Assembly (NCBI RefSeq): GCF_900091555.1
Contig: NZ_FMCX01000002.1
Span: 186,001-250,000, forward strand
DNA: 64,000 nt
DNA from: Micromonospora mirobrigensis
GTDB lineage: Bacteria > Actinomycetota > Actinomycetes > Mycobacteriales > Micromonosporaceae
Reading direction: 5' to 3'
Part shown: one piece after another, positions 1 to 64,000 of the stretch
Layout: each line of letters begins with the position of its first letter
Numbering within the stretch: position 1 is the first letter of the stretch
Translations under genes and position numbers: made by a program
Notes under the pieces: generated by a model
Seen by the model: the letters and a program-made list of their open reading frames with translations, nothing else
What the model was told of the DNA's origin: nothing
Databases searched by the model: none

Positions 1-301
1 GCCGGCGACACCGTTCTCCGAGGCGGACGTCGAGGTGGTGCCCTGCCGCACCGGCGGGCCCGGCGGGCAGCACCGCAACAAGGCCAGCACGGCGGTCCGC
101 GCCACCCACCGCCCGTCGGGTCTCGTCGTCGTGGTCGACACCGAACGCCAGTTCACCCTGAACCGGCGCCTGGCGGTGCGGCGGCTGCGGGAGCGGCTGG
201 CCCACGGCGACGAGGCGGCCCGGGCGGCGCTCGACGCGGCGCGCTGGCAGGTCCACGACGACCTGGTACGCGGCGATCCGGTTCGCGTCGAGCGTCCCTG
301 A
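1..301 (+). CDS. GGQ-domain peptide chain release factor-like protein (5' end missing)
   Basis: The reading frame is open from base 2 to the TGA at 299-301, so the start lies outside the window. About 99 residues are visible. They carry GGPGGQ (bases 53-70) followed by HRNKASTAV, the signature of the release-factor GGQ loop that drives peptidyl-tRNA ester hydrolysis on the ribosome. The protein ends about 30 residues after the conserved LNRRLAVRRLRERL stretch and has no long basic tail of the ArfB/ICT1 kind, so it is better called a stand-alone release-factor-like protein than ArfB. Whether a codon-recognition domain precedes the GGQ loop cannot be seen. Confidence 0.85.
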   Translation, partial: PATPFSEADVEVVPCRTGGPGGQHRNKASTAVRATHRPSGLVVVVDTERQFTLNRRLAVRRLRERLAHGDEAARAALDAARWQVHDDLVRGDPVRVERP

Positions 302-469
302 CCGGCCCGCCGCCACGCCTCCGGTCCGGGGCGCCGCCCGCCGATGGCCAGGACGACGGTCGCGGTGGCGAGGGGCCGGAGTCTCGTGTGGTCTCCCGAG
401 ATCGACGCACGTGCACCTCCTGCCTACTCACCCGGCCGGGGCGGGGCAACCTCAACGGGCCCCCTTCCC

Positions 470-493
470 TACGGTGCGCGGGGCGACTACGGT
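470..493 (+). promoter_or_regulatory. Possible -10 elements for the hydrolase-P450 pair
   Basis: Two copies of TACGGT (470-475 and 488-493) match the actinomycete TANNNT -10 form and lie 60-80 bases before the hydrolase ATG. No convincing TTGAC-type -35 was found. The rest of the 302-554 gap holds no gene that I can support. Confidence 0.25.
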
Positions 494-554
494 CGCTCTC
501 AGCTGCTCACACGTCCTCTCCGGTCACCGCACCGGCCCGGCGAAGGGAGCCATC

Positions 555-1310
555 ATGACGATCGGTCACGTCGGTGTCGGTCACGGGCCACGCCGGGTAC
601 TGGCCCTGCACGGCTGGTTCGGCTCGGCGCGCGGCTGGGGCTGGCTGCCCGAGCTGATCGACGGCGAGCGTTTCACCTGGGCTTTCCTCGACTACCGGGG
701 CTACGGCGAGCGGATGGCCGTGGCCGGCGAGCACAGCATCGCCGAGATCTCCGCGGACGCGTTGGCGTTGGCCGACTCCCTCGGCTGGGAGACGTTCTCG
801 GTGGTCGGGCACTCGATGGGTGGCAGCGCCGCCCAGCGGGTGCTCGCCGACGCCCCCGACCGGGTGGAACGCCTGGTCGGCATCAGCCCGGTCCCGGCCG
901 GCGGGGTCCCCTTCGACCTGCGGAGCTGGGCGCTCTTCGACGGCGCGGCGGGCAACCCGGACAACCGGCGGGCGATCATCGACCTGACCACCGGCAACCG
1001 GCTCGCCGGGCACTGGCTGGACGCGATGGTCCGCTTCTCCCTCGACCAGTCCACCCCGGAGGCGTTCGGCGCGTACCTCACCGCCTGGGCGCGGACCGAC
1101 TTCACCGACGAGGTGAAGGGCAACCCGGTGCCGGCGCTCGCCGTCGTCGGCGCGCACGACCCGGCGTTGGGCGCGGACACCATCCGGGAGACGTGGATGC
1201 GGCACTATCCCAACGCCGACCTGGAGGTGCTCGCGGAGGCCGGGCACTACGCGATGTACGAGACGCCGGTCCGGCTGGTCACGGTGGTCGAGGAGTTCCT
1301 CGGCCGGTGA
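555..1310 (+). CDS. Alpha/beta-hydrolase fold protein
   Basis: A 251-aa serine hydrolase of the esterase/haloperoxidase type, probably cytoplasmic since no signal peptide is visible. Features in order: LHGWFGS near residue 18 (oxyanion strand-turn), GHSMGG with nucleophile Ser87, a likely catalytic Asp in VVGAHDPALG and His in EAGHYAMYE near the C terminus. The ATG at 555 is chosen because GAAGGGA lies just upstream; an in-frame upstream extension has no ribosome site. The stop overlaps the GTG of the P450 gene by 4 nt, so the two are translationally coupled and may act on the same small molecule. The substrate is unknown. Confidence 0.85.
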   Translation: MTIGHVGVGHGPRRVLALHGWFGSARGWGWLPELIDGERFTWAFLDYRGYGERMAVAGEHSIAEISADALALADSLGWETFSVVGHSMGGSAAQRVLADAPDRVERLVGISPVPAGGVPFDLRSWALFDGAAGNPDNRRAIIDLTTGNRLAGHWLDAMVRFSLDQSTPEAFGAYLTAWARTDFTDEVKGNPVPALAVVGAHDPALGADTIRETWMRHYPNADLEVLAEAGHYAMYETPVRLVTVVEEFLGR

Positions 1311-2647
1311 CCGTCGACCCGACGCCGCTGGTCGACCCGCGCACCTACCTGCACGGCGTCCCGTACGACCTGCTCGCCGCGCTGCGGGCGGCCGGGCCGG
1401 TGGCGTGGGTGGACGAGCCGCCGCTGCTGGGGCTGCCCGGCGGCCCCGGCTTCTGGCTGGTGCTGCGGCACGCCGAGGTGGCCGGGGTGCTCAAGCAGCC
1501 GCAGGTCTTCTCCTCCCGGCTGGGCGCCACCCAGGTCCGCGACCCGGCCACGCCGGACGACCTGGCCTACGTGCGCCGGATGATGCTCAACATGGACCTG
1601 CCGGAGCACGGCCGGCTGCGTCGCCCGGTGGCCCGGGCGTTCACCCCGCGCGCGGTCGCCGCGCTGGAGGCGTCGATCCGCGCGAACGCGGTGACGCTGG
1701 TCGAGCGGGTGCTCGGCGACGCGGACGAGGGCACGTTCGACTTCGCCCGGGACCTCGCCGCCGACCTGCCGCTGCTGACCCTCGCCGACGTGCTCGGGGT
1801 GCCGGAGCCGGACCGCTGGCTGCTCTACGACTGGTCGAACCGGGTGATCGGCTTCCAGGACCCCGAGTACGCCGGGTCGGCGGCGTTCGACCCGGACGCC
1901 GGCACCGCCCTGGCACGCCAGGCGCTGCGGCACCGGCCGGCCCCGGACGCCGACGGGCGGATGCCGGACCCGCGTACCCGGGCCGGGATGGCCGATCTCT
2001 ACGCGTACGCGCACCTGCTGGCCGAGTCCAGACGCCGCGACCCGGGGCCGGACGTGATGTCGGTGCTGCTCGCCGAGCGGGGCGACGAGCGGCTGTCGGT
2101 GGCCGAGTTCGAGAACATGTTCTGGCTGTTCGCGGTGGCCGGCAACGAGACGGTCCGCAACGGCCTGCCCGGGGCGATGATCGCCCTGCTGGAACACCCG
2201 GCCGAGCTGGCCCGGCTGCGCCGGGACCCGGCGCTGCTCGACACGGCGGTCGACGAGCTGCTGCGCTGGTGGACGCCGGTGATGGTGTTCCGGCGCACGG
2301 CGGCCCGGGACACCGAGATCGGCGGGCGGCCGGTGCGGGCCGGCGAGAAGGTGGTGGTGTCGTTCACGTCGGCGAACCGGGACGAGCGGGTGTTCGCCGA
2401 CCCGGACCGGCTGGACCTGGGCCGCCGGCCGAACCCGCACCTGACCTTCGGGCACGGGCCGCACTTCTGCCTCGGCGCGCAGCTGGCCCGGTGCCAGCTG
2501 CGGGCGCTGTTCGAGGCGCTGCTCGCCCGCACCACCGACCTCGGGTACGCGGGTGAGCCGGTCTATCTGCGGTCGACCTTCCAGCGTGGGGTGAAGCGGC
2601 TGCCGGTGCGGTGGCGGCGCGCTGCGGCACGCCCGTCGCTCCCTTAG
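1307..2647 (+). CDS. Cytochrome P450
   Basis: A 446-aa soluble bacterial class P450. Visible hallmarks: I-helix AGNETVRN from residue 278 (Glu-Thr in place of the commoner Asp-Thr), ExxR as E317-LL-R320, and the heme loop FGHGPHFCLGAQ with axial Cys388. The AGNET form of the I-helix occurs in several bacterial families acting on terpenes, fatty acids and sterols; the exact CYP family cannot be assigned by eye. The GTG at 1307 shares GTGA with the hydrolase stop, which fixes the start and implies a two-gene operon. No ferredoxin or reductase gene is adjacent, so electrons must come from partners elsewhere. Confidence 0.93.
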   Translation: MTVDPTPLVDPRTYLHGVPYDLLAALRAAGPVAWVDEPPLLGLPGGPGFWLVLRHAEVAGVLKQPQVFSSRLGATQVRDPATPDDLAYVRRMMLNMDLPEHGRLRRPVARAFTPRAVAALEASIRANAVTLVERVLGDADEGTFDFARDLAADLPLLTLADVLGVPEPDRWLLYDWSNRVIGFQDPEYAGSAAFDPDAGTALARQALRHRPAPDADGRMPDPRTRAGMADLYAYAHLLAESRRRDPGPDVMSVLLAERGDERLSVAEFENMFWLFAVAGNETVRNGLPGAMIALLEHPAELARLRRDPALLDTAVDELLRWWTPVMVFRRTAARDTEIGGRPVRAGEKVVVSFTSANRDERVFADPDRLDLGRRPNPHLTFGHGPHFCLGAQLARCQLRALFEALLARTTDLGYAGEPVYLRSTFQRGVKRLPVRWRRAAARPSLP

Positions 2648-2660
2648 GTCCATCGGCTAC

Positions 2661-2777
2661 GTGGTGATCCAGGCGTTCGCCACCCACCGGCACCGCCTGT
2701 GGGCCGTGCTTGCTGCCGCCGGGCTCGCCCTGGTGGTCGGCACGGTCGCCTGGACGAGACTGCGCCCGCCCCGCTGA
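2661..2777 (+). CDS. Possible small membrane protein (38 aa)
   Basis: A short GTG-initiated frame directly after the P450 stop encodes a basic N terminus (AFATHRHRLW), one hydrophobic helix of about 19 residues (AVLAAAGLALVVGTVAW) and a basic tail (TRLRPPR), a typical single-span topology. It ends just before the hairpin at 2786-2819. There is no clear ribosome site, so expression would rely on coupling to the P450. It could be chance in GC-rich DNA. Confidence 0.3.
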   Translation: MVIQAFATHRHRLWAVLAAAGLALVVGTVAWTRLRPPR

Positions 2778-2785
2778 CCGCGGCG

Positions 2786-2819
2786 CGGTCGGCGCCCGCC
2801 CCCCGACGGGCGCCGACCG
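2786..2819. terminator. Bidirectional hairpin between convergent genes
   Basis: A perfect 13-bp stem (2786-2798 with 2807-2819) and an 8-nt loop lie between the plus-strand P450/small ORF and the end of rtcB on the minus strand. There is no T-tract, as is common for actinomycete terminators. Confidence 0.75.
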
Positions 2820-2822
2820 GTG

Positions 2823-4022
2823 TCACCCCTTGACGCAGACCACCTGCTTGAGGTGCGCCACCACCTCGACCAGGTCCTCCTGCTGCGCCATCACCTCGGT
2901 GATGTCCTTGTACGCGCCGGGGATCTCGTCGACCACCCCGGCGTCCTTGCGGCACTCCACCCCGGCGGTCTGCCGCTCCAGGTCCTCGGTGCTGTACGTG
3001 CGCTTCGCCTGCGCCCGCGACATCCGCCGGCCCGCGCCGTGCGAGGCCGAGCAGTACGCCGCCGGGTTGCCCCTGCCCCGCACGATGTACGAGCCGGTGC
3101 CCATCGAGCCGGGGATGATGCCCAGGTCCCCCGCGCCGGCCCGGATCGCCCCCTTCCGGGTGACCAGCACCTCCACCCCGTCGTAGGTCTCCTCGGCCAC
3201 GTAGTTGTGGTGGCAGGAGATCGGCGCGTCGTAGCTCACCTGCGGCAGCTGCTCGCGGACCACCTCGCAGAGCACCGCGAGCATGACCGCCCGGTTGCGC
3301 CGCGCGTACTCCTGCGCCCACCACAGGTCACGCCGGTAGGCGTCCATCTCCGGGGTGCCGGTGAGGAAGACCGCCAGGTCCCGGTCGGGCAGGTCGGTGT
3401 TGTGCGGCAGCGCCTGCGCCACCCGGATGTGCCGCTCGGCCAGTTCCTTGCCGATGTTGCGGGAGCCGGAGTGCAGCATCAGCCACACCCGGCCGGCGTC
3501 CGGGCCGTCCTGCTCCAGGCACACCTCGATGAAGTGGTTGCCGCCCCCGAGGGTGCCCAGCTGGTGCCGGGCCCGGCTCTCCAGCTGCCGGACCCGACGG
3601 TCCAGGTCACCGAAGCCGGTCCAGAAGGCGTCCCAGCCGCCCTGCTCCAGGCCGCGGACCCGCCGCGGGTCGACCGGGTCGTCGCGCTTGGCGAAGCCGA
3701 CCGGGATGGCCGCCTCGATCGCCGACCGCAGCGCCGACAGGTCGTCGGGCAGGTCGGCCGCGGTCAGCGAGGTCCGCACCGCGGACATGCCGCAGCCGAT
3801 GTCGACGCCGACCGCGGCCGGCGAGACCGCCTGCCGCATCGCGATCACCGAGCCGACCGTCGCGCCCTTGCCGAAGTGCACGTCCGGCATGACGGCGACG
3901 CCCTGCACCCAGGGCAGGGCGCCGATGTTGCGCAGCTGCTTCGCCGCCTGCGGCTCGATGGCGTACGGGTCGGTCCAGACCCGTACCGGGGCGCGGGTGC
4001 CGGGCAGCGGGGTGAAACCCAT
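2823..4022 (-). CDS. rtcB: RtcB-type 3'-phosphate/5'-hydroxyl RNA ligase
   Basis: A 399-aa protein of the RtcB family, which joins RNA 2',3'-cyclic phosphate or 3'-phosphate ends to 5'-OH ends using GTP and Mn2+. Family motifs are intact: MPDVHFGKG, GVDIGCGM with the metal-binding Cys, LGTLGGGNHFIEV, LHSGSRNIG, SCHHNYV, GSMGTGSY, and SASHGAGR with the His that is guanylylated in the family. The length is typical of the shorter bacterial type. The ATG follows GAGGAG. No archease or RtcA gene is adjacent. Upstream is a small ORF followed by an intrinsic terminator (4085-4121), so rtcB is either attenuated or has its own promoter in the 62 nt after the hairpin. Confidence 0.95.
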   Translation of the reverse strand: MGFTPLPGTRAPVRVWTDPYAIEPQAAKQLRNIGALPWVQGVAVMPDVHFGKGATVGSVIAMRQAVSPAAVGVDIGCGMSAVRTSLTAADLPDDLSALRSAIEAAIPVGFAKRDDPVDPRRVRGLEQGGWDAFWTGFGDLDRRVRQLESRARHQLGTLGGGNHFIEVCLEQDGPDAGRVWLMLHSGSRNIGKELAERHIRVAQALPHNTDLPDRDLAVFLTGTPEMDAYRRDLWWAQEYARRNRAVMLAVLCEVVREQLPQVSYDAPISCHHNYVAEETYDGVEVLVTRKGAIRAGAGDLGIIPGSMGTGSYIVRGRGNPAAYCSASHGAGRRMSRAQAKRTYSTEDLERQTAGVECRKDAGVVDEIPGAYKDITEVMAQQEDLVEVVAHLKQVVCVKG

Positions 4023-4084
4023 GATCGTCTCCTCGTGCGGGGGTGGGGTGCGGCCGGTGGTGGCCGGGCGGGAGCCGGGTGACG

Positions 4085-4121
4085 AAAAAGCCGCCCGGAC
4101 CCGTCGTGCGGGTGGGCGGCT
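4085..4121 (-). terminator. Intrinsic terminator or attenuator in the rtcB leader
   Basis: Read on the minus strand, an 8-bp GC-rich stem (4089-4096 with 4114-4121), a 2-nt bulge, a 5-bp inner stem (4099-4103 with 4109-4113) and a 5-nt loop run straight into a T-tract (plus-strand A's 4085-4089). This is the most canonical rho-independent terminator in the window. It lies after the 42-aa ORF and 62 nt before the rtcB ATG, so it either ends that ORF's transcript or controls read-through into rtcB. Confidence 0.8.
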
Positions 4122-4139
4122 GCGCGTGTCGCGCGGGCG

Positions 4140-4268
4140 CTAGGAGCGCCGCCACCCGGGTCGGTACCGCTGCCACGAGCAGGGGTACGGGTTTCGTTCG
4201 CCGGCCGGCAGCCGGACACCGCCGCGCGGCATGGACCGCGGGGTCTCGGTGCGGGCGCGCTGCGACAC
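4140..4268 (-). CDS. Small basic protein or leader peptide upstream of rtcB (42 aa)
   Basis: A GTG start at 4268 is preceded by GAGGGAG at ideal 6-nt spacing (plus-strand 4275-4281). The 42-residue product is strongly basic and rich in Arg, Pro and Trp, ending in SWQRYRPGWRRS. It shows no membrane segment and no family that I recognise. A plausible promoter lies 40-70 nt upstream and an intrinsic terminator begins 18 nt after its TAG. It could be a free small protein with its own transcript, or a leader peptide whose translation governs read-through into rtcB. The good ribosome site, matched promoter and terminator argue against a chance ORF. Confidence 0.55.
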   Translation of the reverse strand: MSQRARTETPRSMPRGGVRLPAGERNPYPCSWQRYRPGWRRS

Positions 4269-4312
4269 GGCGTACTCCCTCGGGGTGGGTCTCGGATGAC
4301 CTTGCGGCATTG

Positions 4313-4341
4313 ACGGTAGGCCCGCGGCGGGACCACCGCAA
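4313..4341 (-). promoter_or_regulatory. Likely vegetative promoter for the small ORF/rtcB
   Basis: On the minus strand TTGCGG (plus 4336-4341) and TACCGT (plus 4313-4318) are separated by 17 nt, an acceptable -35/-10 pair for an actinomycete housekeeping sigma factor. It sits between the end of the M56 gene and the small ORF. Confidence 0.45.
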
Positions 4342-4358
4342 TCGATATCGGACCGGCG

Positions 4359-5276
4359 TCAGCTGCGGGGCGACGCGGCGGTTCCGGCCCTTTCGAACAG
4401 ACGCTCGCCCTGGTGCTGGACGGTCGCCGAGCCCAACGTGACCAGGGTGAGCACGACGGCGAGCACGGCGAGCGCCGGGCCGCGCCGGGTGGCGGGCGGG
4501 TCGAGCAGGGCGCGTACCCGGTCGGGGACGTCCCCGCCGGTGGCGGCGGGGAGCGGGCCGGCGTCGTGCCGGTGGCGGGCCAGGGCGGCGCGGGCCAGGG
4601 CACGGGCGACCACCCGACGGTCCCCCAACCGGGCAGCGGCGTCCTCGTCGGCCCACCGCTCGACGGCGTTGCGCAGCGACCGGGCGGTGGTGCCGAGGGT
4701 GGGGTTGGTAGCGGCGACCAGGTCGATCACGGTGACCCACCAGGCGTGCCGGTGGGCCAGGTGGGAACCCTCGTGGGCCAGAAGCGCGCGGCGCTCATCG
4801 GCCGGCAGGGCACGCAGCATGCCCCGGGTGACCACGATGCGGCCGGTGGCCTCGGGGGTGGTGAAGGCGTCGGGCCGGTCGGTGTCGAGCACCACCAGCG
4901 CGCCCGGTTCACCGAGGCGCCCGCACTCGCGGTGGGCGGCCCGCATGGCGGCGCCCCGCCGAACCAGGAAGACGCCGGCGCGGGCGACGGCGACGGCGAG
5001 CACCGTGAGGGTCACGGCGGCGACGGGCCAGGGCAGCGGCGCCTGCGAGCGCAGCGCCTGGGCGGACCAGGCGCCGGCGGCGGCCACCTCGGCGTCCTGC
5101 CCGACCCAGGTGGCGGCGGTGACGGCGGCGGCGAACCAGAGCGCCGCGGTGACCAGCAGCCCGGCGGGTGCGAGCAGGCGCACCGCGAGGGCCGGTCGGA
5201 GGGTACGGCTGAGCCACGGCCCGCAGCAGGCGTATGCCGCGGCGGAGGCCAGCACCACCAGCAGGGCGATGATCAC
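4359..5276 (-). CDS. M56/BlaR1-type membrane zinc metallopeptidase
   Basis: A 305-aa integral membrane protein. Hydrophobic helices occupy roughly residues 1-20, 30-55, 80-105 and 265-285. The HExxH zinc site is HEGSH in LLAHEGSHLAHRH, followed by VERWADEDAAA as the likely third-ligand region. In BlaR1/MecR1 relatives this domain transmits a cell-wall signal that ends in cleavage of the BlaI/MecI repressor. Here there is no C-terminal penicillin-binding sensor, as in most actinobacterial M56 proteins, so the signal is unknown. The GTG start overlaps the BlaI stop (GTGA), giving a two-gene operon with its partner repressor. Confidence 0.88.
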   Translation of the reverse strand: MIIALLVVLASAAAYACCGPWLSRTLRPALAVRLLAPAGLLVTAALWFAAAVTAATWVGQDAEVAAAGAWSAQALRSQAPLPWPVAAVTLTVLAVAVARAGVFLVRRGAAMRAAHRECGRLGEPGALVVLDTDRPDAFTTPEATGRIVVTRGMLRALPADERRALLAHEGSHLAHRHAWWVTVIDLVAATNPTLGTTARSLRNAVERWADEDAAARLGDRRVVARALARAALARHRHDAGPLPAATGGDVPDRVRALLDPPATRRGPALAVLAVVLTLVTLGSATVQHQGERLFERAGTAASPRS

Positions 5277-5644
5277 GAGTGGTCCGGTTCAGCGCGCTGG
5301 AGGAGGGTGACCAGGAGCGCCTCGTCCTCCGGGGTGAGCGCGCCGACGAAGCGGGTCAGCACGGCGGAGCGGTCGGCGTCGTCGTCCAGCAGCCGCCGCA
5401 TCTGGTGGGCGACCACCTGGGCCCGGTCGCGTACCGCCTGGTAGGTGTAGCCGCGGCCGGCGGGCAGCCGGGTGACCCGCCCCTTGTCGTGCAGCCGTCC
5501 CAGCACGGTGGTGACGGTGTTGTAGGCGAGAGCGGGATCGAGGCGCTCCCGGACGGCGGCCGGCGCCAGTGGGGCCTCGGCGGCGGCGAGCACCGCGAGG
5601 ATCTCATGTTCGAGGTCGCCGTGCCCGCGGCGTCTGCTCTTCAC
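5273..5644 (-). CDS. BlaI/MecI-family transcriptional repressor
   Basis: A 123-aa winged-helix repressor with the family pattern: an N-terminal LEHEILAVL helix, recognition region YNTVTTVLGRLHDKG, wing GRGYTYQAV and a C-terminal dimerisation helix. Relatives bind dyads of TACA-x-TGTA type and are inactivated by proteolysis. Two such dyads (5658-5672 and 5687-5701) lie immediately upstream, between this gene and the divergent PAP2 gene, so it probably represses both itself and the phosphatase. The GTG start at 5644 has GGGGGATG upstream. It is co-transcribed with the M56 peptidase. Confidence 0.92.
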   Translation of the reverse strand: MKSRRRGHGDLEHEILAVLAAAEAPLAPAAVRERLDPALAYNTVTTVLGRLHDKGRVTRLPAGRGYTYQAVRDRAQVVAHQMRRLLDDDADRSAVLTRFVGALTPEDEALLVTLLQRAEPDHS

Positions 5645-5657
5645 CCATCCCCCGAAA

Positions 5658-5672
5658 CTACGAATCTTGTAG
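5658..5672. promoter_or_regulatory. BlaI-type operator 1 (imperfect dyad)
   Basis: CTACGAATCTTGTAG is a 15-bp dyad with one mismatch, 13 nt before the BlaI start codon. Its centre is 29 bp from that of operator 2, close to three helical turns, so both sites lie on nearly the same DNA face. Confidence 0.75.
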
Positions 5673-5686
5673 GAGTAAGCTGCGAA

Positions 5687-5701
5687 CTACAAACATTGTA
5701 G
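5687..5701. promoter_or_regulatory. BlaI-type operator 2 (perfect dyad)
   Basis: CTACAAACATTGTAG is a perfect 6+3+6 dyad, the best match in the window to the BlaI/MecI box. It lies 20 nt before the PAP2 start, where binding would block that promoter. Confidence 0.85.
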
Positions 5702-5720
5702 GTGCGACCCAGGGAGTGTG

Positions 5721-6362
5721 ATGGACGTCGGAGTGTTCGACGAGGTCAACCGGTTCGCCGAGGCAACCCCCTGGCTGCACGCGGCGGTGACCGGATACGC
5801 CGCCTACGGCGTGGCGCTCTTCGGGTTCCTCATGCTGGTCGGGTGGTGGGACGCCCGCGCGGGCGGCAGCCCGGAACGGGTGGCGGTCGCGCTGCTGGCT
5901 CCGGTGGCCACCGGGGTGGCGATCGCGGTCAACCAGCCACTGGTGGCCCTGTTCCACGAGCCCCGCCCCTACACCGACCACCCCGGGATCCTGGTGCTGG
6001 CCACCCGCAGCACGGACTTCTCGTTCCCCTCCGACCACTCGGTGATGGCCGGCGCCGCGGCGGCCGCCCTGTGGTTCGTCTCCTGGCGTCTGGGGCTGGT
6101 CACCGCGGTGGCCGCGGCGCTGATGGGGTTCTCCCGGATCTACATCGCCGCGCACTACCCGCACGACGTGCTGGCCGGCCTGGCCCTGGGGGCAGTGGTG
6201 GCGGTCGTCGTCGTGCCGCTCACCCGGCCACTGGCCACCCGGCTGGTGACGGCCGCCGGCCACACACCGCTGCGCCCCCTCGTCACCGCCGGCTCCCGGG
6301 CGGTGCCCGCACAGCTCACCGCCGGCGGCCCCGGCCGCACTCCGCCGGGCACCGGTCACTGA
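5721..6362 (+). CDS. PAP2-family phosphatase, possibly BcrC-like undecaprenyl pyrophosphatase
   Basis: A 213-aa membrane phosphatase with all three PAP2 motifs: FHEPRPYT (motif 1), FPSDHSVM (motif 2, catalytic His) and SRIYIAAHYPHDV (motif 3). Five or six hydrophobic helices surround them. BcrC-type members recycle undecaprenyl pyrophosphate in cell-wall synthesis and confer bacitracin tolerance; that role is inferred here. The ATG at 5721 sits 5 nt after AGGGA; the adjoining GTG at 5718 would be too close to it. The gene is divergent from BlaI-M56 and shares their operators, so it is likely derepressed by cell-envelope stress. The C-terminal 35 residues are Pro/Gly-rich and probably disordered. 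Confidence 0.88.
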   Translation: MDVGVFDEVNRFAEATPWLHAAVTGYAAYGVALFGFLMLVGWWDARAGGSPERVAVALLAPVATGVAIAVNQPLVALFHEPRPYTDHPGILVLATRSTDFSFPSDHSVMAGAAAAALWFVSWRLGLVTAVAAALMGFSRIYIAAHYPHDVLAGLALGAVVAVVVVPLTRPLATRLVTAAGHTPLRPLVTAGSRAVPAQLTAGGPGRTPPGTGH

Positions 6363-6429
6363 CCCCCACCGGCACCCGCACCGGTCCCGCACGACGCCGG
6401 GGCCCGGTCGGACGTCTCGTTCGCGCCGC

Positions 6430-6801
6430 TCAGTCCTTCTTGCACTTCAGGAAGGAGAAGCGCCCGGCCAGCTCGGGCAGCTCGGTCCCGCCGCACCAGG
6501 CCTGCGCCAGCTCGGCGATCGGCAGCAGGTCGCAGGCGTCGCCGTAGGCGCGGGCCCGGCCGCCCTCGGAGATGTCCACCATGAAGTAGCGGGCCTCCCG
6601 GGCGACCCGGATCCGGATCACGCCACGTTCGCAGGCGATCTCGGCGTGGGCGTACCGCCCGGGGCCGGTCTCGGGGCCGGTGACCCGGCCGATCGAGATG
6701 CCGTGCCGGTCGGCACACTCGGTGAGCGCGGCGGCGAGCCCGTCGTGCTCGGCCAGGTCCGGGTAGAGGCGGACACCCAGCGCGGTGGACGCGTCGCTCA
6801 T
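6430..6801 (-). CDS. Conserved-looking hypothetical protein (123 aa)
   Basis: A compact mixed alpha/beta protein without signal peptide or membrane segment, starting MSDASTALGVRLYPDLAEHD and ending SFLKCKKD. It has three cysteines (ADRHG region upstream of IACERGVI, AWCGGTEL, LKCKKD). The start at 6801 follows GGGAG at 6-nt spacing; an upstream in-frame extension to 6876 lacks a ribosome site. I do not recognise the family. It is convergent with the PAP2 gene and divergent from the esterase. Confidence 0.7.
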   Translation of the reverse strand: MSDASTALGVRLYPDLAEHDGLAAALTECADRHGISIGRVTGPETGPGRYAHAEIACERGVIRIRVAREARYFMVDISEGGRARAYGDACDLLPIAELAQAWCGGTELPELAGRFSFLKCKKD

Positions 6802-6963
6802 GACTGACTCCCACTTCCTCGTGACAGAGACCAGCAGCGCGCAGGTTACGGGGATGTTTCCGGCGCGCCTGGCCATCCTGTCCCTCCCGTGCGCCCCTGG
6901 GCAATAGGAACCGTCGATTTCCTCCGTGCGGAGGACGAACGACCCGGGCCGGTCGACCCCGCG

Positions 6964-6969
6964 TACGAT
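6964..6969 (+). promoter_or_regulatory. -10 element for a leaderless esterase transcript
   Basis: TACGAT ends exactly 8 nt before the esterase ATG at 6978 and no Shine-Dalgarno sequence is present. This is the spacing expected when transcription starts at or next to the start codon. Confidence 0.5.
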
Positions 6970-6977
6970 CCACGCCC

Positions 6978-7745
6978 ATGGCGCGGATCCGTTGTGACTT
7001 CTTCTCCGAGGCCCTCGGCATGGGCACGTCCATGACGGTGCTCCTGCCCGACCCGGCCGGCGCCGGGATCGGCATGGCCGGTGGCGCGCCGGCCGGCGAC
7101 CCGCCCGTGCTGTACCTGCTGCACGGCCTGACCGACGACGACACCGCCTGGACCCGGCGCACCTCGATCGAGCGGTACGTCGCCCCGCTGGGGCTGGCCG
7201 TGGTGATGCCGAACGCCGGGCGCAGCTTCTACACCGACGAGGCGCACGGCAACCGGTACTGGGAGTTCCTCAGCGAGGAGCTGCCGCGGGTCTGCCGGTC
7301 GTTCTTCCGGCTGTCGGACCGCCGGGAGGACACCTTCGTCGCCGGCCTGTCGATGGGCGGCTACGGCGCGCTGAAGTGGGCGCTGCGCCACCCCGAACGG
7401 TTCGCCGCCGCCGCCAGCCTCTCCGGCGCCCTGGACGTCGCCAACCGGCGTGACCACCCGACCAACCCGCTGAACCCGGCGGTCTGGCACACCGTCTTCG
7501 GTGACCGGCCGGTGCCGCCGGAGGACGACACCATCGCCCTGCTGGAGGCCGCCGGCGCCGACCTGCCGGCCCTCTACCTCGGCTGCGGCACCGAGGACCA
7601 CCTGCGCGAGGACAACGAACGCTTCCTCGCCGTCGCGCGGCGCCGGGGCGTACCGGTGGAGGCGCGCTGGTCCCCCGGCGCCCACGACTGGGACTACTGG
7701 GACGCCGCCATCCGCGACGTGCTGGCCTGGTTGCCGCTGCGCTGA
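6978..7745 (+). CDS. Esterase D/tributyrin-esterase family serine hydrolase
   Basis: A 255-aa alpha/beta hydrolase of the putative-esterase family that includes S-formylglutathione hydrolase and EstA-type tributyrin esterases. Visible: LYLLHGLTDDDTAWTR near residue 45, GLSMGGYGALKWAL with the nucleophile Ser, Asp in LGCGTEDHL, and His in SPGAHDWDYWDAA near the C terminus. It is probably cytoplasmic, as no signal peptide is present. The start is fixed by the TACGAT element 8 nt upstream rather than by a ribosome site. Its 3' end overlaps a small convergent ORF on the minus strand by about 50 bp. The natural substrate is not evident. Confidence 0.9.
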   Translation: MARIRCDFFSEALGMGTSMTVLLPDPAGAGIGMAGGAPAGDPPVLYLLHGLTDDDTAWTRRTSIERYVAPLGLAVVMPNAGRSFYTDEAHGNRYWEFLSEELPRVCRSFFRLSDRREDTFVAGLSMGGYGALKWALRHPERFAAAASLSGALDVANRRDHPTNPLNPAVWHTVFGDRPVPPEDDTIALLEAAGADLPALYLGCGTEDHLREDNERFLAVARRRGVPVEARWSPGAHDWDYWDAAIRDVLAWLPLR

Positions 7746-7873
7746 GCGCGGGCCCGGCCGGTCGCCGCCGGCCAGGCCCGCAGCCAGCGGGGCACCGGCA
7801 TCGGGTACGCGACCACCGCGGCGGCCGCCATCACCGCCAACCCACCGGCGGTACGCAGCGCTCGTGCGCTCAT
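7694..7873 (-). CDS. Possible small membrane-anchored protein (59 aa)
   Basis: The ATG at 7873 follows GAAGGAAC. The product begins MSARALRTAGGLAVMAAAAV, giving one N-terminal hydrophobic segment, then PMPVPRWLRAW and a basic polar tail. It lies downstream of the broken alcohol dehydrogenase and runs 52 bp into the 3' end of the convergent esterase. That antisense overlap lowers confidence, and the tail may be a reading-frame artefact. Confidence 0.35.
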   Translation of the reverse strand: MSARALRTAGGLAVMAAAAVVAYPMPVPRWLRAWPAATGRARAQRSGNQASTSRMAASQ

Positions 7874-7902
7874 CGTCTCGTTCCTTCCCGTGCGGGCGGG
7901 GG

Positions 7903-8326
7903 TCAGCCGCGGGTCAGCACGACCTTGAGGGCCCCGGTCTCCGCCGGCCGGGCGAAGACGTCGTACGCCTCGACGATCTGGTCCAGACCGAACCGGTGGG
8001 TCACCAGGTGGCCGGTGTCCAGCTGGCCGGCGACCAGCATGTCCAGCAGCTTCGGGGTGGAGTGCGTGTCGACCAGCCCGGTGGTGATGGTGACGTTGCG
8101 GATCCAGAGCTGTTCCAGGTGCAGCGTGGCCGGCCTGCCGTGCACGCCGGCCGAGCACCCGGCCGGGCCGCGTCTCGGGCACGTCGCCACCGAGGATGTG
8201 CAGGTCGGTGCCGCAGATGGTGACCGCGTCGACCCGGATGACCGCGTCCCGGGGGTCGGCGACGGTCGGATCGGGCACCTCGGTCCAGGACTTCTCGCCC
8301 GGCCCGCCGTACACCAGTGCCTTCAT
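7903..8326 (-). pseudogene. Zinc-dependent alcohol dehydrogenase, internally deleted and frameshifted
   Basis: The 5' part (8326 to about 8152) encodes a normal medium-chain alcohol dehydrogenase N terminus (MKALVYGGPGEKSW, VDAVTICGTDLHILGGDVPE, RPGRVLG). The 3' part, in another frame, encodes the C terminus (GVHGRPATLHLEQLWIRN, HSTPKLLDML, GALKVVLTRG) ending at 7903. The middle, with most zinc ligands and the whole Rossmann fold, is missing: about 140 residues survive of the usual 340-350. The join lies at about 8148-8152 within CTCGGCCGGCG, where short C/G homologies could have promoted deletion. The start retains a ribosome site, so the loss looks recent. Confidence 0.85.
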
Positions 8327-8421
8327 GGTTCCTCCTCACGCCGTTGTCGCCTCCCACGTTTCTCCGCGGGAACGGCGGCGGGCAGGGTCGGAGGACCCTT
8401 CGGCGGGGACCTGGGACCCGC

Positions 8422-9621
8422 TCAGTGCCGGGGCGTGAGCGCCAGCGCGGCGAGGGCGGCCACCCCGGCGGTCAGCGCGGCCTCGTCGAGGCGCATCTCG
8501 GCGGAGTGCACCGGCGCCACCGGACCGTCCGCCGGTCGGGTGCCCAGGATCAGCATCGCGCCGGGCGTACGTTGCAGCAGGTAGGCGAAGTCCTCGCTGG
8601 CCGGGATCGGTGTCGGCAGTTCGCTGACCCGGTCGTGGCCGAGGACGCCGGCGACCGCGTCGAGCGCCCAGCGGGCCTCCGCCGCGTCGTTGACCGTCGG
8701 CGGGTAGCCCGGGTCGATCCGGACCTCGGCGGTGCAGCCGTGGGCGGCGGCGACCCCGGTGGCCACGGTGGTGAGGGCCTCGGTCACCAGGGCCCGGGCC
8801 GCGTCGCTGAAGGTGCGGACGGTGCCCTGGGCGGTGGCCGTGTCCGGGATGATTCCGGCGCCGGGGGTGCCGGCGTCGAGCCGGTTGACGGTGACGACCA
8901 CCGGGTCGAAGACGTTGAACCGGCGGGTGACCATCTGCTGCACGGCCAGGACGATGGCGCAGAGCACCGGCACCGGGTCGGCGCCCAGGTGGGGAAGGGC
9001 CACGTGCCCGCCGACGCCGCGTACCGTGACGGTGAGCCCGTCCGCGCCGGCCAGCAGCGGGCCGGGCCGGGTGGTGACGCTCCCGGACGGCAGCCCCGGC
9101 ACCTGGTGCAGGGCGTACGCCCGGGCCGGCGCGAAGTCACCGTCGAGCAGACCGTCGGCGAGCACCGTCCGGGCGCCGTCGTGCCCCTCCTCGCCGGGCT
9201 GGAACATGAGGATCACGTCGCCGGGCGGTCCCGGCCGGGCGGCGGCGATCAGGTGGGCGGCCTCCACCAGCATGGCGGTGTGCGCGTCGTGGCCGCAGGC
9301 GTGCATGGCGCCGGCCACCTCGGAGGCGTACGGCAGGCCGGTGCGCTCGGCCAGCGGCAGCGCGTCCATGTCGGCACGCAACAGCACCGGCGGCCCGTCC
9401 CCGCGGCCCGCAAGCCGGGCCACCACCGCCGAGGAGGTCGTGCCGGTGCGCACCTCCAGAGACAGCGGACGCAGGGCGTCGAGCACCGCGGCCTGGGTAA
9501 GCGGCAGCCGCAACCCCAGCTCGGGGTGGCGGTGCAGCCGCCGGTACAGCTCGGTGAGCGGGGCGCGGCGACGCTCCGCGAGGGCCGGCAGCCCGGCCAG
9601 GTCGACGCTGGGAGACGCCAT
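8422..9621 (-). CDS. M20D-family amidohydrolase/peptidase
   Basis: A 399-aa metal-dependent amidohydrolase of the HipO/IAA-amino-acid hydrolase type. Metal-site and catalytic motifs are in order: LLRADMDALPL, AMHACGHDAHTAML, FQPGEEGHDGA, ALHQVPGLPSG, and SEDFAYLL near residue 345. A dimerisation insert (VRGVGGHVALPHLGADPV) separates two halves of the catalytic domain. Such enzymes release amino acids from N-acyl or N-aroyl conjugates in the cytoplasm; the substrate here is unknown. No clear ribosome site precedes the ATG. It stands alone between the ADH pseudogene and the DinB gene. Confidence 0.93.
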   Translation of the reverse strand: MASPSVDLAGLPALAERRRAPLTELYRRLHRHPELGLRLPLTQAAVLDALRPLSLEVRTGTTSSAVVARLAGRGDGPPVLLRADMDALPLAERTGLPYASEVAGAMHACGHDAHTAMLVEAAHLIAAARPGPPGDVILMFQPGEEGHDGARTVLADGLLDGDFAPARAYALHQVPGLPSGSVTTRPGPLLAGADGLTVTVRGVGGHVALPHLGADPVPVLCAIVLAVQQMVTRRFNVFDPVVVTVNRLDAGTPGAGIIPDTATAQGTVRTFSDAARALVTEALTTVATGVAAAHGCTAEVRIDPGYPPTVNDAAEARWALDAVAGVLGHDRVSELPTPIPASEDFAYLLQRTPGAMLILGTRPADGPVAPVHSAEMRLDEAALTAGVAALAALALTPRH

Positions 9622-9724
9622 GGGTCGAGGATCGGCGGACCGGTCCGGCGGGTCAAGCCTCCGGCCGCCCGGGTCGCCCTTCGGACACCGGCCACCCGGG
9701 CAGCTCGTGGAACTCGGGCCGGTG

Positions 9725-10231
9725 TCAGGCGCCGACGCTGCCGTCGATCGCCTCCCGCAGCAGGTCGGCGTGGCCGTTGTGCCGGGCGTACTCGTGCATC
9801 ATGTGCAGCATCACCAGCCGCAACGACACGTCCTCGCCCCAGCGCGCCTGGTGACCGGTGACGTCGAGCGACTCGGCCTCCCGCTCGATCCGGCGGGAGT
9901 GCTCGACCTCGGCCTGCCACACCGCGAACGCCTCCGGGCCGGTCGACCCGTCCGGGTCGTACGCGGCCTGGAAGTCGCCGGTGGCAGACCAGATCAGCCC
10001 GATCTCCTCACCGGCGATCACCCGCCGGAACCAGGTCCGCTCCACCTCGGCCAGGTGCCGCAGCAGGCCGAGCAGGCTGAGCGTGGACGGCGGCGAGGAG
10101 CGGCGGCGCAGCTCCTCGTCGCCGAGCCCGGCGCACTTCATGGCCAGGGTGGCGCGGTGGAAGTCCAGGAAGGCGCGCAGGGTCTCGCGCTCCCCCGCCC
10201 GCAGCGGCGGCCCGATCCGGTCGATCTCCAT
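9725..10231 (-). CDS. DinB-family protein (DUF664 type)
   Basis: A 168-aa four-helix-bundle protein of the DinB/YfiT superfamily. The metal-binding histidines are visible in LLRHLAEVERTWFRR and in MLHMMHEYARHNGHADLLRE, the latter highly characteristic of actinobacterial DUF664 proteins. Some relatives are mycothiol- or bacillithiol-dependent transferases, but most are uncharacterised. The ATG is preceded by GGGAGGGGA. It is divergent from the secreted protease at 10339, with a 107-bp gap. Confidence 0.9.
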   Translation of the reverse strand: MEIDRIGPPLRAGERETLRAFLDFHRATLAMKCAGLGDEELRRRSSPPSTLSLLGLLRHLAEVERTWFRRVIAGEEIGLIWSATGDFQAAYDPDGSTGPEAFAVWQAEVEHSRRIEREAESLDVTGHQARWGEDVSLRLVMLHMMHEYARHNGHADLLREAIDGSVGA

Positions 10232-10338
10232 GTGGTTCCCCTCCCGTGCGGACGCCCCCCGCTGGTCGTCGAAGGTATTGGCAGCGTCCGACCGGGAGCC
10301 TAGTGTCGGCGGATCGATCCACCCTCGAAGGGACGATC

Positions 10339-11376
10339 ATGAACCCCCAGATCCGACGTTCCGCGCTGCTCGCCTCGGCGGTCGCCGCGGCGCTGGTCGC
10401 CGGCGGCACCACCGTGCAGGCGGCCGGCGACCCCTACTCCGGCACCGCCGGCGCCACGGTCTTCGCGCCGAACCCGGTGCAGCAGCTCGGCGACCAGACG
10501 CTGACCGACGCCAAGGACGCCGACTACCCGGCGCTGGCCGGCGCGTACCGGTCGGTGTCGCTGACAAACCTGGACGGCTCCGGCACCCTCACCGGCCGCT
10601 ACGTCCGGGTCAGGAGCGACACCGGCACGCCCGCCCGGGCCGTGGGCGGCTCCTTCCCCGCCTGGCACCGCGACGCCGACCAGTTCGAGCAGGTCATGGG
10701 GTATCACTGGGTCAACACGGCCCAGGCGTACCTCCAGTCGCTGGGCTTCGGCAGCACGCTGCGCCCGGTCAACCAGCGGCAGATCGAACTGCGGGTCAAC
10801 CAGTACGGCGGGGACAACTCGTTCTTCCGCGACGACAAGGCCAACATCACCCTCGGCAAGGGTGGCGTGGACGACGCCGAGGACGCCGAGGTGATCGTGC
10901 ACGAGTACGGCCACTCGGTGCAGGACGGGCAGGTCCCCGGCTTCGGCACCAACCTGGAGTCCGGCGCGATCGGTGAGGCGTTCGGCGACTACCTGGCCGT
11001 CGCGGTGAGCAGCTGGGCCACCGGCGTGCCCACGAGGACCCCGCAGGCGTGCGTCGCCGACTGGGACTCGGTGTCGTACACCAGCAAGGCCCCGCACTGC
11101 CTGCGCCGGCTCGACGGCACCAAGGTCTACCCCGCGGACGTACGCGGCGAGGTGCACGCCGACGGGGAGATCTGGTCCCGGGCCCTGTGGGACATCCGCA
11201 CCGCCCTCGGCGACCGCCGGGCCAGCACCCTGATCGTCGAGGCCCAGTTCGACTTCGCGCCGGACACCTCGTTCCGGGACGCCGCGCTGGCCACCGTGGC
11301 AGCCGCCGAGCGCCTCTACGGCGCCTCCGCCGCCACGGCGACCCGCTCGGCGTTCGCCGCCCGCGGCATCCTCTGA
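10339..11376 (+). CDS. Secreted zinc metalloprotease, M36/fungalysin-like
   Basis: A 345-aa exported protein. Residues 1-32 form a signal peptide ending near VQAAG. The zinc site is HEYGHSVQD, with the third ligand probably in GAIGEAFGDYLA about 30 residues later and a conserved HADGEIWSRALWDIR downstream, a layout resembling M36 fungalysins rather than thermolysin. It is shorter than classic M36 enzymes and lacks their FTP propeptide. The ATG follows GAAGGGA; an upstream in-frame start at 10246 would bury the signal peptide. It appears monocistronic. Confidence 0.82.
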   Translation: MNPQIRRSALLASAVAAALVAGGTTVQAAGDPYSGTAGATVFAPNPVQQLGDQTLTDAKDADYPALAGAYRSVSLTNLDGSGTLTGRYVRVRSDTGTPARAVGGSFPAWHRDADQFEQVMGYHWVNTAQAYLQSLGFGSTLRPVNQRQIELRVNQYGGDNSFFRDDKANITLGKGGVDDAEDAEVIVHEYGHSVQDGQVPGFGTNLESGAIGEAFGDYLAVAVSSWATGVPTRTPQACVADWDSVSYTSKAPHCLRRLDGTKVYPADVRGEVHADGEIWSRALWDIRTALGDRRASTLIVEAQFDFAPDTSFRDAALATVAAAERLYGASAATATRSAFAARGIL

Positions 11377-11485
11377 CCGTCGGCCTGCCTGCTCCCAGGG
11401 TTTGCGGGGTGGCGGCGAGGGTAGCGGTGGCGGTGCACCCGGCCGCGTCCGCGCGCCGCCACCTGCGTACCCCTGGAGGCCACCG

Positions 11486-12172
11486 ATGTCCTCGATCCTC
11501 GCGTCGCCCGCCGCGGGCCCGGGCCTCCTCGCCCCCGAGTCGCTGATCTCGACGTTCGGGCTGATCGGCATCCTCGCCGTGGTCTTCGCCGAGTCCGGCC
11601 TGCTGATCGGTTTCTTCCTGCCCGGTGACTCGCTGCTGTTCACCGCCGGCCTGCTGGTGGCCGGTGGCCGCTACCTGAGCCAGCCGCTCTGGCTGGTCTG
11701 CCTGCTGGTGGCGGTCGCCGCGATCGCCGGTGACCAGGTCGGTTACCTGTTCGGCAAGCGGGTCGGCCCGGCGCTGTTCCGTCGGCCCAACTCGCGGCTG
11801 TTCAAGCAGCAGAACGTGGAGCGGGCCAACCGGTTCTTCGCCCGGCACGGCGCCCGCTCGGTGGTGCTGGCCCGGTTCATCCCGGTGGTGCGCACCTTCA
11901 CCCCGATCATCGCCGGGGTGAGCCGGATGCCGTACCGCACCTTCCTCGCCTTCAACGTGATCGGCGGGGCGCTGTGGGGCACCGGCGTCACCGTGCTCGG
12001 CTTCTATCTGGGGCGGATCCCGTTCGTCCGGGACAACATCGAGTTCATCCTGATCGGCATCGTGCTGGTCTCGGTGGTGCCGATCGGGATCCAGCTGCTG
12101 CGCTCCCGCCACGCGGGTCACCGCCACGACGCCGACCGGGCCCGGGCCGCCGCGACCCCACAGGACGCCTGA
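11486..12172 (+). CDS. DedA-family membrane protein
   Basis: A 228-aa integral membrane protein of the DedA/SNARE-associated family. Characteristic segments are visible: FAESGLLIGFFLPGDSLLFT, AGDQVGYLFGKRVG, FFARHGARSVVLARFIPVVR and ITLGG-like FNVIGGALWGTG. Two re-entrant hairpins with essential acidic and arginine residues (E in AESG, D in PGDSLL, R in ARFIPVVR) are intact. Family members help undecaprenyl-phosphate or phospholipid translocation and membrane homeostasis. The ATG follows CTGGAGG. It is convergent with the VanX-like lipoprotein. Confidence 0.93.
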   Translation: MSSILASPAAGPGLLAPESLISTFGLIGILAVVFAESGLLIGFFLPGDSLLFTAGLLVAGGRYLSQPLWLVCLLVAVAAIAGDQVGYLFGKRVGPALFRRPNSRLFKQQNVERANRFFARHGARSVVLARFIPVVRTFTPIIAGVSRMPYRTFLAFNVIGGALWGTGVTVLGFYLGRIPFVRDNIEFILIGIVLVSVVPIGIQLLRSRHAGHRHDADRARAAATPQDA

Positions 12173-12194
12173 GCGGGCCGCGCCGGTCGAGCGG

Positions 12195-13058
12195 TCAGCC
12201 GGGCCGCAGCGCCGAGCGGGCCACCGGGAAGTCGAAGTAGGTGTCCGGGTACGGCTCGGCGGTCCACCGGTAGTGCCACCACTCGCGCGGGTAGTTCTCG
12301 AAGCCCTGCGCGGTCATCAGCCGCCGCAGCCGGTCCCGCTCCGCCCGGGGCGTGCCGCTGATCCGGGGGTCGTCGGTGTGCGCGAGCGGGTCGAAGCAGT
12401 CGAACCCGGTGCCCATGTCGACGCTGTCGTCGCCGAACCGGCGACCGGCCGGGCCGGTGCAGGCCACCAGCGGTTGCCCGGGCGAGTAGCCGGGCTGCGC
12501 CGGGGTCGGCACCGGGACCAGGGTCAGGTCCAGCGTGCTGCCGCGGCTGTGCGCGGTGGGCGCCCCGACGTATCCGTCGGCGAAGAGCCGCGACTTGGCC
12601 ACGGTCGGATAGAACTCGGCCTTCATCCGCTGCTCGCCGGGCTGCTTCGCCCAGGCCACGAAGTCGTCCACGGCCCGGCGGGGCCGGTAGCAGTCGTACA
12701 CCTTGAGGCTGTGGCCCTGCGCCAGCGCGGCGGCCTGCACCCGGCGCAGCGCGTCGGCGGCTCCCCTGGTGAGCAGGCAGAGCGGCTCGGCGTAGCCGGC
12801 GATCGGCCGGCCGACGAAGTTGTGCGGGCCGGCGTAGCGGATGTCCGCGCGGATGCTCGGGTCGATGTCGGTGAGCACCACGAAGTCGGCCGGGGCGCGC
12901 GGGCCGGTGGGGCTGGGGCTGGGGCTGGGGGTGGGGGTGGGGGTCAGGGTGAGGGTGGGCGGTGGCGGCGCGGGCCGCTGGCAGCCGGCGACCAGCGCGG
13001 CGGCCACGACCGCCAGGGCCGCCAGCCGCCGGGCGGTGCTGGGCGGCCCGGACCTCAC
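12195..13058 (-). CDS. M15 (VanX-like) D-Ala-D-Ala dipeptidase, predicted lipoprotein
   Basis: A 287-aa protein. Starting at the GTG at 13058 gives a proper lipoprotein signal (RRLAALAVVAAALVAGC, lipobox VAGC); an upstream extension to 13250 is Arg/Pro-rich noise. A Pro-Thr/Ser linker follows (residues about 30-55). Zinc and catalytic motifs of the M15D family are present: YDCYRPRRA, TAHSRGSTLDL and REWWHYRW. Relatives hydrolyse D-Ala-D-Ala, either for vancomycin resistance or for reuse of cell-wall dipeptide. The extracellular lipid anchor argues for wall turnover rather than VanX-type cytosolic resistance, and no vanHAS partners are visible. Confidence 0.87.
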   Translation of the reverse strand: MRSGPPSTARRLAALAVVAAALVAGCQRPAPPPPTLTLTPTPTPSPSPSPTGPRAPADFVVLTDIDPSIRADIRYAGPHNFVGRPIAGYAEPLCLLTRGAADALRRVQAAALAQGHSLKVYDCYRPRRAVDDFVAWAKQPGEQRMKAEFYPTVAKSRLFADGYVGAPTAHSRGSTLDLTLVPVPTPAQPGYSPGQPLVACTGPAGRRFGDDSVDMGTGFDCFDPLAHTDDPRISGTPRAERDRLRRLMTAQGFENYPREWWHYRWTAEPYPDTYFDFPVARSALRPG

Positions 13059-13165
13059 CCTGCCCTGTCTACCGCACCGCCGGGCGGTCCGAGCGGTAAC
13101 GGCCGGAGCGGGAGATCTTCCGACCGCCGGGGCGCGAGATGGCCGGGGCCGGCGCGGCCCCGCGG

Positions 13166-14131
13166 TCAGCGGGTGAGGGCCGCGCGCAGGAAGGTGAGCG
13201 CCGCCGCGTCGTCGTCCACACCGCCGGCCTCGTGGCCGTTGTACCGCCACACCGCCAGCTCGGCCGGCCCCCGGTAGGCGTTCACCGCCGCGTAGACCGT
13301 CGACGGCGGCACGATCTCGTCCATCAGGGCGACGGAGAACCGGGCCGGGACGGTGGCCCGGCGGGCGAAGGCCACCCCGTCGACGTACCCGAGGGTGCGC
13401 AGCGCCCGCTCCTCCGCGTCGCGGTGCACGGCCAGCCAGTCGCGGATCTCCCGGTAGGGATGGGTGTCGGTGACCAGCACCGCCCGGGGGATGTCGCAGA
13501 GGAACGGCACGTACGACACCAGCGCCCGGACCTGCGGCGCCAGGGCGGCCACCGCCAGGGCGATCCCGCCACCCTGGCTGTGGCCGAGCACCGCCACCCG
13601 CTGCGGGTCGACGGCGGGCAGCGTGCGGGCCGCGTCGACGGCGCGGACCGCGTCGGTGATCAACCGGCGGTAGTAGTAGCGACGGGGGTCGTCGAGGCCG
13701 CGGGTGACAACGCCCGGCGCCTCCGGGCCGGCCGCCGCCGGATCGGGGGTGTCACCACGGCTCCACCCCGAGCCCTGGCCCCGGGTGTCCATCTGGAGGT
13801 GGGCGAAGCCGGCGCACGCCCACAGCAGGTTCTCCAGCGGGTGGCCGCGGCCGCCGCCGTAGCCGACGTACTGCACCACGGTGGGCAGCGGACCGGGCGA
13901 CCCGGCGGGCACCCGCAGCCAGGCCCGCACCGGCTGCCCGGCGAAACCGGGAAGGGTCACGTCGTGGACCTCGACGGCGGCCAGCCCGGTCTGGACCGGG
14001 ACCGACCGCACGGCGTCGTCGCAGGCCCGCGCCTCGGCGAGCGTCTCGGCCCAGAACCGGTCGAAGTCCGCCGGCTCCCGCAGCGCGCTGCGGTAGCCGC
14101 GTAACTGCTCCTCGGGCAGGTCGGTGTGCAC
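13166..14131 (-). CDS. CE7 acetyl xylan esterase
   Basis: A 321-aa cytoplasmic-type carbohydrate esterase of the CE7 family (acetyl xylan esterase/cephalosporin-C deacetylase). Key motifs: MDTRGQGSGWS (RGQ signature), GHSQGGGIAL (nucleophile Ser), MDEIVPPSTV (Asp) and YNGHEAGG (His-Glu). It removes acetyl groups from imported xylo-oligosaccharides. The start is GTG at 14131 with a weak GGCGGG site. It lies 17 bp after the GH10 xylanase on the same strand, so one transcript can supply both secreted depolymerisation and intracellular deacetylation. Confidence 0.93.
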   Translation of the reverse strand: MHTDLPEEQLRGYRSALREPADFDRFWAETLAEARACDDAVRSVPVQTGLAAVEVHDVTLPGFAGQPVRAWLRVPAGSPGPLPTVVQYVGYGGGRGHPLENLLWACAGFAHLQMDTRGQGSGWSRGDTPDPAAAGPEAPGVVTRGLDDPRRYYYRRLITDAVRAVDAARTLPAVDPQRVAVLGHSQGGGIALAVAALAPQVRALVSYVPFLCDIPRAVLVTDTHPYREIRDWLAVHRDAEERALRTLGYVDGVAFARRATVPARFSVALMDEIVPPSTVYAAVNAYRGPAELAVWRYNGHEAGGVDDDAAALTFLRAALTR

Positions 14132-14148
14132 CGTCGGCCCGCCGGCGC

Positions 14149-15342
14149 CTACCGGTGCGGCCGCTGCGGCACGCGCGGCAGCACGAAGGGCGGCCCGGAA
14201 TAGATCAACTCGGCCTTCAACTCCTGGTACGCCAGCTTGGGCCGGTAGTTCTCGTCGTACACCGTGGCCAGCCCCTCCGGCGGGTCACTGAACCAGCCCG
14301 GCACCCAGGAGTGCCGGTCGGTGAACCCCCAGAGCGTGAACGACAGGCAGTGCGGGGAGGACAGGCAGGCCCGCAACAGCACTCCGAAGTTCGCCGCCGA
14401 GGCCTGCAACCTCGGGTTGATCTCGGCGGAGTCGCCGGCCCGTACGCCCTCGGTGAGCTGGCTGCGCACGTCGACCTCGGTGAACGCGGTGGCCAGCCCC
14501 AGCCCCGCGAACCGCTTCAGCGCGGCGGAGACACCGAAGGTGTCGTAGTTGACGTACTGGGTGCCCAGGTGGCCCTGGCTGCCGATCCCGTCGATCGGCA
14601 CGCCCCGGGCCCGCAGGTCGCGGGCCATCTCGTAGACGAACTGGGTCTTGTCGTTCGCCGGGTCCCCCGACCCGAAGGCCTCGATGTTGTAGTCGTTGTA
14701 GAACAGCAGCGCCTTCGGGTCGGCAGCGCGGGCCCAGCGGAACGCGTCGGCGATGTAGCCCGGACCGAGGTGCTCGGCCCAGAAGCCCTTGTAGTGCAGG
14801 GTGGCCGGGGTGTCCCAGGGGTCGCTGACCGCCTCGTTGACCACGTCCCACTGCCAGATCCGGCCCCTGAAGTGGGTCACCACGGCGGTGACGTGGTCGC
14901 GCAGGATCGCGCGCAGCTCGGCGGTGCCGATCGAGCCGTCGACGACCCCGTCGGTCAGCCAGGTCGGCAGCTGGTTGTGCCAGACCAGCACGTGCCCGCG
15001 TACCCGCTGGTGGTGCGCGGCGGCGAAGGCGACCAACTGGTCGGCCGGTCCCCAGTCGTAGCTGCCGCGGGTGGGTTCCAGGCTCTCCCACTTCATCTCG
15101 TTCTCGGCGGTGACGGTGGAGAACTCCGACCCGGCGAGTTCGCGGTAGCGGGGGTCGGCGGGGTCGGCCAGCGCCTTCGTGTCGACGGCGGTGCCGATGT
15201 GGAGGCCGTGCCGCTGGGCCAGGTCGCGCAGGCTCTGCCTGGTGGGGTCGTACGGGCGCCCCGCGGCGGCGGGGGCGACGTTGAGGGCGGCGACGGTCGC
15301 GACGGCGACCGCTCCCGCGGCGATCCAGCGTCTGAGGGTCAT
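14149..15342 (-). CDS. Secreted endo-1,4-beta-xylanase, GH10
   Basis: A 397-aa exported xylanase. The ATG at 15342 follows GAAGGAG and gives a signal peptide (TLRRWIAAGAVAVATVAAL, cleavage near APAAAG). The GH10 barrel shows AENEMKWESLEP, GHVLVWHNQLP, the acid/base Glu in WDVVNEAVSD and the nucleophile Glu in TAFTEVDVRS. No carbohydrate-binding module follows; the protein ends shortly after the barrel with a Pro-rich tail. It forms an operon with the CE7 esterase and lies downstream of the LacI regulator, with a CCGAAA-N-TTTCGG dyad about 175 bp upstream. Confidence 0.95.
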   Translation of the reverse strand: MTLRRWIAAGAVAVATVAALNVAPAAAGRPYDPTRQSLRDLAQRHGLHIGTAVDTKALADPADPRYRELAGSEFSTVTAENEMKWESLEPTRGSYDWGPADQLVAFAAAHHQRVRGHVLVWHNQLPTWLTDGVVDGSIGTAELRAILRDHVTAVVTHFRGRIWQWDVVNEAVSDPWDTPATLHYKGFWAEHLGPGYIADAFRWARAADPKALLFYNDYNIEAFGSGDPANDKTQFVYEMARDLRARGVPIDGIGSQGHLGTQYVNYDTFGVSAALKRFAGLGLATAFTEVDVRSQLTEGVRAGDSAEINPRLQASAANFGVLLRACLSSPHCLSFTLWGFTDRHSWVPGWFSDPPEGLATVYDENYRPKLAYQELKAELIYSGPPFVLPRVPQRPHR

Positions 15343-15515
15343 CGGGACTCCTTCTCGGATCGACTCCGGGGAGTCGGCTCCGCCGCCGGTTTCCGGAACG
15401 TCGGTGCGGACGTTTCGGGAATCCCGCTCACCGTAGCGGCTCACGTCGATGGAGAAAAGAGCCTTGTCCTCGGTTTATTCTGTCCGTCCTGATACCGGCG
15501 AGTTCCGGCGCCGCG

Positions 15516-15528
15516 CCGAAACTTTCGG
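15516..15528. promoter_or_regulatory. Palindrome upstream of the GH10 xylanase
   Basis: CCGAAACTTTCGG is a perfect 6+1+6 dyad in the 212-bp gap between the xylanase start and the end of the LacI gene. Dyads of CGAAA-N-TTTCG form have been reported, from memory, upstream of streptomycete xylanase genes, so it is a candidate operator for xylanase control. A related TTCCGGAA lies at about 15391-15398. Confidence 0.55.
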
Positions 15529-15554
15529 AGCCGCGGCGGGGGCCGCCGCCAGGG

Positions 15555-16559
15555 TCAGCGGCAGGGGCGGCAGGACGAGCGGACGACCAACTCGGTCGGG
15601 AGCCGGATGTGGCTGTCGCGTTCGACGCCGGCGATCAGGTCGATGAGCAGGCGCAGCGCCTCGGCGCCCATGCTCTGCAGGGGCTGGCTGATCGTGGTCA
15701 GCGGCGGGTCGACCAACGCCGACTCCGGGACGTTGTCGAAACCGATCACCGACAGGTCGTCGGGAACCCCGATGCCCATCCGCCGGGCGACGTCCATGGT
15801 GGAGATCGCCGAGAGGTCGTTGCCCGCGAAGATCGCGGTCGGCCGGTCGGCGAGCCCGAGCAGCTCGGCCGCGGTGCCGGCGGCGCTCTCGATCCGGTAG
15901 CCGCCGACCCGGACCAGCCGCTCGTCCACCGGCACGCCCGCGTCGGCCATCGCCCGGCGGAAACCGGCCTCCCGCAGCCGGGCCGACTCCAGGTCCGGCC
16001 GGCCGCTCATGTGCCCGATCCGCCGATGACCGAGGGAGAGCAGGTAGTTGGTCGCCAGGACGGCGCCGGCGAAGTTGTCCGAGTCCACGGTGGGCAGACC
16101 GGACGGGCCGGTGTGCGGGTCGACGGCGACCACGTGGAAGCCGTGCTTGGTCTCCACGACGGTCGGCGTGACGATGACGGCCCCGTCGATCAGGGTGCCG
16201 GAGAGCCGGGCCAGCGAGCGGCGTTCCCACCCGACGGCGGCGCCCTCGCCGTCGCCGCTGGAGTAGGCGAGCAGTTGGTAGCCGCTGCCGGCGACCTCCC
16301 GGGACGCCCCCTTGAGCAGCTCGGTGGAGAACGGCTCGAACTCGGCGACCAGGATGCCGAGCACGTTCGTCCGGTGGCTGCGCAGGCTCTGCGCGCCCAG
16401 GCTGGCCTCGTAGCCGAGGTCACGGATGACCTGCTCGACGCGCTCCACGGTCGCCTGCGCCACGCCGTAGCGGCCATTGACAACCTTCGATACGGTCGCC
16501 ACCGAGACACCGGCCGTACGTGCCACGTCCGACATCTTGACGCGTTCCGGGAACACCAC
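15555..16559 (-). CDS. LacI-family regulator of the xylan locus
   Basis: A 334-aa repressor. The N-terminal helix-turn-helix is MSDVARTAGVSVATVSKVVN (residues 9-28) with hinge NVLGILVAEF, followed by a periplasmic-binding-like sensor domain (RPTAIFAGNDLSAIS, VIGFDNVPESALVDPPLTTI). It is divergent from the sugar ABC importer, and a perfect 14-bp dyad lies in the intergenic region. It probably senses xylobiose or a related sugar; the ligand is inferred from neighbours. The GTG at 16559 lies 7 nt after a TACACT -10 and has no ribosome site, so the transcript may be leaderless; a second GTG at 16556 is possible. Confidence 0.93.
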   Translation of the reverse strand: MVFPERVKMSDVARTAGVSVATVSKVVNGRYGVAQATVERVEQVIRDLGYEASLGAQSLRSHRTNVLGILVAEFEPFSTELLKGASREVAGSGYQLLAYSSGDGEGAAVGWERRSLARLSGTLIDGAVIVTPTVVETKHGFHVVAVDPHTGPSGLPTVDSDNFAGAVLATNYLLSLGHRRIGHMSGRPDLESARLREAGFRRAMADAGVPVDERLVRVGGYRIESAAGTAAELLGLADRPTAIFAGNDLSAISTMDVARRMGIGVPDDLSVIGFDNVPESALVDPPLTTISQPLQSMGAEALRLLIDLIAGVERDSHIRLPTELVVRSSCRPCR

Positions 16560-16566
16560 GCCGACG

Positions 16567-16572
16567 AGTGTA
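16567..16572 (-). promoter_or_regulatory. -10 element for a leaderless lacI-type transcript
   Basis: TACACT on the minus strand ends 7 nt before the GTG at 16559. With no Shine-Dalgarno sequence, this implies transcription starting at or next to the codon. Confidence 0.4.
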
Positions 16573-16609
16573 GAGCCGGCGCGGGGAGCGCGTCACGATG
16601 GATAGAAAA

Positions 16610-16623
16610 CGTTATCGATAACG
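16610..16623. promoter_or_regulatory. LacI-type operator dyad
   Basis: CGTTATCGATAACG is a perfect 14-bp palindrome with the central CG usual for LacI-family sites. It abuts the -35 box of the importer promoter and lies 51 bp from the divergent regulator start, so it can control both. Confidence 0.8.
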
Positions 16624-16624
16624 A

Positions 16625-16652
16625 TTGACATCGAGTTACGTGACTGTAAAAC
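16625..16652 (+). promoter_or_regulatory. Promoter of the sugar importer operon
   Basis: TTGACA (16625-16630) and TAAAAC (16647-16652) are separated by 16 nt. The consensus -35 begins 2 nt after the operator dyad. The spacer is AT-richer than its surroundings. Confidence 0.6.
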
Positions 16653-16692
16653 TCCCCCGCAACAACCCGACTGACTGGTCGAGGAGACATCG

Positions 16693-18003
16693 ATGACTAC
16701 GAAGCGTCGTGTGGGCGCACTCCTGGCACTGTTGATGACCAGCGCTTCCCTCGTCGCCGGCTGCGGCGGCGGTGGCGAGGAGGAGGCAGCCCCGCCGGGC
16801 GAGCTGTACAAGAACCCGGTGACCCTGACCTGGTGGCACAACGCGCCCCAGGACGGGCCGGGCAAGACCTACTGGGCGAAGGTCGCCAAGGACTTCTCCG
16901 CCCTGCACCCGAGCGTCACGATCAAGATCGAGGCGATCGAGACCAACCAGCTCCAGCGCACCCGGATCCCGGCCGCGCTGCTGAGCAACGACCCACCCGA
17001 CGTCTTCATGTCCTGGGGCGGCGGCGAGCTGCGCGAGCAGGTGGAGGCCGGCTACCTCAAGGACATCACCGACCAGGTCAGGACCGAGGTCGGCAACATC
17101 GGCAGCGCCGCCGAGATCTGGCAGGTGAACGGCAAGCAGTACGGTCTGCCGTTCCGGATGGGCATCGAGGGCATCTGGTACAACAAGGACCTCTTCGCGA
17201 AGGCCGGCATCACGGCGCCGCCGACCACCTTCGAGGAGCTCAACGCCGCGGTCACCAAGCTCAAGGCGATCAACGTCGTCCCGATCGCCGTGGGCGCCGG
17301 CGACAAGTGGCCCGCCGCGCACTGGTGGTACAACTTCGCGCTGCGCGACTGCCCGGTGGACGTCCTGAAGAAGGCCTCCACCGACAAGGTCTTCGACGAC
17401 CCGTGCTTCGTCAAGGCCGGCCAGGACCTGAAGGCCTTCATCGACACCAGGCCGTTCCAGAACAACTTCATCGCCACCCCGGGGCAGAACGACCCGACCA
17501 GCGCGAACGGTCTGCTCGCCAACGGCCGGGCCGCGATGGAGCTGATGGGCGACTGGAACCGCGGCACGCTGGACAACGTCGCCACCGACAAGGCCAAGCT
17601 CGCGCAGTTCATCGGCTGGTTCCCCGTACCGGCGATCTCCGGTTCCGCCGGTGACCCGAAGGCGGCCCTCGGCGGCGGCGACGGCTTCGCCTGCGCCAAG
17701 GACGCCCCCGCCGAGTGCGTCGAGTTCCTGAAGTACATCGCGAGCCCCGAGGTGCAGAAGGGCTACGCCGAGACCGGCACCGGCCTGCCCGTGGTCAAGG
17801 GCGCGGAGGCCGGCATCAAGGACCCGGCGCTGAAGTCCATCCTCCAGGCCACCTCCGAGGCGAGCTACGTGCAGCTGTGGCTGGACACCGCCTACGGCAG
17901 CACCGTCGGCACCGCGATGAACGACGGGATCGTCGCCATCTTCTCGGGGAGCGGGACGCCTGAGAAGGTCGTCTCGGCCATGAAGGCAGCCGCGAGCAAG
18001 TGA
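16693..18003 (+). CDS. ABC sugar importer, substrate-binding lipoprotein
   Basis: A 436-aa family-1 extracellular solute-binding protein. The signal peptide ends in a lipobox (SLVAGCGGGG, lipidated Cys about residue 24), followed by an acidic linker. The mature protein shows LTWWHNAPQDG, the PPDVFMSWGGGELR signature and PFRMGIEGIWYNKDLF typical of xylo- or cello-oligosaccharide binders. It is the first gene of the importer operon; its stop overlaps the next GTG (GTGA). Placement between the xylanase and GH3 genes suggests xylo-oligosaccharide uptake, by inference. Confidence 0.93.
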   Translation: MTTKRRVGALLALLMTSASLVAGCGGGGEEEAAPPGELYKNPVTLTWWHNAPQDGPGKTYWAKVAKDFSALHPSVTIKIEAIETNQLQRTRIPAALLSNDPPDVFMSWGGGELREQVEAGYLKDITDQVRTEVGNIGSAAEIWQVNGKQYGLPFRMGIEGIWYNKDLFAKAGITAPPTTFEELNAAVTKLKAINVVPIAVGAGDKWPAAHWWYNFALRDCPVDVLKKASTDKVFDDPCFVKAGQDLKAFIDTRPFQNNFIATPGQNDPTSANGLLANGRAAMELMGDWNRGTLDNVATDKAKLAQFIGWFPVPAISGSAGDPKAALGGGDGFACAKDAPAECVEFLKYIASPEVQKGYAETGTGLPVVKGAEAGIKDPALKSILQATSEASYVQLWLDTAYGSTVGTAMNDGIVAIFSGSGTPEKVVSAMKAAASK

Positions 18004-19004
18004 CGTCGGCAAACCAGACCCGGAACCCCGCCGGCGGCGTCGCCACGCCGCCGGCGGCCCGCCGGCCCGCCGCACCCGCGTCCTCCCGCCGGGCCGAGAC
18101 CCGCCGCAAGTGGTACGAGATCATCGGGCTCACCACCCCGGCGCTCGCCGTCTACGTGATGTTCGTGCTGGTCCCGATGGGCTTCGCGGTCTACTACAGC
18201 CTGTTCCGGTGGCGTGGGGTCGGACCACCGACCGAGTACGTGGGCCTGCGGAACTACGTCCTCGCCTTCGGCGACCCGATCTTCCTCGACGCGCTGCGCA
18301 ACAACGCGATCATCGTCGCCGGGTCGCTGCTGATCCAGGGACCCCTCGCCCTGGGCATCGCCCTGCTGCTCAACCGCCACTTCCGGGGGCGGGCGCTGTT
18401 CCGGCTGCTGGCGTTCGTGCCGTACGTGCTGGCCGAGGTCACCGTCGGCATCATGTGGAAGCTGCTCCTCACCGACGGCGGCACGGTCGACGCGCTGCTG
18501 CGGTCGGTCGGCCTGGGCGGCCTGGTGCGGGCGTGGCTCGCCGACCTCGACGTCGTCATCTGGACGCTGCTGTTCGTCCTCACCTGGAAGTACGTCGGCT
18601 TCGCCATCATCCTGCTGCTCGCCGGGCTGTCGAACGTGCCGCAGGAGCTGACCGAGGCCGCGGCGATCGACGGGGCGGGCTGGTGGCAGACCCAGCGGCA
18701 CGTCACGCTCCCGCTGCTCGGCCCGACGATCCGGATCTGGATGTTCCTGTCGATGATCGGCGCGCTCCAGGTCTTCGACGTGGTCTGGGTGACCTCGGTG
18801 CCCGCGGTGCGCTCGCTCGGGGCGTCGGGAACCATGGCGACGTACATGGTGGACAACGGGTTCTTCGCCCGGCTCTGGGGCTACGGCAACGCGGTCGCCG
18901 TCATCCTCTTCGTCATCTCCTTCGTCGCGGCGCTGCTGTTCCAGCGCTTCATCCTGCGCCGGGACATCGAGGGCGCCATCACCGGAAGGGCGAACCGACC
19001 GTGA
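18000..19004 (+). CDS. ABC sugar importer permease (MalF type)
   Basis: A 334-aa membrane protein with an N-terminal Ala/Pro-rich cytoplasmic tail (residues 1-35) and six predicted helices. The coupling loop EAAAIDGAGWWQTQRHVTLP is the EAA motif that docks on the ATPase. It starts at GTG overlapping the binding-protein stop and ends overlapping the next permease start, so translation is coupled through the operon. Confidence 0.94.
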   Translation: MTSANQTRNPAGGVATPPAARRPAAPASSRRAETRRKWYEIIGLTTPALAVYVMFVLVPMGFAVYYSLFRWRGVGPPTEYVGLRNYVLAFGDPIFLDALRNNAIIVAGSLLIQGPLALGIALLLNRHFRGRALFRLLAFVPYVLAEVTVGIMWKLLLTDGGTVDALLRSVGLGGLVRAWLADLDVVIWTLLFVLTWKYVGFAIILLLAGLSNVPQELTEAAAIDGAGWWQTQRHVTLPLLGPTIRIWMFLSMIGALQVFDVVWVTSVPAVRSLGASGTMATYMVDNGFFARLWGYGNAVAVILFVISFVAALLFQRFILRRDIEGAITGRANRP

Positions 19005-19861
19005 CCACGCACCCCGTCCACTCCCCGTCCGCCGGGCGCCGCCCGCTGTCCTGGGGCACACCGCTGACCTACGCCCTGGCGCTCGCGGTCGCCGCCGTGT
19101 CGATCACCCCGATCCTCTACGTGGTCGTCGGTGGTTTCCGCACCACGCCGCAGATCGTGGCCGACCCGGCCGGCCTGCCCGACCCGTGGGTCTTCGACAA
19201 CTACGCCCGGGTGCTGACCCAGAGCAACTTCTGGCGGCAGGCGTTCAACAGCGCGGTGGTCGCCCTCGGCACCACGCTCGGTGTCGTGGTGCTCGGGTTG
19301 TCCGCCGCCTTCGTGCTCGCCCGGTACGTCTTCCGCGGGCGGGAGGCGCTCTACACCTTCTTCACCCTCGGCCTGCTCTTCCCGGCCGGGGCGGCGATCC
19401 TGCCGCTCTACCTCATGCTGCGCGACCTGGGCCTGGTCAACTCCTACTACGCGGTGATCCTCCCGCAGGTCGCCTTCCAGCTGCCGCTGACGATCGTCAT
19501 CCTGCGCCCCTTCCTCGCCGCCATCCCCCGCGAGCTGGAGGACGCGGCCGCGATCGACGGCGCCGGCCGGATCGGCTTCCTCTGGCGGATCGCGCTGCCG
19601 CTGTCCCGGCCCGCGCTCGTCACCGTCGGGGTCCTCGCCTTCGTGGCCAGCTGGAACGCGTTCCTGCTGCCGCTGCTGGTCCTCGGCGACGTCAACCTGC
19701 ACACCCTGCCGCTCGGCGTGCAGAACTTCTCCAGCCAGTTCTCCACCGACACCGCGGGCGTCCTCGCCTTCACCAGCCTGGCGATGCTGCCCGCACTGCT
19801 CTTCTTCACCCTCGCCGAGAGGCACATCGTCGGCGGCCTCCAGGGCGCGGTCAAGGGCTGA
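19001..19861 (+). CDS. ABC sugar importer permease (MalG type)
   Basis: A 286-aa membrane protein with six helices and the EAA motif AAAIDGAGRIGFLWRIALP. The start is the GTG at 19001 within GTGA, giving the N terminus TTHPVHSPSAG. It pairs with the preceding permease. No ATP-binding subunit follows, as is usual in actinomycetes, where one MsiK-type ATPase encoded elsewhere serves many sugar importers; that is family knowledge, not seen here. Confidence 0.94.
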   Translation: MTTHPVHSPSAGRRPLSWGTPLTYALALAVAAVSITPILYVVVGGFRTTPQIVADPAGLPDPWVFDNYARVLTQSNFWRQAFNSAVVALGTTLGVVVLGLSAAFVLARYVFRGREALYTFFTLGLLFPAGAAILPLYLMLRDLGLVNSYYAVILPQVAFQLPLTIVILRPFLAAIPRELEDAAAIDGAGRIGFLWRIALPLSRPALVTVGVLAFVASWNAFLLPLLVLGDVNLHTLPLGVQNFSSQFSTDTAGVLAFTSLAMLPALLFFTLAERHIVGGLQGAVKG

Positions 19862-19897
19862 GCGGCGGCGGTACGAGCACAACCAGAAAGGCACACC

Positions 19898-22213
19898 ATG
19901 ACAGAGGTCCACGCGGTGGTGGACGGGCCGGCCCCGGCCCGGGCGCCCGGCGACCACGACCGGCCGGCCGGCGAGGCACGCGTACGCGAACTGCTCGGCC
20001 GGATGACGCTCGAGGAGAAGGTCGCCCAGCTCGTCGGCTTCTGGGAGAAGGAGGACGGTGAGGCGGTCGCGCCCCTGCAGGGCGAGTTCGGCGACGCCCT
20101 GCGGCTCGAGGACTTCGCCCGGCACGGACTCGGCCACGTCACCCGGGCGTACGGCACCCGCCCGGTCGACCCGGTCGCCCGCGCCGAGGAGCTGTGGCGG
20201 TTCCAGCGGAACCTGGTCACCGGCACCCGGCTCGGCATACCCGCCATCGTCCACGAGGAGTGCCTCACCGGGCTCTCGGCCTGGCGGGCCGCCACCTTCC
20301 CCACCCCGCTGGCCTGGGGCGCCGCGTGGCACCCCGAACTCGTCGGCGAGATGGCCGCCGCGATCGGGGCCTCGATGCGGGCGCTCGGCGTCCACCAGGG
20401 TCTGGCCCCGGTGCTCGACGTGATCAGGGACCCGCGTTGGGGCCGGGTCGACGAGTGCGTCGCCGAGGACCCGTACCTGGTCGGCACGATCGGCACGTCG
20501 TACGTGCGGGGCCTCCAGTCGCAGGGGGTGCACGCGACCGTGAAGCACTTCGCCGGCTACTCCGCCTCGCGCGCCGGACGCAACTTCGCCCCGGTGCACG
20601 CCGGCCCCCGGGAACTCGCCGACGTGCTGCTCCCCCCGTTCGAGATGGCCGTCCTCGACGGCGACGTCCGCAGCGTGATGCACTCCTACGCCGAGATCGA
20701 CGGCGTGCCGGTCGCCGCCGACCCGACCATGCTGACCGGCGTGCTGCGCGACCGGTGGGGCTTCGACGGCACCGCGGTGGCCGACTACTACGGCGTCGCG
20801 TTCCTGCACCTGCTGCACCACGTGGCGGGTGACCACGCGGAGGCGGCCGGGCAGGCGCTCACCGCCGGGGTCGACATCGAACTCCCCACCGGCGACGCCT
20901 ACCTCACCCTGCCGGAGGCGGTCCGCGCCGGCCGGGTCGACGAGGCGCTCGTCGACCGGGCGGTGCTCCGGGTCCTGCGCCAGAAGCGGGACCTGGGGCT
21001 GCTCGACGCCGACTTCACCGACGAGCCACCGCGGGCGGTCGACCTCGACTCCCCGGCGCACCGGTCGATCGCCCGCCGGCTCGCGGAGGAGTCGGTCGTG
21101 CTGGTCGCCAACCGGGACGTCCTCCCGCTGCCCGCCGGCCGGCGACTGGCGGTCGTCGGCCCGAACGCCGACCGGCAGGCGGCGCTGTTCGGGTGCTACT
21201 CGTTCCTCAACCACGTACTGGTCCAGCATCCCGGCGTGGCGACCGGCATCGACGTGCCGACCGTCCTCGACGCGGTCCGCGACGAGTTCGACGCCGACCT
21301 GGTCACCTGGGCGCGCGGCTGCGACGTGGACGGCGACGACCGCTCCGGGATCGCCGAGGCCGTCGCCACCGCGTCCGCCGCCCAGGTGGCCGTCCTGGTC
21401 GTCGGCGACCACGCCGGTCTGTTCGGGCGGGGCACCGTCGGCGAGGGATGCGACCGGGAGGACCTGGAGCTGCCCGGCGTCCAGCGCGAGCTGGTCGAGG
21501 CGGTCCTGGCGACCGGCACACCGGTGGTCCTGGTGCTGCTCACCGGCCGGCCGTACGCGGTCGACTGGGCGCTGTCGCGTTGCGCGGCGGTGGTGCAGGC
21601 GTTCTTCCCCGGCGAGGAGGGCGCCGGGGCGATCGCCCGGGTCCTCTCCGGGCGGGTGAACCCGTCCGGGCGGCTGCCGGTCAGCCTGCCCCGCTCGGCG
21701 GGGGCCCAGCCGTACTCCTACCTGCACCCGGCGCTCGGCCAGGGCAGCGAGGTGACCAACCTGCCGGCGACACCGGTGGCGGAGTTCGGCCACGGCCTGT
21801 CCTATACGACGTTCGGGTACGCCGACCTCACCGTGCCGGCCACCGTGCCGACCGACGGGGCGCTGTCCGTGACGGTGCGCGTGACGAACACCGGCCCGGT
21901 CGCCGGCGACGACGTGGTGCAGCTCTACGGCCACGACCCGGTCGCCTCGGTGACCCGGCCGGTGGCGCAGCTGCTGGGCTACCGGCGGGTCCACCTGGAG
22001 CCGGGCCGGTCGGTCACCGTCGCGCTGACCGTGCCCACCACCCGGCTGGCGTTCTCCGACCGCACGCTCACCCGGGTCGTGGAGCCCGGCGACGTCGAGC
22101 TCTGGGTGGGCACCAGCGCGCGGCGGGAGACCGAGGCGTCGACCGTCCTGGTCGGCCGGACCGTGCCGGTCACCAACGACTCCCCGCGGTGGACGACCAC
22201 CACGATCGGTTGA
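19898..22213 (+). CDS. GH3 beta-xylosidase/beta-glucosidase
   Basis: A 771-aa cytoplasmic glycoside hydrolase (no signal peptide). Order of domains: GH3 TIM barrel (about 30-350) with APVLDVIRDPRWGRVDE, VKHFAGYSASRAGRN and the nucleophile Asp in GTAVADYYGV; alpha/beta sandwich (about 370-600) with VVGPNADRQAALFGCYS; and a C-terminal fibronectin III-like domain (VTVRVTNTGPVAGDDVVQLY). Subgroups with VADYYAV-like sequences are often xylosidases, and the context supports xylobiose cleavage. The ATG follows AGAAAGG, 36 bp after the importer. It is last in the operon, before a perfect 28-bp palindrome. Confidence 0.93.
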   Translation: MTEVHAVVDGPAPARAPGDHDRPAGEARVRELLGRMTLEEKVAQLVGFWEKEDGEAVAPLQGEFGDALRLEDFARHGLGHVTRAYGTRPVDPVARAEELWRFQRNLVTGTRLGIPAIVHEECLTGLSAWRAATFPTPLAWGAAWHPELVGEMAAAIGASMRALGVHQGLAPVLDVIRDPRWGRVDECVAEDPYLVGTIGTSYVRGLQSQGVHATVKHFAGYSASRAGRNFAPVHAGPRELADVLLPPFEMAVLDGDVRSVMHSYAEIDGVPVAADPTMLTGVLRDRWGFDGTAVADYYGVAFLHLLHHVAGDHAEAAGQALTAGVDIELPTGDAYLTLPEAVRAGRVDEALVDRAVLRVLRQKRDLGLLDADFTDEPPRAVDLDSPAHRSIARRLAEESVVLVANRDVLPLPAGRRLAVVGPNADRQAALFGCYSFLNHVLVQHPGVATGIDVPTVLDAVRDEFDADLVTWARGCDVDGDDRSGIAEAVATASAAQVAVLVVGDHAGLFGRGTVGEGCDREDLELPGVQRELVEAVLATGTPVVLVLLTGRPYAVDWALSRCAAVVQAFFPGEEGAGAIARVLSGRVNPSGRLPVSLPRSAGAQPYSYLHPALGQGSEVTNLPATPVAEFGHGLSYTTFGYADLTVPATVPTDGALSVTVRVTNTGPVAGDDVVQLYGHDPVASVTRPVAQLLGYRRVHLEPGRSVTVALTVPTTRLAFSDRTLTRVVEPGDVELWVGTSARRETEASTVLVGRTVPVTNDSPRWTTTTIG

Positions 22214-22222
22214 GCCGGGTTC

Positions 22223-22250
22223 GCCGGTCGTCCCCGCGGGGACGACCGGC
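22223..22250 (+). terminator. Hairpin terminator after the GH3 gene
   Basis: A perfect 28-bp palindrome (two 14-nt arms) starts 9 nt after the GH3 stop. It lacks a T-tract but is the strongest hairpin between the importer operon and the second LacI gene. Confidence 0.7.
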
Positions 22251-22274
22251 GGACCGGGCCCGTCCCGCCGGCCG

Positions 22275-22285
22275 GTTCCCGGAAC
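22275..22285. promoter_or_regulatory. Palindrome upstream of the second LacI gene
   Basis: GTTCCCGGAAC is a perfect 5+1+5 dyad about 107 bp before the GTG start of the second LacI gene, with a related CCGGAACC 6 nt downstream. It may be an autoregulatory site; it could also be chance. Confidence 0.3.
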
Positions 22286-22391
22286 GTCTCCGGAACCTCC
22301 GCGGCCCTTCCACGCTGTCGACGACCGCCACGGGTACGGCAAGATGACCGGGTGGGCGGCCGGGGCGGCACGGTGGGGTGAAGGAGACGCG

Positions 22392-23423
22392 GTGGGCGCG
22401 GACGACGAACGCAGGGTGACCATCACCGCGATCGCGCGGGAGGCCGGCGTTTCCGTGCCGACGGTGTCGCGGGTGCTCAACGGCCGCTCCGACGTGGCCC
22501 CCGGCACCCGGGAACGGGTGGAGGAGCTGCTGCGCCACCACGGCTACCGACGCCGCTCCGCCCGTACGGTGACCCGCGCCGAGCTGGTCGACCTGGTCTT
22601 CAACGACCTGGACAGCCCGTGGGCGGTGGAGATCATCCGTGGGGTGGAGGACGTCGGGCACAACGCCGGCGTCGGCACCGTGGTCTCGGCCATCCACAGC
22701 CGGTCCACCTCGACCCGGCAGTGGTTGCAGAACCTGCGGGCCCGGGCCAGCGACGGGGTCATCCTGGTGACCTCGGACGTCACCCAGCCGCTGCACACCC
22801 AACTGCGCCGGCTCAACGTGCCGGTGGTGGTGGTCGACCCGGCAGGAGCCCCGGCCACGGACGTGCCGACCGTCGGCGCGACCAACTGGGCCGGCGGGAT
22901 CGCCGCCACCCAGCACCTGCTCGAGCTCGGGCACCGCCGGATCGGCTTCGTCGCCGGCCCCACCCACCTGCTGTGCAGCCGGGCCCGGCTGGACGGCTAC
23001 CGGGCGGCGCTGGAGGGGGCCGGCGTGCCGCTGGACGACCGGCTGGTCCAGCCGGGCGACTTCTACCACGCCTCCGGCTTCGCCGCGGGCGCCGCGCTGC
23101 TGGAGCTGGCCGACCCGCCGACCGCGATCTTCGCCGCCAGCGACCAGATGGCCTTCGGGGTGTACGAGGCGATCCGCCGGCACGGGTCGCGGGTGGCCGA
23201 CGACGTCAGCGTGGTCGGCTTCGACGACCTGCCGGAGGCCCGCTGGGCCTCGCCCCCGCTGACCACCGTCCGGCAGCCGCTTGTCGAGATGGGTCGGCTC
23301 GCCGCCCGCACCGTGCTGCGGCTCGCCCGGGGCGAGCAGATCGAGTCACCCCGGGTGGAGCTGGCCACCGAACTGGTGGTCCGGGACAGCTCGGCGGTCC
23401 CGCGCCGGCCGGGGCGGCGCTGA
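22392..23423 (+). CDS. Second LacI-family regulator
   Basis: A 343-aa regulator with N-terminal HTH ITAIAREAGVSVPTVSRVLN and a sugar-binding core (LGHRRIGFVAGPTHLLCSRARL truncated here: GHRRIGFVAG, PPTAIFAASDQMAFG, SVVGFDDLPEARWASPPLTT). The GTG at 22392 follows AAGGAGA at good spacing and keeps only a short acidic leader (GADDER) before the HTH. It resembles the CebR/XylR-like regulators that sit beside GH genes, and differs enough from the first LacI protein that the two probably read different sugars. It has its own transcript, separated from the GH3 gene by the hairpin at 22223-22250. Confidence 0.9.
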   Translation: MGADDERRVTITAIAREAGVSVPTVSRVLNGRSDVAPGTRERVEELLRHHGYRRRSARTVTRAELVDLVFNDLDSPWAVEIIRGVEDVGHNAGVGTVVSAIHSRSTSTRQWLQNLRARASDGVILVTSDVTQPLHTQLRRLNVPVVVVDPAGAPATDVPTVGATNWAGGIAATQHLLELGHRRIGFVAGPTHLLCSRARLDGYRAALEGAGVPLDDRLVQPGDFYHASGFAAGAALLELADPPTAIFAASDQMAFGVYEAIRRHGSRVADDVSVVGFDDLPEARWASPPLTTVRQPLVEMGRLAARTVLRLARGEQIESPRVELATELVVRDSSAVPRRPGRR

Positions 23424-23438
23424 GGGGACCGCCCCCTT

Positions 23439-24767
23439 TCAGTCGGGTTCCGGAAGTTCCGGCGCCGGCAGGGCGGTCGACGAGGCGGCGAGCCGGGTGG
23501 CCTGTCGGCGGCGGCGGGCCAGCAGGACCGCTCCCCCGGCGACCACCAGGGCGCCCACCGCGGCGGCCGGTGTGCTGCCGGGCCACCCGCCGCCACCGCC
23601 GGCGGCCGTCCCGTTCAGCCCCGCGGCCCCGGCGAGCGCCGACGCCGCCACCGTGACCGACGGGCTCGGCGAGGTCGCCTCGCCGGGGCGTACCAGCCGG
23701 CCGACCGCCGCGTCGCGGGGCAGCGCGAACCCCCAGTCGAGCAGGGACGCGCCCTGCTGCCAGCCACGCTGGGTGGGGATCTCCGCGCCGAGCAGGGTCA
23801 CCACCAACCGCCGGCCGCCCCGCTCGGCCGCCCCGACGTAGGTGTGCCGGGCGACGTCGGTGAAGCCGGTCTTGCCGCCCAGCGCCCCCGGGTAGTGGTC
23901 GAGCAGCTGGTTGTCGTTCTGAATCTGGAACGGCTTCTCGTGCAGGGCCGGCTGGCCGGGGATCTCCGCCACCCGGGTCGCGGTGTACCGGCGGAACGCC
24001 GGATCGGCGAAGCAGGCCCGGGCGATCAACGCCAGGTCGTACGCGCTGGTGAACTGGCCCGGGCCGTCCAGGCCGGACGGGGTGACCGCGTGGGTCTGGA
24101 GCGCGCCGAGCCGGCTGGCCTCCTCGTTCATCGCCCGCACCCCGCCGGCCAGCCCGTCGGGCCCCCCGCCGAGCCGGGCCAGGGCGTTGGCGGCCTCGTT
24201 GCCGGACTTCAGCAGCAGCCCCAGCCAGATCGTCTCGATCCGGTACCGGCCGCCCTCGGCCAGGCCCACCGCCGAGCTGCCGGGCTCGATGGCCAGGTCC
24301 CCGGCGGTCAGGGTGACCTCCCGGTTCGGGTCCAGCCGGGGCAGCATCGTGGCGGTGAGCAGCAGCTTCTGCACGCTGGCCGGGCTCGCGTACTCATGTG
24401 GGCCGCAACCGCCGAGCACCGCGCCGCTGTCCAGGTCGGCGACCACCCACGAGGTCGCGGTGACCGGGGGTGGCGCGGGCGCCGACGGGGGCGTCACCAG
24501 ACCGGCGGTGGCCAGCGCCGCGCCACCCACGGCCCGGGCGGCCGGGTCGGGCGCGGGAGGCGGCTGCGGCGGCGGGCTGGCCGGGGCGGGGACGTTCGGG
24601 CACGGCGGCCCGGCGGCCGGTCGACCGGCCCTGGTCGGCGTCCCGGCCCGCGCCTGGGCCAGGCCGGCGGTCGGCGTGCCCGCCGGGCCCTGGGCCAGGG
24701 CGGGCGCCGGCACGGTCGACGCCGGGGCGAGGAGGGCGGCGGCCAGCGCCGCGAGCAGGCCTCTCAT
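23439..24767 (-). CDS. Serine-type D-Ala-D-Ala carboxypeptidase (PBP5/DacB type), copy 1
   Basis: A 442-aa exported penicillin-binding protein. It has a signal peptide (about 1-25), a long Ala/Pro/Gly linker (25-100) and an S11 domain with SVQK (SxxK active Ser), SGN and KTGFT motifs in order. After the catalytic core comes a low-complexity stretch, a C-terminal helix (AAAVGALVVAGGAVLLA) and a basic tail, so it is anchored outside the membrane at its C terminus. It trims the terminal D-Ala from peptidoglycan stems. A close paralogue lies at 45297-46577. The start codon is 8 nt after TAGCCT with no ribosome site, consistent with a leaderless mRNA. Confidence 0.93.
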   Translation of the reverse strand: MRGLLAALAAALLAPASTVPAPALAQGPAGTPTAGLAQARAGTPTRAGRPAAGPPCPNVPAPASPPPQPPPAPDPAARAVGGAALATAGLVTPPSAPAPPPVTATSWVVADLDSGAVLGGCGPHEYASPASVQKLLLTATMLPRLDPNREVTLTAGDLAIEPGSSAVGLAEGGRYRIETIWLGLLLKSGNEAANALARLGGGPDGLAGGVRAMNEEASRLGALQTHAVTPSGLDGPGQFTSAYDLALIARACFADPAFRRYTATRVAEIPGQPALHEKPFQIQNDNQLLDHYPGALGGKTGFTDVARHTYVGAAERGGRRLVVTLLGAEIPTQRGWQQGASLLDWGFALPRDAAVGRLVRPGEATSPSPSVTVAASALAGAAGLNGTAAGGGGGWPGSTPAAAVGALVVAGGAVLLARRRRQATRLAASSTALPAPELPEPD

Positions 24768-24775
24768 GGTCGCCG

Positions 24776-24781
24776 AGGCTA
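24776..24781 (-). promoter_or_regulatory. -10 element for leaderless carboxypeptidase copy 1
   Basis: TAGCCT on the minus strand lies exactly 8 nt before the ATG at 24767. The paralogous gene at 46577 has TACCCT at the identical spacing. Confidence 0.5.
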
Positions 24782-24836
24782 GCCACGCCCACCCGGACGG
24801 GTTGCCCGCTCAGCCGTTCGCGTCCGGCCGTTGCGG

Positions 24837-26840
24837 TCAGCGGGTAGCCTGCCGCCCACCCGGAGGCGGGCTGCCGGGACGCCGGGCACGCCACCGTCGC
24901 CCGCCCGCGCCGAGCACCACACCGGTCGCGACGGCCGCCAGCAGCAGCGCCGCCCGGTCCAGCACCGGTCGTAGCGGGGCCGCCGAGACGCGTACCGGCC
25001 CGGCGGTGGACGCGCCGGCCGGGACGGTCCACGGGTGGGTGTCGGTGACCGGGGGCAGGCCGTCGCGGAGCACGGTCACCCCCACCCGCCACCGGCCGGG
25101 GCTGTGGATGTCGTCCACGGTCACCACCCAACCGTCGCCGGTGCGGGTGACCGGGTGCACCGCCCGTTCCCCGTTCGGGCCGGTGAGCAGCAGCGACACA
25201 CCGGTCACCGGGCCGGGGGCCGGGCGGCGGGTGTCGTCGACGCCGACGCTGACGATATTGCGTCCCGGCCGGTTCGGTCGCAGGGCCACGGTGTCGACCA
25301 GGTCGGACATCTGGCCGGTGACCTGCGGCTCGGCGCCCGCGACGGCGGTCTGCGGGAACGCCGGCCCCCGGCCCGGACCGGCGGCGGCGAGCGCCCCGGC
25401 CAGGCCGAGCGCGACGGCGAGCAGACCGGCCTCGACGCGCAGCCCGCGGCGGGGCAGGTCGGTGCGGCGCAGCCGCCGGGCGGTCCGCGCGCCGAGCAGC
25501 ACGGCACCGACGGCCACGGCGACCTTGGCCATGAGCAGCAGCCCGTACGGGGAGCCGACCAGGGCGTCCACCGAGGCCACCTGGGGGCCGGTGAGCAGCA
25601 GGCCGGTGACGACCAGCAGGGCGAGGCAGGCCACGGCGAGGGTGGCGAAGGCGCGCAGCAGGGCGCGTACCTGCGGGCCACGGTCGGGGGCGTGCCGCAG
25701 CCGGGGCAGCAGGGCCAGGGCGGCGGCCAGCACACTGCCCGCCCAGCCGCCGGCGGCCAGCACGTGCACCCCGCCGACCAGGGCGGTCCGCCCGGGGCCG
25801 CCCATCGGGTGACCGAGCAGTGCGGTGCCGCTGGCCGCGGCGACGGCCCCGATCGCGCCGACGACCACGGTCGCGGGCATCCGGCCGCCGGTCGTCGGCG
25901 CGCCCGGTGCACGAGCGAGCCCGACAGCTGGGAGGATGCCCGGCGGGTCGTCCACGGCGGTCGGGAGGACTCCCGGAGCGTCGACCGTGGAAGGCGGGAG
26001 GAAGCCCACCGGGTCGTCGGGAGACAGGACGACGGGCGACGGGCCGTCGGCGGGTCGGCGGGCGGCGAGCAGCGCCACCACGACCAGCGCGGCCGTGCCG
26101 GCCTCGCGGAGCAGCCAACGACCGCCGGTGAGCTGCGCGGCCAGCAGCCGCCACCGGTCGCCCGCCCCGGCCAGCTGGACGGCCAGCAGCAGGGGCCCGG
26201 CGAGCAGGGCGACGATGCCCGCGTACCCGGCGACGATGAGCAACCGGCGGCGCAGCGCGACGGCCCCCGGGTCGGCGCGGCGGCGGCCGGCGGCGTGCAG
26301 CAGCGCGAGCGCGGCGCCGCCGATCAGCACCGACAGGCCGAGCAGGCCGACGGCGCGGGCGACGGTCTCCCGGGGGCCGGGGCCGACCGGACCGGCCACG
26401 CCGACGGCGGTGACCTGCCGGCCGACGCCGAAGACCAGGGTGCCCCGGGTGGTGTGCAGGTCGTCGGAGGAGAGCGTCCGCCAGGAGACGTGGTAGGTGT
26501 TCGGCGGCAGCGCGGGCAGCCCGGCGACCAGGGTGACCGGTTCCTCGCTGTCGGCGTCGTCGGCGGCGGGCGCGCCGTCGGCGTCGCGCAGCGCCAGCCC
26601 GGTCACCGCCCAGTGCCGGCCGTCCCCGTCGACCAGGCCGACCCGGGCGGCCGCGAGTTCCACGTGCTCGGTGAAGGCCAGGGTCAGCGTCTCCGGCGCC
26701 CGGTCCAGGACCGCGCCGTCGGCCGGCGCGCTGCTGGCCAGGTAGGCGTGGGCCTGCGCCGGCGCGGGCCCGGCCAGCACCGTCAGGGCGGCGACGCCGA
26801 CGGCGAGGAGCAGCCGGCCGATCCGGGGCACGCCGGTCAC
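24837..26840 (-). CDS. CopC-CopD fusion copper-handling membrane protein
   Basis: A 667-aa exported membrane protein. The start is the GTG at 26840, sharing GTGA with the upstream gene; the much longer open frame to 27584 overlaps other genes and is rejected. Signal peptide about 1-28, then a CopC beta-sandwich whose mature N terminus AHAYLASSAPADGA carries the copper-ligand His, with the second His in SSDDLHTTRGTLVFGV. A CopD domain of about eight helices follows (about 145-520, with LLGHPMGGPGR and GGVHVLAAGGWAG), then an extracellular YtkA-like module (VVTVDDIHSPGRWRV) and a final helix. It is an YcnJ-like copper importer or delivery protein, and could supply the adjacent oxidases. Confidence 0.9.
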   Translation of the reverse strand: MTGVPRIGRLLLAVGVAALTVLAGPAPAQAHAYLASSAPADGAVLDRAPETLTLAFTEHVELAAARVGLVDGDGRHWAVTGLALRDADGAPAADDADSEEPVTLVAGLPALPPNTYHVSWRTLSSDDLHTTRGTLVFGVGRQVTAVGVAGPVGPGPRETVARAVGLLGLSVLIGGAALALLHAAGRRRADPGAVALRRRLLIVAGYAGIVALLAGPLLLAVQLAGAGDRWRLLAAQLTGGRWLLREAGTAALVVVALLAARRPADGPSPVVLSPDDPVGFLPPSTVDAPGVLPTAVDDPPGILPAVGLARAPGAPTTGGRMPATVVVGAIGAVAAASGTALLGHPMGGPGRTALVGGVHVLAAGGWAGSVLAAALALLPRLRHAPDRGPQVRALLRAFATLAVACLALLVVTGLLLTGPQVASVDALVGSPYGLLLMAKVAVAVGAVLLGARTARRLRRTDLPRRGLRVEAGLLAVALGLAGALAAAGPGRGPAFPQTAVAGAEPQVTGQMSDLVDTVALRPNRPGRNIVSVGVDDTRRPAPGPVTGVSLLLTGPNGERAVHPVTRTGDGWVVTVDDIHSPGRWRVGVTVLRDGLPPVTDTHPWTVPAGASTAGPVRVSAAPLRPVLDRAALLLAAVATGVVLGAGGRRWRARRPGSPPPGGRQATR

Positions 26841-27304
26841 CGCACCGGCACGTGGGCCAGGCGGCGCTGCCCCGACGTGATCTCGATGGTGTCGCCGCGC
26901 CGCACCGCGCCGCCGTTGTTCAGGTAGAGCAGGTAGTAGCTCTGGCCGGGGCGCAGCTCGTGGCCCTGCTTCATCAGCGCCGCCCGCCAGGCAAGCTTGC
27001 CGGAGCGCTCGTTGCGCAGCCGGGGCGGATGCTTCGTGTCGTTCTGGAAGGCGGACGCCTTCTGGGTGTCCAGCACCAGGTAGCGCAGCTCCACCAGGCC
27101 GCCGTCGCCCACCACGGCCGCCTGGGTGAAGCGGACGCCCAGGGCGGCCTCCAACTGCCCGTCGTGCGGGACCGCGTAACCCGGTCGGGCGGCGGCGTAC
27201 CCGCCGAAGCGGACGATCGAGACCGCGACCAGCGCCAGCACGAGCAGCGGGAGCACCAGCCGGCCAGGGCGGGGACGGGGGATGCGGAACGGGATCGCGG
27301 CCAT
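26837..27304 (-). CDS. Small membrane-anchored extracytoplasmic protein of the copper locus
   Basis: A 155-aa protein: short basic N terminus, one signal-anchor helix (LVLPLLVLALVAVSIVRFGG), then an exported domain of about 110 residues rich in beta strands (RYLVLDTQKASAFQND, SYYLLYLNNGGAVRRGD). The ATG at 27304 follows GAGGAGG; an in-frame upstream ATG at 27355 is less likely. Its stop overlaps the CopC-CopD start, so the two are coupled. I do not recognise the family. The position suggests an accessory role in copper delivery, but no Cys/Met/His copper motif is obvious. Confidence 0.75.
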   Translation of the reverse strand: MAAIPFRIPRPRPGRLVLPLLVLALVAVSIVRFGGYAAARPGYAVPHDGQLEAALGVRFTQAAVVGDGGLVELRYLVLDTQKASAFQNDTKHPPRLRNERSGKLAWRAALMKQGHELRPGQSYYLLYLNNGGAVRRGDTIEITSGQRRLAHVPVR

Positions 27305-27327
27305 CGTCGGGCCTCCTCGGGGGGACG

Positions 27328-27355
27328 GTGGGGCCGGGCGGGAACCCGGCCCCAC
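27328..27355 (-). terminator. Hairpin after the third cupredoxin gene
   Basis: A perfect 11-bp stem (27328-27338 with 27345-27355) with a 6-nt loop begins 6 nt after the stop at 27362 on the minus strand. It may separate the oxidase genes from the small protein/CopC-CopD pair, or act as a processing site between them. Confidence 0.65.
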
Positions 27356-27361
27356 GTGGCG

Positions 27362-30319
27362 TCAGGGTGCGGTGTAGCGGGTGGAGGCGTAGTTGTCGAA
27401 GCTGAGCGAGCCGGTGGTGGCGGCGGTGCGGGCGACCAGGCCCAGGGCCGCCGCCTCCACCGGGTAGCCGCTGGTGTCGCCGGTCAGGGTGCCGACCGTG
27501 ACGGCGCCGACCTTGAGGGTGGCCGACCCCGCGGTGGCCGAGACCCAGTCCAACCGGACCGTGCCGCCGTTCGCGGCAACCCAACCGGTGTACGTCCAGC
27601 CGGCCGGCCGCAGCAGACCCAGCCGGAACTGGTTGGTGGTGCCGTTACGCCGGTACTGGACGACGGCCACCGCCGCGCCCGACGCGTTGGTCAACTGCTC
27701 CACGGTCACCACGGCGGTCTGCGGGTTGAAGGTGCCGAGGACGACGTCCGCCCTGGTGTGGACGGTGCGCTCCGCGGCGGGGGTGTCGTCGACGACGTAC
27801 CCGACGGTGCCGGCGACCAGTTGGCCGGTGCCGGACGACACCGTGCCGACCACTCGGGACCAGGCGCCGGTGCCGGTGGTGAACCCGTCGGCGAAGATGG
27901 CGTTCGGCGGCTCGACGGCGACGGTGACCGCACCGGCCGTACCCCAGTTGCCCAGCGCGTCGCGGGCGCGGACCCGCAGGGTGCGGTTGCCGGCGCCGAA
28001 CCCGTTGAGGGCGACCGTGGCGGTGACGGCCGTGCCGGCGACCGTCATCGGGTGGCCGTGGCCGACGCCGGGGTCGGCGCCCTCGTACCACTCGGCGGCG
28101 GTGACCGCGGAGGCCGCGTCGGTGGCGGTGGCGCTCAGGGTGAGCGTCGCCGCCCCGGCGGTCGGGTTCGGGGTGGCGGTGACCGCGGTGACCACCGGTC
28201 CGGTGCGGTCCAGGGTGAAGGTGACCGGGGCCAGCGGGCCCCAGTTGCCGGCGCTGTCGCGGGCGTGCACCAGCACCTGGTGGGCGCCGTCGGTCAGCCC
28301 GGTCAGCTCGGTCAGCGGCAGCAGCCCGTAGGTGTTCTCGGTGGCTCCGTTGAACGACCCGTCGAGGGCGACGAAGGTGAACCCGGTGCCGTCGGCCCCG
28401 GCCACGTCGAGGAAGCCCTCCGCCGCGCTGACCACCGAGTGCACCCCACCGGCGGTGGGGTCGGTGAACGCGGCGTTGACCCGCAGGTCGGTCGGGTCGG
28501 ACGCGGAGCCCTTGCGCCCGTCGGTGGCGGCCGGGTCGACCGCGCCGGAGAGCAGCGTCGGCACGGTCCGGTCGACGACCAGGTCGGCGGTGGCGTACGG
28601 GCCCCACAGGCCGAACGAGTCGCGGGTGTGCACCAGCACGGTGTGTCGTCCCTCGGCCAGGGCGGCGGCCACCACGGCCGGGATGCTGCCCGACTCGCCG
28701 GTGGCGGCGGCGCCCGGGTTGGCCACAATGAGCGGGGTGCCGGTGCCGTTGTCGCCGGTGGTGTCCACGAAGTACTCGGCGGCGGTGACGGTGCCGCCGA
28801 GGCCGGAGTCGTCGGCGGAGGCGGCGATCGTGATGTCCCCGGTTCCAGGTGTGGGGGTCGGGGTGAGCGTCACCCCGGTGGTGACCGCCCCGGTGACGGC
28901 CAGGTTGAGGGTGGTGCTGCCGACCACGCCCCAGTTGCCGGCGGCGTCGTGGCCGCGTACCCAGATGGTGTGCCGGCCCTGGGTGAGGGTGGTGAGCAGG
29001 TCGGCGGGGAGGGTGGCGGTGGCTCCGGTGACGGTGGGGCCGGCGCCGAAGGCGGCGCCGGTGAACGCCAGGCCGGTCCCCTCGGCGATCCGCAGGTCGT
29101 CGAGGACCGCCTCGGCCCGGTCCACCACCGAGTTGCCGTTGCGGGCGTCGGTGAAGTCGGCGGTGACCGTCACCGTGTCCCGTACGCTCGCCGGGTTCGG
29201 GGCGGCCCGCACGTTGCCGGCGGTCGGCCCGACGTGGTCGCCGCCGTCGGCGGGCGGGTTGGTGTCGAGGAAGGTCAGCATGCCGCCGAAGGCCTGCTGC
29301 GGGCTGACCCCGGTGACGGTGGTGCCGTAGCGCTGGCCGGCGTTGTTGAGCTGACCGCCGGACTCGGCGAGGGCGAAGCGCCGCCCGTCCGGGCCGGCCG
29401 GGACGGCGACCACGGCGTCGACCGCCTGCCCGGGTTGCAGCGGCACGGTCACCGCGGCCTCCGGGTAGGCGGCCGGCCGGGCGTCCTGCCCGACGATCGC
29501 CTGGTCGAGGCCGAACAGGGTCATCGGGTGCGGCTGCACCCCGGCGGCGACGTAGCGCAGCAGCACCCGCCGGCCGACGTCGGTGGCGACCACGTCGGTC
29601 TCCGGGAACGCCTTGCCGTTGATCAGCCGGTACTTCGGCGCGTAGGCGCGCAGGTCGTAGCTGAGCGGGGCGGCGTTGAACGCCGGGTCCAGCTCGGTGA
29701 GCACCAGCACCGCCTCGTCGTCGTAGACGCTGGCGGCGTCCCCGTACGCGCTGGGCCGCCCGCCGACCGCGGGGGCCCGGACCACCAGCGCCCCGACCAG
29801 GCCCATGGCGACCTGCCGGGCGCCGAGGGCGGTGTGGCCCGCCTCGTAGAGGTAGGTGCCGGGGCGGGTCGCGGTGAAGGTGTAGCCGCGGGTGCCGCCG
29901 GGTGGTGCGCCGGCGCGGTCCGGGGCGAGCCCGGTGACCGCCGGGAAGGCCAGCGACAAGGCGTCGGCGAGTCCGTTGTGCACGGTGACGGTCACCCGCT
30001 GGCCCTGGTCGACCACGAGCACCGGGCCGGGCACCGTGGCTGGTGCGGTGTCGGTGCCGGCGAACCCCCAGATCGGCACCGGAGCCGACGCGCCGGGCAG
30101 CACCACCGTGCCGGGCTTCGCCCACACGTCGCAGGTGGCCGTGCCGTCGCCGAGCCGGCAGCCGGTCTGCGGCAGCACCCCCTGCGGCGGGGCGGGGTCA
30201 CCGGCCAGGGTCGCCGCCCGCCCGGTGGGGGCCGTCGCCGGTGGGGCCGGGGCCGGACCGAACGCCAGCACCGCCGCCGCGACCCCGGCGAGCAGCCGAC
30301 GCGTACGGGTCGATCTCAT
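27362..30319 (-). CDS. Degenerate two-domain multicopper-oxidase homologue with Ig-like repeats
   Basis: A 985-aa secreted protein. The ATG at 30319 follows GGGAGGG; the signal peptide covers about 1-35. Two cupredoxin domains (about 60-390) align with those of the next two genes but lack nearly all ligands: the HWHG position reads SLAFPAVTG, the HCH position reads YLYEAGHTALG, and only HPMTLFG is left in domain 2. Four Ig-like repeats (about 400-830) each end in a motif such as RGHDAAGNWG, TRDSFGLWG or RARDALGNWG. A C-terminal module of about 165 residues resembles a lectin-like jelly roll. It is probably a structural or substrate-binding partner rather than an oxidase. It lies 20 bp after the second cupredoxin gene. 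Confidence 0.82.
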   Translation of the reverse strand: MRSTRTRRLLAGVAAAVLAFGPAPAPPATAPTGRAATLAGDPAPPQGVLPQTGCRLGDGTATCDVWAKPGTVVLPGASAPVPIWGFAGTDTAPATVPGPVLVVDQGQRVTVTVHNGLADALSLAFPAVTGLAPDRAGAPPGGTRGYTFTATRPGTYLYEAGHTALGARQVAMGLVGALVVRAPAVGGRPSAYGDAASVYDDEAVLVLTELDPAFNAAPLSYDLRAYAPKYRLINGKAFPETDVVATDVGRRVLLRYVAAGVQPHPMTLFGLDQAIVGQDARPAAYPEAAVTVPLQPGQAVDAVVAVPAGPDGRRFALAESGGQLNNAGQRYGTTVTGVSPQQAFGGMLTFLDTNPPADGGDHVGPTAGNVRAAPNPASVRDTVTVTADFTDARNGNSVVDRAEAVLDDLRIAEGTGLAFTGAAFGAGPTVTGATATLPADLLTTLTQGRHTIWVRGHDAAGNWGVVGSTTLNLAVTGAVTTGVTLTPTPTPGTGDITIAASADDSGLGGTVTAAEYFVDTTGDNGTGTPLIVANPGAAATGESGSIPAVVAAALAEGRHTVLVHTRDSFGLWGPYATADLVVDRTVPTLLSGAVDPAATDGRKGSASDPTDLRVNAAFTDPTAGGVHSVVSAAEGFLDVAGADGTGFTFVALDGSFNGATENTYGLLPLTELTGLTDGAHQVLVHARDSAGNWGPLAPVTFTLDRTGPVVTAVTATPNPTAGAATLTLSATATDAASAVTAAEWYEGADPGVGHGHPMTVAGTAVTATVALNGFGAGNRTLRVRARDALGNWGTAGAVTVAVEPPNAIFADGFTTGTGAWSRVVGTVSSGTGQLVAGTVGYVVDDTPAAERTVHTRADVVLGTFNPQTAVVTVEQLTNASGAAVAVVQYRRNGTTNQFRLGLLRPAGWTYTGWVAANGGTVRLDWVSATAGSATLKVGAVTVGTLTGDTSGYPVEAAALGLVARTAATTGSLSFDNYASTRYTAP

Positions 30320-30339
30320 CGTCGCCCTCCCCTGCCTGG

Positions 30340-31641
30340 TCACGCCGGGCACCCGGCGGGCGGGTCGATGCGGATCAGCGTCATCATCCCGCCGAAGCTC
30401 GCCCCGTAGTTGGTGGCCTGTTCCAGCGCGTGGCTGTGCGCCACGTGGTAGTACTCGCCGCACTGGTTGTTCTGCACCACGCCGGGCGGCAGCTCGCCGG
30501 GCGTCCCGCCGAGGTACGGGTTCTCCGCGAACCAGGTCTCCGGGCCGGGGCCGACGATCTGGTCCTGCAACGAGGGCAGCGGCACCGGGATCGGATTGCC
30601 CTGCGGGTCCCAGTGCTCGGCGTCCTTCCAGATCATCAGGGTGTCGACGGTCTGGCCCGGGGAGACGTCGATGAGGAAGTTGGAGAAGGACAGGTCCTGC
30701 CCCGCGGGGCCCTGCGCGGGCCGGCCGTCCCGGGCGATCAGCTGCTCGTCACTGCCGTGCGGGTGGAACGGGTAGGCCACCGATCCGGCGTTGAGATATC
30801 GGATCAGCGCCGGCTTCGGGTTGCCCACCGGGTCGTACGGCCGGATGTGGATCAACGCCCCGTACGGCTGGGCGGGCAGCCACTCGGCGTGGTTGGGGGC
30901 GATGGTGTCCGGCATGCTGCGCCCGTTGATGGTGAAGTAGCGGGCCTTGTACCTGGTGAAGTCGTACGCCCGCCTACGCTCGACGGCCAGGTGCAGGTCG
31001 GGGTCGATCTCACCGAGCAGGTAGAGGTACTCGTGGTCGGGGTCGAACGCCGAGTCGGCCCGGTCGTTCTCCCGGTCCGGGTGGCCGGCCGGGCGCACCA
31101 CGAGGGCGCCGTAGAGGCCCATCTGCACCTGCTTCTGCACGTCGGTTCCGGACTGGTAGAGGTAGGTGCCCGGCGGGCCCGCGGTGAAGGTGTAGGTGAC
31201 GGCGCCGCTGTTCGCCGCGGCCGTGGTGGTCAGCGAGGTGAGGGTGCCGGCGGCGTCGGTCTCCGGCTGGGCCGGCCGCCCGTCGGCGAGCACCTGCGCC
31301 TGGCCGGGGAAGGTGATCGAGGTGGGCTCCGGCAGGCTGTTGTGCAGCACGACGGTCACCTTCGTGCCGGAGGTGACGCAGAGCGTCGGGCCGGGCAGCT
31401 GGAACTCCCCGCCGCCGGAGGCGTAGCTCCACATGTAGATCGTGTTGCCGTCGGGCATCGCCGCGTACCCCCCGGTGGCGGTGAGGTCGAAGGCGTTGTC
31501 GGCGGCGGTCCGGCACTCCAGGCCGGCGGGCGGGCTGGCGGCCACCCGGTCCGGCCCGGGGACGACGAGCACGGCGACGACGGCCGCCGCGAGCGGCACC
31601 GCGCTCAGCCGCTTCCACCGGCCGAGGTCTGCAGGAAGCAT
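30340..31641 (-). CDS. Two-domain cupredoxin protein carrying half of a trinuclear copper site
   Basis: A 433-aa secreted protein. N-terminal signal or anchor helix at about 10-30. Domain 1 (about 50-185) has lost copper ligands (TSITFPGQ where HWHG would be, YLYQSGTDVQ where HCH would be). Domain 2 (about 205-430) retains FHPHGSD (H293, H295) and HVAHSHALEQ (H402, H404), matching two of the four HxH motifs of a T2/T3 trinuclear site, but Cys is absent, so it has no type 1 copper of its own. The other two motifs are in the preceding gene product. The start at 31641 has GGGG five nt upstream; ATG at 31653 is an alternative. It is separated from the previous gene by about 13 nt. Confidence 0.82.
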   Translation of the reverse strand: MLPADLGRWKRLSAVPLAAAVVAVLVVPGPDRVAASPPAGLECRTAADNAFDLTATGGYAAMPDGNTIYMWSYASGGGEFQLPGPTLCVTSGTKVTVVLHNSLPEPTSITFPGQAQVLADGRPAQPETDAAGTLTSLTTTAAANSGAVTYTFTAGPPGTYLYQSGTDVQKQVQMGLYGALVVRPAGHPDRENDRADSAFDPDHEYLYLLGEIDPDLHLAVERRRAYDFTRYKARYFTINGRSMPDTIAPNHAEWLPAQPYGALIHIRPYDPVGNPKPALIRYLNAGSVAYPFHPHGSDEQLIARDGRPAQGPAGQDLSFSNFLIDVSPGQTVDTLMIWKDAEHWDPQGNPIPVPLPSLQDQIVGPGPETWFAENPYLGGTPGELPPGVVQNNQCGEYYHVAHSHALEQATNYGASFGGMMTLIRIDPPAGCPA

Positions 31642-31654
31642 CGGTACCCCCATC

Positions 31655-32914
31655 TCAGGCGTTCGCCCGGGTCTGCGCCGGGAGCGTGCCGGGCGGCGAG
31701 ATCCGGATCTCGGTGAGCTGGCCGCCACGCCCGCCGCCGGCGTTGGCCAGCGACGTCAGGTCGCGGTCGTAGAGCAGGTACGTGCCGGGTTCCGGTGCGG
31801 TGAGGATGACGTCGCGGCTCTCCCCCGGTCCGATCTGCACGGTGCTGGTGACCTGGTACTCGGCGCTGCCGTCGCGGCCGCGCAGCAACGCGGCGTCCTT
31901 GCCGACCACCAGCAGGTCGACACCGTCCACGGTGAGGGTGTGGTTTCGGTAGCCGAGGTTGGCCAGCCGCAGCAGCACCCGCTCCCCCGCGTTGGCGGTG
32001 ATCAGCGACGAGATCGGCTGGTAGCGCAGCCGCCCGGCGGCCTGGCTGAGCGGATCGCCGTTGGGGGCCAGGGTGTCCGGGTAGCAGCGCCCGTTGAAGG
32101 CGAAGAAGGACGGCTTGTAGTCGGTCCAGTCGGTGGTCTGGATGTGCGCGTCCCGGTAGTGCGCCTCGGCCCACACCTCGGTGAGCATCAGCGCGAACTC
32201 CCGGTCGTAGCGGGTGGAGCCGTCGCCGTCGTTGTAGACGTAGCGCCCGGGGGGCACGTCGGCGGTGCCGGAGTTCTGGGCCGGCCGGACGTAGACGATC
32301 CCGGTCATCCCCATCTGGACGTGTTCGACGTCCTCGAAGTGGCAGTGGTACATGTACGTTCCGGCGTCGTGCGGCCGGTAGAAGTAGGTGAACTCGCGGC
32401 CGATCGGCACCGAGATGGACAGCTCGGGCACGCCGTCGAAGAGCGGGATGGCGTTGCGGAAGCCGTGCCAGTGCACGGTGTGCCCGTCGACGAGGTCGGG
32501 GCGTTGTGACAGTCCGAGATTGGTCAGCTTGATCTTGATGTCGGTCTCCTGGTCGAAGCCGAGCAGCGGGGCAGTGATCTGCGCCTTTCCCCGCTGGCCG
32601 GTCACCTCCGTCGCCGACAGGCCGGTGACGTCGCGGAAGCCGAAGACGTACAGGTCGGAGCCGGCCGGGGCGAGCGGGTCCGGCCAGAACGGGCTGATCG
32701 GTGGGGAGCCCTGCGGCATGGAGACCCAGCCGTCGGTGGCGGCCAGGTGCAGGCTGGCCGTCGGGTTCGGCACCGCCCGGGGCAGCAGGGCCGCCGGCCG
32801 GCGCGGCTGGGCGTCGGAGCCGCTCTCCGGCAGGACCGCCCAGGTGCCCAGACCGGTGAGGCCGGCCAGCAGGGCACGCCGGCTGATGCTCCCCTGCCGT
32901 ACGGGATCGGTCAC
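31655..32914 (-). CDS. Two-domain multicopper oxidase with type 1 site and half of the trinuclear site
   Basis: A 419-aa exported protein. The GTG at 32914 follows GAGGAGGAG. A twin-arginine signal (ISRRALLAGL, residues 10-19) suggests folded, possibly metal-loaded export. Domain 1 (about 55-215) carries HTVHWHG (H148, H150) and YHCHFEDVEHVQMGM (H190, C191, H192, H198, M203), supplying type 1 ligands and half of a trinuclear cluster. Domain 2 (about 235-410) keeps the cupredoxin fold pattern but only one His (RNHTLTV). It therefore needs a partner with two more HxH motifs, which the next gene provides. It is first in the three-gene cupredoxin set, preceded by two hairpins after the giant beta-helix gene. 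Confidence 0.87.
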   Translation of the reverse strand: MTDPVRQGSISRRALLAGLTGLGTWAVLPESGSDAQPRRPAALLPRAVPNPTASLHLAATDGWVSMPQGSPPISPFWPDPLAPAGSDLYVFGFRDVTGLSATEVTGQRGKAQITAPLLGFDQETDIKIKLTNLGLSQRPDLVDGHTVHWHGFRNAIPLFDGVPELSISVPIGREFTYFYRPHDAGTYMYHCHFEDVEHVQMGMTGIVYVRPAQNSGTADVPPGRYVYNDGDGSTRYDREFALMLTEVWAEAHYRDAHIQTTDWTDYKPSFFAFNGRCYPDTLAPNGDPLSQAAGRLRYQPISSLITANAGERVLLRLANLGYRNHTLTVDGVDLLVVGKDAALLRGRDGSAEYQVTSTVQIGPGESRDVILTAPEPGTYLLYDRDLTSLANAGGGRGGQLTEIRISPPGTLPAQTRANA

Positions 32915-32939
32915 GATCTCCTCCTCGATGGGTCGGGGT

Positions 32940-32999
32940 CCGGGGGCGGCCGCTGTGGGTCGACCGCCCCCGGCGTACCGGCCGGTCCTGGCCGGCCGG
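32940..32999 (-). terminator. Two tandem hairpins between the beta-helix gene and the oxidase genes
   Basis: Hairpin A pairs 32940-32949 with 32964-32973 (10 bp, 14-nt loop). Hairpin B pairs 32978-32985 with 32992-32999 (8 bp, 6-nt loop). Both lie within 75 nt after the beta-helix stop and before the oxidase GTG. They may terminate, partly terminate or stabilise the upstream transcript, giving different dosage of the giant protein and the oxidases. Confidence 0.55.
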
Positions 33000-33012
33000 G
33001 TGCCGGTACGGG

Positions 33013-36000
33013 TCAGCGGGGCCGGCGGGTCGGTGCGAGCGGGACCACGGGCAGTTCGTCGGCGCCCGCGTCGGGGTGCGGGAGCGCCCGGGGCTGCCCG
33101 TCGATGTCGGTGGGCGGGGCGACGACGGTGGTGCCGCCATAGGTGCGGGTGAGGACGCCCAGGTCGCTGGCGGACGAGGTGGCGTCGGTCAGGTGCCAGT
33201 CGCCCATCCGGGTCAGCGGCACCTGCTGGAGCACGATCACCGCCTGCCGGAAGGTCGGGAAGGTGCGGGAGGTGAGCACCGACACCGACACCGGGAACGG
33301 GTTGCGGAACCTGGGGTCGAGGCCCACCCGGTTGGTGGCGCTCGGCGCGGTGCCGGTGGTGTCCTGCAACACCGACTCGGTCGGGGTGAGCGGTCCGACC
33401 CCGTCGGCGGAGCCCATGTCCCAGTGCCGCACCGCCTCGCCGGCGGGGGCGCCGGCCGCGCCGATGCCGGTGACCGAGACGCCGTTCCACTCGCCGGCCC
33501 GGTTGTCCCAGAAGACGTTGTCGAACATCTTCGGCCTGCTGAACGTGGGCGAGCCGGCCGGCAGGACGGCCTGGAGCTGGTCGCTGTTCGCGGCGGTGGA
33601 CAGACCCGCCGGGGCGGCGCGGCCGGTGCTGGTGGCCGCCGTCGCGGTGGTGAGGTTTCCGGCCACCGTGTTCGCCACGAACCGCACGTCCGGCGCGTCG
33701 TCGAGGGCGATGCCGCCGCCCTCGTGGGTGGAGATGTTGTCCACCAGCATGTTGTCGGTCACCGTGACCGGCACGTTGCCGACCTGGAGCAGCCGTACCC
33801 CACCGCCGTCGTCGTTGGCCAGGTTCGCCTCCACCAGGTTGCGGTCGATCGTGACCGCGCCGGAGCCGGGCGACAGCTTCGTCGGGTCCGCGGGCAGCTC
33901 CCCGGCGACCATCACCCCGCCGGCCTCGTCATACGACTGGTTGAGCCAGATCCGGTTCTCGGTGATCCGCCCACCGGCGGAGCGGCCGTAGTGGCTGATC
34001 CCGCCGCCGTACTCGGCGGAGAAGTTGCCGCAGACCGCGTTGTGGTCCACCGAGTAACCCGCGCTGCCGGCGAAGACGCCGACGCCACCGGCGAGGTTGG
34101 TGCCGCCGTTGTCCCGGATCTGGTTGCGGGAGACGCTGACGTGGTCGTTGCCGGTGTCCACGTACGGCGTGCCGATCCGGACGCCGCCCGCGTACGCGCC
34201 GCTGTTGGCGGCGATCACGTTGTCGGTGATCTCCGCGTAGTGCAGCTGGGAGTGCAGGTAGACGCCGCCACCCTGGGTGATCAGGGCGCCGTCCGCGCCG
34301 ACCGGGGTGTGCACGCTGCCGTTGGCGTTGACGTTGCCGGGGAAGTCGGACTGGTTGCCGCCGGTGATCCGGAAACCGGAGACGGCCGGGGCGTTGAGCC
34401 GGGTGAACTGGTTCTCCCGGCCGAGCAGGGTGACCACCGCCCCGTCGGGCACCTGCGCCGGTGCGGCGTGCGGGATGGCCTGGACCAGGTTCACCCAGGC
34501 GGTGCCGGCCGGGTTGTCGATGCCGAAGCCACGCCCGTCGAGCACCGACCCGGGGACGTACGTGCCGTCGGCGTACCGGCCGCCGGGGCCGACCCCGCGC
34601 AGCCACACCGAGGAGTGCACGACCACGTTCTCGTAGTAGGCGCCGTACGGGTTGTCGATGCCGGCGGCGTGCGGCCAGACCGCGACGACGGCGGTGCCGC
34701 CGGCCCGGCTCGCCGCCTCCAGCGCCGCCTGGACGGTGGCGTACGTGGTCTCCCCGGCGCGGACCGCCGAGGTGGGCGGGTTGACCTGGAGCACCCGGGG
34801 GTTGCCGCGGGTGCCGGTGCCCGCCCCGTTGCCGACGATCTGGAGGGTGAGGCCGTCGACGGTCCGCTGGCCGTTGGCGGCGGTCACGCTGAGCACCGCC
34901 GCGCCGCGGGTCAGCTCGTCGGTCGGGTTGTTGCGGTTGGTCAGGGTGAGGGTGATCCGCCGGTCCGACCAGGAGGTCACGGTGACCCGCGGCGCCTCGG
35001 TGGGGTCGGTGAAGCCGGTGACGTCGACCCGGCCCGGGGTGGCGCCGAAGCCGGTCCCGGTCAGGGTGAGCTGCCGGTTCGGGTCGTTGCCGCGCAGGAT
35101 CGGCCGGGAGGCGGCGTAGACCTGCGGGACGTCGGCGGCCGGGTCGCAGACCACCGCGCCGAGCTGCCCGGAGTCACCGCCGATGGCCACCGCCGCGACC
35201 TGGGTGGGCGCGGTGTCGGTCACCGTGTACAGCCCCGGCCAGGCCTGGAAGTTGGTGGCGATGGTGCGGTAGCGGGGGTTCCAGTTGGCGTTGAGGTGCC
35301 CCGGCTGGCCGGGGTCGTTGCCGACGAACCGGTACATGTTCGGGCACGGCCCGGCCGGCAGCGGGCAGTTGTAGGTGCTGGTCGACGGCTCGATCGCCTC
35401 GTACATGCCGTTGAAGTCGGTGTCCACGGTGTCCACCAGCCGCCCGGCCCAGTCGTAGAGGCCGACCGGGACGTTCGGCAGGCCCTCCGCCTCGCCGAAG
35501 TTGCTGCTGCGCTTGTCCCGGGTGAGGCCGAGGTCGTTGATGACCAGCCCCCAGAAGTGGGTGGGCGGCGGGACCGGGGTGAAGAGGTTGAAGTTGGGGG
35601 CGCTGGCCTGCCCGGCGCGCACCTCGACCAGCTTGGTGTCGCAGAGCGGGCGCGACTGGCCCTCGAACGGGCTGCCCCCGGCGTCGCGGAAGCCCGGGTC
35701 GGTGACGTGCACGGTGTGCAGCGCGCCGGCGCAGGAGGAGGTGATGCCGTTACCCTGCGACGGCGGCTCACCCGGATCGGGCTGCGGGTCCGGCGGCGCC
35801 GGCTGCTCACCGGCCTGGTCCGCCGAGGGCGGGAAGTTCTCCTGGGGCAGGAAGCCGTCGCCGGCGAAGACGTTGACGTCCTCCTCCCGGGTGGGCTGGT
35901 ACATCGCGCCACCGCCGACCGGGTTGTCCGGGCTCTCCACGGCGACCAGGTAGTCGTCGGGCAGCAGCGGCTCGGTCTGCCCGTCGGGCAGCGGCGCGTA

Positions 36001-38196
36001 CAGCGGCAGGTCGTGGTCGGGGGCCGGGTTGGCCGGGTCGCCCGGCGGGACCAGGTTCAGCTTCGAGTCGGCGAAGGCGTAGTTGCCGTTGACGGTCTGC
36101 CCGAAGTTGGTCGGGTCGTTGTCGGTGGGCGCGGCCTGGAAGCCCATCATCGGGGCCTCCACGCACATCTGGTCCGCCTCCCGGCCGAAGTCCGGCAGGG
36201 CCTGCTGGTCGGTAAGCGGCCGCCCGTCGAACATCCGCGCGGTGCAGCCACGCCCGGGCTGCCAGGTCTCCGAGGTGTACGCGTCGTTGAGCTCCGGGCC
36301 CTTCCGCAGCGACCCGTCCGCCTCGCGGACCGGCTCGCCGTCGGCGTCCCGCACCACCGCGTACAGGTGGACCTTCAGCCCGGGGATGCCCGGCTGGTAC
36401 GGCTCGGTGACCGCGTACGCGGGGTCCAGCTCGTTGCGGGTGGTGTCGTAGGTGACGGTGCCGGCGATGCCGCCGTTCTCCGTCCCCCGGTACGGCTGGA
36501 CACCCCAGTCGACCCGGCCGGTGAGCCCGATGATGGGCAGCACGTCGACGTCGACGGCCGCGCCGAGCAGGGTGGTCGGGGTCGGCTCGTTGGGCGCCTG
36601 GACGGTGATGCCGGTGGTCCGGTAGCGGGTGTTGAACGCCTCCAGCACCAGCCATTTGGTCAGCGGGTACGCCTCCTTGATGGCGTAGTGCCCGGCGCTG
36701 TCGGTGACGACGCTGTTGGTGCCCTGGTCCATCAGGGAGTTGTCGCGTTCCTTGAGGACCACCGGGAAGCGCGGCACGCCCTTCTCCCCCGGGTCCTGCC
36801 GGCCGTTGCCGTTGGTGTCGACGAAGACCGTGCCGGTGATCTCGGTGAACCAGCCGACCAGCGGCTTCGCCCCGACGTCGACGGTCCGCCCGCCGCTGAC
36901 CGTGACGTTGAACGAGTCGAGCAGCATCTCCTGCGGGCCGTCCCACAGGGTCAGCTGGTAGTCGCCGTCGGGCACGTTCGAAATCCGGAACGAGCCGTCC
37001 GCGCCACCGCGGTCCAGGTAGACCATCCGGTCGCCGTCGCCCAGGTCGGACAGGGCCACCCAGGGCCGGGCCACCGGCCCGGCGATCTTCGCCCCGGCCA
37101 CCCCGTCGGCCGGCAGCGTGACCCCGCCCTGGCCACCGACATAGGTGTACGCCTGCACGGCGGTGCCGGTGATCGCCCCGGTGGCGGTGCCGGACAGCGA
37201 CGTCGGGGAGACGAACCCGAAGTCGACGTACGGCACCGGCTCACCGCCGAGGGTCTGCTCGGTGTCGTAGCCGGTGTCGCCCTCCTGCACCCAGACGTCC
37301 CAGTCGTGGCCGCCCTCCAGGGTGGTGGTCTGCACCCAGCTGCGTCCGCCCGGCGCGACGACCTGCGCCGCGTACCGGTCGGGGCCGAGGTTGGGGATGG
37401 TGATGTCGCCGTCGGCGTCGCTGCGGCAGCCGGTGGACTCCTCCGCGATCACCGGCCGGCCGTCGTCGTCGAAGACGACCCGACCGGTCGGGTGGTCGAC
37501 GTCCGGCGCGGTGTGCGCGTACCGCGTGCACAGCGGGTTGCCGTAGTAGTCGACGGTCACCTCGCCCATCACGTCGGCCAGGTGCGCGGTGAACCCGGCC
37601 AGCCCGTGTTCCGCGCCGACCTCGTACGTGCCGTCGACCGGTGCGGCGTCCTCGAAGACACGCAGCCGGACGGTGCCCAGCGGCAGCGGGTACGGCTGCA
37701 TGCCGACGCTCACGTCGGTGGTCCGGCCCGGCGTCACGGTGAAGTGCTCACCGTCGATCTTGTAGCCGTCGGCGGTGACCGAGATCAGGTAGCGGCCGGC
37801 GGGCAGCTCGTCCAGGGGCGTACCGGCGGCCAGGGTGCCCTGGTCGCCCTGGGCGACCACCGGCACCGCCCCGGGGGTGTTGCGGATGGACGGCCAGCGG
37901 CAGCGGTCGGCGAAGTCCGGCGCGCTGGCCACCCCGGCGCGGGCCGGCAGGCAGTGCTCCGGGGCGTCGTGCGGGTCGCCGGCGTCGTCGGCGGTGATCA
38001 GCCAGTGGTAGTCGGGCACCGGGTCACCCCGCTGGATCTGCGGCTGCGGCCCGACCGTGCGGGCGCTCACCACGGCCAGGGTGATCGCGCCGGTGGTCGG
38101 TTCGGCGGCGGCCGGTCGCGGCGGTACGACGATCCCGACGAGCAGCAGGCAACAGGCGGACACGAACCAGCGCGGCCAGGTGGAACGACGCGGCAT
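33013..38196 (-). CDS. Giant secreted multidomain protein with SdrD-like, IPT/TIG-like and beta-helix domains
   Basis: A 1727-aa exported protein. The ATG at 38196 follows GGGTGAGG; signal peptide about 1-31 (WFVSACCLLLVGIVVPPRP). Successive beta domains of carboxypeptidase-regulatory kind (LPAGRYLISVTADGYKI; VPDGDYQLTLWDG) lead to an SdrD B-like repeat at about 452-510 (ITGTVFVDTNGNGRQDPGEK). An IPT/TIG-like segment (RQLTLTGTGFGATPGRVDV) comes past the middle, then a right-handed beta-helix (EITDNVIAANSGAYAGGVRI; GGGISHYGRSAGG) in the last third, ending in HPDAGADELP. It has no LPXTG or C-terminal anchor, so it is probably released or wall-associated. It precedes the cupredoxin genes and may be their scaffold or substrate; that is inference. 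Confidence 0.85.
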   Translation of the reverse strand: MPRRSTWPRWFVSACCLLLVGIVVPPRPAAAEPTTGAITLAVVSARTVGPQPQIQRGDPVPDYHWLITADDAGDPHDAPEHCLPARAGVASAPDFADRCRWPSIRNTPGAVPVVAQGDQGTLAAGTPLDELPAGRYLISVTADGYKIDGEHFTVTPGRTTDVSVGMQPYPLPLGTVRLRVFEDAAPVDGTYEVGAEHGLAGFTAHLADVMGEVTVDYYGNPLCTRYAHTAPDVDHPTGRVVFDDDGRPVIAEESTGCRSDADGDITIPNLGPDRYAAQVVAPGGRSWVQTTTLEGGHDWDVWVQEGDTGYDTEQTLGGEPVPYVDFGFVSPTSLSGTATGAITGTAVQAYTYVGGQGGVTLPADGVAGAKIAGPVARPWVALSDLGDGDRMVYLDRGGADGSFRISNVPDGDYQLTLWDGPQEMLLDSFNVTVSGGRTVDVGAKPLVGWFTEITGTVFVDTNGNGRQDPGEKGVPRFPVVLKERDNSLMDQGTNSVVTDSAGHYAIKEAYPLTKWLVLEAFNTRYRTTGITVQAPNEPTPTTLLGAAVDVDVLPIIGLTGRVDWGVQPYRGTENGGIAGTVTYDTTRNELDPAYAVTEPYQPGIPGLKVHLYAVVRDADGEPVREADGSLRKGPELNDAYTSETWQPGRGCTARMFDGRPLTDQQALPDFGREADQMCVEAPMMGFQAAPTDNDPTNFGQTVNGNYAFADSKLNLVPPGDPANPAPDHDLPLYAPLPDGQTEPLLPDDYLVAVESPDNPVGGGAMYQPTREEDVNVFAGDGFLPQENFPPSADQAGEQPAPPDPQPDPGEPPSQGNGITSSCAGALHTVHVTDPGFRDAGGSPFEGQSRPLCDTKLVEVRAGQASAPNFNLFTPVPPPTHFWGLVINDLGLTRDKRSSNFGEAEGLPNVPVGLYDWAGRLVDTVDTDFNGMYEAIEPSTSTYNCPLPAGPCPNMYRFVGNDPGQPGHLNANWNPRYRTIATNFQAWPGLYTVTDTAPTQVAAVAIGGDSGQLGAVVCDPAADVPQVYAASRPILRGNDPNRQLTLTGTGFGATPGRVDVTGFTDPTEAPRVTVTSWSDRRITLTLTNRNNPTDELTRGAAVLSVTAANGQRTVDGLTLQIVGNGAGTGTRGNPRVLQVNPPTSAVRAGETTYATVQAALEAASRAGGTAVVAVWPHAAGIDNPYGAYYENVVVHSSVWLRGVGPGGRYADGTYVPGSVLDGRGFGIDNPAGTAWVNLVQAIPHAAPAQVPDGAVVTLLGRENQFTRLNAPAVSGFRITGGNQSDFPGNVNANGSVHTPVGADGALITQGGGVYLHSQLHYAEITDNVIAANSGAYAGGVRIGTPYVDTGNDHVSVSRNQIRDNGGTNLAGGVGVFAGSAGYSVDHNAVCGNFSAEYGGGISHYGRSAGGRITENRIWLNQSYDEAGGVMVAGELPADPTKLSPGSGAVTIDRNLVEANLANDDGGGVRLLQVGNVPVTVTDNMLVDNISTHEGGGIALDDAPDVRFVANTVAGNLTTATAATSTGRAAPAGLSTAANSDQLQAVLPAGSPTFSRPKMFDNVFWDNRAGEWNGVSVTGIGAAGAPAGEAVRHWDMGSADGVGPLTPTESVLQDTTGTAPSATNRVGLDPRFRNPFPVSVSVLTSRTFPTFRQAVIVLQQVPLTRMGDWHLTDATSSASDLGVLTRTYGGTTVVAPPTDIDGQPRALPHPDAGADELPVVPLAPTRRPR

Positions 38197-38302
38197 GCCC
38201 TCACCCCCTCGGTCAGCGGTGGCCCGCCGCGACGGGTGCGCGGCCGGACTGGTGTGAGGAGCATGGGTCGCGATCCGGCGCCGGGGACCGTTCATGACGA
38301 GG

Positions 38303-38323
38303 CCGTCATCCGACCGTCATCCG
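38303..38323. promoter_or_regulatory. Tandem repeat, candidate OmpR-type response-regulator site
   Basis: CCGTCATCCG occurs twice (38303-38312 and 38314-38323) with an 11-bp period, about one helical turn, as expected for tandem half-sites of OmpR-family regulators. A further TCAT is at 38292-38295. The site is in the 247-bp divergent region between the giant beta-helix gene and the response-regulator gene; nothing else was found in that gap. Confidence 0.5.
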
Positions 38324-38443
38324 CCCGGCGTCGCTGCGTGTCGGAACCGCGACAGAAGTGAGCCCCGTTCGGCGGACGCGTGAACGACCGTGAGGCGGGC
38401 TTCATAGAGGCGCCGGATTTTCACCGACGGCTGTGGGGGCACG

Positions 38444-39112
38444 GTGGGACGGGTACTGGTTATCGAGGACGACGAGCGGATCGGACGGTTGGTCACCCGG
38501 GCGCTGGAGGGCGGTGGCCTGCTGACCGAGCGGGCGTCCTCCGGCAGCGCCGGGCTCGACGCGGCGCTGCGCCGCGACTTCGACCTGGTGGTGCTGGACC
38601 TGATGCTGCCCGGCCTGGACGGGCGCCAGGTGCTGGACCAGTTGCGCGAGCGGCGACCGGAGCAGCCGGTGCTGGTCCTGTCCGCCGTGCCGGAGATCAG
38701 CACCCGGGTCGCGGTGCTGGAGGCGGGCGCCGCCGACTTTCTCGGCAAGCCGTTCGCCGTGGCCGAGCTGCTGGCCCGGGTCCGGGCCCGGATGCGCCCC
38801 GCGCCGGGCGGCGACGGCGGCCGGTGGCTGCGGATCGGCCCGGTGCACCTGGACCTGCACCGGCGGCGGGTGACGGTCGACGGCGTCCGGGTGGAGCTGC
38901 CACTACGGGAGTTCCTACTGTTGCAGCACCTGATGACCCGGGCCGGCCGGCCGTGCAGCCGCGACGAGCTGCTGGCCGACGTGTGGGGGCTGCACTTCGA
39001 CCCGGGCAGCAACGTGGTCGACGTGTCGGTGCGCCGGCTGCGCGGCCGGCTCGACCGGGCCGACCGGATCGAGACCGTACGCGGCGTGGGTTATGCGTAC
39101 GCCGCCGACTGA
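38444..39112 (+). CDS. OmpR-family response regulator of the copper-oxidase locus
   Basis: A 222-aa two-component regulator. The receiver domain (1-118) has the acidic pair EDD at 8-10, phosphoacceptor Asp in LVVLDLMLPG and the conserved Lys in FLGKPFAV. The winged-helix output domain (about 125-222) shows LPLREFLLLQHLM and VSVRRLRGRLDRADRIETVR. The start is GTG at 38444 (MGRVLVIEDDE). It overlaps its kinase gene by 20 nt. Divergence from the giant beta-helix gene, with an 11-bp tandem repeat between, suggests it controls that locus. Confidence 0.93.
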   Translation: MGRVLVIEDDERIGRLVTRALEGGGLLTERASSGSAGLDAALRRDFDLVVLDLMLPGLDGRQVLDQLRERRPEQPVLVLSAVPEISTRVAVLEAGAADFLGKPFAVAELLARVRARMRPAPGGDGGRWLRIGPVHLDLHRRRVTVDGVRVELPLREFLLLQHLMTRAGRPCSRDELLADVWGLHFDPGSNVVDVSVRRLRGRLDRADRIETVRGVGYAYAAD

Positions 39113-40262
39113 CCGCCTGCTGGCCTGGATCTGGATCGTCTTCGCCACCGTCAACGTGGCGCTGATGTGGTTCCTGCCGGGCGAGGAGACCGTCCCGTTC
39201 CACCTGGTCTGGATCAGCCTCGCGCTGGTCTACGGCTTCACCACCTGGCGGTTGTCCCGGATGGTCGCGGCGCTGGCCGCCGTGACCACCACGACCGGGG
39301 TGATCCTGGCCCACCACGCGGCCGTCGGCGAGATCCGCTGGGAGGAGACCGCCGAGGAGCCGCTGATGGCGGTGATCTTCATCGTGATGGCCTGGCACGT
39401 GCACCGCCGGCACCTGCTGCTGCGCCAGATGCGGGTGCTGCGGGAGGCCGAGCGGGACCGCGCGCACCAACGGGAACTGCTGGTCCGGCTCGCGTCACAC
39501 GAGCTGCGGACCCCGCTGACCATCGCCCGCGGCTACACCGAACTGCTGCGCGCCACCCACGACCAGCCGTCGACGGTGGAAGACACCACGGTGGTCCTCG
39601 ACGAGTTGGACAAGGCCACCCGCATCGCGCACCGCCTGGTCACGCTGATGCAGCTGGAGCAGCAGCCCCAGGCCCGGCTGGTCGACCTCGACGCGGAACT
39701 GGCCCGGATCGTCCGCCGCTGGGCGCCGGCCGCCGACCGCGACTGGTCCTGCCGGTCGGCCGTCGGCCGGAGCCGGGTGGACCCTGAGCGGCTGGAGGCG
39801 GCCCTGGACTGCCTGATCGAGAACGCGGTGAAGTTCACCGCGGCCGGCGACCGGATCGCGCTGGTCGGCCGGCGCGACGCCGGCGGCTGGACGGTGGAGG
39901 TGGTCGACTCGGGCGCCGGCATCCCGCCGGAGGTCGTACCCCGGCTCGTCAACGGCCGGCCGGGCCGGCCCACCGCCACCGGCACCGGTCTGGGGCTGGC
40001 CATCGTGCGGGCGGTCGCCGGGGCGCTCGGCGGCCGGGTGGTGGTGGGCGTCGGGCCGGACGGCGGCGCCCGGGTCGGCCTGTGGGTGCCCGAACGCGAG
40101 CCGGCCGGTACGCCCCGGCCGGGACCGGTCCGGCCGCGGTCGCCGGACGGTCCGGCCACCCCGGCAGGACCGGACCGGTCGGCCCGCAGGCCGGCCGGCC
40201 TGCGGCACCCGGTGCGCAGCGTGGCGGACGGTGAGCGGGGCGGCACGCGGCAGGTGTCGTGA
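39093..40262 (+). CDS. Sensor histidine kinase of the copper-oxidase locus
   Basis: A 389-aa membrane kinase. Four hydrophobic stretches lie in residues 1-110 (IWIVFATVNVALMWF; LVWISLALVYGF; AALAAVTTTTGVILA; AVIFIVMAWHV) with only a short external part, so sensing is probably within or near the membrane. The H-box is LASHELRTPLTIARG, the N-box LDCLIENAVKF, G1 DSGAGIP and G2 GTGLGLAI. The C-terminal 60 residues are Pro/Arg-rich and likely disordered. The ATG at 39093 overlaps the regulator gene. The copper link rests on context: HH in LAHHAAVG and HVHRRH are possible but unproven ligands. Confidence 0.92.
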   Translation: MRTPPTDRLLAWIWIVFATVNVALMWFLPGEETVPFHLVWISLALVYGFTTWRLSRMVAALAAVTTTTGVILAHHAAVGEIRWEETAEEPLMAVIFIVMAWHVHRRHLLLRQMRVLREAERDRAHQRELLVRLASHELRTPLTIARGYTELLRATHDQPSTVEDTTVVLDELDKATRIAHRLVTLMQLEQQPQARLVDLDAELARIVRRWAPAADRDWSCRSAVGRSRVDPERLEAALDCLIENAVKFTAAGDRIALVGRRDAGGWTVEVVDSGAGIPPEVVPRLVNGRPGRPTATGTGLGLAIVRAVAGALGGRVVVGVGPDGGARVGLWVPEREPAGTPRPGPVRPRSPDGPATPAGPDRSARRPAGLRHPVRSVADGERGGTRQVS

Positions 40263-40308
40263 CGAGGCGCCTGGGGTAGCCCGGGGGAAGGACATCGAAG
40301 GAGGAGCC

Positions 40309-40551
40309 ATGACCGACCCCCGATACGCCCCGCTCGGCCTCGCCGCCGCCGGGGACCTGACCGAGGACGCCGGCGAGCGCGACGGTGGTCCCGTCGTCGG
40401 CGCCGACGACGCCCGGGCGGACGCCGCGAACGCCGGCGCGGACACCGATCTCACCGGCGCCAGCCGCGACTCCGACGGCACGCCGGTCGGCACGGCCGAC
40501 GCCGACGCGGACCGGGCCCGGGCCGCCGGCGAGGAGCCGCTCCGGCCGTGA
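40309..40551 (+). CDS. Small acidic disordered protein (80 aa)
   Basis: An ideal AAGGAGG lies just upstream of the ATG. The product is dominated by Asp, Ala, Gly and Thr (DARADAANAGADTDL, TADADADRARAAGEEP), with no hydrophobic core and no Cys, and is expected to be disordered. No known family is recognised. It lies 46 bp after the kinase gene and could be co-transcribed with it; a palindromic hairpin follows at 40565-40581. Confidence 0.6.
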   Translation: MTDPRYAPLGLAAAGDLTEDAGERDGGPVVGADDARADAANAGADTDLTGASRDSDGTPVGTADADADRARAAGEEPLRP

Positions 40552-40564
40552 CCCTGCCCCGGGG

Positions 40565-40581
40565 GCGGCCGGTCCGGCCGC
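40565..40581. terminator. Hairpin between convergent genes
   Basis: GCGGCCGG-T-CCGGCCGC forms a short GC hairpin in the 48-bp gap between the acidic protein gene (plus) and the DMT transporter gene (minus), placed to stop both transcripts. Confidence 0.5.
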
Positions 40582-40599
40582 TTCCCGGGCACCGGCGGG

Positions 40600-41445
40600 T
40601 CACCGGGTGGCCGGCGCGGAACCTCCGGCCAGCCGGACGCCCACCACGATGGCCGCGGCGGCGACCAGGAGCAGCGGGACCCGCGCACCTGCCAGGGAGA
40701 GCGTCTCGTGGAAGGCGGTCACCCCGATCAGCACCCCGGCCACCGGCTCGGTCAGGGTGAGCGCGGTCAGCGGGGCGGCGATCCGACCGCTCTGGAACGC
40801 GTTCTGGTTGAGCTGCACGCCCAGCAGGCCCACCACGACCAGCGCGGCCAGGCGCGGATCGGTCAGCAGCGCCAGCGGGTCGCCGGGCCGACCGGACGCC
40901 ACCGCCTTGAGCAGGGCCGCGGCCATGCCGTACAGGGCGCCGGTGGCGACGCCGAGCAGCGCCCCCCGGGCCCCGCCGGCGCTGGTGCGGGCCGCCAGGA
41001 GGCAGAGGGCCACCACGCCACCCACGCCGGCCGCCACCCACCACCAGGCCGTGGTGGTCGGGGCGTCGACCCCCGCCCGAGGGTCCGCGACGGCCAGAAA
41101 GCCGATCAACCCGGCGAGGCCGACCAGGGTCGCCACCAGGTCGCGGCGGCGCGCCCGCCGCCGGTTCCAGGCGGCCTCCAGCAGGACGGCCATGAAGAGT
41201 CCGGTGGCCATCAGCGGCTGCACCACGGCCAGTGGCCCGTACCGCAGCGCGAGGGCCTGGGCCAGCGTGCCGACGACGTCCGGGACCCAGCCGAGCTGCC
41301 ACAACCGGGTGCCCAGCAGCCGCCAGAGCAATCGGGGATCCAGCGCCCGCCGCGCCGGCTGCCGCTTCGCCGCGCGCTCGTGCATGGTGGTGGAGAGCGC
41401 ATAGGCGAAGGCCGCCACCAGGGCGGCCAGCACCGCGACGATCAC
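40600..41445 (-). CDS. DMT-superfamily (EamA-like) membrane transporter
   Basis: A 281-aa protein with about nine or ten hydrophobic helices in two repeats, typical of drug/metabolite transporters (ALALRYGPLAVVQPLMATGL in the first half; APLTALTLTEPVAGVLIGV in the second). The GTG at 41445 overlaps the deacetylase stop (GTGA), which rules out the longer open frame to 42072. It is the last gene of the PAP2-flippase/GT28/CE4 operon and could move a lipid-linked or soluble product of that pathway; the substrate is unknown. Confidence 0.85.
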   Translation of the reverse strand: MIVAVLAALVAAFAYALSTTMHERAAKRQPARRALDPRLLWRLLGTRLWQLGWVPDVVGTLAQALALRYGPLAVVQPLMATGLFMAVLLEAAWNRRRARRRDLVATLVGLAGLIGFLAVADPRAGVDAPTTTAWWWVAAGVGGVVALCLLAARTSAGGARGALLGVATGALYGMAAALLKAVASGRPGDPLALLTDPRLAALVVVGLLGVQLNQNAFQSGRIAAPLTALTLTEPVAGVLIGVTAFHETLSLAGARVPLLLVAAAAIVVGVRLAGGSAPATR

Positions 41446-42209
41446 CGGTCGAGTGCCCGCTGCTCGCCCAGCGGTCCCACCGTCCAGCCCTGCCGCCGGC
41501 AGTGGGCGAGCAGCCGGGGCAGCGCGGCGAGGCTGGACCGCCAGGCGCCGGGGACGGCCGTGCAGTCCGAGTCGTGCAGCAGGATCGTCCCGCCCGACCC
41601 GAGCCCCGCCCGGACGGTGTCGTGGACGCTGTCGCCGGTGGCGGTGCGGGTCCAGTCCCGACCCCAGCAGGTCCAGAGCACGGGCCGCAGGTCGAGTCGG
41701 CGCGCCGCCAGCAGCGCCGCGCCGGTGAGCACCCCGTACGGGGGACGGAAGAACAGCGGCCGGCGGCCGGTCACGGCGGTCACCAGGTCCCGGGTGCGGG
41801 ACAGCTCCCGCCAGGTCGCCACCGGCCCGCGCAACAGCAGGTTGCGGTGGTCCCAACCGTGTACGCCGATCTCGTGCCCGGCGTCGACGATCCGCCGGCC
41901 CAGCTCCGGGGAGCGTTCCAGCATGGAGCCGAGCACGAAGAACGTCGCCCGTGCCGAGTGCTCGGCCAGGACCGCCAGGAACCAGGGGGTCGACTCCGGG
42001 TCCGGGCCGTCGTCGAAGGTCAACGCCACCCGGCCCGATCCCACGCCACCGTTCAGCCCGGGCAGGCACCACGACCGCAGCCCGGGCACGGCGAGGAGGG
42101 CCGGCGCGACCTGCGCCGCGGCGAGCGACGCGGCGGCGGTACGCAGTGCCGGGGTCGCCCGGTTGAGCGCGACGGCCCAGGGCGGCGCCCCGCCCGGGTG
42201 CGGCCTCAC
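41442..42209 (-). CDS. CE4 polysaccharide deacetylase
   Basis: A 255-aa NodB-homology enzyme. Motifs: VALTFDDGPDPES (motif 1, catalytic base and metal Asp), GVHGWDHRNLLL (motif 2, metal His), FFRPPYGVLTG (motif 3), WGRDW and a terminal ILLHDSD. An N-terminal hydrophobic segment (residues about 20-45) may anchor it at the membrane with the active site outside. Its start overlaps the upstream GT stop and its stop overlaps the DMT start. It would remove N-acetyl groups from a glycan or glycolipid made by the operon. Confidence 0.92.
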   Translation of the reverse strand: MRPHPGGAPPWAVALNRATPALRTAAASLAAAQVAPALLAVPGLRSWCLPGLNGGVGSGRVALTFDDGPDPESTPWFLAVLAEHSARATFFVLGSMLERSPELGRRIVDAGHEIGVHGWDHRNLLLRGPVATWRELSRTRDLVTAVTGRRPLFFRPPYGVLTGAALLAARRLDLRPVLWTCWGRDWTRTATGDSVHDTVRAGLGSGGTILLHDSDCTAVPGAWRSSLAALPRLLAHCRRQGWTVGPLGEQRALDR

Positions 42210-43456
42210 CGTCGTCCGGTCCTGGTCAGGGCCGCCGACTGGGCCACGGCGACCAGCACGGCCATCGCGTCACCCACGGTGTCCGCCAGCGCGGTCACCA
42301 GGGTGCGGACCCGCCCGGCGGACACCCCTGCCGGCGGGGGAGCCACGGCCAGCTCGGCGACCAGCCGGGCTGGATCGGCCGGGCCGGCCGGGCGGGCGCT
42401 CCCCCGGACGGGCGGCGCCGCGGGTCCACCGTGACCGGGGCGGCGCGGTGCGGTGTCGTCGTCGAAGGCGGCGGCCAGCGCGTCGAAGGCCGGCCGCAGC
42501 TGCTCCGGCGAGGGCACCCACCGGGTCAGCCCGTGCCGGGCCAGCACCGAGGCGTTGGCCCGGCCGTGCCCGGGGATCGGCCGGTAGGTGACCACGGGCA
42601 GCCCGCTGACCAGCGCCTCCTGGCAGGTCAGACCGCCGGCGTTCTCCACCACCAGGTCGACGGCGCGCATCAGCGACGGCATGTCGTCGACCCAGCCGAG
42701 CACGTGCTCGTGGTGGCGGAGCAACCGTTCCCGCAGCGCCTCGTTGCGCCCGCAGACCACCACCGGCCGGACCCGACCGGTCGCGGCGACCTCGGCCACC
42801 GTGGTCTCCACCTCACCGGCCCCCCAGGCGCCCGCCACGATCAACGCCAGCCGGGCGTCGCGGGGCAACCCGAACCGGTCCCGCGCCCGGGCCCGGTTCC
42901 CGGCCGGCGGGGTGGCGAAGGCGGCCGGGACCAGTGGTTGCACCTCGCGCAGTTCGACCGGGTCCGACACGTCGCGCAGCTCGGCGTGGCGCAGCGCGCA
43001 GTACACGTCCACGCCGGGTGACACCCAGGTCGGGTGGACCACGAAGTCCGTCACGTAGGTGACCACCGGCACCCGTAGCCGGCGGCGCATCGGCCCGAGG
43101 AGCTGGTTGGCGAAGGGATAGGTGGTGACCACCGCCCGGGTGTCCGGCGGGATGCGGCGGCGCATCCGGCGACGGACCGGGCGCAGCAGGGCCCGGACCA
43201 GCACCACCGACGCCCGGGAGCGGCTGGTGACGGTGAACAGCGCCTCGTAGCCCCACGGCAGCCACCGCAGCATCCCCCGGTACGCCTCCCGGAACGCCCA
43301 GCCCACCGGCGCGGGAAGGGTGTCCAGCAGGTTCACCCGGTCGACCAGGAAGCCGTGCTCGCGCAGCCGCCGGGACAGCTCGGCGGCCGCGGTGTCGTGG
43401 CCCGCGCCCACGTCGGCCGACACCACGACGACCCGGCCGCGGCCCTGCTCCCTCAT
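42206..43456 (-). CDS. GT28-like glycosyltransferase of the MGDG-synthase/MurG type
   Basis: A 416-aa GT-B enzyme. The N-terminal motif VSADVGAGHDTAAAELSRRL is typical of diacylglycerol glycosyltransferases, and the donor site shows VVCGRNEALRERL and VENAGGLTCQEALVSGLP. No signal peptide is present; it should act at the cytoplasmic membrane face on a lipid acceptor. The ATG at 43456 is the best start near GGCGG. The stop overlaps the CE4 gene (ATGA). The 55-nt gap to the PAP2-flippase gene suggests a shared transcript. Confidence 0.88.
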   Translation of the reverse strand: MREQGRGRVVVVSADVGAGHDTAAAELSRRLREHGFLVDRVNLLDTLPAPVGWAFREAYRGMLRWLPWGYEALFTVTSRSRASVVLVRALLRPVRRRMRRRIPPDTRAVVTTYPFANQLLGPMRRRLRVPVVTYVTDFVVHPTWVSPGVDVYCALRHAELRDVSDPVELREVQPLVPAAFATPPAGNRARARDRFGLPRDARLALIVAGAWGAGEVETTVAEVAATGRVRPVVVCGRNEALRERLLRHHEHVLGWVDDMPSLMRAVDLVVENAGGLTCQEALVSGLPVVTYRPIPGHGRANASVLARHGLTRWVPSPEQLRPAFDALAAAFDDDTAPRRPGHGGPAAPPVRGSARPAGPADPARLVAELAVAPPPAGVSAGRVRTLVTALADTVGDAMAVLVAVAQSAALTRTGRR

Positions 43457-43511
43457 CCGCCGCGCATTCCCACCGCCGGGTGATCCAATCCGGTCACCTG
43501 CCGGTCGGCAG

Positions 43512-45179
43512 TCAGACCAGTTGCCGCCGCACCAGCAGCCGCAGCGCGACGTACCCCGGGGCCACCGGGATCCAGAAGCTGGCCAGCCGGTAGACCAGCA
43601 CGCCGGCCACGGCCGTCGCCACCGGGATCCCGGCCAGCAGCAGACCGGACACCAGGGCGGCCTCGGTGGCGCCGAGGCCGCCCGGGGTGGGTGCGGCCGT
43701 TGCCACCCCCTCCCCCACGATGCACACCAGCACCACCGCGGGCACCGGTGACAGCGCCACCGGCAGCCCCACGGCGAGCAGGGCGAACCACAGACAGGCG
43801 CCGTAGGAGAGGGTGAGGCCAACGCTCACCACGATCAACCGGCGGATCCGCCCGCTGCCCCGCAGCACCCGGACCGCGTCGGCGACCTGGTGGCGCGCGG
43901 AGCGCACCCGGCCGCGCAGCCGGGGCACGGCGAGCGCCGCCGCCACCAGCGCCAGCACCCCCGAGGCGACCAGCAGCACGGTCGTGGACCGGCCGGTGGC
44001 CGCCCCGGTGAGGTGCCGGCCGGTGGTCCGGGCGAACGGCAGCAGCACCGGCAGCAGCAGGAGCACCGACAGGACGCCGGCCGCCCGGGTCACCGCGACC
44101 GCCGTGGCCGCGGCCGGCACCGACAACCCTCGCCGGCGCAGGTACCGCACGCCGAGCGCGACGCCGCCGACGCTGCCGGGCGCGACCCGGTTCGCGAAGG
44201 CCGCGGCGACCTGCACCAGCACCGCCTCCCGCAGCGGCACCCGCTCGGCGGTGGCGAGCCGCAGCGCGGCGGCGCTGAGCGGGTAGGTGGCGGCGGCGGC
44301 GCACAGGGTGGCGGTGGCCCACCCCGGTTGGGCGTGCGCCGACGCGTGCGCGGCGAGCCGGACCTGGGGGAGCTGGCGCAGCAGGAGGTACGCCAGCACG
44401 CCCAGCATCACCACCAGGAAGACGTCCCGCCGGCCGACCCGGCCCAGCCACCCCCGGCGACCGGGCGGGTGGTCCCGGCGCCCGTCGTCCGCGGGGTGGC
44501 CGGGGAGCAGTCGGGTCAGGCCGGCCGCGAACCAGCCGACCAGCAGCCCACCCAGCACGTCGACCGGCAGGTGCGCGCCGACGTAGATCCGGGCGAGGCC
44601 GACCGCCCCGATCGCCGTCCAGACCAGCCAGCGCCACCGCCGGGGCAGCGCGGGGGCCAGTACCAGGCCCAGCGCGGTCGCCACCGCCACGTGCCCGGAG
44701 GGGTAGCCGTAGCCGTCGGGGACGTGGGCGTGGAGGCGGACGTCCGGCAGGTATCCGGCCGGCCGTCGGCGGGCCACCACCGACCGGATCGCCACCGCGG
44801 ACCAGTAGCCGAGGTTCCCCGCGAGCAGCAGGTCCAGGGCCAGGCGGAACCGCCGGGCGGCCGTCGCCGTCGCGGCCGCCACGAGGACGGCCGGGTACGA
44901 GCCGAGGGACATCACCGCCACCAGCGCCGGGGTGGACGCCGTCGGCAGCCGGTTGAGCAGCCGGAACAGGTCGCGTTCCACGGGTCCCGGTGGGCGGTGC
45001 CGGGCCCAGAGGCTGAGCGCGGCGAGCAGAGCGCCGGACAGGGCCAGGCTGAGCAGGGACGCCGGGGAGGGTCGGTGGGGCCGGGCCGTCACCTGTGGGC
45101 TACCGGCGCGGCGTCGGTGGCCCGGCACGGCCGACCGGCGCGGTCGGCGCCAGGCTGGAACGGTCCATGGGTCGACCAT
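43512..45179 (-). CDS. PAP2 phosphatase fused to a flippase-like (UPF0104) domain
   Basis: A membrane protein of 555 aa from ATG 45179; GTG 45092 (526 aa) is also possible and neither has a good ribosome site. The first half is a PAP2 phosphatase: IRSVVARRRPAGYL (motif 1), GYPSGHVAVATAL (motif 2) and ARIYVGAHLPVDV (motif 3). The second half is an eight-helix lysylphosphatidylglycerol-synthase-TM/AglD-type domain (VAPGSVGGVALGVRYLRRRG; PTPGGLGATEAALVSGLL). The fusion joins dephosphorylation of a (poly)prenyl- or diacylglycerol-phosphate with possible translocation. It heads the operon that continues with a lipid glycosyltransferase, deacetylase and exporter. Confidence 0.85.
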   Translation of the reverse strand: MVDPWTVPAWRRPRRSAVPGHRRRAGSPQVTARPHRPSPASLLSLALSGALLAALSLWARHRPPGPVERDLFRLLNRLPTASTPALVAVMSLGSYPAVLVAAATATAARRFRLALDLLLAGNLGYWSAVAIRSVVARRRPAGYLPDVRLHAHVPDGYGYPSGHVAVATALGLVLAPALPRRWRWLVWTAIGAVGLARIYVGAHLPVDVLGGLLVGWFAAGLTRLLPGHPADDGRRDHPPGRRGWLGRVGRRDVFLVVMLGVLAYLLLRQLPQVRLAAHASAHAQPGWATATLCAAAATYPLSAAALRLATAERVPLREAVLVQVAAAFANRVAPGSVGGVALGVRYLRRRGLSVPAAATAVAVTRAAGVLSVLLLLPVLLPFARTTGRHLTGAATGRSTTVLLVASGVLALVAAALAVPRLRGRVRSARHQVADAVRVLRGSGRIRRLIVVSVGLTLSYGACLWFALLAVGLPVALSPVPAVVLVCIVGEGVATAAPTPGGLGATEAALVSGLLLAGIPVATAVAGVLVYRLASFWIPVAPGYVALRLLVRRQLV

Positions 45180-45296
45180 AGGCGCGGCCCCGGCGCCGGG
45201 ACCCCGCAACCGGTCAGCCGGCCGGCGTCGTCGTACGGGCCTGGTGGGCGGTGTGGTCGTCGCGGGGGTGGTCGGGCAGGTCCCGGTCGGCGTGGG

Positions 45297-46577
45297 TCAG
45301 GCGGCCCGGCGCCGGCCCGGACCGCGACGGCGCCGACCGCGATCCCCCCGGCTGCGGATCAGGAGCACCGTCACCAGCACGAACAGCACCACGCCCGCCC
45401 CGGCCGCCACCGGCCACCACCGTCGGGTCCAGTCCTCGGCGGCCCGGTACGCCGCCGCCGTCCCCGGGGTGTCGGCCGGGTCCGGCTCGGAGGCCGCCGG
45501 CGGGGGCGAGGCGGCCGGTGCCGCCTCTTCCGCGGTCAGCTCCCCCGGCTTCACCAGCCGGCCCACCGAGGCGTCCTTCGGCAGGGAGAAACCCCAGTCC
45601 AGCAGGGCGGCCCCCTGCTTCCAGCCGGCCAACGGGTAGCGCTCCGCGCCGAGCAGGGTCACCACCAGCCGCCGGCCGGCGCGTTGCGCCGCGCCGACGT
45701 AGGTGTGCCGGGCCAGCTCGGTGAAGCCGGTCTTGCCGCCCAGCGCCCCCGGGTAGTTGTAGATGAGCTTGTTCTCGTTCTGGATCTGGAAACCGGTCTG
45801 CTTCAGCGCCGGCTGGGCCGGGATCGTGGTGCTGCGGGTCAGCGCGTACCGGCGGAAGTCGGGGATGGCGAAACACGCCCGGCCGATCAACGCCAGGTCG
45901 TACGCGCTGGTGAACTGGCCCCTGCCGTCCAGGCCGGAGGGGGTCACCGCGTGGGTCTGCAACGCGCCCAGCTCGCGGGCCTTGGCGTTCATCGCCGCGA
46001 CCCCGGCGGGCACCGACCCGGCGCCGAGTCGGGCGAGCAGGTTGGCCGCCTCGTTGCCGGAGTTGAGCAGCAGCCCCAGCCAGAGGGTCTCCACCCGGTA
46101 GCGGCCGCCCTGCACCAGGCCGACCGCCGAGCTGCCCGGTTCGATGTCCAGGTCGGGCCGGGTGACGGTGGCCAGCTGTTTCGGGTCGAGCTTCGGCATC
46201 ATGGTGGCCGCCAGCAGCAGCTTCTGGGTGCTGGCCGGGGTGCCGTACTCGTGCGGGCCGCAGGCGCCGAGCACGGCGCCGCTGTCCAGGTCGGCGACCA
46301 CCCAGGAGGTCGCGGTGAGCGCCGGCGGCGCGGGCGTGCCGGGCGGGACGATCAGGCCGGGGGTGGCCAGGGCGTCGCCGCCCACCCGCTGCGCCTCGGG
46401 CACCGCGGGCGGCGGCACGGGCCTGGGCGGCCGGGCCGCCGCCGGTGGCACCGTGTGCGGGCACGGCACCGGCGTGCCGGCCGGGGCGGCGGCGGCCCGG
46501 GGGCCGGCGACCGCCGGGACCGGCGTCGTCACGAGTACGGCGGCGGTGACCGCGGCTGCCAGGGCCCGTCCTCTCAT
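45297..46577 (-). CDS. Serine-type D-Ala-D-Ala carboxypeptidase (PBP5/DacB type), copy 2
   Basis: A 426-aa exported penicillin-binding protein, a close paralogue of the gene at 23439. Signal peptide about 1-25, Pro-rich linker, then S11 motifs STQK (SxxK), SGN and KTGFT in order. The C terminus has one helix (WWPVAAGAGVVLFVLVTVLL) and a strongly basic tail (GDRGRRRRGPGRRR). Long identical blocks with copy 1 (TSWVVADLDSGAVLG; HAVTPSGLDG) show duplication. The ATG at 46577 lies 8 nt after TACCCT and lacks a ribosome site; the longer frame to 46706 is rejected because it would displace the signal peptide. Confidence 0.93.
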   Translation of the reverse strand: MRGRALAAAVTAAVLVTTPVPAVAGPRAAAAPAGTPVPCPHTVPPAAARPPRPVPPPAVPEAQRVGGDALATPGLIVPPGTPAPPALTATSWVVADLDSGAVLGACGPHEYGTPASTQKLLLAATMMPKLDPKQLATVTRPDLDIEPGSSAVGLVQGGRYRVETLWLGLLLNSGNEAANLLARLGAGSVPAGVAAMNAKARELGALQTHAVTPSGLDGRGQFTSAYDLALIGRACFAIPDFRRYALTRSTTIPAQPALKQTGFQIQNENKLIYNYPGALGGKTGFTELARHTYVGAAQRAGRRLVVTLLGAERYPLAGWKQGAALLDWGFSLPKDASVGRLVKPGELTAEEAAPAASPPPAASEPDPADTPGTAAAYRAAEDWTRRWWPVAAGAGVVLFVLVTVLLIRSRGDRGRRRRGPGRRRAA

Positions 46578-46585
46578 GGATGAGG

Positions 46586-46591
46586 AGGGTA
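46586..46591 (-). promoter_or_regulatory. -10 element for leaderless carboxypeptidase copy 2
   Basis: TACCCT on the minus strand is exactly 8 nt before the ATG at 46577, the same geometry as in the paralogue at 24767. Confidence 0.5.
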
Positions 46592-46638
46592 GCGGGGAAG
46601 ATCGGATGGCGGGTGACCCACCCCGGCGTGGCGCGCGA

Positions 46639-46953
46639 TCAGCCCGGCAGGGCCGTCCCGCCGGAGTTGAGGTGGAATGCCCGCTCCTCGGCCACCTCCC
46701 GCGCACGCAGGAACCGGGTGGTCCACTCCGGATCGGCCTGCGGGATCCGGTCCACCACGTGCTCGTCGAGCGGAGCGCCGCCGCGGCGGGGCAGCAGCCC
46801 CACCGCGACGACCGTGTGCCCGTCCCGGCCGTAGTGCACCACCTGCCAGCGGGCCGCGCGGGCGGCCCGCCGGTCCACCGCCCGCCCGACCGCGAGGCAG
46901 AGCGGGAGGATCGCGACGACCAGCGGGAGGAGCAGGATCAGCACCCGCACCAC
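46639..46953 (-). CDS. Small membrane protein downstream of the SPFH gene (104 aa)
   Basis: One N-terminal helix (VRVLILLLPLVVAILPLCLA) is followed by about 80 soluble residues with WQVVHYGRDGHTVVAVGLLP and a charged helix RFLRAREVAEERAF. The GTG start at 46953 has GAGGGGGG upstream and is 13 nt after the SPFH stop, so the two are an operon. Family unknown; it may be a membrane partner of the SPFH protein. Confidence 0.7.
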   Translation of the reverse strand: MVRVLILLLPLVVAILPLCLAVGRAVDRRAARAARWQVVHYGRDGHTVVAVGLLPRRGGAPLDEHVVDRIPQADPEWTTRFLRAREVAEERAFHLNSGGTALPG

Positions 46954-46966
46954 CGGGCCACCCCCC

Positions 46967-47995
46967 TCACTTCAGCGGTACGGTGGCTCCGGCGCCCGGC
47001 GCGTACGTGGTGACGCCGGGCGGCAGCGCCTTGATGATGTCGATCTGCGCGCACGCGGAGCAGGCGTTGTAGCCCTGCTGGCGGGTCTTGTTCGCGTCGG
47101 CCTCGGCCCGGGCCTGGGCCACCTTGGCCTGGGCCTCGCTGACCGCCGCGTACGCCGCCTGGGCCTTGTTGACCGCCTCCTGGACGGCCTGCGGCAGGGT
47201 CACCCGGGCCAGGTTGAACTTTATGCCCTCGAAGAAGTCACCGCCGAGCATCTCGGCGAGGTCCTTGGGCAGGCTCTCGTTCACCGCCTCCTGGACCTTG
47301 GCGATGTTGGTGTTGTTGGCCTGTCCCGCCGCGTCCGGGTCGCCCGGGCCGGCGGCCGGGGCCCGCTGGGCGCCGTTCTGGACCAGGGCGCAGCTGGAGA
47401 CCAGCTCGGCGCAGCGGAACTTGCTGATCTGGATGCGCAGGTCGTTGTCGATGACCGGCCGGACGATCGCGTCGAGGAAGCTGCTCCAGCCCTCGTCGCC
47501 GTCGTAGGCGTAGCGCAGGGTGCCGTCGACGCCGCGGAACTGCCGGGTGCCGAACTTGGTGTCGAACTGCTCGAGCGCCTTGGCGTTCAGGTTGAGGGTG
47601 AAGTAGATGGTGCCCTCGATGCCCATCTCCACGCCGTCGCTGGAGGGGGTGTTCACCACGTCCACGCCGGTCTTGTCGCCCCGGGCGGGGTCGGCGGTGA
47701 TGGTGTAGAAGCGCTGCTGGGCCGGATAGCGGTGCATGGTGGAGTAGAGGCCGGTCCAGGTGCGGGCCGACCCGGCGGGCACCACCTGACGGACCCGGTT
47801 GTCGTCCAGCCAGCCGCCGTTGCGCACCACGCCGACCTCCCCGCCGGCGGTCTTGTCGAAGCCGCTGACCAGGGCGCCGGCGGCGACGATCAGCACGAGC
47901 ACCGCGGCCAGCACCGATCCGACGATCGCGAACGCCCGGGACGGGACCCCGGACGGCATTCCGGCCGGCGCGCGGCGGTACTGCGACGTGTTCAT
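46967..47995 (-). CDS. SPFH/band-7 (prohibitin-like) membrane protein
   Basis: A 342-aa protein with one N-terminal helix (AFAIVGSVLAAVLVLIVAAG), an SPFH domain (about 50-290: GGEVGVVRNGGWLDD, EMGIEGTIYFTLN, LPQAVQEAVNKAQAA) and an Ala/Glu/Gln-rich coiled coil (AQAKVAQARAEADANKTRQQ). Such proteins oligomerise to organise membrane microdomains. Unusual here are a CxxC in the tail (GYNACSACAQID, after the coil) and two more Cys in FRCAELVSSCALV, which could form a disulfide or metal site. The ATG at 47995 follows GGGGAGG. It is co-transcribed with the 104-aa membrane protein. Confidence 0.88.
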   Translation of the reverse strand: MNTSQYRRAPAGMPSGVPSRAFAIVGSVLAAVLVLIVAAGALVSGFDKTAGGEVGVVRNGGWLDDNRVRQVVPAGSARTWTGLYSTMHRYPAQQRFYTITADPARGDKTGVDVVNTPSSDGVEMGIEGTIYFTLNLNAKALEQFDTKFGTRQFRGVDGTLRYAYDGDEGWSSFLDAIVRPVIDNDLRIQISKFRCAELVSSCALVQNGAQRAPAAGPGDPDAAGQANNTNIAKVQEAVNESLPKDLAEMLGGDFFEGIKFNLARVTLPQAVQEAVNKAQAAYAAVSEAQAKVAQARAEADANKTRQQGYNACSACAQIDIIKALPPGVTTYAPGAGATVPLK

Positions 47996-48056
47996 GGCGG
48001 ACCTCCCCGATGTGGCGGGCGACGCCCGCGCTCCGGCATCAGGTTGACAGCCGCCG

Positions 48057-48521
48057 TCAACCCGCCGGCCCCGCCGCGTTCGGCGGCGGCAGCTCGGTTG
48101 CCGGACGGCGCAGGGAGCGCAGCCAGCGCCGCTGCCACGGGGTCTCGATGGCCCGGCGGTGGTAGTTGGCACGCGTCCAGGTCACCGCCCGGTCCACCGG
48201 CAGCCCGTCCAGCACGGCCAGCGCGGCCAGCGCCGTCCCAGTCCGGCCGATGCCGCCCCGACAGGCCACCTCGACCCGCTCCCCCGCGTACGCCCGGCGC
48301 AGCGCCTCACCCAGCGCGTCCAGCGCGTCGGCCCGGTCCAGCGGTATCCAGAAGTCGGGCCACCGTACCCGCCGCCACGCCCACTCGGGCACCGGCCCGT
48401 CGACGAGGAGCAGGGTGAAGTCGGCCGGTGACGCCGGCGCCCGGGCGGGCCGGCCGCGTACCCGCGCCCCGCTGGGCAACACCACCACACCGGTACGGTC
48501 CGACCAGGAGGCGACAGCCAT
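48057..48521 (-). CDS. Small dual-specificity/tyrosine phosphatase-like protein
   Basis: A 154-aa protein with the Cx5R P-loop VACRGGIGRTGTALAALAVL, typical of PTP/DSP phosphatases. The start at 48521 is preferred because AGGA lies 7 nt upstream; a GTG at 48560 would add 13 residues. The general-acid Asp may be in WPDFWIPLD. Actinobacterial homologues are uncharacterised and could act on phosphoproteins or small phosphates. It stands between the SPFH gene and the LPVTG gene, isolated from the latter by a strong hairpin. Confidence 0.85.
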   Translation of the reverse strand: MAVASWSDRTGVVVLPSGARVRGRPARAPASPADFTLLLVDGPVPEWAWRRVRWPDFWIPLDRADALDALGEALRRAYAGERVEVACRGGIGRTGTALAALAVLDGLPVDRAVTWTRANYHRRAIETPWQRRWLRSLRRPATELPPPNAAGPAG

Positions 48522-48619
48522 TCCGGCATCCTGCCCGCCGATCCGCCCGATGTCCCGCACCGCCGGGCCGCGGGGCGTGTCGGCAGCGGCGGACCCGCCA
48601 TCCGCTGCGACACACGGGC

Positions 48620-48656
48620 GGGCGCCCGCCGGATCTCGAGGATCCGACGGGCGCCC
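48620..48656 (-). terminator. Strong hairpin after the LPVTG gene
   Basis: A 15-bp stem with one C-A mismatch (48620-48628 with 48648-48656, and 48630-48635 with 48641-48646) and a 5-nt loop lies 36 nt after the LPVTG stop, with no T-tract. Confidence 0.75.
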
Positions 48657-48691
48657 ACCTGTTTCCAGGGAAGGAAAACGTTCGGTCGTGC

Positions 48692-49378
48692 TCAGCCGTC
48701 CAGCCGACGGCGCCGCCAGGCCAGGGTCAGCAGCACCATGACCGCCCCGGCGCCGACCAGGCCGCCACCGAGCTTCATCGGCGTGCCGAGGCTGGCGCCG
48801 GTGACCGGCAGCCGGTGGTGCGGCGGCCTGGTGGCGGGCGGGCCGGCGATGACGGTCAGCGTCGCCTGGGCGGTCCGCCCGGACGTCCGGCCGGTCGCGG
48901 TGAAGGTGTAGACGCCCGGACGGGTCGCCCGGTAGGAGGTGACGAAGTCGTCGAAGGCGTCGGCCCGCACGGTGAAGTGCAGGACCGGTGGCGCCCCACC
49001 GCCGCTGTAGCTGGGGGCGGGGTTCGGCGCCGCGGCGTACGCCACGGCGGCCATCGCAACCGTGCTGCCGTCAGCGCGCCGGGCGGTCACCGCGGCGGGC
49101 GCGGCGATCGGCAGCCCGGTGATGGTGACGTCGATGTCGACGAGCTCGTTCGGCAGGAAGCCGGTGCCGTTCAGCGTGACCAGCTGACCCGGGGTGGTGG
49201 TCGTCGGATCCACCGTCAGGGTGGTGACCGGCGGGTAGTCCGGCGGTGGTTGGGTCACGCTCGCCGACGGTGTCGGATCCGGCAGCGGTTGCGGCTGCGC
49301 CGCTCCTGCCGCCACCGGCACGGCGGCCACCAGGGCCAAGCCGGCCGCGAGCGCCATGATGATGCGGTTTCGCCGCAT
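48692..49378 (-). CDS. LPXTG-anchored cell-wall protein
   Basis: A 228-aa sortase substrate. Signal peptide about 1-27 (RIIMALAAGLALVAAVPVAA), a Pro-rich segment, then an Ig-like/IPT-like domain (TLTVDPTTTTPGQLVTLNGT; VDIDVTITGLPI; GVYTFTATGRT), and a C-terminal sorting signal LPVTG (190-194) plus helix (LGGGLVGAGAVMVLLTLAW) and RRRR tail. The ATG at 49378 follows GGAGGGA. No sortase gene is in the window, so a housekeeping sortase elsewhere must attach it. It is just downstream of the exopolysaccharide genes. Confidence 0.92.
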   Translation of the reverse strand: MRRNRIIMALAAGLALVAAVPVAAGAAQPQPLPDPTPSASVTQPPPDYPPVTTLTVDPTTTTPGQLVTLNGTGFLPNELVDIDVTITGLPIAAPAAVTARRADGSTVAMAAVAYAAAPNPAPSYSGGGAPPVLHFTVRADAFDDFVTSYRATRPGVYTFTATGRTSGRTAQATLTVIAGPPATRPPHHRLPVTGASLGTPMKLGGGLVGAGAVMVLLTLAWRRRRLDG

Positions 49379-49391
49379 GATGGGTTCCCTC

Positions 49392-51170
49392 CTACTGTGC
49401 ACAGCTTGGTGCGGTGACAACTTGGGTGGTCCATGGGGTGGCGGTGGGGGTGAGTCGTAGCGCCGCACTGTCCGCCGGGTTCTTGCCGGTGAGCAGGCCG
49501 ACGTCGAGGGTCCGGGTCCGCCCGGGCCGTACCTCGACGGTGGCGAGGGCGACCTGGCGTGGCCCGTCGAAGCCGCCGCCGAGCCCGAGCGTCCGGCCGT
49601 CGAGCCGGCCGTCGAGCACGGAGCCGCCGGCCGGGCTGTAGACGGAGACGAGGGTGCGGATGGTGTACGGGTCGCCGGCCAGTCCGAGTCCGAGTACCGA
49701 CTTGCTGAGCCCGGACGAGGGGGCGACGGAGTGGAGCGTGAAGCGCAGGCGCAGCTCGCGTCGGCCGTCGGCGCGGCAGGCCCCGACCGTGAGCGTCGCT
49801 CCCGGACGCAGGTAGTAGCCGAGCTTCGCGCCGCTGCCGTCGTTGAGGAAGATCCCGACGGTCGGCACGGCGTCCTTCAGCGGAAGGGCTCCGGTCAACC
49901 GGCTGTCGTCCAGCATCTTCTGCTCCTCAGATCGGGCACTCCAGAACAGTAACCTCCCTTCCGTGATCGATCGGTCAAAAGCCGACAAAAGCACTCGGGG
50001 ATCTACATTTCTGGTGAACAGGGCGTTGAACACCGCGGCGGCGGAGGCGGCGAAGTAGCCGTCCTGCTGTTCGTCGTCGAGGTCCCGGTACGCGTCGCTG
50101 AGCAACGTCCGGACCGCCCCGTCGCCGGTGAGCGCGGGCCCACCGGCGACGGTGACCGGGCCGATCGCCGTGAGCAGGTACGACAGCACCACCGGGTCGA
50201 CCGCCAGCACCCCGTCGACCGTCGAGCCGCCGCGCCGCCGGTACATCTCCCGGTAGAGGGCGGCCGCCGTCGGGAAGTGCGGGGTGAGGTTGACGTCGGC
50301 CGGATACATGCCCGGCAGGTCGCTCCAGAGCGCCCGAGCCTGCTTCGGGACCGGCAGCGGCGGCACGAACCGGCCGATCTTCACGCTGGTGCCCTGCTCG
50401 ACCATGCGGATCCGGCCGTCCTCGGCCCGGACCACGGCGTACGCGCCGATCATGCCGCCGGTCGCCCGCAACTCGGCCGGGTTCTGCGACAGCAGCAGAT
50501 AGCTTCGCGGCCCGTCGGCGCCGAGCAGCGGCGGCAGCAGCTTCGCGCCCCGCTCGGCGGCGCCGGTCAGCCCCGCCAACCGGTCCATCTCGGTGCGCAA
50601 CGCGGCGAGCGCCACCCGGATCTGGCTGACCAGACTCTCCTGCGGCACGGCGGCCAGCCGTGACCGGACCTCCTGGACCACCCGGTCGGCCGCGGTGAGC
50701 TCACCCGACACGGCGGTCAGCCGGTCCAGGTCCAGCCGTCCGCCGCGGGGCACCAGCGACGCCAGGTCCGTGCGCAGCAGGCTGGGAAACGCGCCCCGAG
50801 CCAACTCGTCGACGGCGACCGCGATCTGGCGTACGGCGCTGAGGTCGTCACCGGCCCAGGGGGCGCGCTCGCCGAGCCGCCAGCCGGGGTCCCCGGTCGC
50901 CGAGCGGGCCTTGGCGGACTGCTCCTGGAGGGCCGCCAGGGTGCGCTGCGCCCGGTCGACGTCGCCGGAGATCACGTCGGCGCTGAGCTCGCGGGCCAGC
51001 CCCGCCGCGTTCACCAGGTGCGCCCGGGCCTGCCAGCCACGGAAGGCGACCCAGCCGACGCCGAGCAGCACCAGCGAGCCGACGACCAGGGACCCGAGCA
51101 GGGCCCGACGGATCTTCGCCCTCCTGCGCCGCCGCGACCGCCGGCGATCCGACACACCCTTCTCGGTCAC
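49392..51170 (-). CDS. DUF4012 membrane-anchored protein of the exopolysaccharide cluster
   Basis: A 592-aa protein: very basic N terminus (DRRRSRRRRRAKIRR), one helix (ALLGSLVVGSLVLLGVGWVA), an extracellular helical part (about 55-200) and the DUF4012 core (SYLLLSQNPAELRATGGMIG; PDVNLTPHFPTAAALYREMY-like PADVNLTPHFPTA). Its function is unknown, but DUF4012 genes recur in actinobacterial capsule clusters. Four possible starts lie close together; the GTG at 51170 is chosen because GGAG is 6 nt upstream. It is 13 nt before the LPVTG gene, so the wall protein may be part of the same unit. Confidence 0.88.
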   Translation of the reverse strand: MTEKGVSDRRRSRRRRRAKIRRALLGSLVVGSLVLLGVGWVAFRGWQARAHLVNAAGLARELSADVISGDVDRAQRTLAALQEQSAKARSATGDPGWRLGERAPWAGDDLSAVRQIAVAVDELARGAFPSLLRTDLASLVPRGGRLDLDRLTAVSGELTAADRVVQEVRSRLAAVPQESLVSQIRVALAALRTEMDRLAGLTGAAERGAKLLPPLLGADGPRSYLLLSQNPAELRATGGMIGAYAVVRAEDGRIRMVEQGTSVKIGRFVPPLPVPKQARALWSDLPGMYPADVNLTPHFPTAAALYREMYRRRGGSTVDGVLAVDPVVLSYLLTAIGPVTVAGGPALTGDGAVRTLLSDAYRDLDDEQQDGYFAASAAAVFNALFTRNVDPRVLLSAFDRSITEGRLLFWSARSEEQKMLDDSRLTGALPLKDAVPTVGIFLNDGSGAKLGYYLRPGATLTVGACRADGRRELRLRFTLHSVAPSSGLSKSVLGLGLAGDPYTIRTLVSVYSPAGGSVLDGRLDGRTLGLGGGFDGPRQVALATVEVRPGRTRTLDVGLLTGKNPADSAALRLTPTATPWTTQVVTAPSCAQ

Positions 51171-51270
51171 ACCACACTCCACTCCGAAACGGACACACGC
51201 CATCGAACGCGTCTTCCGCGATGAACAACGATCGTCGACCGCGATCCGGACGGACCGCCGCCGAAATCCC

Positions 51271-52524
51271 CTATCCGAGGGCGCTGGGCTCCGCCGCGGC
51301 GGTGCCCCGGGCCGGGTGGCCGGCCTCCTGCAACATCCGCTCGATCCGGTCCACCCCGGCCCGCAACGACATCTCCCGCAGGTACGCCTCCCGGCCGCGC
51401 CGGCCCATCTCGGTCCGCGCCTCGGCCGGGATGGTGGAGGCCAGCCAGAAGCGGTCCGCCAGCGCCGCCCAGTCCTCCGGCCCGCAGGACAGGCCCGCGC
51501 GGGCCCGTTCCACCAGCTCCACGGTGTCCCCGCCGGCCGACGCGACCACCGGCGCCGCGCAGCAGAGGGCGGCCTGGAGCTTGCCGGGCACGCTCCCGCG
51601 CAGCTCCGGCAGGTCCCGCAGCATCACCAGCTGATAGTCCGCCGCCGCGTAGAGATCCGGCATCTCCAGCGCGGAGCGCCGCTCGACGAAGCGCACGTTG
51701 TCGGCCCGGAGCTGGTCGGCGAGCCCCCGCACCCGCCGCTCCTCCCCGCCCGAGCCGACCAGCACCAGGTCCATCCGGTCGCCGAGCGCCGCCGCGGCGC
51801 GTACCGCGGTCTCCAGGCCCTGACGCCGGCCGATGGTGCCGGCGTGCATCACCACGGTGCGGTCGCCCCGGCGGACCAGGTCCCGCGCCGCCCGGGACGG
51901 CTCCGTCGGGCGGAAGATCCGCTCGTCGGTCCAGTTGAGCACCAGCTTCACCCGGGCCGGGTCGGCGCCGGCGGCCGTCACCAGCTCCCCCATCGCCGGC
52001 GCGGCGACCGCGATCGCGTCGGCCTCCCGGTAGACCCGGGACATCGTCGCGCCCATCCGCCCCGCCCAGCGGCGCTGCTCGGCGGGCCGGGCGGCCTCGT
52101 CCTCGTCCGCCCAGACGTCCTGCACGTGCAGCACGGTCGGCACCCGGCCCAGCAACCGCAGCAGGGCGGCGGTGGCGAAGGTGGTGGGCGGAAGCTGGAA
52201 GACGTACAAGGCGTCGATGTCGGCGAAGTACCGCCGGCCGGCCACCGCGACACTACCGGCGAAGGAGAGGTACGCGGCCATCCGGGAGCCGGCCGAGCCG
52301 TCGCCGCGGGCGTACCGGGGCACCCGGCGGACGGTGAGCCGCTCGCTGTGCGTCTGGTGCCGCCAACGCTGCCGCCAGCCCGGATAGACGTGACCGCCGG
52401 GATAGTCCGGAAAGCCGGTGAGCACCCGCACCTCGTGGCCGCGGGCGGCCAACTCCTCGGCGAGGCTCCCCGGGACGAACGCCGGCTCCGGCGGGAAGTG
52501 GTACGACAGGACACCGATCTTCAT
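51271..52524 (-). CDS. GT4-family glycosyltransferase (WbuB-like)
   Basis: A 417-aa GT-B enzyme that probably adds a sugar to a lipid-linked repeat at the inner membrane face. Visible: LSYHFPPEPAFVPGSLAEEL (N-terminal acceptor domain), LYVFQLPPTTFATAALLRLL, LHVQDVWADEDEAARP, LNWTDERIFRPTEPSRAARD and the donor region MHAGTIGRRQGLETAVRAA followed by LPELRGSVPGKLQAALCCAA. The ATG follows GGAGG. It is divergent from the low-molecular-weight phosphatase gene (141-bp gap). Confidence 0.92.
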   Translation of the reverse strand: MKIGVLSYHFPPEPAFVPGSLAEELAARGHEVRVLTGFPDYPGGHVYPGWRQRWRHQTHSERLTVRRVPRYARGDGSAGSRMAAYLSFAGSVAVAGRRYFADIDALYVFQLPPTTFATAALLRLLGRVPTVLHVQDVWADEDEAARPAEQRRWAGRMGATMSRVYREADAIAVAAPAMGELVTAAGADPARVKLVLNWTDERIFRPTEPSRAARDLVRRGDRTVVMHAGTIGRRQGLETAVRAAAALGDRMDLVLVGSGGEERRVRGLADQLRADNVRFVERRSALEMPDLYAAADYQLVMLRDLPELRGSVPGKLQAALCCAAPVVASAGGDTVELVERARAGLSCGPEDWAALADRFWLASTIPAEARTEMGRRGREAYLREMSLRAGVDRIERMLQEAGHPARGTAAAEPSALG

Positions 52525-52665
52525 CGGGCGCCTCCGGATCGGTCCGGCGCGGCGGGGCCCGGTCCCGCCGGTGCGTCGGCATAGGATCTGGTCCGCCCCT
52601 CACCGGCCGGCCGACCCGCGCCGGCCGGCGCAGCCGTCACCCCGACGCCGTCGGAAGGGGCCTCC

Positions 52666-53220
52666 GTGGCCGACCGCATCCTCTTCGTCTGCCATGCCAA
52701 CCTGTGCCGGTCCCCGATGGCCGAGTACCTGGCCGCGAAGCTGATGGAGAAGCTTCCGGTCGAGGTCGCCAGCGCCGGCACCGCCGCCGAGGACGGCCGG
52801 GCGATGCATCCGTACGCCGCGCAGGTCGCCGCCGGGACCGGAACCGACCCGGCGGGCTTCCGCAGCCGCCGGCTGCGACCCGAGCACCTCCTCGACGCCG
52901 GGCTGGTGCTCACCGCGAGCCGGCGGCAGCGCTCCCTGTGCGTCTCGCTGGCTCCCGCCGCGCTGCACCGCACCTTCACCCTGCACCAGTTCGCCCGTCT
53001 CGCCGAGGCCGCCGGGCGACCGGCCGGCGCGGACGGCGGCGTGCTGCGCACGGCGGTGCAGGCCGCCGCCCGCTGCCGGGGGCGGCTGCAACCCGCCGCC
53101 CCCGGCGCCGACGACCTCTTCGACCCGATCGGCGGCACCGCCGAGGACTTCCGGCGCTGCGCCCGGCAGATCGAGCGCGCCGTACTGCCGGTCGCGGCGC
53201 TCATCGAGGCAACCGGGTGA
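52666..53220 (+). CDS. Low-molecular-weight protein-tyrosine phosphatase
   Basis: A 184-aa LMW-PTP. P-loop VCHANLCRSPMAEYLAAKL (Cx5R) at the N terminus; the general-acid region DDLFDPIGGTAEDF near the C terminus. In capsule systems such enzymes dephosphorylate the tyrosine-rich tail of the BY-kinase (Wzb on Wzc); the kinase gene is adjacent. A GTG start with GGAAGGGG upstream is used. The 3' end overlaps the convergent kinase gene by 20 bp, so full-length transcripts would be antisense to each other. Confidence 0.93.
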   Translation: MADRILFVCHANLCRSPMAEYLAAKLMEKLPVEVASAGTAAEDGRAMHPYAAQVAAGTGTDPAGFRSRRLRPEHLLDAGLVLTASRRQRSLCVSLAPAALHRTFTLHQFARLAEAAGRPAGADGGVLRTAVQAAARCRGRLQPAAPGADDLFDPIGGTAEDFRRCARQIERAVLPVAALIEATG

Positions 53221-54664
53221 GCTGCTGGGTCTCGTCGTGGACGGGACCGCCGCGGGCGTGCGCCCCGGCGGTCGCGGACCGGGCGCCGTCCACCGGGACG
53301 GCACCCCCCTGCGGCGGCACCAGCACCTTGTAGCTCTCGTAGCCGTACGCGTCGGCCTTGGCCATCTTCGCCATGTTCAGGACGCAGCCGAGCAGCCGGA
53401 CGGAGACCGACTGCAACGACTGGGCGGCCGCGGCCACGTGCGTGCGGTCGGTGCGCCCGTGCTGGCTGACCAGCAGCGCGCCGTCGGCCTGCACGGCGAC
53501 CACCACGCCGTCGGTGACCGTGCGCAGCGGCGCGGTGTCGATGACCACGATGTCGGCCGACTGGCGCAGCACCACCAGCAGGTCGGCCATCGCCTTGGAA
53601 CCGAGCAGCTCGCTGGGGTTGGGCGGGGTCGAGCCGCTGGGCAGCACCAGCAGGGACTTGTCCCCCCAGCGCTGCACGACGTCGCCGACCTGCACGTCGC
53701 CGAGGAGCACGTCGGTCAGGCCGACCCCGGACTCCAGGCCGAGGTAGTCGGCGACCTTCGGCCGGCGCAGGTCGGCGTCGACCAGCGCCACCCGCCAGCC
53801 CGCCTCGGCCAGCGCGATGGCCAGGTTGCAGGAGAGCGTGGTCTTCCCCTCCCCCTGGAGCGCGCTGGTCACCGCGATCACCCGGGCCGGCTCGTGGACG
53901 TCGACGAAGCGCAGGTTGGTACGCAGCTTGCGGACCGCCTCCGCGCGCGCCGAGTTGGCCGCGTCCCCGATGATCAGCGGCGCCGAGCGGGCGCTGCTGT
54001 CGAAGGGGATCTCGCCCAGCAGCGGGCTGCCGGTCACCCGTTGCAGGGTCAGCGAGTCGCGCAGGCGGGTGTCGAGGCGGGTACGCAGCACCGCCAGCGC
54101 CAGGCCGGCGAGCAGCCCGGCCAGTGCCCCGAGGGTCAGGTTGCGGACCGGGTTCGGCGACACCGGCGTCGAGCCGACCCGGGGACCGCTGATCACCTCG
54201 ACCTTGATCGTCGCCCCGCCGCCGTCGGGGGGCGTCTCGACCTGCTTGACCAGGCTCACGAACTCGGCGGAGACGGCCTCGGTGAGCTTGAGGGCGCGGG
54301 CGGCCTCGGTGTCGGTGACGGTGGCCCGCAGCAGCACCGTGTCCGGCACGGAGGCGGCGGTGATCCGGCTCTGGACCTGGTCGGCGGTGAGCCCGAGCGG
54401 GGTCCTCGCCACGACGGTCTGCGCCAGGCGGTCGCTGCGCAGCAGGTCGACGTAGGACTTGACGCGCTGCTGCATCAGGAAGTTGCCCTGGTACGCCTCG
54501 CCGACCCCCTTGCTGGACGTGGTGACGAAGAACGTCGCCGAGGCTTCGTACCGGGGCACGCTGCGCACGGTGACGAGGGCGGAAGCGCCGAGGGCGACCA
54601 TCACCGTGACCACCACGACCCACCAGTTGCGGCGAATCAGGCGCAGGCTGCTGCGTACGTCCAT
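53201..54664 (-). CDS. Wzz-type chain-length protein fused to BY-kinase
   Basis: A 487-aa polysaccharide co-polymerase/tyrosine kinase. Wzz domain between two helices ([19 protein letters not shown] at about 13; [18 protein letters not shown] at about 178). Cytoplasmic kinase domain with Walker [16 protein letters not shown], Walker A' [19 protein letters not shown] and Walker [15 protein letters not shown]. The C terminus carries a Tyr cluster [10 protein letters not shown], likely autophosphorylation sites, followed by a disordered tail. The ATG follows GGGGAGGG. It governs export and length of the exopolysaccharide. Confidence 0.93.
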
Positions 54665-54710
54665 CAGGCCGCCCTCCCCTCGGAACGGACAACACCGCTG
54701 AGCTGCACGA

Positions 54711-54822
54711 AAAACCCCCTAGTAGCGACACTCGTCGTGTAAGGATGAAAACCCCCACAGGACGCTAGACGAGCACGAACCGAATGTAGACGATTTAGAA
54801 CTCAAATTGCCGCAAACCCCCT
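54711..54822. repeat. Three copies of an AAACCCCC motif in the exopolysaccharide intergenic region
   Basis: AAAACCCCCT (54711-54720), GAAAACCCCCA (about 54747-54757) and CAAACCCCCTC (54813-54823) lie in the same orientation in the 188-bp AT-richer gap between the divergent kinase and CapD-like genes. They are candidate binding sites for a shared regulator. I saw no clear -35/-10 pair in this gap. Confidence 0.4.
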
Positions 54823-54852
54823 CAGGCGGCTACCCGCAACCAGAGGGAGCCC

Positions 54853-56706
54853 ATGAACCCCGCATCGCCCACCTCGACGAACCCGGCCACACCCATGGCG
54901 AACCACCGGCGCGTCCGGGCCCTGTCTCTGTTAACGCTGGACGCCGCCGCCTGGTGCGCGGGTTTTCTGGCCGCCGCCACCACCCGGTACGAATTCGACC
55001 TCACCGAGCGGATCAGCGCGCTCGTCCTGGGCGCCGCCCTCGCCTGCGCGGCCGTGCACGCCGGCCTCAACCGGGTCCGCCTCGTGCTGTGGGGGCGGCA
55101 CCCCCTGGGCAGCGCCGGAGACGTCCGGGACCTGGCCGCCGCCGGCGCGGTGACCATCGCCCTCGCGCTGGCGGTGCTGCTGCCGGTGCACTCCCGGCCG
55201 ATCCCGGCCAGCACGCCGCTGGTCGGCGGCGCGATCGCCCTGCTGCTGATGATGGGCAGCCGGGCGACCTTCCGGTTCCACCGTGAGCAGCGGGCGCAGG
55301 CCGTCCCCTCCACCTCGCGGGCCCTGGTCTACGGCGTCGACGGCACCAGCGAGCGGCTGCTCCGCGTGCTGCTCGACGACCCCGCCGGCCGGTACCGCCC
55401 GGTCGGCCTCCTCGACGACGACCGCGAGCACCGGAACATGCGGCTCGCCGGAGTCCGGGTGCTCGGCGGTCGCGAGCAGCTCGCCGACGCCGTCCGGGCC
55501 ACCGGCGCGGACACCGTCATCCTCGCCACCGGGCACGCCGACCCGGAGCTGGTGCGGGACGTCCGCGGGCGCACGCTGCAGGCCGGGGCGGCCTTCAAGG
55601 TGCTCCCCCCGGTGCACGAGCTGCTCGACCGCCCGGTGGCGGTGACCGACGTACGCGATGTGCAGATCACCGACCTGCTCGGCCGCGCCCAGCGGGTCGC
55701 CGAACTGGCGGTGGACCGCAACGGGCTGGCCGGGCGGCGGGTGCTGGTCACCGGCGCGGGCGGCTCCATCGGCTCCGAGCTGTGCCGGCAGATCGCCCGC
55801 TGCGACCCCGGCGAGCTGATGATGCTCGACCGGGACGAGTCCGCGCTGCACGCCCTGCAGATGTCGCTGGACGGCCGGGCGATGCTGGACGGGCCGGAGC
55901 TGATCCTGGCCGACATCCGGGACCGGGACGGGATCGCCCGGGTGATCGCCGACCGGCAGCCGGACGTGGTCTTCCACGCCGCCGCGCTGAAGCACCTCAC
56001 CCTCCTGCAGCGCCACCCCGGTGAGGCGGTCAAGACCAACCTGCTGGGCACCCTGAACGTGCTCGACGCGTGCCGGGACGTGGCCGAGTTCGTGAACATC
56101 TCCACCGACAAGGCGGCCGACCCGGTCAGCGTGCTCGGCTACTCCAAGCGGCTCACCGAGCGGCTCACCGCCCACTACGCCGAGCGGTTCGGCGGGGCGT
56201 ACCTGAGCGTCCGGTTCGGCAACGTGCTGGCCAGCCGGGGCTCGGTGCTCACCGCGTTCGAGGCCCAGCTGCGCGCCGGACTGCCGATCACCGTCACCCA
56301 CCCGGACGTCACCCGGTACTTCATGACCGTGCAGGAGGCGGTGCAGCTGGTGCTCCAGGCCGCCTCGATCGGCCGGGGCGGGGAGGCGCTGGTGCTGGAC
56401 ATGGGCGAGCCGGTCCGAATCGCCGACGTGGCGCGGCGGCTCGCCGACGAGGCGCCGGGCGGCGCCGAGATCGTCTTCACCGGGCTGCGCCCCGGCGAGA
56501 AGCTGCACGAGGACCTCTTCGGCGCCGACGAGGTCGACAGCCGCCCGCTGCACCCGCTGATCTCGCACGTGCGGGTGCCGGCGCTGCGCCCGGAGGAGGT
56601 TCGCGCGCTGGACCCGTACGGCGACGCGGCGGAGCTGGTGAAGCGGATGGAGGCGCTCTGCACCCACCGGTCCGCGATCCGGGAGGCGCTGCCGACCCCC
56701 CGGTGA
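54853..56706 (+). CDS. Membrane-bound nucleotide-sugar dehydratase/epimerase (CapD/WbpM type)
   Basis: A 617-aa protein. Four N-terminal helices (about 20-135), a first Rossmann-like domain (SRALVYGVDGTSERLLRVLL, about 155-280), and the catalytic SDR domain (VLVTGAGGSIGSELCRQIAR at about 297; ISTDKAADPVSVLGYSKRL; YLSVRFGNVLASRGSVL; GLRPGEKLHEDLF). Family members act as UDP-GlcNAc 4,6-dehydratases that start synthesis of deoxy sugars for surface glycans. The usual YxxxK tyrosine is near YSK. The ATG at 54853 follows AGAGGGAG. A hairpin follows at 56738-56757. Confidence 0.93.
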   Translation: MNPASPTSTNPATPMANHRRVRALSLLTLDAAAWCAGFLAAATTRYEFDLTERISALVLGAALACAAVHAGLNRVRLVLWGRHPLGSAGDVRDLAAAGAVTIALALAVLLPVHSRPIPASTPLVGGAIALLLMMGSRATFRFHREQRAQAVPSTSRALVYGVDGTSERLLRVLLDDPAGRYRPVGLLDDDREHRNMRLAGVRVLGGREQLADAVRATGADTVILATGHADPELVRDVRGRTLQAGAAFKVLPPVHELLDRPVAVTDVRDVQITDLLGRAQRVAELAVDRNGLAGRRVLVTGAGGSIGSELCRQIARCDPGELMMLDRDESALHALQMSLDGRAMLDGPELILADIRDRDGIARVIADRQPDVVFHAAALKHLTLLQRHPGEAVKTNLLGTLNVLDACRDVAEFVNISTDKAADPVSVLGYSKRLTERLTAHYAERFGGAYLSVRFGNVLASRGSVLTAFEAQLRAGLPITVTHPDVTRYFMTVQEAVQLVLQAASIGRGGEALVLDMGEPVRIADVARRLADEAPGGAEIVFTGLRPGEKLHEDLFGADEVDSRPLHPLISHVRVPALRPEEVRALDPYGDAAELVKRMEALCTHRSAIREALPTPR

Positions 56707-56737
56707 GGCCCAGGTCGCAGCTCGTCGACTCGGCGGT

Positions 56738-56757
56738 GCCGGGGCAGCGGCCCCGGC
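56738..56757 (+). terminator. Hairpin after the CapD-like gene
   Basis: A 7-bp GC stem (56738-56744 with 56751-56757) with a 6-nt loop lies 31 nt after the stop. The NhaA remnant begins immediately after it. Confidence 0.55.
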
Positions 56758-57266
56758 CTGGCCGAGCACCTGGAACACCGCTGGCGGCCGGTCTCCGCCG
56801 GCTTCGCGGTGCCCGTCTTCGCCTTCTTCGCCGCCGGCGTGTCCCTGCGCGAAGCCGACCTCGGGGCGGTGCTCACCGACCCGATCGTGCTCGGCATCGC
56901 GGCCGGTCTGGTGCTGGGCAAGGCGATCGGGATCTTCGGCTCGACCTACCTGCTGGCCCGCTTCACCCGCGCCGAACTCGACGAGGACATCAGCTGGACG
57001 GAGCTGGTCGGGGTGGCGTTGCTGGCCGGCATCGGGTTCACCGTGTCCCTGCTGATCGGGGAGCTGGCGTTCGGGGTGGGCAGTGCCGCGGACGAACGGG
57101 TCAAGCTCGCCGTACTGGCGGGGTCGGTCACCGCAGCCGTGCTGGCCTCGATCGTGCTGGTCCGGCGGAACAGGGTCTACCGGCGGATCGCCGAGCTGGA
57201 GGCCCGCGACGCCGACGGCGACGGGGTGCCGGCGTCTACCAGGAGCGGCCCGGCCGGGAGGCCTGA
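56758..57266 (+). pseudogene. nhaA: Truncated and frameshifted Na+/H+ antiporter (NhaA) remnant
   Basis: The frame encodes only the C-terminal part of Nha[72 protein letters not shown] and [19 protein letters not shown]. About 250 N-terminal residues with the ion-binding region are missing and no start codon or ribosome site is present. Near the end, loss of one base after VP (about 57230-57236) shifts the natural ending [10 protein letters not shown] into another frame that stops at 57266. Both defects mark it as decayed. It is flanked by hairpins at 56738 and 57280. Confidence 0.88.
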
Positions 57267-57279
57267 GCCGCCGTCGGGG

Positions 57280-57314
57280 AGGTCCGGTGGCGCGTCGACC
57301 GCGCCACCGGACCT
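57280..57314 (-). terminator. Very stable terminator of the Mn operon
   Basis: A perfect 15-bp stem (57280-57294 with 57300-57314) with a 5-nt TCGAC loop begins 5 nt after the last stop of the minus-strand operon. Confidence 0.85.
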
Positions 57315-57318
57315 GCGG

Positions 57319-57522
57319 TCACCGGCGGTGCTGCCCGGCGCGCTGCTCGCGCTCCTCCTCGGTGTCGCCGAGCGCGTCGGTCAGCGGTTCGGTGAGGTCG
57401 TCGCCGGGGACGGCCACGGCCTCGGCCCGGTCCTGCTCGTCCGGGCGTCCGCCGGGCGGCGGCTCGGGGGCGGTGGCACCACCGGCGAAGCCGTACTCGT
57501 TGGGCTCGTCATGCTTGCTCAT
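57319..57522 (-). CDS. Small acidic hydrophilic protein (67 aa), last gene of the Mn operon
   Basis: The sequence starts [20 protein letters not shown] and continues Asp/Glu/Arg-rich ([30 protein letters not shown]), without Cys or hydrophobic core. AGGA lies 8 nt before the ATG, and the ATG overlaps the stop of the upstream 103-aa gene (ATGA). Family unknown. Confidence 0.7.
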
Positions 57523-57830
57523 GCGGTGATCCTCCCGCTTTCTCCCGGTTCGCGGAGCACTGTCCAACCGTGATCGTTCCCGCCTCCGGAGCGCCGAAAC
57601 AACGGCGCCCGTGGCCCGGCCGCCAGCACGGACCAGAGCACCCGGCGCAGCCCGATGATCGCCGCCGCGCCGGCCAGCTCGGTCCAGCCCTGGTCGACGC
57701 CGAGGCGCAGCAGACCGGCGGCGGTCAGCAGGTCCAGCAGCACCCGCAGCGCGGTCCGCCAGGATCCGGTGCCGATCAACACCGCCAGCCCGGAGACCAG
57801 CCCCGCCGCGGCGACCAGCGCCGCGATCAC
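57519..57830 (-). CDS. Small membrane protein of the Mn operon (103 aa)
   Basis: Three hydrophobic segments ([53 protein letters not shown]) and a polar C-terminal tail. It starts at GTG overlapping the DUF1622 stop (GTGA) and its stop overlaps the next ATG. The coupling implies equal expression with DUF1622. Family unknown; it is probably a membrane partner of DUF1622. Confidence 0.75.
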
Positions 57831-58189
57831 GGCGGCGGCCCGGGCCGGCCCACCTGCTGCTGCTCCTGGGCGATCTCCCGGCGCAGGAAGAAGTTGAGCG
57901 CCGTCCGGATGGTGGCGATCGCGGCCAGCTTGGCGATCTGGTCGAAGGTCGGCGAGACCGCCGTACGCAGGATGTCCGCGGCGAGCTGGAACTCCAGGCC
58001 CAGGGTGAGGAACCGGCCCAGCGACAACCGGATCGGGGTGAACACGGCGGCGTCGCGGCGCCGCAGCCCGTCGACGACGAACCGCAGCGCCGCCCAGACC
58101 GCACCGACGAAGATGATCACTGCGCCGGCGATCTCCACCACGGCGACCACGACCTGGTCGCCCTGGTGCAGCAGCTCCTCCAGCCTCAC
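57827..58189 (-). CDS. DUF1622 membrane protein
   Basis: A 120-aa protein of the DUF1622 family: three helices (VVAVVEIAGAVIIFVGAVWA; a longer amphipathic segment LSLGRFLTLGLEFQLAADIL; IAKLAAIATIRTALNFFL) and a charged tail. The family has no known role. The GTG start at 58189 is 39 bp after the GDT1 gene on the same strand, so it is likely in the riboswitch-controlled transcript. Confidence 0.85.
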   Translation of the reverse strand: MRLEELLHQGDQVVVAVVEIAGAVIIFVGAVWAALRFVVDGLRRRDAAVFTPIRLSLGRFLTLGLEFQLAADILRTAVSPTFDQIAKLAAIATIRTALNFFLRREIAQEQQQVGRPGPPP

Positions 58190-58228
58190 CCGCAGGCGTT
58201 ACCCGTCCCCGGGGCCGGTAGTCGGCGC

Positions 58229-58816
58229 TCAGGTCAGCTCGCGCACCGCCTCCAGGATCAGCCACAGGCCGCTGATCGCGAAGAGCACCGCGGCGCCGTA
58301 CTTGATGGCCTTCTCCGGCAGCTTCTTGCCGAGCAGCCGGCCCACCAGGATGGCCAGCGCGTCCGCGGCGACCATGCCGACCGTCGAGCCGAGCCAGGTG
58401 CCGAACCAGCCGTACTTGGTGGCCAGGGTGATGGTGGCCAGCATGGTCTTGTCACCCAGCTCGGCCAGGAAGAACGCCACCCCGACCGCGATGATCGCGG
58501 ACTTGCTGGACTGCTCGGCCTTGCGCCGTTCGGCCTCGGTCAGCTCGTCCCCGCGCAGGGTCCAGGCGCCGAAGGCGAGGAACGCAAGACCGGCGATGAG
58601 CGAGATCCAGCCGGTAGGCAGGGTGGCGCCGAGGCCGTAGCCGATGCCGACCGAGACCAGGTGCACCACCGCGGTGGCGACGGTGATGCCGATCAGAACG
58701 GTGACCGGCTTGTAGCGCGTGGCGAAGGCCAGCGCCATCAGCTGGGACTTGTCGCCCAGTTCGGCGACGAAGATGACGCCGAAGCTGACGACCAGCGCGA
58801 CGAGGAAACCTTCCAT
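58229..58816 (-). CDS. GDT1/UPF0016-family Mn2+ exporter
   Basis: A 195-aa six-helix membrane protein of the TMEM165/GDT1 (UPF0016) family. Both signature repeats are present: VAELGDKSQLMALAFATRY in the first half and LAELGDKTMLATITLATKY in the second, supplying the acidic cation-binding residues. Bacterial members export Mn2+ in exchange for protons. The upstream leader is a yybP-ykoY Mn riboswitch, which strongly supports that role. The ATG follows GGGAAGG, which can be masked by a hairpin at 58821-58848. Confidence 0.94.
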   Translation of the reverse strand: MEGFLVALVVSFGVIFVAELGDKSQLMALAFATRYKPVTVLIGITVATAVVHLVSVGIGYGLGATLPTGWISLIAGLAFLAFGAWTLRGDELTEAERRKAEQSSKSAIIAVGVAFFLAELGDKTMLATITLATKYGWFGTWLGSTVGMVAADALAILVGRLLGKKLPEKAIKYGAAVLFAISGLWLILEAVRELT

Positions 58817-58820
58817 GACA

Positions 58821-58848
58821 ACCTTCCCGATCCGAGCCGGGACAAGGT
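58821..58848 (-). promoter_or_regulatory. Ribosome-site-masking hairpin (riboswitch expression platform)
   Basis: On the minus strand ACCTTGTCC (plus 58840-58848) can pair with GGGAAGGT (plus 58821-58828) across a 10-12-nt loop, with one bulge and one G-U pair. It would hide the Shine-Dalgarno sequence of the exporter gene when no Mn is bound. Confidence 0.55.
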
Positions 58849-58879
58849 ACGGGGCGCCCTCGACCCGGCTGCGTGTGCA

Positions 58880-58993
58880 CAGCCTGAGTCGAAGGTCTCG
58901 CCCGCCCCACCGCCGGTGGGGCCGCGTGGCCGGACGCGGAACGCGTCAGCATGTCGACCACGACATTGGGGGCTACTCCCCTTCGCGCCGACC
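58880..58993 (-). ncRNA. yybP-ykoY manganese riboswitch
   Basis: The minus-strand leader carries the two conserved parts of this class: GAAGGGGAGTAGCC (plus about 58971-58986) and GGGCGAGACCTTCG (plus about 58891-58904). CGAAGG at the 5' side pairs with CCTTCG at the 3' side to close P1, and the variable arms lie between. A TAGGCT -10 (plus 58994-58999) is positioned just upstream. The family binds Mn2+ and usually turns on Mn exporters, as found downstream here. Confidence 0.9.
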
Positions 58994-59020
58994 AGCCTAG
59001 CCGACCCACCCCGGATCGGC

Positions 59021-59051
59021 CGGCCGGGGTGAACGGGCTCACCGCCGGCCG
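59021..59051 (-). terminator. Hairpin after egtD
   Basis: A 12-bp stem with one bulged base (59021-59032 with 59039-59051) and a 6-nt loop lies 25 nt after the egtD stop, separating the ergothioneine operon from the riboswitch promoter. Confidence 0.65.
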
Positions 59052-59075
59052 ACCGCCACCCGGGCCGGGCGGGGC

Positions 59076-60041
59076 TCAGTCCGCGCGGGCCAGGCTCACC
59101 CCGAACAGGCCACCCGGGTCGGTCCAGAAGTGTTCGGTGACGAAGCCCGACGCCGCCAGCTCCGCCCGGATCCGCTCGGGCCGGAACTTCGCCGAGATCT
59201 CCGTACGCAGCTCCTCCCCCGCGGCGAACTCCACGTCCAGGTCCAGCACGCGTACCCGCATCGGCCGGCGGGCCCGCAGCCGCATCTCGATCCACTCCTG
59301 CTCCGGGTCCCACGCCGCCACGTGGTCGAACGCCTCCGGGTCGAAGTCCGCGCCCAGCTCGCGGTTGATCACCCGCAGCACGTTGCGGTTGAAGTCCGCC
59401 GTCACCCCGGCCGCGTCGTCGTACGCCGGCACGATCACCGCCGGGTCCTTCACCAGGTCGGTGCCGATCAGCAGCCAGTCACCGGCCTCCAGGGCGGCGC
59501 GCATGGCGGTGAGGAACTCGACCCGCTCGATCGGCAGCAGGTTGCCGATCGTGCCGCCGAGGAAGGCGACCAGCCGCCGCCCACCGGTCGGCAGCCGGTC
59601 CAGCTGCCGGGTGAAGTCGCCGACGATGCCGCGGACCCGCAACTGCGGATAGTCGGTGGCGATCTGCGCCGTGGACTGGCGCAGCGCGCTGACCGAGACG
59701 TCCAGCGGGACGAAGGTGCCCAGGCCGCCGCGCCGGGTGAAGGCGTCCAGCAGCAGCCGGGTCTTCTCCGACGAGCCCGAACCGAGCTCGATCAGGGTCT
59801 TCGCACCGGTGCAGTCGGCGATCTCACCGGCCCGCTCGGCCAGCACCGCCCGCTCGGCCCGGGTCGGGTAGTACTCCGGCAGCCGGGTGATCTCCTCGAA
59901 CAGCTCGCTGCCCCGGGCGTCGTAGAACCACTTCGGTGGCAGCCACTTGGGTCGGGCGGTCAGCCCGGCCCGGACGTCCTCCCGCAGGCTCCGCCCGATG
60001 TCCTGCTCCTCCAGGTAGATCTCCAGTGGCTCCGCGCTCAT
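59076..60041 (-). CDS. egtD: Histidine N-alpha-trimethyltransferase EgtD
   Basis: A 321-aa SAM-dependent methyltransferase (DUF2260/EgtD family) that makes hercynine from histidine, the first step of ergothioneine synthesis. Motifs: PPKWFYDARGSELFEEITRL (near residue 35), IELGSGSSEKTRLLLDA (SAM site), RLVAFLGGTIGNLLP and LIGTDLVKDPAVIVPAYDD. It is the last of four egt genes on the minus strand, 82 bp after egtC, with GAAGGGA before the ATG, and is followed by a hairpin. Confidence 0.96.
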   Translation of the reverse strand: MSAEPLEIYLEEQDIGRSLREDVRAGLTARPKWLPPKWFYDARGSELFEEITRLPEYYPTRAERAVLAERAGEIADCTGAKTLIELGSGSSEKTRLLLDAFTRRGGLGTFVPLDVSVSALRQSTAQIATDYPQLRVRGIVGDFTRQLDRLPTGGRRLVAFLGGTIGNLLPIERVEFLTAMRAALEAGDWLLIGTDLVKDPAVIVPAYDDAAGVTADFNRNVLRVINRELGADFDPEAFDHVAAWDPEQEWIEMRLRARRPMRVRVLDLDVEFAAGEELRTEISAKFRPERIRAELAASGFVTEHFWTDPGGLFGVSLARAD

Positions 60042-60123
60042 CAGCCGTCCCTTCGCCTCGATGCGTGTCTGCCTGTTGCGGTACCGCGAACCGGGCCGGT
60101 GGGGTGCCGCCGCCGGCCGGAGG

Positions 60124-60921
60124 TCATGCGCCCACCAGGGCGCTCAGCCGGACGCCGGACGTGGTGGCCACCACCAGCCGCCCGTCCGGCACCGGACGCC
60201 AGGCCGGGTCGTCGTCGCAGGGCTCGGAGGCCACCAGGACCGAGTCCGCGGTGGCGAGCACCGACAGGGCGTGCCCGGCCACGCTGGCCACCACCGTGCT
60301 GCCGTCGGTGAGCAGCAGGTTGAGCCGCGAACCGGGGGCGACCCCGGTCACCGCCGCGACGGTCCCGGCGACCGCATCCGCCAGCTCGGCGCCGGCCCGC
60401 AGCCGGTGCCGGACCAAGGCCCAGAGCAGCGCCGAGTCGGTCGGCGCGTCGAGGGTGAGCAGGTCGCGCACCGGCAGCTCGGCGGCGAGCCCGGCCACCG
60501 AGTCCGGCCAGCCCCGGACCACCCCGTTGTGGCTGAACAGCCAGCGGCCGTCGGCGAACGGCGCCGCGGCGGTGGCCACCACCGGCATCCCCACGGTGGC
60601 CGACCGGACGGCGGCCAGCACCGCGCCGCTGCTGGTCGCCGCCGCCAGCTCCGGCAGCGTCGGGTCGCTCCAGATCGGCGTGTCCCGCCGGTAGCGCACC
60701 GGCGTGCCGCCGCCGCGCGCCGGCTCGCCCCCGCCGTCGCGTCGCTGCCCCGGCGCCGGGTCGCGGGGATACCAGCCGACCCCGAACCCGTCGGCGTTGA
60801 CCGTCCCGCCGCCGCGCATGTCGCGCGGCGCCCAGGACTGGCGCAGCAGCGAGTACGGCGGGTCGAGCAGCAGGGTGCGCAGGGCGACCGGCGGCCCGAG
60901 GTACGCCAGGTGCCGGCACAT
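60124..60921 (-). CDS. egtC: Class II glutamine amidotransferase EgtC
   Basis: A 265-aa N-terminal nucleophile hydrolase that removes the gamma-glutamyl group from the hercynyl-gamma-glutamylcysteine sulfoxide intermediate. The catalytic Cys2 follows the initiator Met (MCRHLAYLG), and the family motifs NADGFGVGWY, WLFSHNGVVRGWPDS and LLWALVRHRLRAG are present. It lies 34 bp after egtB. The start is fixed by the need for a processed N-terminal Cys. Confidence 0.94.
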   Translation of the reverse strand: MCRHLAYLGPPVALRTLLLDPPYSLLRQSWAPRDMRGGGTVNADGFGVGWYPRDPAPGQRRDGGGEPARGGGTPVRYRRDTPIWSDPTLPELAAATSSGAVLAAVRSATVGMPVVATAAAPFADGRWLFSHNGVVRGWPDSVAGLAAELPVRDLLTLDAPTDSALLWALVRHRLRAGAELADAVAGTVAAVTGVAPGSRLNLLLTDGSTVVASVAGHALSVLATADSVLVASEPCDDDPAWRPVPDGRLVVATTSGVRLSALVGA

Positions 60922-60955
60922 CAGCGGCCCGCCCCCGACCCCGGGTGGCCGGCCG

Positions 60956-62287
60956 TCACCCGCGGGCCTCCTCGGCGGTGGCGTCCCGGGCGCAGCGGAA
61001 GCCGCTGAAGATCTGCCGCCGGATCGGGTAGTCCCAGTTGCGGAAGGTGCCCCGGCAGGCGGACCGGTCGGTGCCGAACGAGCCGCCGCGCAGCACCCGG
61101 TGGTCGTCGCCGAAGAAGACCTCGGAGTACTCCCGGTACGGGAAGGCGGTGAAGCCGGGATGCCCGCGGAAGGTCGTCGAGGTCCACTCCCACACGTCGC
61201 CGACGAGCTGGTGCACCCCGAGCGGCGAGGCGCCGGCCGGGTACGCGCCCACCGGCGCCGGCCACAGGTGCCGCTGGTCCAGGTTGGCGTGGGCGGAGGT
61301 GGGATCCTCGTCGCCCCACGGGTAGCGGCGGGACCGACCGGTGGCCGGATCCCAGCGGGCCGCCTTCTCCCACTCGGCCTCGGTCGGCAGCCGCCGGCCC
61401 GCCCAGGCCGCGTACGCCTGCGCCTCGTGGAAGCAGACGTGCACCACCGGCTCGTCGTCGCGCACCGCCGACCAGCGGCCGAAGCGCCGGTACGCCCAGC
61501 CGTCGCCGTCGCGCCGCCAGTGCATCGGCGCGGTCAGGTCCGCCTCGACCCGGTGCCGCCACCCCTCGGTGCTCCACCAGCGCGGGTCGTCGTACCCGCC
61601 CTCGGCGATGAACCGCCGGTAGTCCCCGTTGGTCACCGGGGCGGCGTCGATGACGTACGCGGGCAGCTCGACGGTGTGCGCCGGGCGCTCGTTGTCCAGC
61701 GCCCACGGGTCGGTCGAGGTGCCCATGGTGAACGGCCCGGCCGGCACCAGCACCTCGCCGGCCACCCGCGCGGTCGGCTCGGGCGGCGGTGGGGCGTGCA
61801 GGACCGGCGGCCCGGAGCGCAGCTGGTGGGTGGCGAGCATGGTCTCGTCGTGCTGCTGCTCGTGCTGCACGATCATCCCGAACGCGAACCCGTCCTCGAC
61901 CAGCTTCCGGTCGGTGAACCGGGCGGCGTCGAGCAGGTCGTACACCTTGTCCCGGACCTGCGCCACGTACGCCCGCGCCTCGGCCGGCGGGAGCAGCGGC
62001 AGGGACGGGCGGTCCTTGCGGGGCTGTTTGAAGGCGTCGTAGAGGTCGTCGATGTCCTGGCGGACCGGTGGACGCCGGCCGACGTCCCGGACCAGCCAGA
62101 GCTCCTCCTGGTTGCCCACGTGGGCGAGGTCCCAGACCAGCGGCGACATCAGCGGTGAGTGCTGCCGCACCAGGTCCGCGTCGTCCACCGCGTCGGTCAG
62201 CAGGGCGGTCCGCTCCCGGGTACGCCCCAGCTCCGTCGCGATCCGGCCGCGCAGCCGCTCGGCCTCCGGTTGGTCGGTGATGGTCAC
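60956..62287 (-). CDS. egtB: Hercynine oxygenase EgtB
   Basis: A 443-aa non-heme iron sulfoxide synthase joining gamma-glutamylcysteine to hercynine. The N-terminal DinB-like domain carries the iron ligands H56 (LAHVGNQ) and H142/H146 (QHEQQHDETM). The C-terminal FGE-sulfatase fold has GPFTMGTSTDPWALDNERPA, RRLPTEAEWEKAARW, GDVWEWTSTTFRGHPG and RGGSFGTDRSACRGTFRNWD. The GTG at 62287 shares GTGA with the egtA stop; longer frames are rejected. Confidence 0.96.
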   Translation of the reverse strand: MTITDQPEAERLRGRIATELGRTRERTALLTDAVDDADLVRQHSPLMSPLVWDLAHVGNQEELWLVRDVGRRPPVRQDIDDLYDAFKQPRKDRPSLPLLPPAEARAYVAQVRDKVYDLLDAARFTDRKLVEDGFAFGMIVQHEQQHDETMLATHQLRSGPPVLHAPPPPEPTARVAGEVLVPAGPFTMGTSTDPWALDNERPAHTVELPAYVIDAAPVTNGDYRRFIAEGGYDDPRWWSTEGWRHRVEADLTAPMHWRRDGDGWAYRRFGRWSAVRDDEPVVHVCFHEAQAYAAWAGRRLPTEAEWEKAARWDPATGRSRRYPWGDEDPTSAHANLDQRHLWPAPVGAYPAGASPLGVHQLVGDVWEWTSTTFRGHPGFTAFPYREYSEVFFGDDHRVLRGGSFGTDRSACRGTFRNWDYPIRRQIFSGFRCARDATAEEARG

Positions 62288-63513
62288 CGCAGTCCCCTCT
62301 CCGCGGCGGCGAGCCGCCGCCGGATCCCTCGGCTGGTCTCCTCGTGCACGTCGGCGGGCAGGTGCAGTCTCGGCAGCGCGGACAGCGCCAGCTCGAACAG
62401 CGCCGCGGCGGCCCGGGCCAGCGGCGGGTCGGACAGCCCGTAGCGGGCGGCGGCGTGCCACCGGTCGCCGACCGGACCGGCGGCGTCGAGAGCCGCGGCG
62501 ACCGTGCCGGGCTCGGCGAACAGCGCCGTCAGCACCGCGAGGGGGATCCGCCAGTCCCGGTCGGGCTGGGCGTCGAGGTAGCGGATCTCCAGGTAGCCGC
62601 GGGGGCGTACCGGTGGGAACAGGGTGCTGACGTGGTAGTCCAGGTCGTCGGTGGTGGGTGGCCGGGGCAGCGCGCCGTCGATCCAGTCGGCGAAGGTCAC
62701 CCCGGCCGGCGGGGTCCAGTCGGGGCCGGCGCCCCGCACGCACAGCAGCGGCGCGGCCAGCACGTACTCCGTCCAGGCGGCGACGGGATCCCGGTCGGCG
62801 CGGTGCGGTGACCAGACCGGCCGGGTCCGGGCCGGGTCGATGGCCAGCCAGGCGGCCATCCGGGCCGACGCCCATCCGGTCCGGCGGCCGGCGTGCCGGT
62901 CGGCGGTGGCGAACGCGGCGAGCAGCGGCGGGCCGACCGCGTGCACCGCCGCCCACCGGACCGGCAGCTCCGCCGCCTCCCCCGCGTCGAGGCAGACCTG
63001 GAGGCCGGCGGTGCTGTACATCATGGTGCGGCCGGCCGGGCCGCGGCGGTCGAACACGCATCGCATGGCCCGGTAGCGGGGAGTCTCGACCACCGGCCGC
63101 GGGACCCGCCAGGGGTCGATGCCGGTGCCGCCGAGGACCAGTCCGGCCGCATCCAGCAGGCCGGTCAACTGGTCGATGTCCCCCTCGGTGGCGCTGATCA
63201 GCGCGGCGACCGAGGGTCGCGGTGGGGTGGAGATCTCCACCTGCCCGCCGGGCTCCACCGTCACGGCCCCGCCGTGGGCCAGTGGCTCCGCCGGACTGCC
63301 ACCGTCGAGCGTGGTCGGGCTGTGCCGCCCCAGCGCCCGGCGGAGCCGGTCCCGATCCACCGGGCGCGCCGGGTCGGCGGCGTCGTGCACGGTCCATTCC
63401 AGTTCCACGCCGGTGTGCACCGGCGGCCCGGTCTTGAAGCAGATCCGGGCGAGGTGACTGGCGGCGGTGTCCGCCTCCCGCAGGACGGGCCGGTCCAGCT
63501 CGGGCATCGTCAC
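62284..63513 (-). CDS. egtA: Glutamate-cysteine ligase EgtA
   Basis: A 409-aa GCS2-type ligase that makes gamma-glutamylcysteine for EgtB. Typical parts: GVELEWTVHD near the N terminus, VTVEPGGQVEISTPPRPSV, YRAMRCVFDRRGPAGRTMMY and STAGLQVCLDAG. The GTG at 63513 is favoured because GGAGGAG lies 11 nt upstream; ATG 63507 is a close alternative, and the longer frame to 63603 adds an Arg-rich tail with no support. It is first in the operon and overlaps egtB by 4 nt. Confidence 0.93.
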   Translation of the reverse strand: MTMPELDRPVLREADTAASHLARICFKTGPPVHTGVELEWTVHDAADPARPVDRDRLRRALGRHSPTTLDGGSPAEPLAHGGAVTVEPGGQVEISTPPRPSVAALISATEGDIDQLTGLLDAAGLVLGGTGIDPWRVPRPVVETPRYRAMRCVFDRRGPAGRTMMYSTAGLQVCLDAGEAAELPVRWAAVHAVGPPLLAAFATADRHAGRRTGWASARMAAWLAIDPARTRPVWSPHRADRDPVAAWTEYVLAAPLLCVRGAGPDWTPPAGVTFADWIDGALPRPPTTDDLDYHVSTLFPPVRPRGYLEIRYLDAQPDRDWRIPLAVLTALFAEPGTVAAALDAAGPVGDRWHAAARYGLSDPPLARAAAALFELALSALPRLHLPADVHEETSRGIRRRLAAAERGLR

Positions 63514-63663
63514 CAACGGTCCGGCTCCTCCCCCGCGCTGGGTCCGCCTCTGCCGTCGGGCGCCACCCATCGTCGCCGGGGGCGGTGTCCGCGGTCTCAC
63601 CATCTTCTGTCTAGCAGACGAATTTCGCCGGCCGGGCTGGACGGGTTTTTGTCCGGGTCGGTC

Positions 63664-63698
63664 GGCCGGGGTGGCCCGGCCCGTCGGCCCGCGCGGGC
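63664..63698 (-). terminator. Hairpins after the terminal gene
   Basis: A 7-bp stem (63664-63670 with 63675-63681, loop GTGG) and a 12-bp palindrome (63687-63698) lie directly after the stop at 63699 on the minus strand. They probably end that gene's transcript before the egt promoter region. Confidence 0.5.
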
Positions 63699-64000
63699 TC
63701 AGTCGGTGCGGCGGGCGGTCGGCTGGGCGCCGGCGGTGGACTCCGGCCCGGCGGGACGGGTGGCGGGGGCGGACGCCGCGCGGGTGGCCCGGGCCGACGG
63801 GCCGGTGGCCGGCTTCGACCGGTGCGGGGAGGCGCCCGGGGCGGGTGCGGTGCGGTGCGGTGTGCCACCGGGCGCCGGCGAGGTGCGGTCCGGCCCCGGG
63901 GTGCCGTCCCCGCCGGAGGGCGGGACCATCTGCCGGCAGTACCCGTCGACCCGCTCGGCGCCGCCGGCCGCCTCGACCAGGGGCCGGAACCCCGGGGTGC
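63699..64000 (-). CDS. Partial protein with low-complexity C terminus
   Basis: The minus-strand frame is open from the window edge to the TGA at 63699, giving about 100 C-terminal residues. The first part (FRPLVEAAGGAERVDGYCRQ) looks like a folded region; the remainder is Pro/Ala/Thr/Ser/Gly-rich and basic (PGGTPHRTAPAPGASPHRSK), probably disordered. It does not look like EgtE. No function can be assigned. Confidence 0.6.
   Translation of the reverse strand, partial: TPGFRPLVEAAGGAERVDGYCRQMVPPSGGDGTPGPDRTSPAPGGTPHRTAPAPGASPHRSKPATGPSARATRAASAPATRPAGPESTAGAQPTARRTD

Follow-up and report, generated by a model that had tools for sequence, protein, structure and literature searches.

A predicted multicopper oxidase centre divided between separate secreted proteins

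Can a single catalytic copper centre be divided between different gene products? This question is raised by three consecutive genes, P1, P2, and P3, on the minus strand of a 64,000-nt stretch of the high-GC genome of Micromonospora mirobrigensis (the window; all coordinates below are positions within it). A multicopper oxidase needs a type 1 (T1) copper site, formed by His, Cys, His, and usually Met, as well as a trinuclear site, formed by eight His residues in four HxH motifs, with four residues contributed by each of two domains. To our knowledge, all known multicopper oxidases carry their complete set of copper ligands in one polypeptide, working either alone or as identical copies, and no published description of a split multicopper oxidase was found by word matching in the open-licence literature. 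The original prediction had described P1, P2, and P3 as each encoding two cupredoxin domains; the genes are indeed tightly packed at this location, and Pfam Cu-oxidase (cupredoxin) domains were detected in all three.

P1 (31655..32914, minus strand) was identified as a two-cupredoxin protein from its sequence, Pfam domains, ligand conservation, and best solved relative, 3g5w. Its GTG start codon is preceded by GAGGAG, and a twin-arginine (TAT) signal is readable at the N-terminus. Domain 1 contains the motif HTVHWHG (32462..32482, minus strand), which supplies T1 ligand H145 and trinuclear ligands H148 and H150 and is invariant in 81 of 81 sequences, and the motif YHCHFEDVEHVQMGM (32306..32350, minus strand), which supplies H190, C191, H192, H198, and M203, kept in 80 or 81 of the 81. 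The T1 site accordingly comprises H145, C191, H198, and M203, and the adjoining half of a trinuclear site comprises H148, H150, H190, and H192, with residue numbers exactly as first proposed. Six of these residues (H145, H148, H150, C191, H192, and H198) are unchanged throughout, while H190 is replaced by Leu in one P1 (L051, from a metagenome assembly) and M203 by Leu in another (L077). The equivalent sites in domain 2 have been lost, leaving no copper ligands there, and a domain-2 half-site is absent from every P1 examined (n=81).

P2 (30340..31641, minus strand), assigned from sequence and Pfam, carries a Sec-like signal and two cupredoxin domains without a T1 site; the copper sites of its domain 1 have been lost, and its domain 2 holds the other trinuclear half-site. 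The latter consists of FHPHG (30754..30768, minus strand; H293 and H295), invariant in 82 of 82 sequences, and HSH (30430..30438, minus strand; H402 and H404), invariant in all 81 of the 82 sequences that are long enough to contain both positions. Neither a Cys ligand nor a type 1 site occurs in any of the 82 P2 sequences, and these motifs and residue numbers, too, agree exactly with the earlier reading. P3 (27362..30319, minus strand) likewise has a Sec-like signal, followed by two cupredoxin domains (approximately 30157-29255), Ig-like repeats, and a C-terminal module. The claim that P3 had lost nearly all of its ligands was upheld, the copper sites of both domains being gone; the Ig-like repeats, which span ~600 residues in this genome, and the C-terminal module had gone unmentioned. 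In other lineages P3 is only ~330 aa long, and it is the most variable of the three proteins.

Taken jointly, P1 and P2 possess the four HxH motifs and the one type 1 site that the original prediction had attributed to the pair, and no single protein is complete: in none of the 64 loci are both trinuclear halves found on one chain. The near-total invariance of these ligands across 81 P1 and 82 P2 sequences places the pattern well beyond chance. Since the mean column identity in the diverse P1 and P2 alignments is only 40% and 38%, respectively, the invariance points to selection rather than close kinship.

The three genes are embedded in a larger, almost gapless series transcribed from the minus strand in the order P4, P1, P2, P3, s172, CopC-CopD. 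P4 (33013..38295, minus strand) encodes a 1760-aa secreted protein in which Pfam recognizes carboxypeptidase-regulatory-like, SdrD B-like, and right-handed beta-helix domains. The small protein s172 (26837..27304, minus strand) shows a single N-terminal membrane segment in its sequence and has neither a Pfam family nor a PDB relative of weight. Its stop codon overlaps, in the sequence GTGA, with a gene for a CopC-CopD fusion (24837..26840, minus strand; Pfam CopC and CopD), which belongs to copper handling. Genes for a response regulator (38444..39112, plus strand), divergent from P4, and its histidine kinase partner (39093..40262, plus strand) were likewise identified by Pfam. CopC-CopD also lies downstream of s172 in many loci from Actinomycetota and Chloroflexota, and the regulator and kinase adjoin the set in many actinobacterial loci.

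A scan that included one genome per species revealed 63 further loci, distributed among Actinomycetota, Chloroflexota, Dormibacterota, Pseudomonadota, Desulfobacterota, Nitrospirota, and Lentisphaerota. Homologues that never occur side by side, which would have spoken against the original prediction, were not seen: at every one of the 63 loci, within the limits of the contigs, P1, P2, and P3 are separate neighboring genes in one constant order, with members missing at contig ends in L049, L092, and L102; the same adjacency was seen in additional Gammaproteobacteria, Desulfobacterota, Nitrospirota, and Chloroflexota. On contigs of sufficient length, the trio is flanked by P4 ahead of P1 and by s172 behind P3, apart from a few cases in which a member was not detected (e.g., s172 in L086). 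The functional unit is at least five genes, P4-P1-P2-P3-s172, and because it recurs across at least six bacterial phyla, it is neither a local oddity nor a broken gene. Within these groups its occurrence is patchy: the set was found in 13 of 151 genomes of the genus sample, where it is present or absent as a whole, in 5 of 151 genomes of the family sample (own genome included), and in 5 of 201 Chloroflexota, 11 of 198 Desulfobacterota (the phylum of L106), 12 of 148 Nitrospirota (the phylum of L107; matches <1e-60), and 7 of 274 Gammaproteobacteria (P2 matches <1e-80). Such patchiness at the genus level, combined with conserved order, suggests an accessory unit that has moved horizontally. Copies are located on a megaplasmid of Cupriavidus metallidurans CH34 and on a Paraburkholderia plasmid, in both of which all genes of the set are annotated as "hypothetical protein"; viral contigs yielded no match.

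Natural gene fusion is a usual sign of physical partnership. A fused single-chain homologue, including one of MnxG type, had been proposed as something to look for; no P1-P2 or P1-P2-P3 fusion was found either at the 63 loci or among the sampled Actinomycetota, Gammaproteobacteria, Chloroflexota, Desulfobacterota, and Nitrospirota, where the long frames that were opened proved to be P4-P1 or P3-P4 (a 960-aa frame in G1092, L152, was read in part). In a bin of Lentisphaerae (L104), P4 and P1 share a single frame of 2448 aa, and P3 and P4 form a single frame of ~2700-2800 aa in five loci (L142, L164, L165, L186, and L187). These two kinds of fusion link the set at either end to P4, which is proposed to be a surface scaffold for the oxidase.

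The closest relatives with solved structures are type C two-domain oxidases. In a homotrimeric type C enzyme, every protomer bears both trinuclear halves, and three equal sites are formed at the protomer contacts. The profiles of both P1 and P2 found 3g5w, the blue copper oxidase of Nitrosomonas europaea, as their best solved match (7.6e-29 and 2e-15, respectively): the ligand motifs of P1 aligned with those of domain 1, and HPHG and HSH of P2 fell on HTHG and HDH of domain 2. Type C enzymes are defined by a T1 site in the N-terminal domain, trimeric protomers, and a trinuclear site common to two protomers (PMC13151041). The proteins at this locus resemble 3g5w and the metagenome laccase 2zwn in being two-cupredoxin chains, although the T1 site in domain 1 is present in P1 only and missing from P2 and P3. 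In type C enzymes, one protomer contributes trinuclear ligands from its domain 1 and a second protomer from its domain 2; the corresponding ligands are present on P1 domain 1 and P2 domain 2, which would form such a site between them, and the modelled packing described below agrees with this. Given this definition and the 3g5w alignments, P1 and P2 look like a pair of type C protomers, each of which has retained a single half. The difference is that type C enzymes are homo-oligomers with all ligands in each chain, whereas here two products divide the ligands and the third has none. An intact type C relative of 568 aa with all motifs is encoded in a chloroflexotal genome (L143) that also bears the split set.

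A possible intermediate was encountered in Gammaproteobacteria (L139, L140, and L177-L184) in the form of a two-gene system, in which protein A has a T1 site and a half-site in domain 1 and protein B has the other half-site in domain 2 only; it differs from the set described here in that P3, P4, and s172 are not adjacent in the loci read. In a tree of 53 sequences, P1, P2, and P3 each formed a single clade (100/97 or better), P2 and P3 were sisters (96/92), and the B protein branched beside that pair (95/93); the best tree grouped A proteins and intact type C enzymes with P1. Branches are long, and a single clade of P1, P2, and P3 was not rejected by the tree test (p-AU 0.104). In each of the three subtrees, a Lentisphaerae/Desulfobulbaceae/Thermodesulfovibrio group stands apart from the remaining sequences, the pattern expected if the genes were inherited together. 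These relationships suggest stepwise duplication with complementary loss, and they would fit a succession from a homotrimer to the A+B pair and then to a duplication of B into P2 and P3, with some uncertainty as to the order of duplications.

The original prediction had compared the three proteins with ceruloplasmin-like and MnxG-type enzymes. The total of six cupredoxin domains, with few ancestral sites kept, is a genuine likeness, but the scaffold is not. Six-domain oxidases are single chains (PMC3600357, PMC13151041), and in the bacterial six-domain proteins analyzed, domain 2 is reported to hold the T1 site, with the trinuclear site lying between it and domain 3 (PMC3600357); here, three genes are found in every locus, the T1 domain opens its chain, and its partner domain closes a different one. 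The Bacillus Mnx complex, MnxGE3F3 (211 kDa; PMC5622069), is comparable in that it is multimeric and extracellular and joins a multicopper oxidase to accessory subunits. Its entire oxidase is contained in MnxG, however, with MnxE and MnxF serving as accessory copper binders, while at this locus the oxidase itself is divided.

AlphaFold2 models were obtained for natural in-frame chains, with the single stop codons between genes read as Ser. The P1-P2 model of L062 (796 aa; 44-row alignment with checked row placement) reached a pTM of 0.83 and a mean pLDDT of 83.8, with low confidence near part of the site (residues 108-113 and 732-761). Its P1 alone matched 3g5w with Z 31.1 (282 residues, 2.6 Å). 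The three-domain oxidase 6vow was superposed on the complete model as one body (374 of 409 residues, 2.9 Å, Z 25.8), spanning model residues 1 to 794 as judged from the first and last aligned residues. In three-domain oxidases, the trinuclear site is formed by domains 1 and 3; because the alignment runs from P1 domain 1 to P2 domain 2, these domains take the places of domains 1 and 3 of 6vow. P1 domain 1 is therefore predicted by the model to pack against P2 domain 2 in the manner of the trinuclear pair of three-domain oxidases, a placement that bears indirectly on the convergence of the two sets of four His raised in the original prediction. P1 and P2 are tethered in this read-through model, but the tether connects P1 domain 2 to P2 domain 1, so that the contact found is not favored by the tether itself.

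A P1-P2-P3 model of L069 (1143 aa), built on a shallow alignment of 17 rows, had a pTM of 0.76, and its P3 matched 3g5w with Z 29.0 and 2zwn with ~29. A three-domain laccase fitted this model with a target TM of 0.70 over 753 columns, whereas ceruloplasmin did not fit in gene order (TM 0.21); comparisons in gene order with ceruloplasmin and with Mnx, for which MnxG was represented by structure 9bxa alone, gave TM values of 0.20-0.22 only. A ring order of P1-P3-P2 would explain both the laccase fit and the ceruloplasmin misfit. Ceruloplasmin was ranked first by Foldseek for both models, with TM 0.2-0.3 at 16-34 Å; these proved to be single-domain matches rather than a ring and were set aside.

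The most probable interpretation, held with good confidence, is that P1, P2, and P3 are paralogs and form the subunits of a single four-copper oxidase, hetero-oligomeric, extracellular, and surface-scaffolded, which derives from a type C homotrimer. The hetero-oligomeric secreted oxidase proposed at the outset is thus supported, in particular by the complementary invariant ligands and the constant gene order. The three protomers of the homotrimeric two-domain ancestor would have become different proteins through complementary losses, leaving a single site at the contact between P1 domain 1 (type 1 copper and H148/H150/H190/H192) and P2 domain 2 (H293/H295/H402/H404), while P3 would occupy the third place of a presumed 1:1:1 ring without copper and connect it to the P4 scaffold. 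The type 1 copper of P1 would accept electrons from the substrate and hand them over the His-Cys-His bridge to the trinuclear site shared with P2, at which O2 would be reduced to water. P4 would keep the ring at the cell surface, s172 may anchor or assemble it at the membrane, and CopC-CopD would supply copper.

An unlikely variant of this arrangement retains the shared P1-P2 site and places P3 outside the ring, either as P1P2P2 or as a P1-P2 dimer, with P3 as an adaptor for P4. The ligand-less, variable nature of P3 and its fusion to P4 in several lineages would suit such a role, and the gammaproteobacterial A+B pair is a related arrangement without a third gene. However, P3 has retained the two-cupredoxin fold (Z ~29 to type C enzymes), groups with P2 as its sister, is found at every locus whose contig extends far enough, and is accommodated in the three-chain model at a pTM of 0.76. 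It is less probable still that P1 is a mere type 1 electron-transfer protein and that the P2 His residues bind another metal or a substrate, with no O2-reducing trinuclear site at all. The H190 replacement in L051 is the kind of loss that this would allow, but the four trinuclear His of P1 and exactly four complementary ones in P2 are invariant across many phyla, and neither their 3g5w-like spacing nor the predicted trinuclear-interface packing would be needed by a pure T1 protein.

Two other explanations are very improbable. A system resembling copper nitrite reductase, with a T1 site in domain 1 and one type 2 copper at the protomer contact, is brought to mind by a shared trimeric fold family and by the presence of nitrite reductases among the structural matches. 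In those enzymes, the type 2 copper is bound by three His, whereas the eight His conserved here in four HxH motifs constitute an oxidase pattern, and the NCBIfam nitrite reductase model TIGR02376 gave 34.6 bits against a cut-off of 296.3. Nor is a degenerating pseudoenzyme cluster, in which the losses represent decay rather than complementary specialization, any easier to sustain: most ancestral sites are gone (two T1 and two trinuclear), but the ligands that are left do not vary across many phyla, the gene set moves as one unit, and the frames are intact. Neither relaxed selection nor frequent frame loss was seen in the relatives.

The stable division of one catalytic copper site between gene products across many phyla is supported, at the level of sequence, as the novel feature of this system. 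If the subunit interpretation is true, a trinuclear site that is possible only between two different gene products would give a textbook class of enzymes a new architecture, and it would explain why the proteins, annotated singly as hypothetical or as incomplete oxidases, have escaped notice. The natural series of homotrimer, two-gene, and three-gene systems would also provide a test of how a symmetric enzyme becomes an obligate hetero-complex. Since the set occurs in cultured strains, including C. metallidurans CH34, it is experimentally accessible.

With regard to function, extracellular O2-dependent oxidation is the most likely activity. In yeast Fet3p, acidic residues near the T1 site guide metal substrates. 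Acidic residues also flank the T1 ligands of P1 (D140 and E197 in 81 of 81 sequences, D143 and E194 in 79 of 81), and this analogy slightly and weakly favors a metal ion over phenols or other substrates. A more specific proposal, namely a horizontally spread, five-component surface machine that oxidizes extracellular Mn(II)/Fe(II) and whose ring reached three genes by way of an A+B stage, is tentative and rather doubtful. Manganese in particular, for which bin names and habitats are the strongest hints, was not adopted as the substrate. The metagenome bin that yielded one of the relatives is called MnB_9, which serves as a lead only.

Fusions join the giant putative scaffold P4 to its neighbors in relatives' loci. 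In some proteobacteria, P3 and P4 form a single protein of 2700-2800 aa (L142, 3036-11093; L164, 12596-20719; L165, 11457-19688; L186, 7303-15672), with the gene order P1-P2-(P3-P4)-s172. A Lentisphaerae bin encodes P4 and P1 in one frame of 2448 aa (L104, 2484-9827). The family of the small membrane-anchored protein s172 (window 26837-27304), for which neither a Pfam match nor a solved relative was found, accompanies the set across many phyla. Downstream of the set, the gene at window 23439-24767, whose product looks like a D-Ala-D-Ala carboxypeptidase by sequence, adjoins it in the closest relatives only.

A second split multicopper oxidase, encoded by two genes, occurs in Gammaproteobacteria (L139, 8258-10286; L140, 7778-9891; and L177-L184): protein A carries the type 1 (T1) site and a half-site and protein B the other half-site, with none of P3, P4, or s172 near these genes in the loci covered. 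An unsplit type C relative of 568 aa, with T1 and all four HxH motifs (L143, 8815-10518), shares its genome with a split set (L074).

Within P1 itself, a metagenome bin (L051, ~600-720) reads LCH instead of HCH, thereby losing H190, reflecting either an inactive copy or a sequencing error. The Anaerolineae genome G355 (L098) carries the P1-P2 region three times, on contigs C34, C7, and C15.
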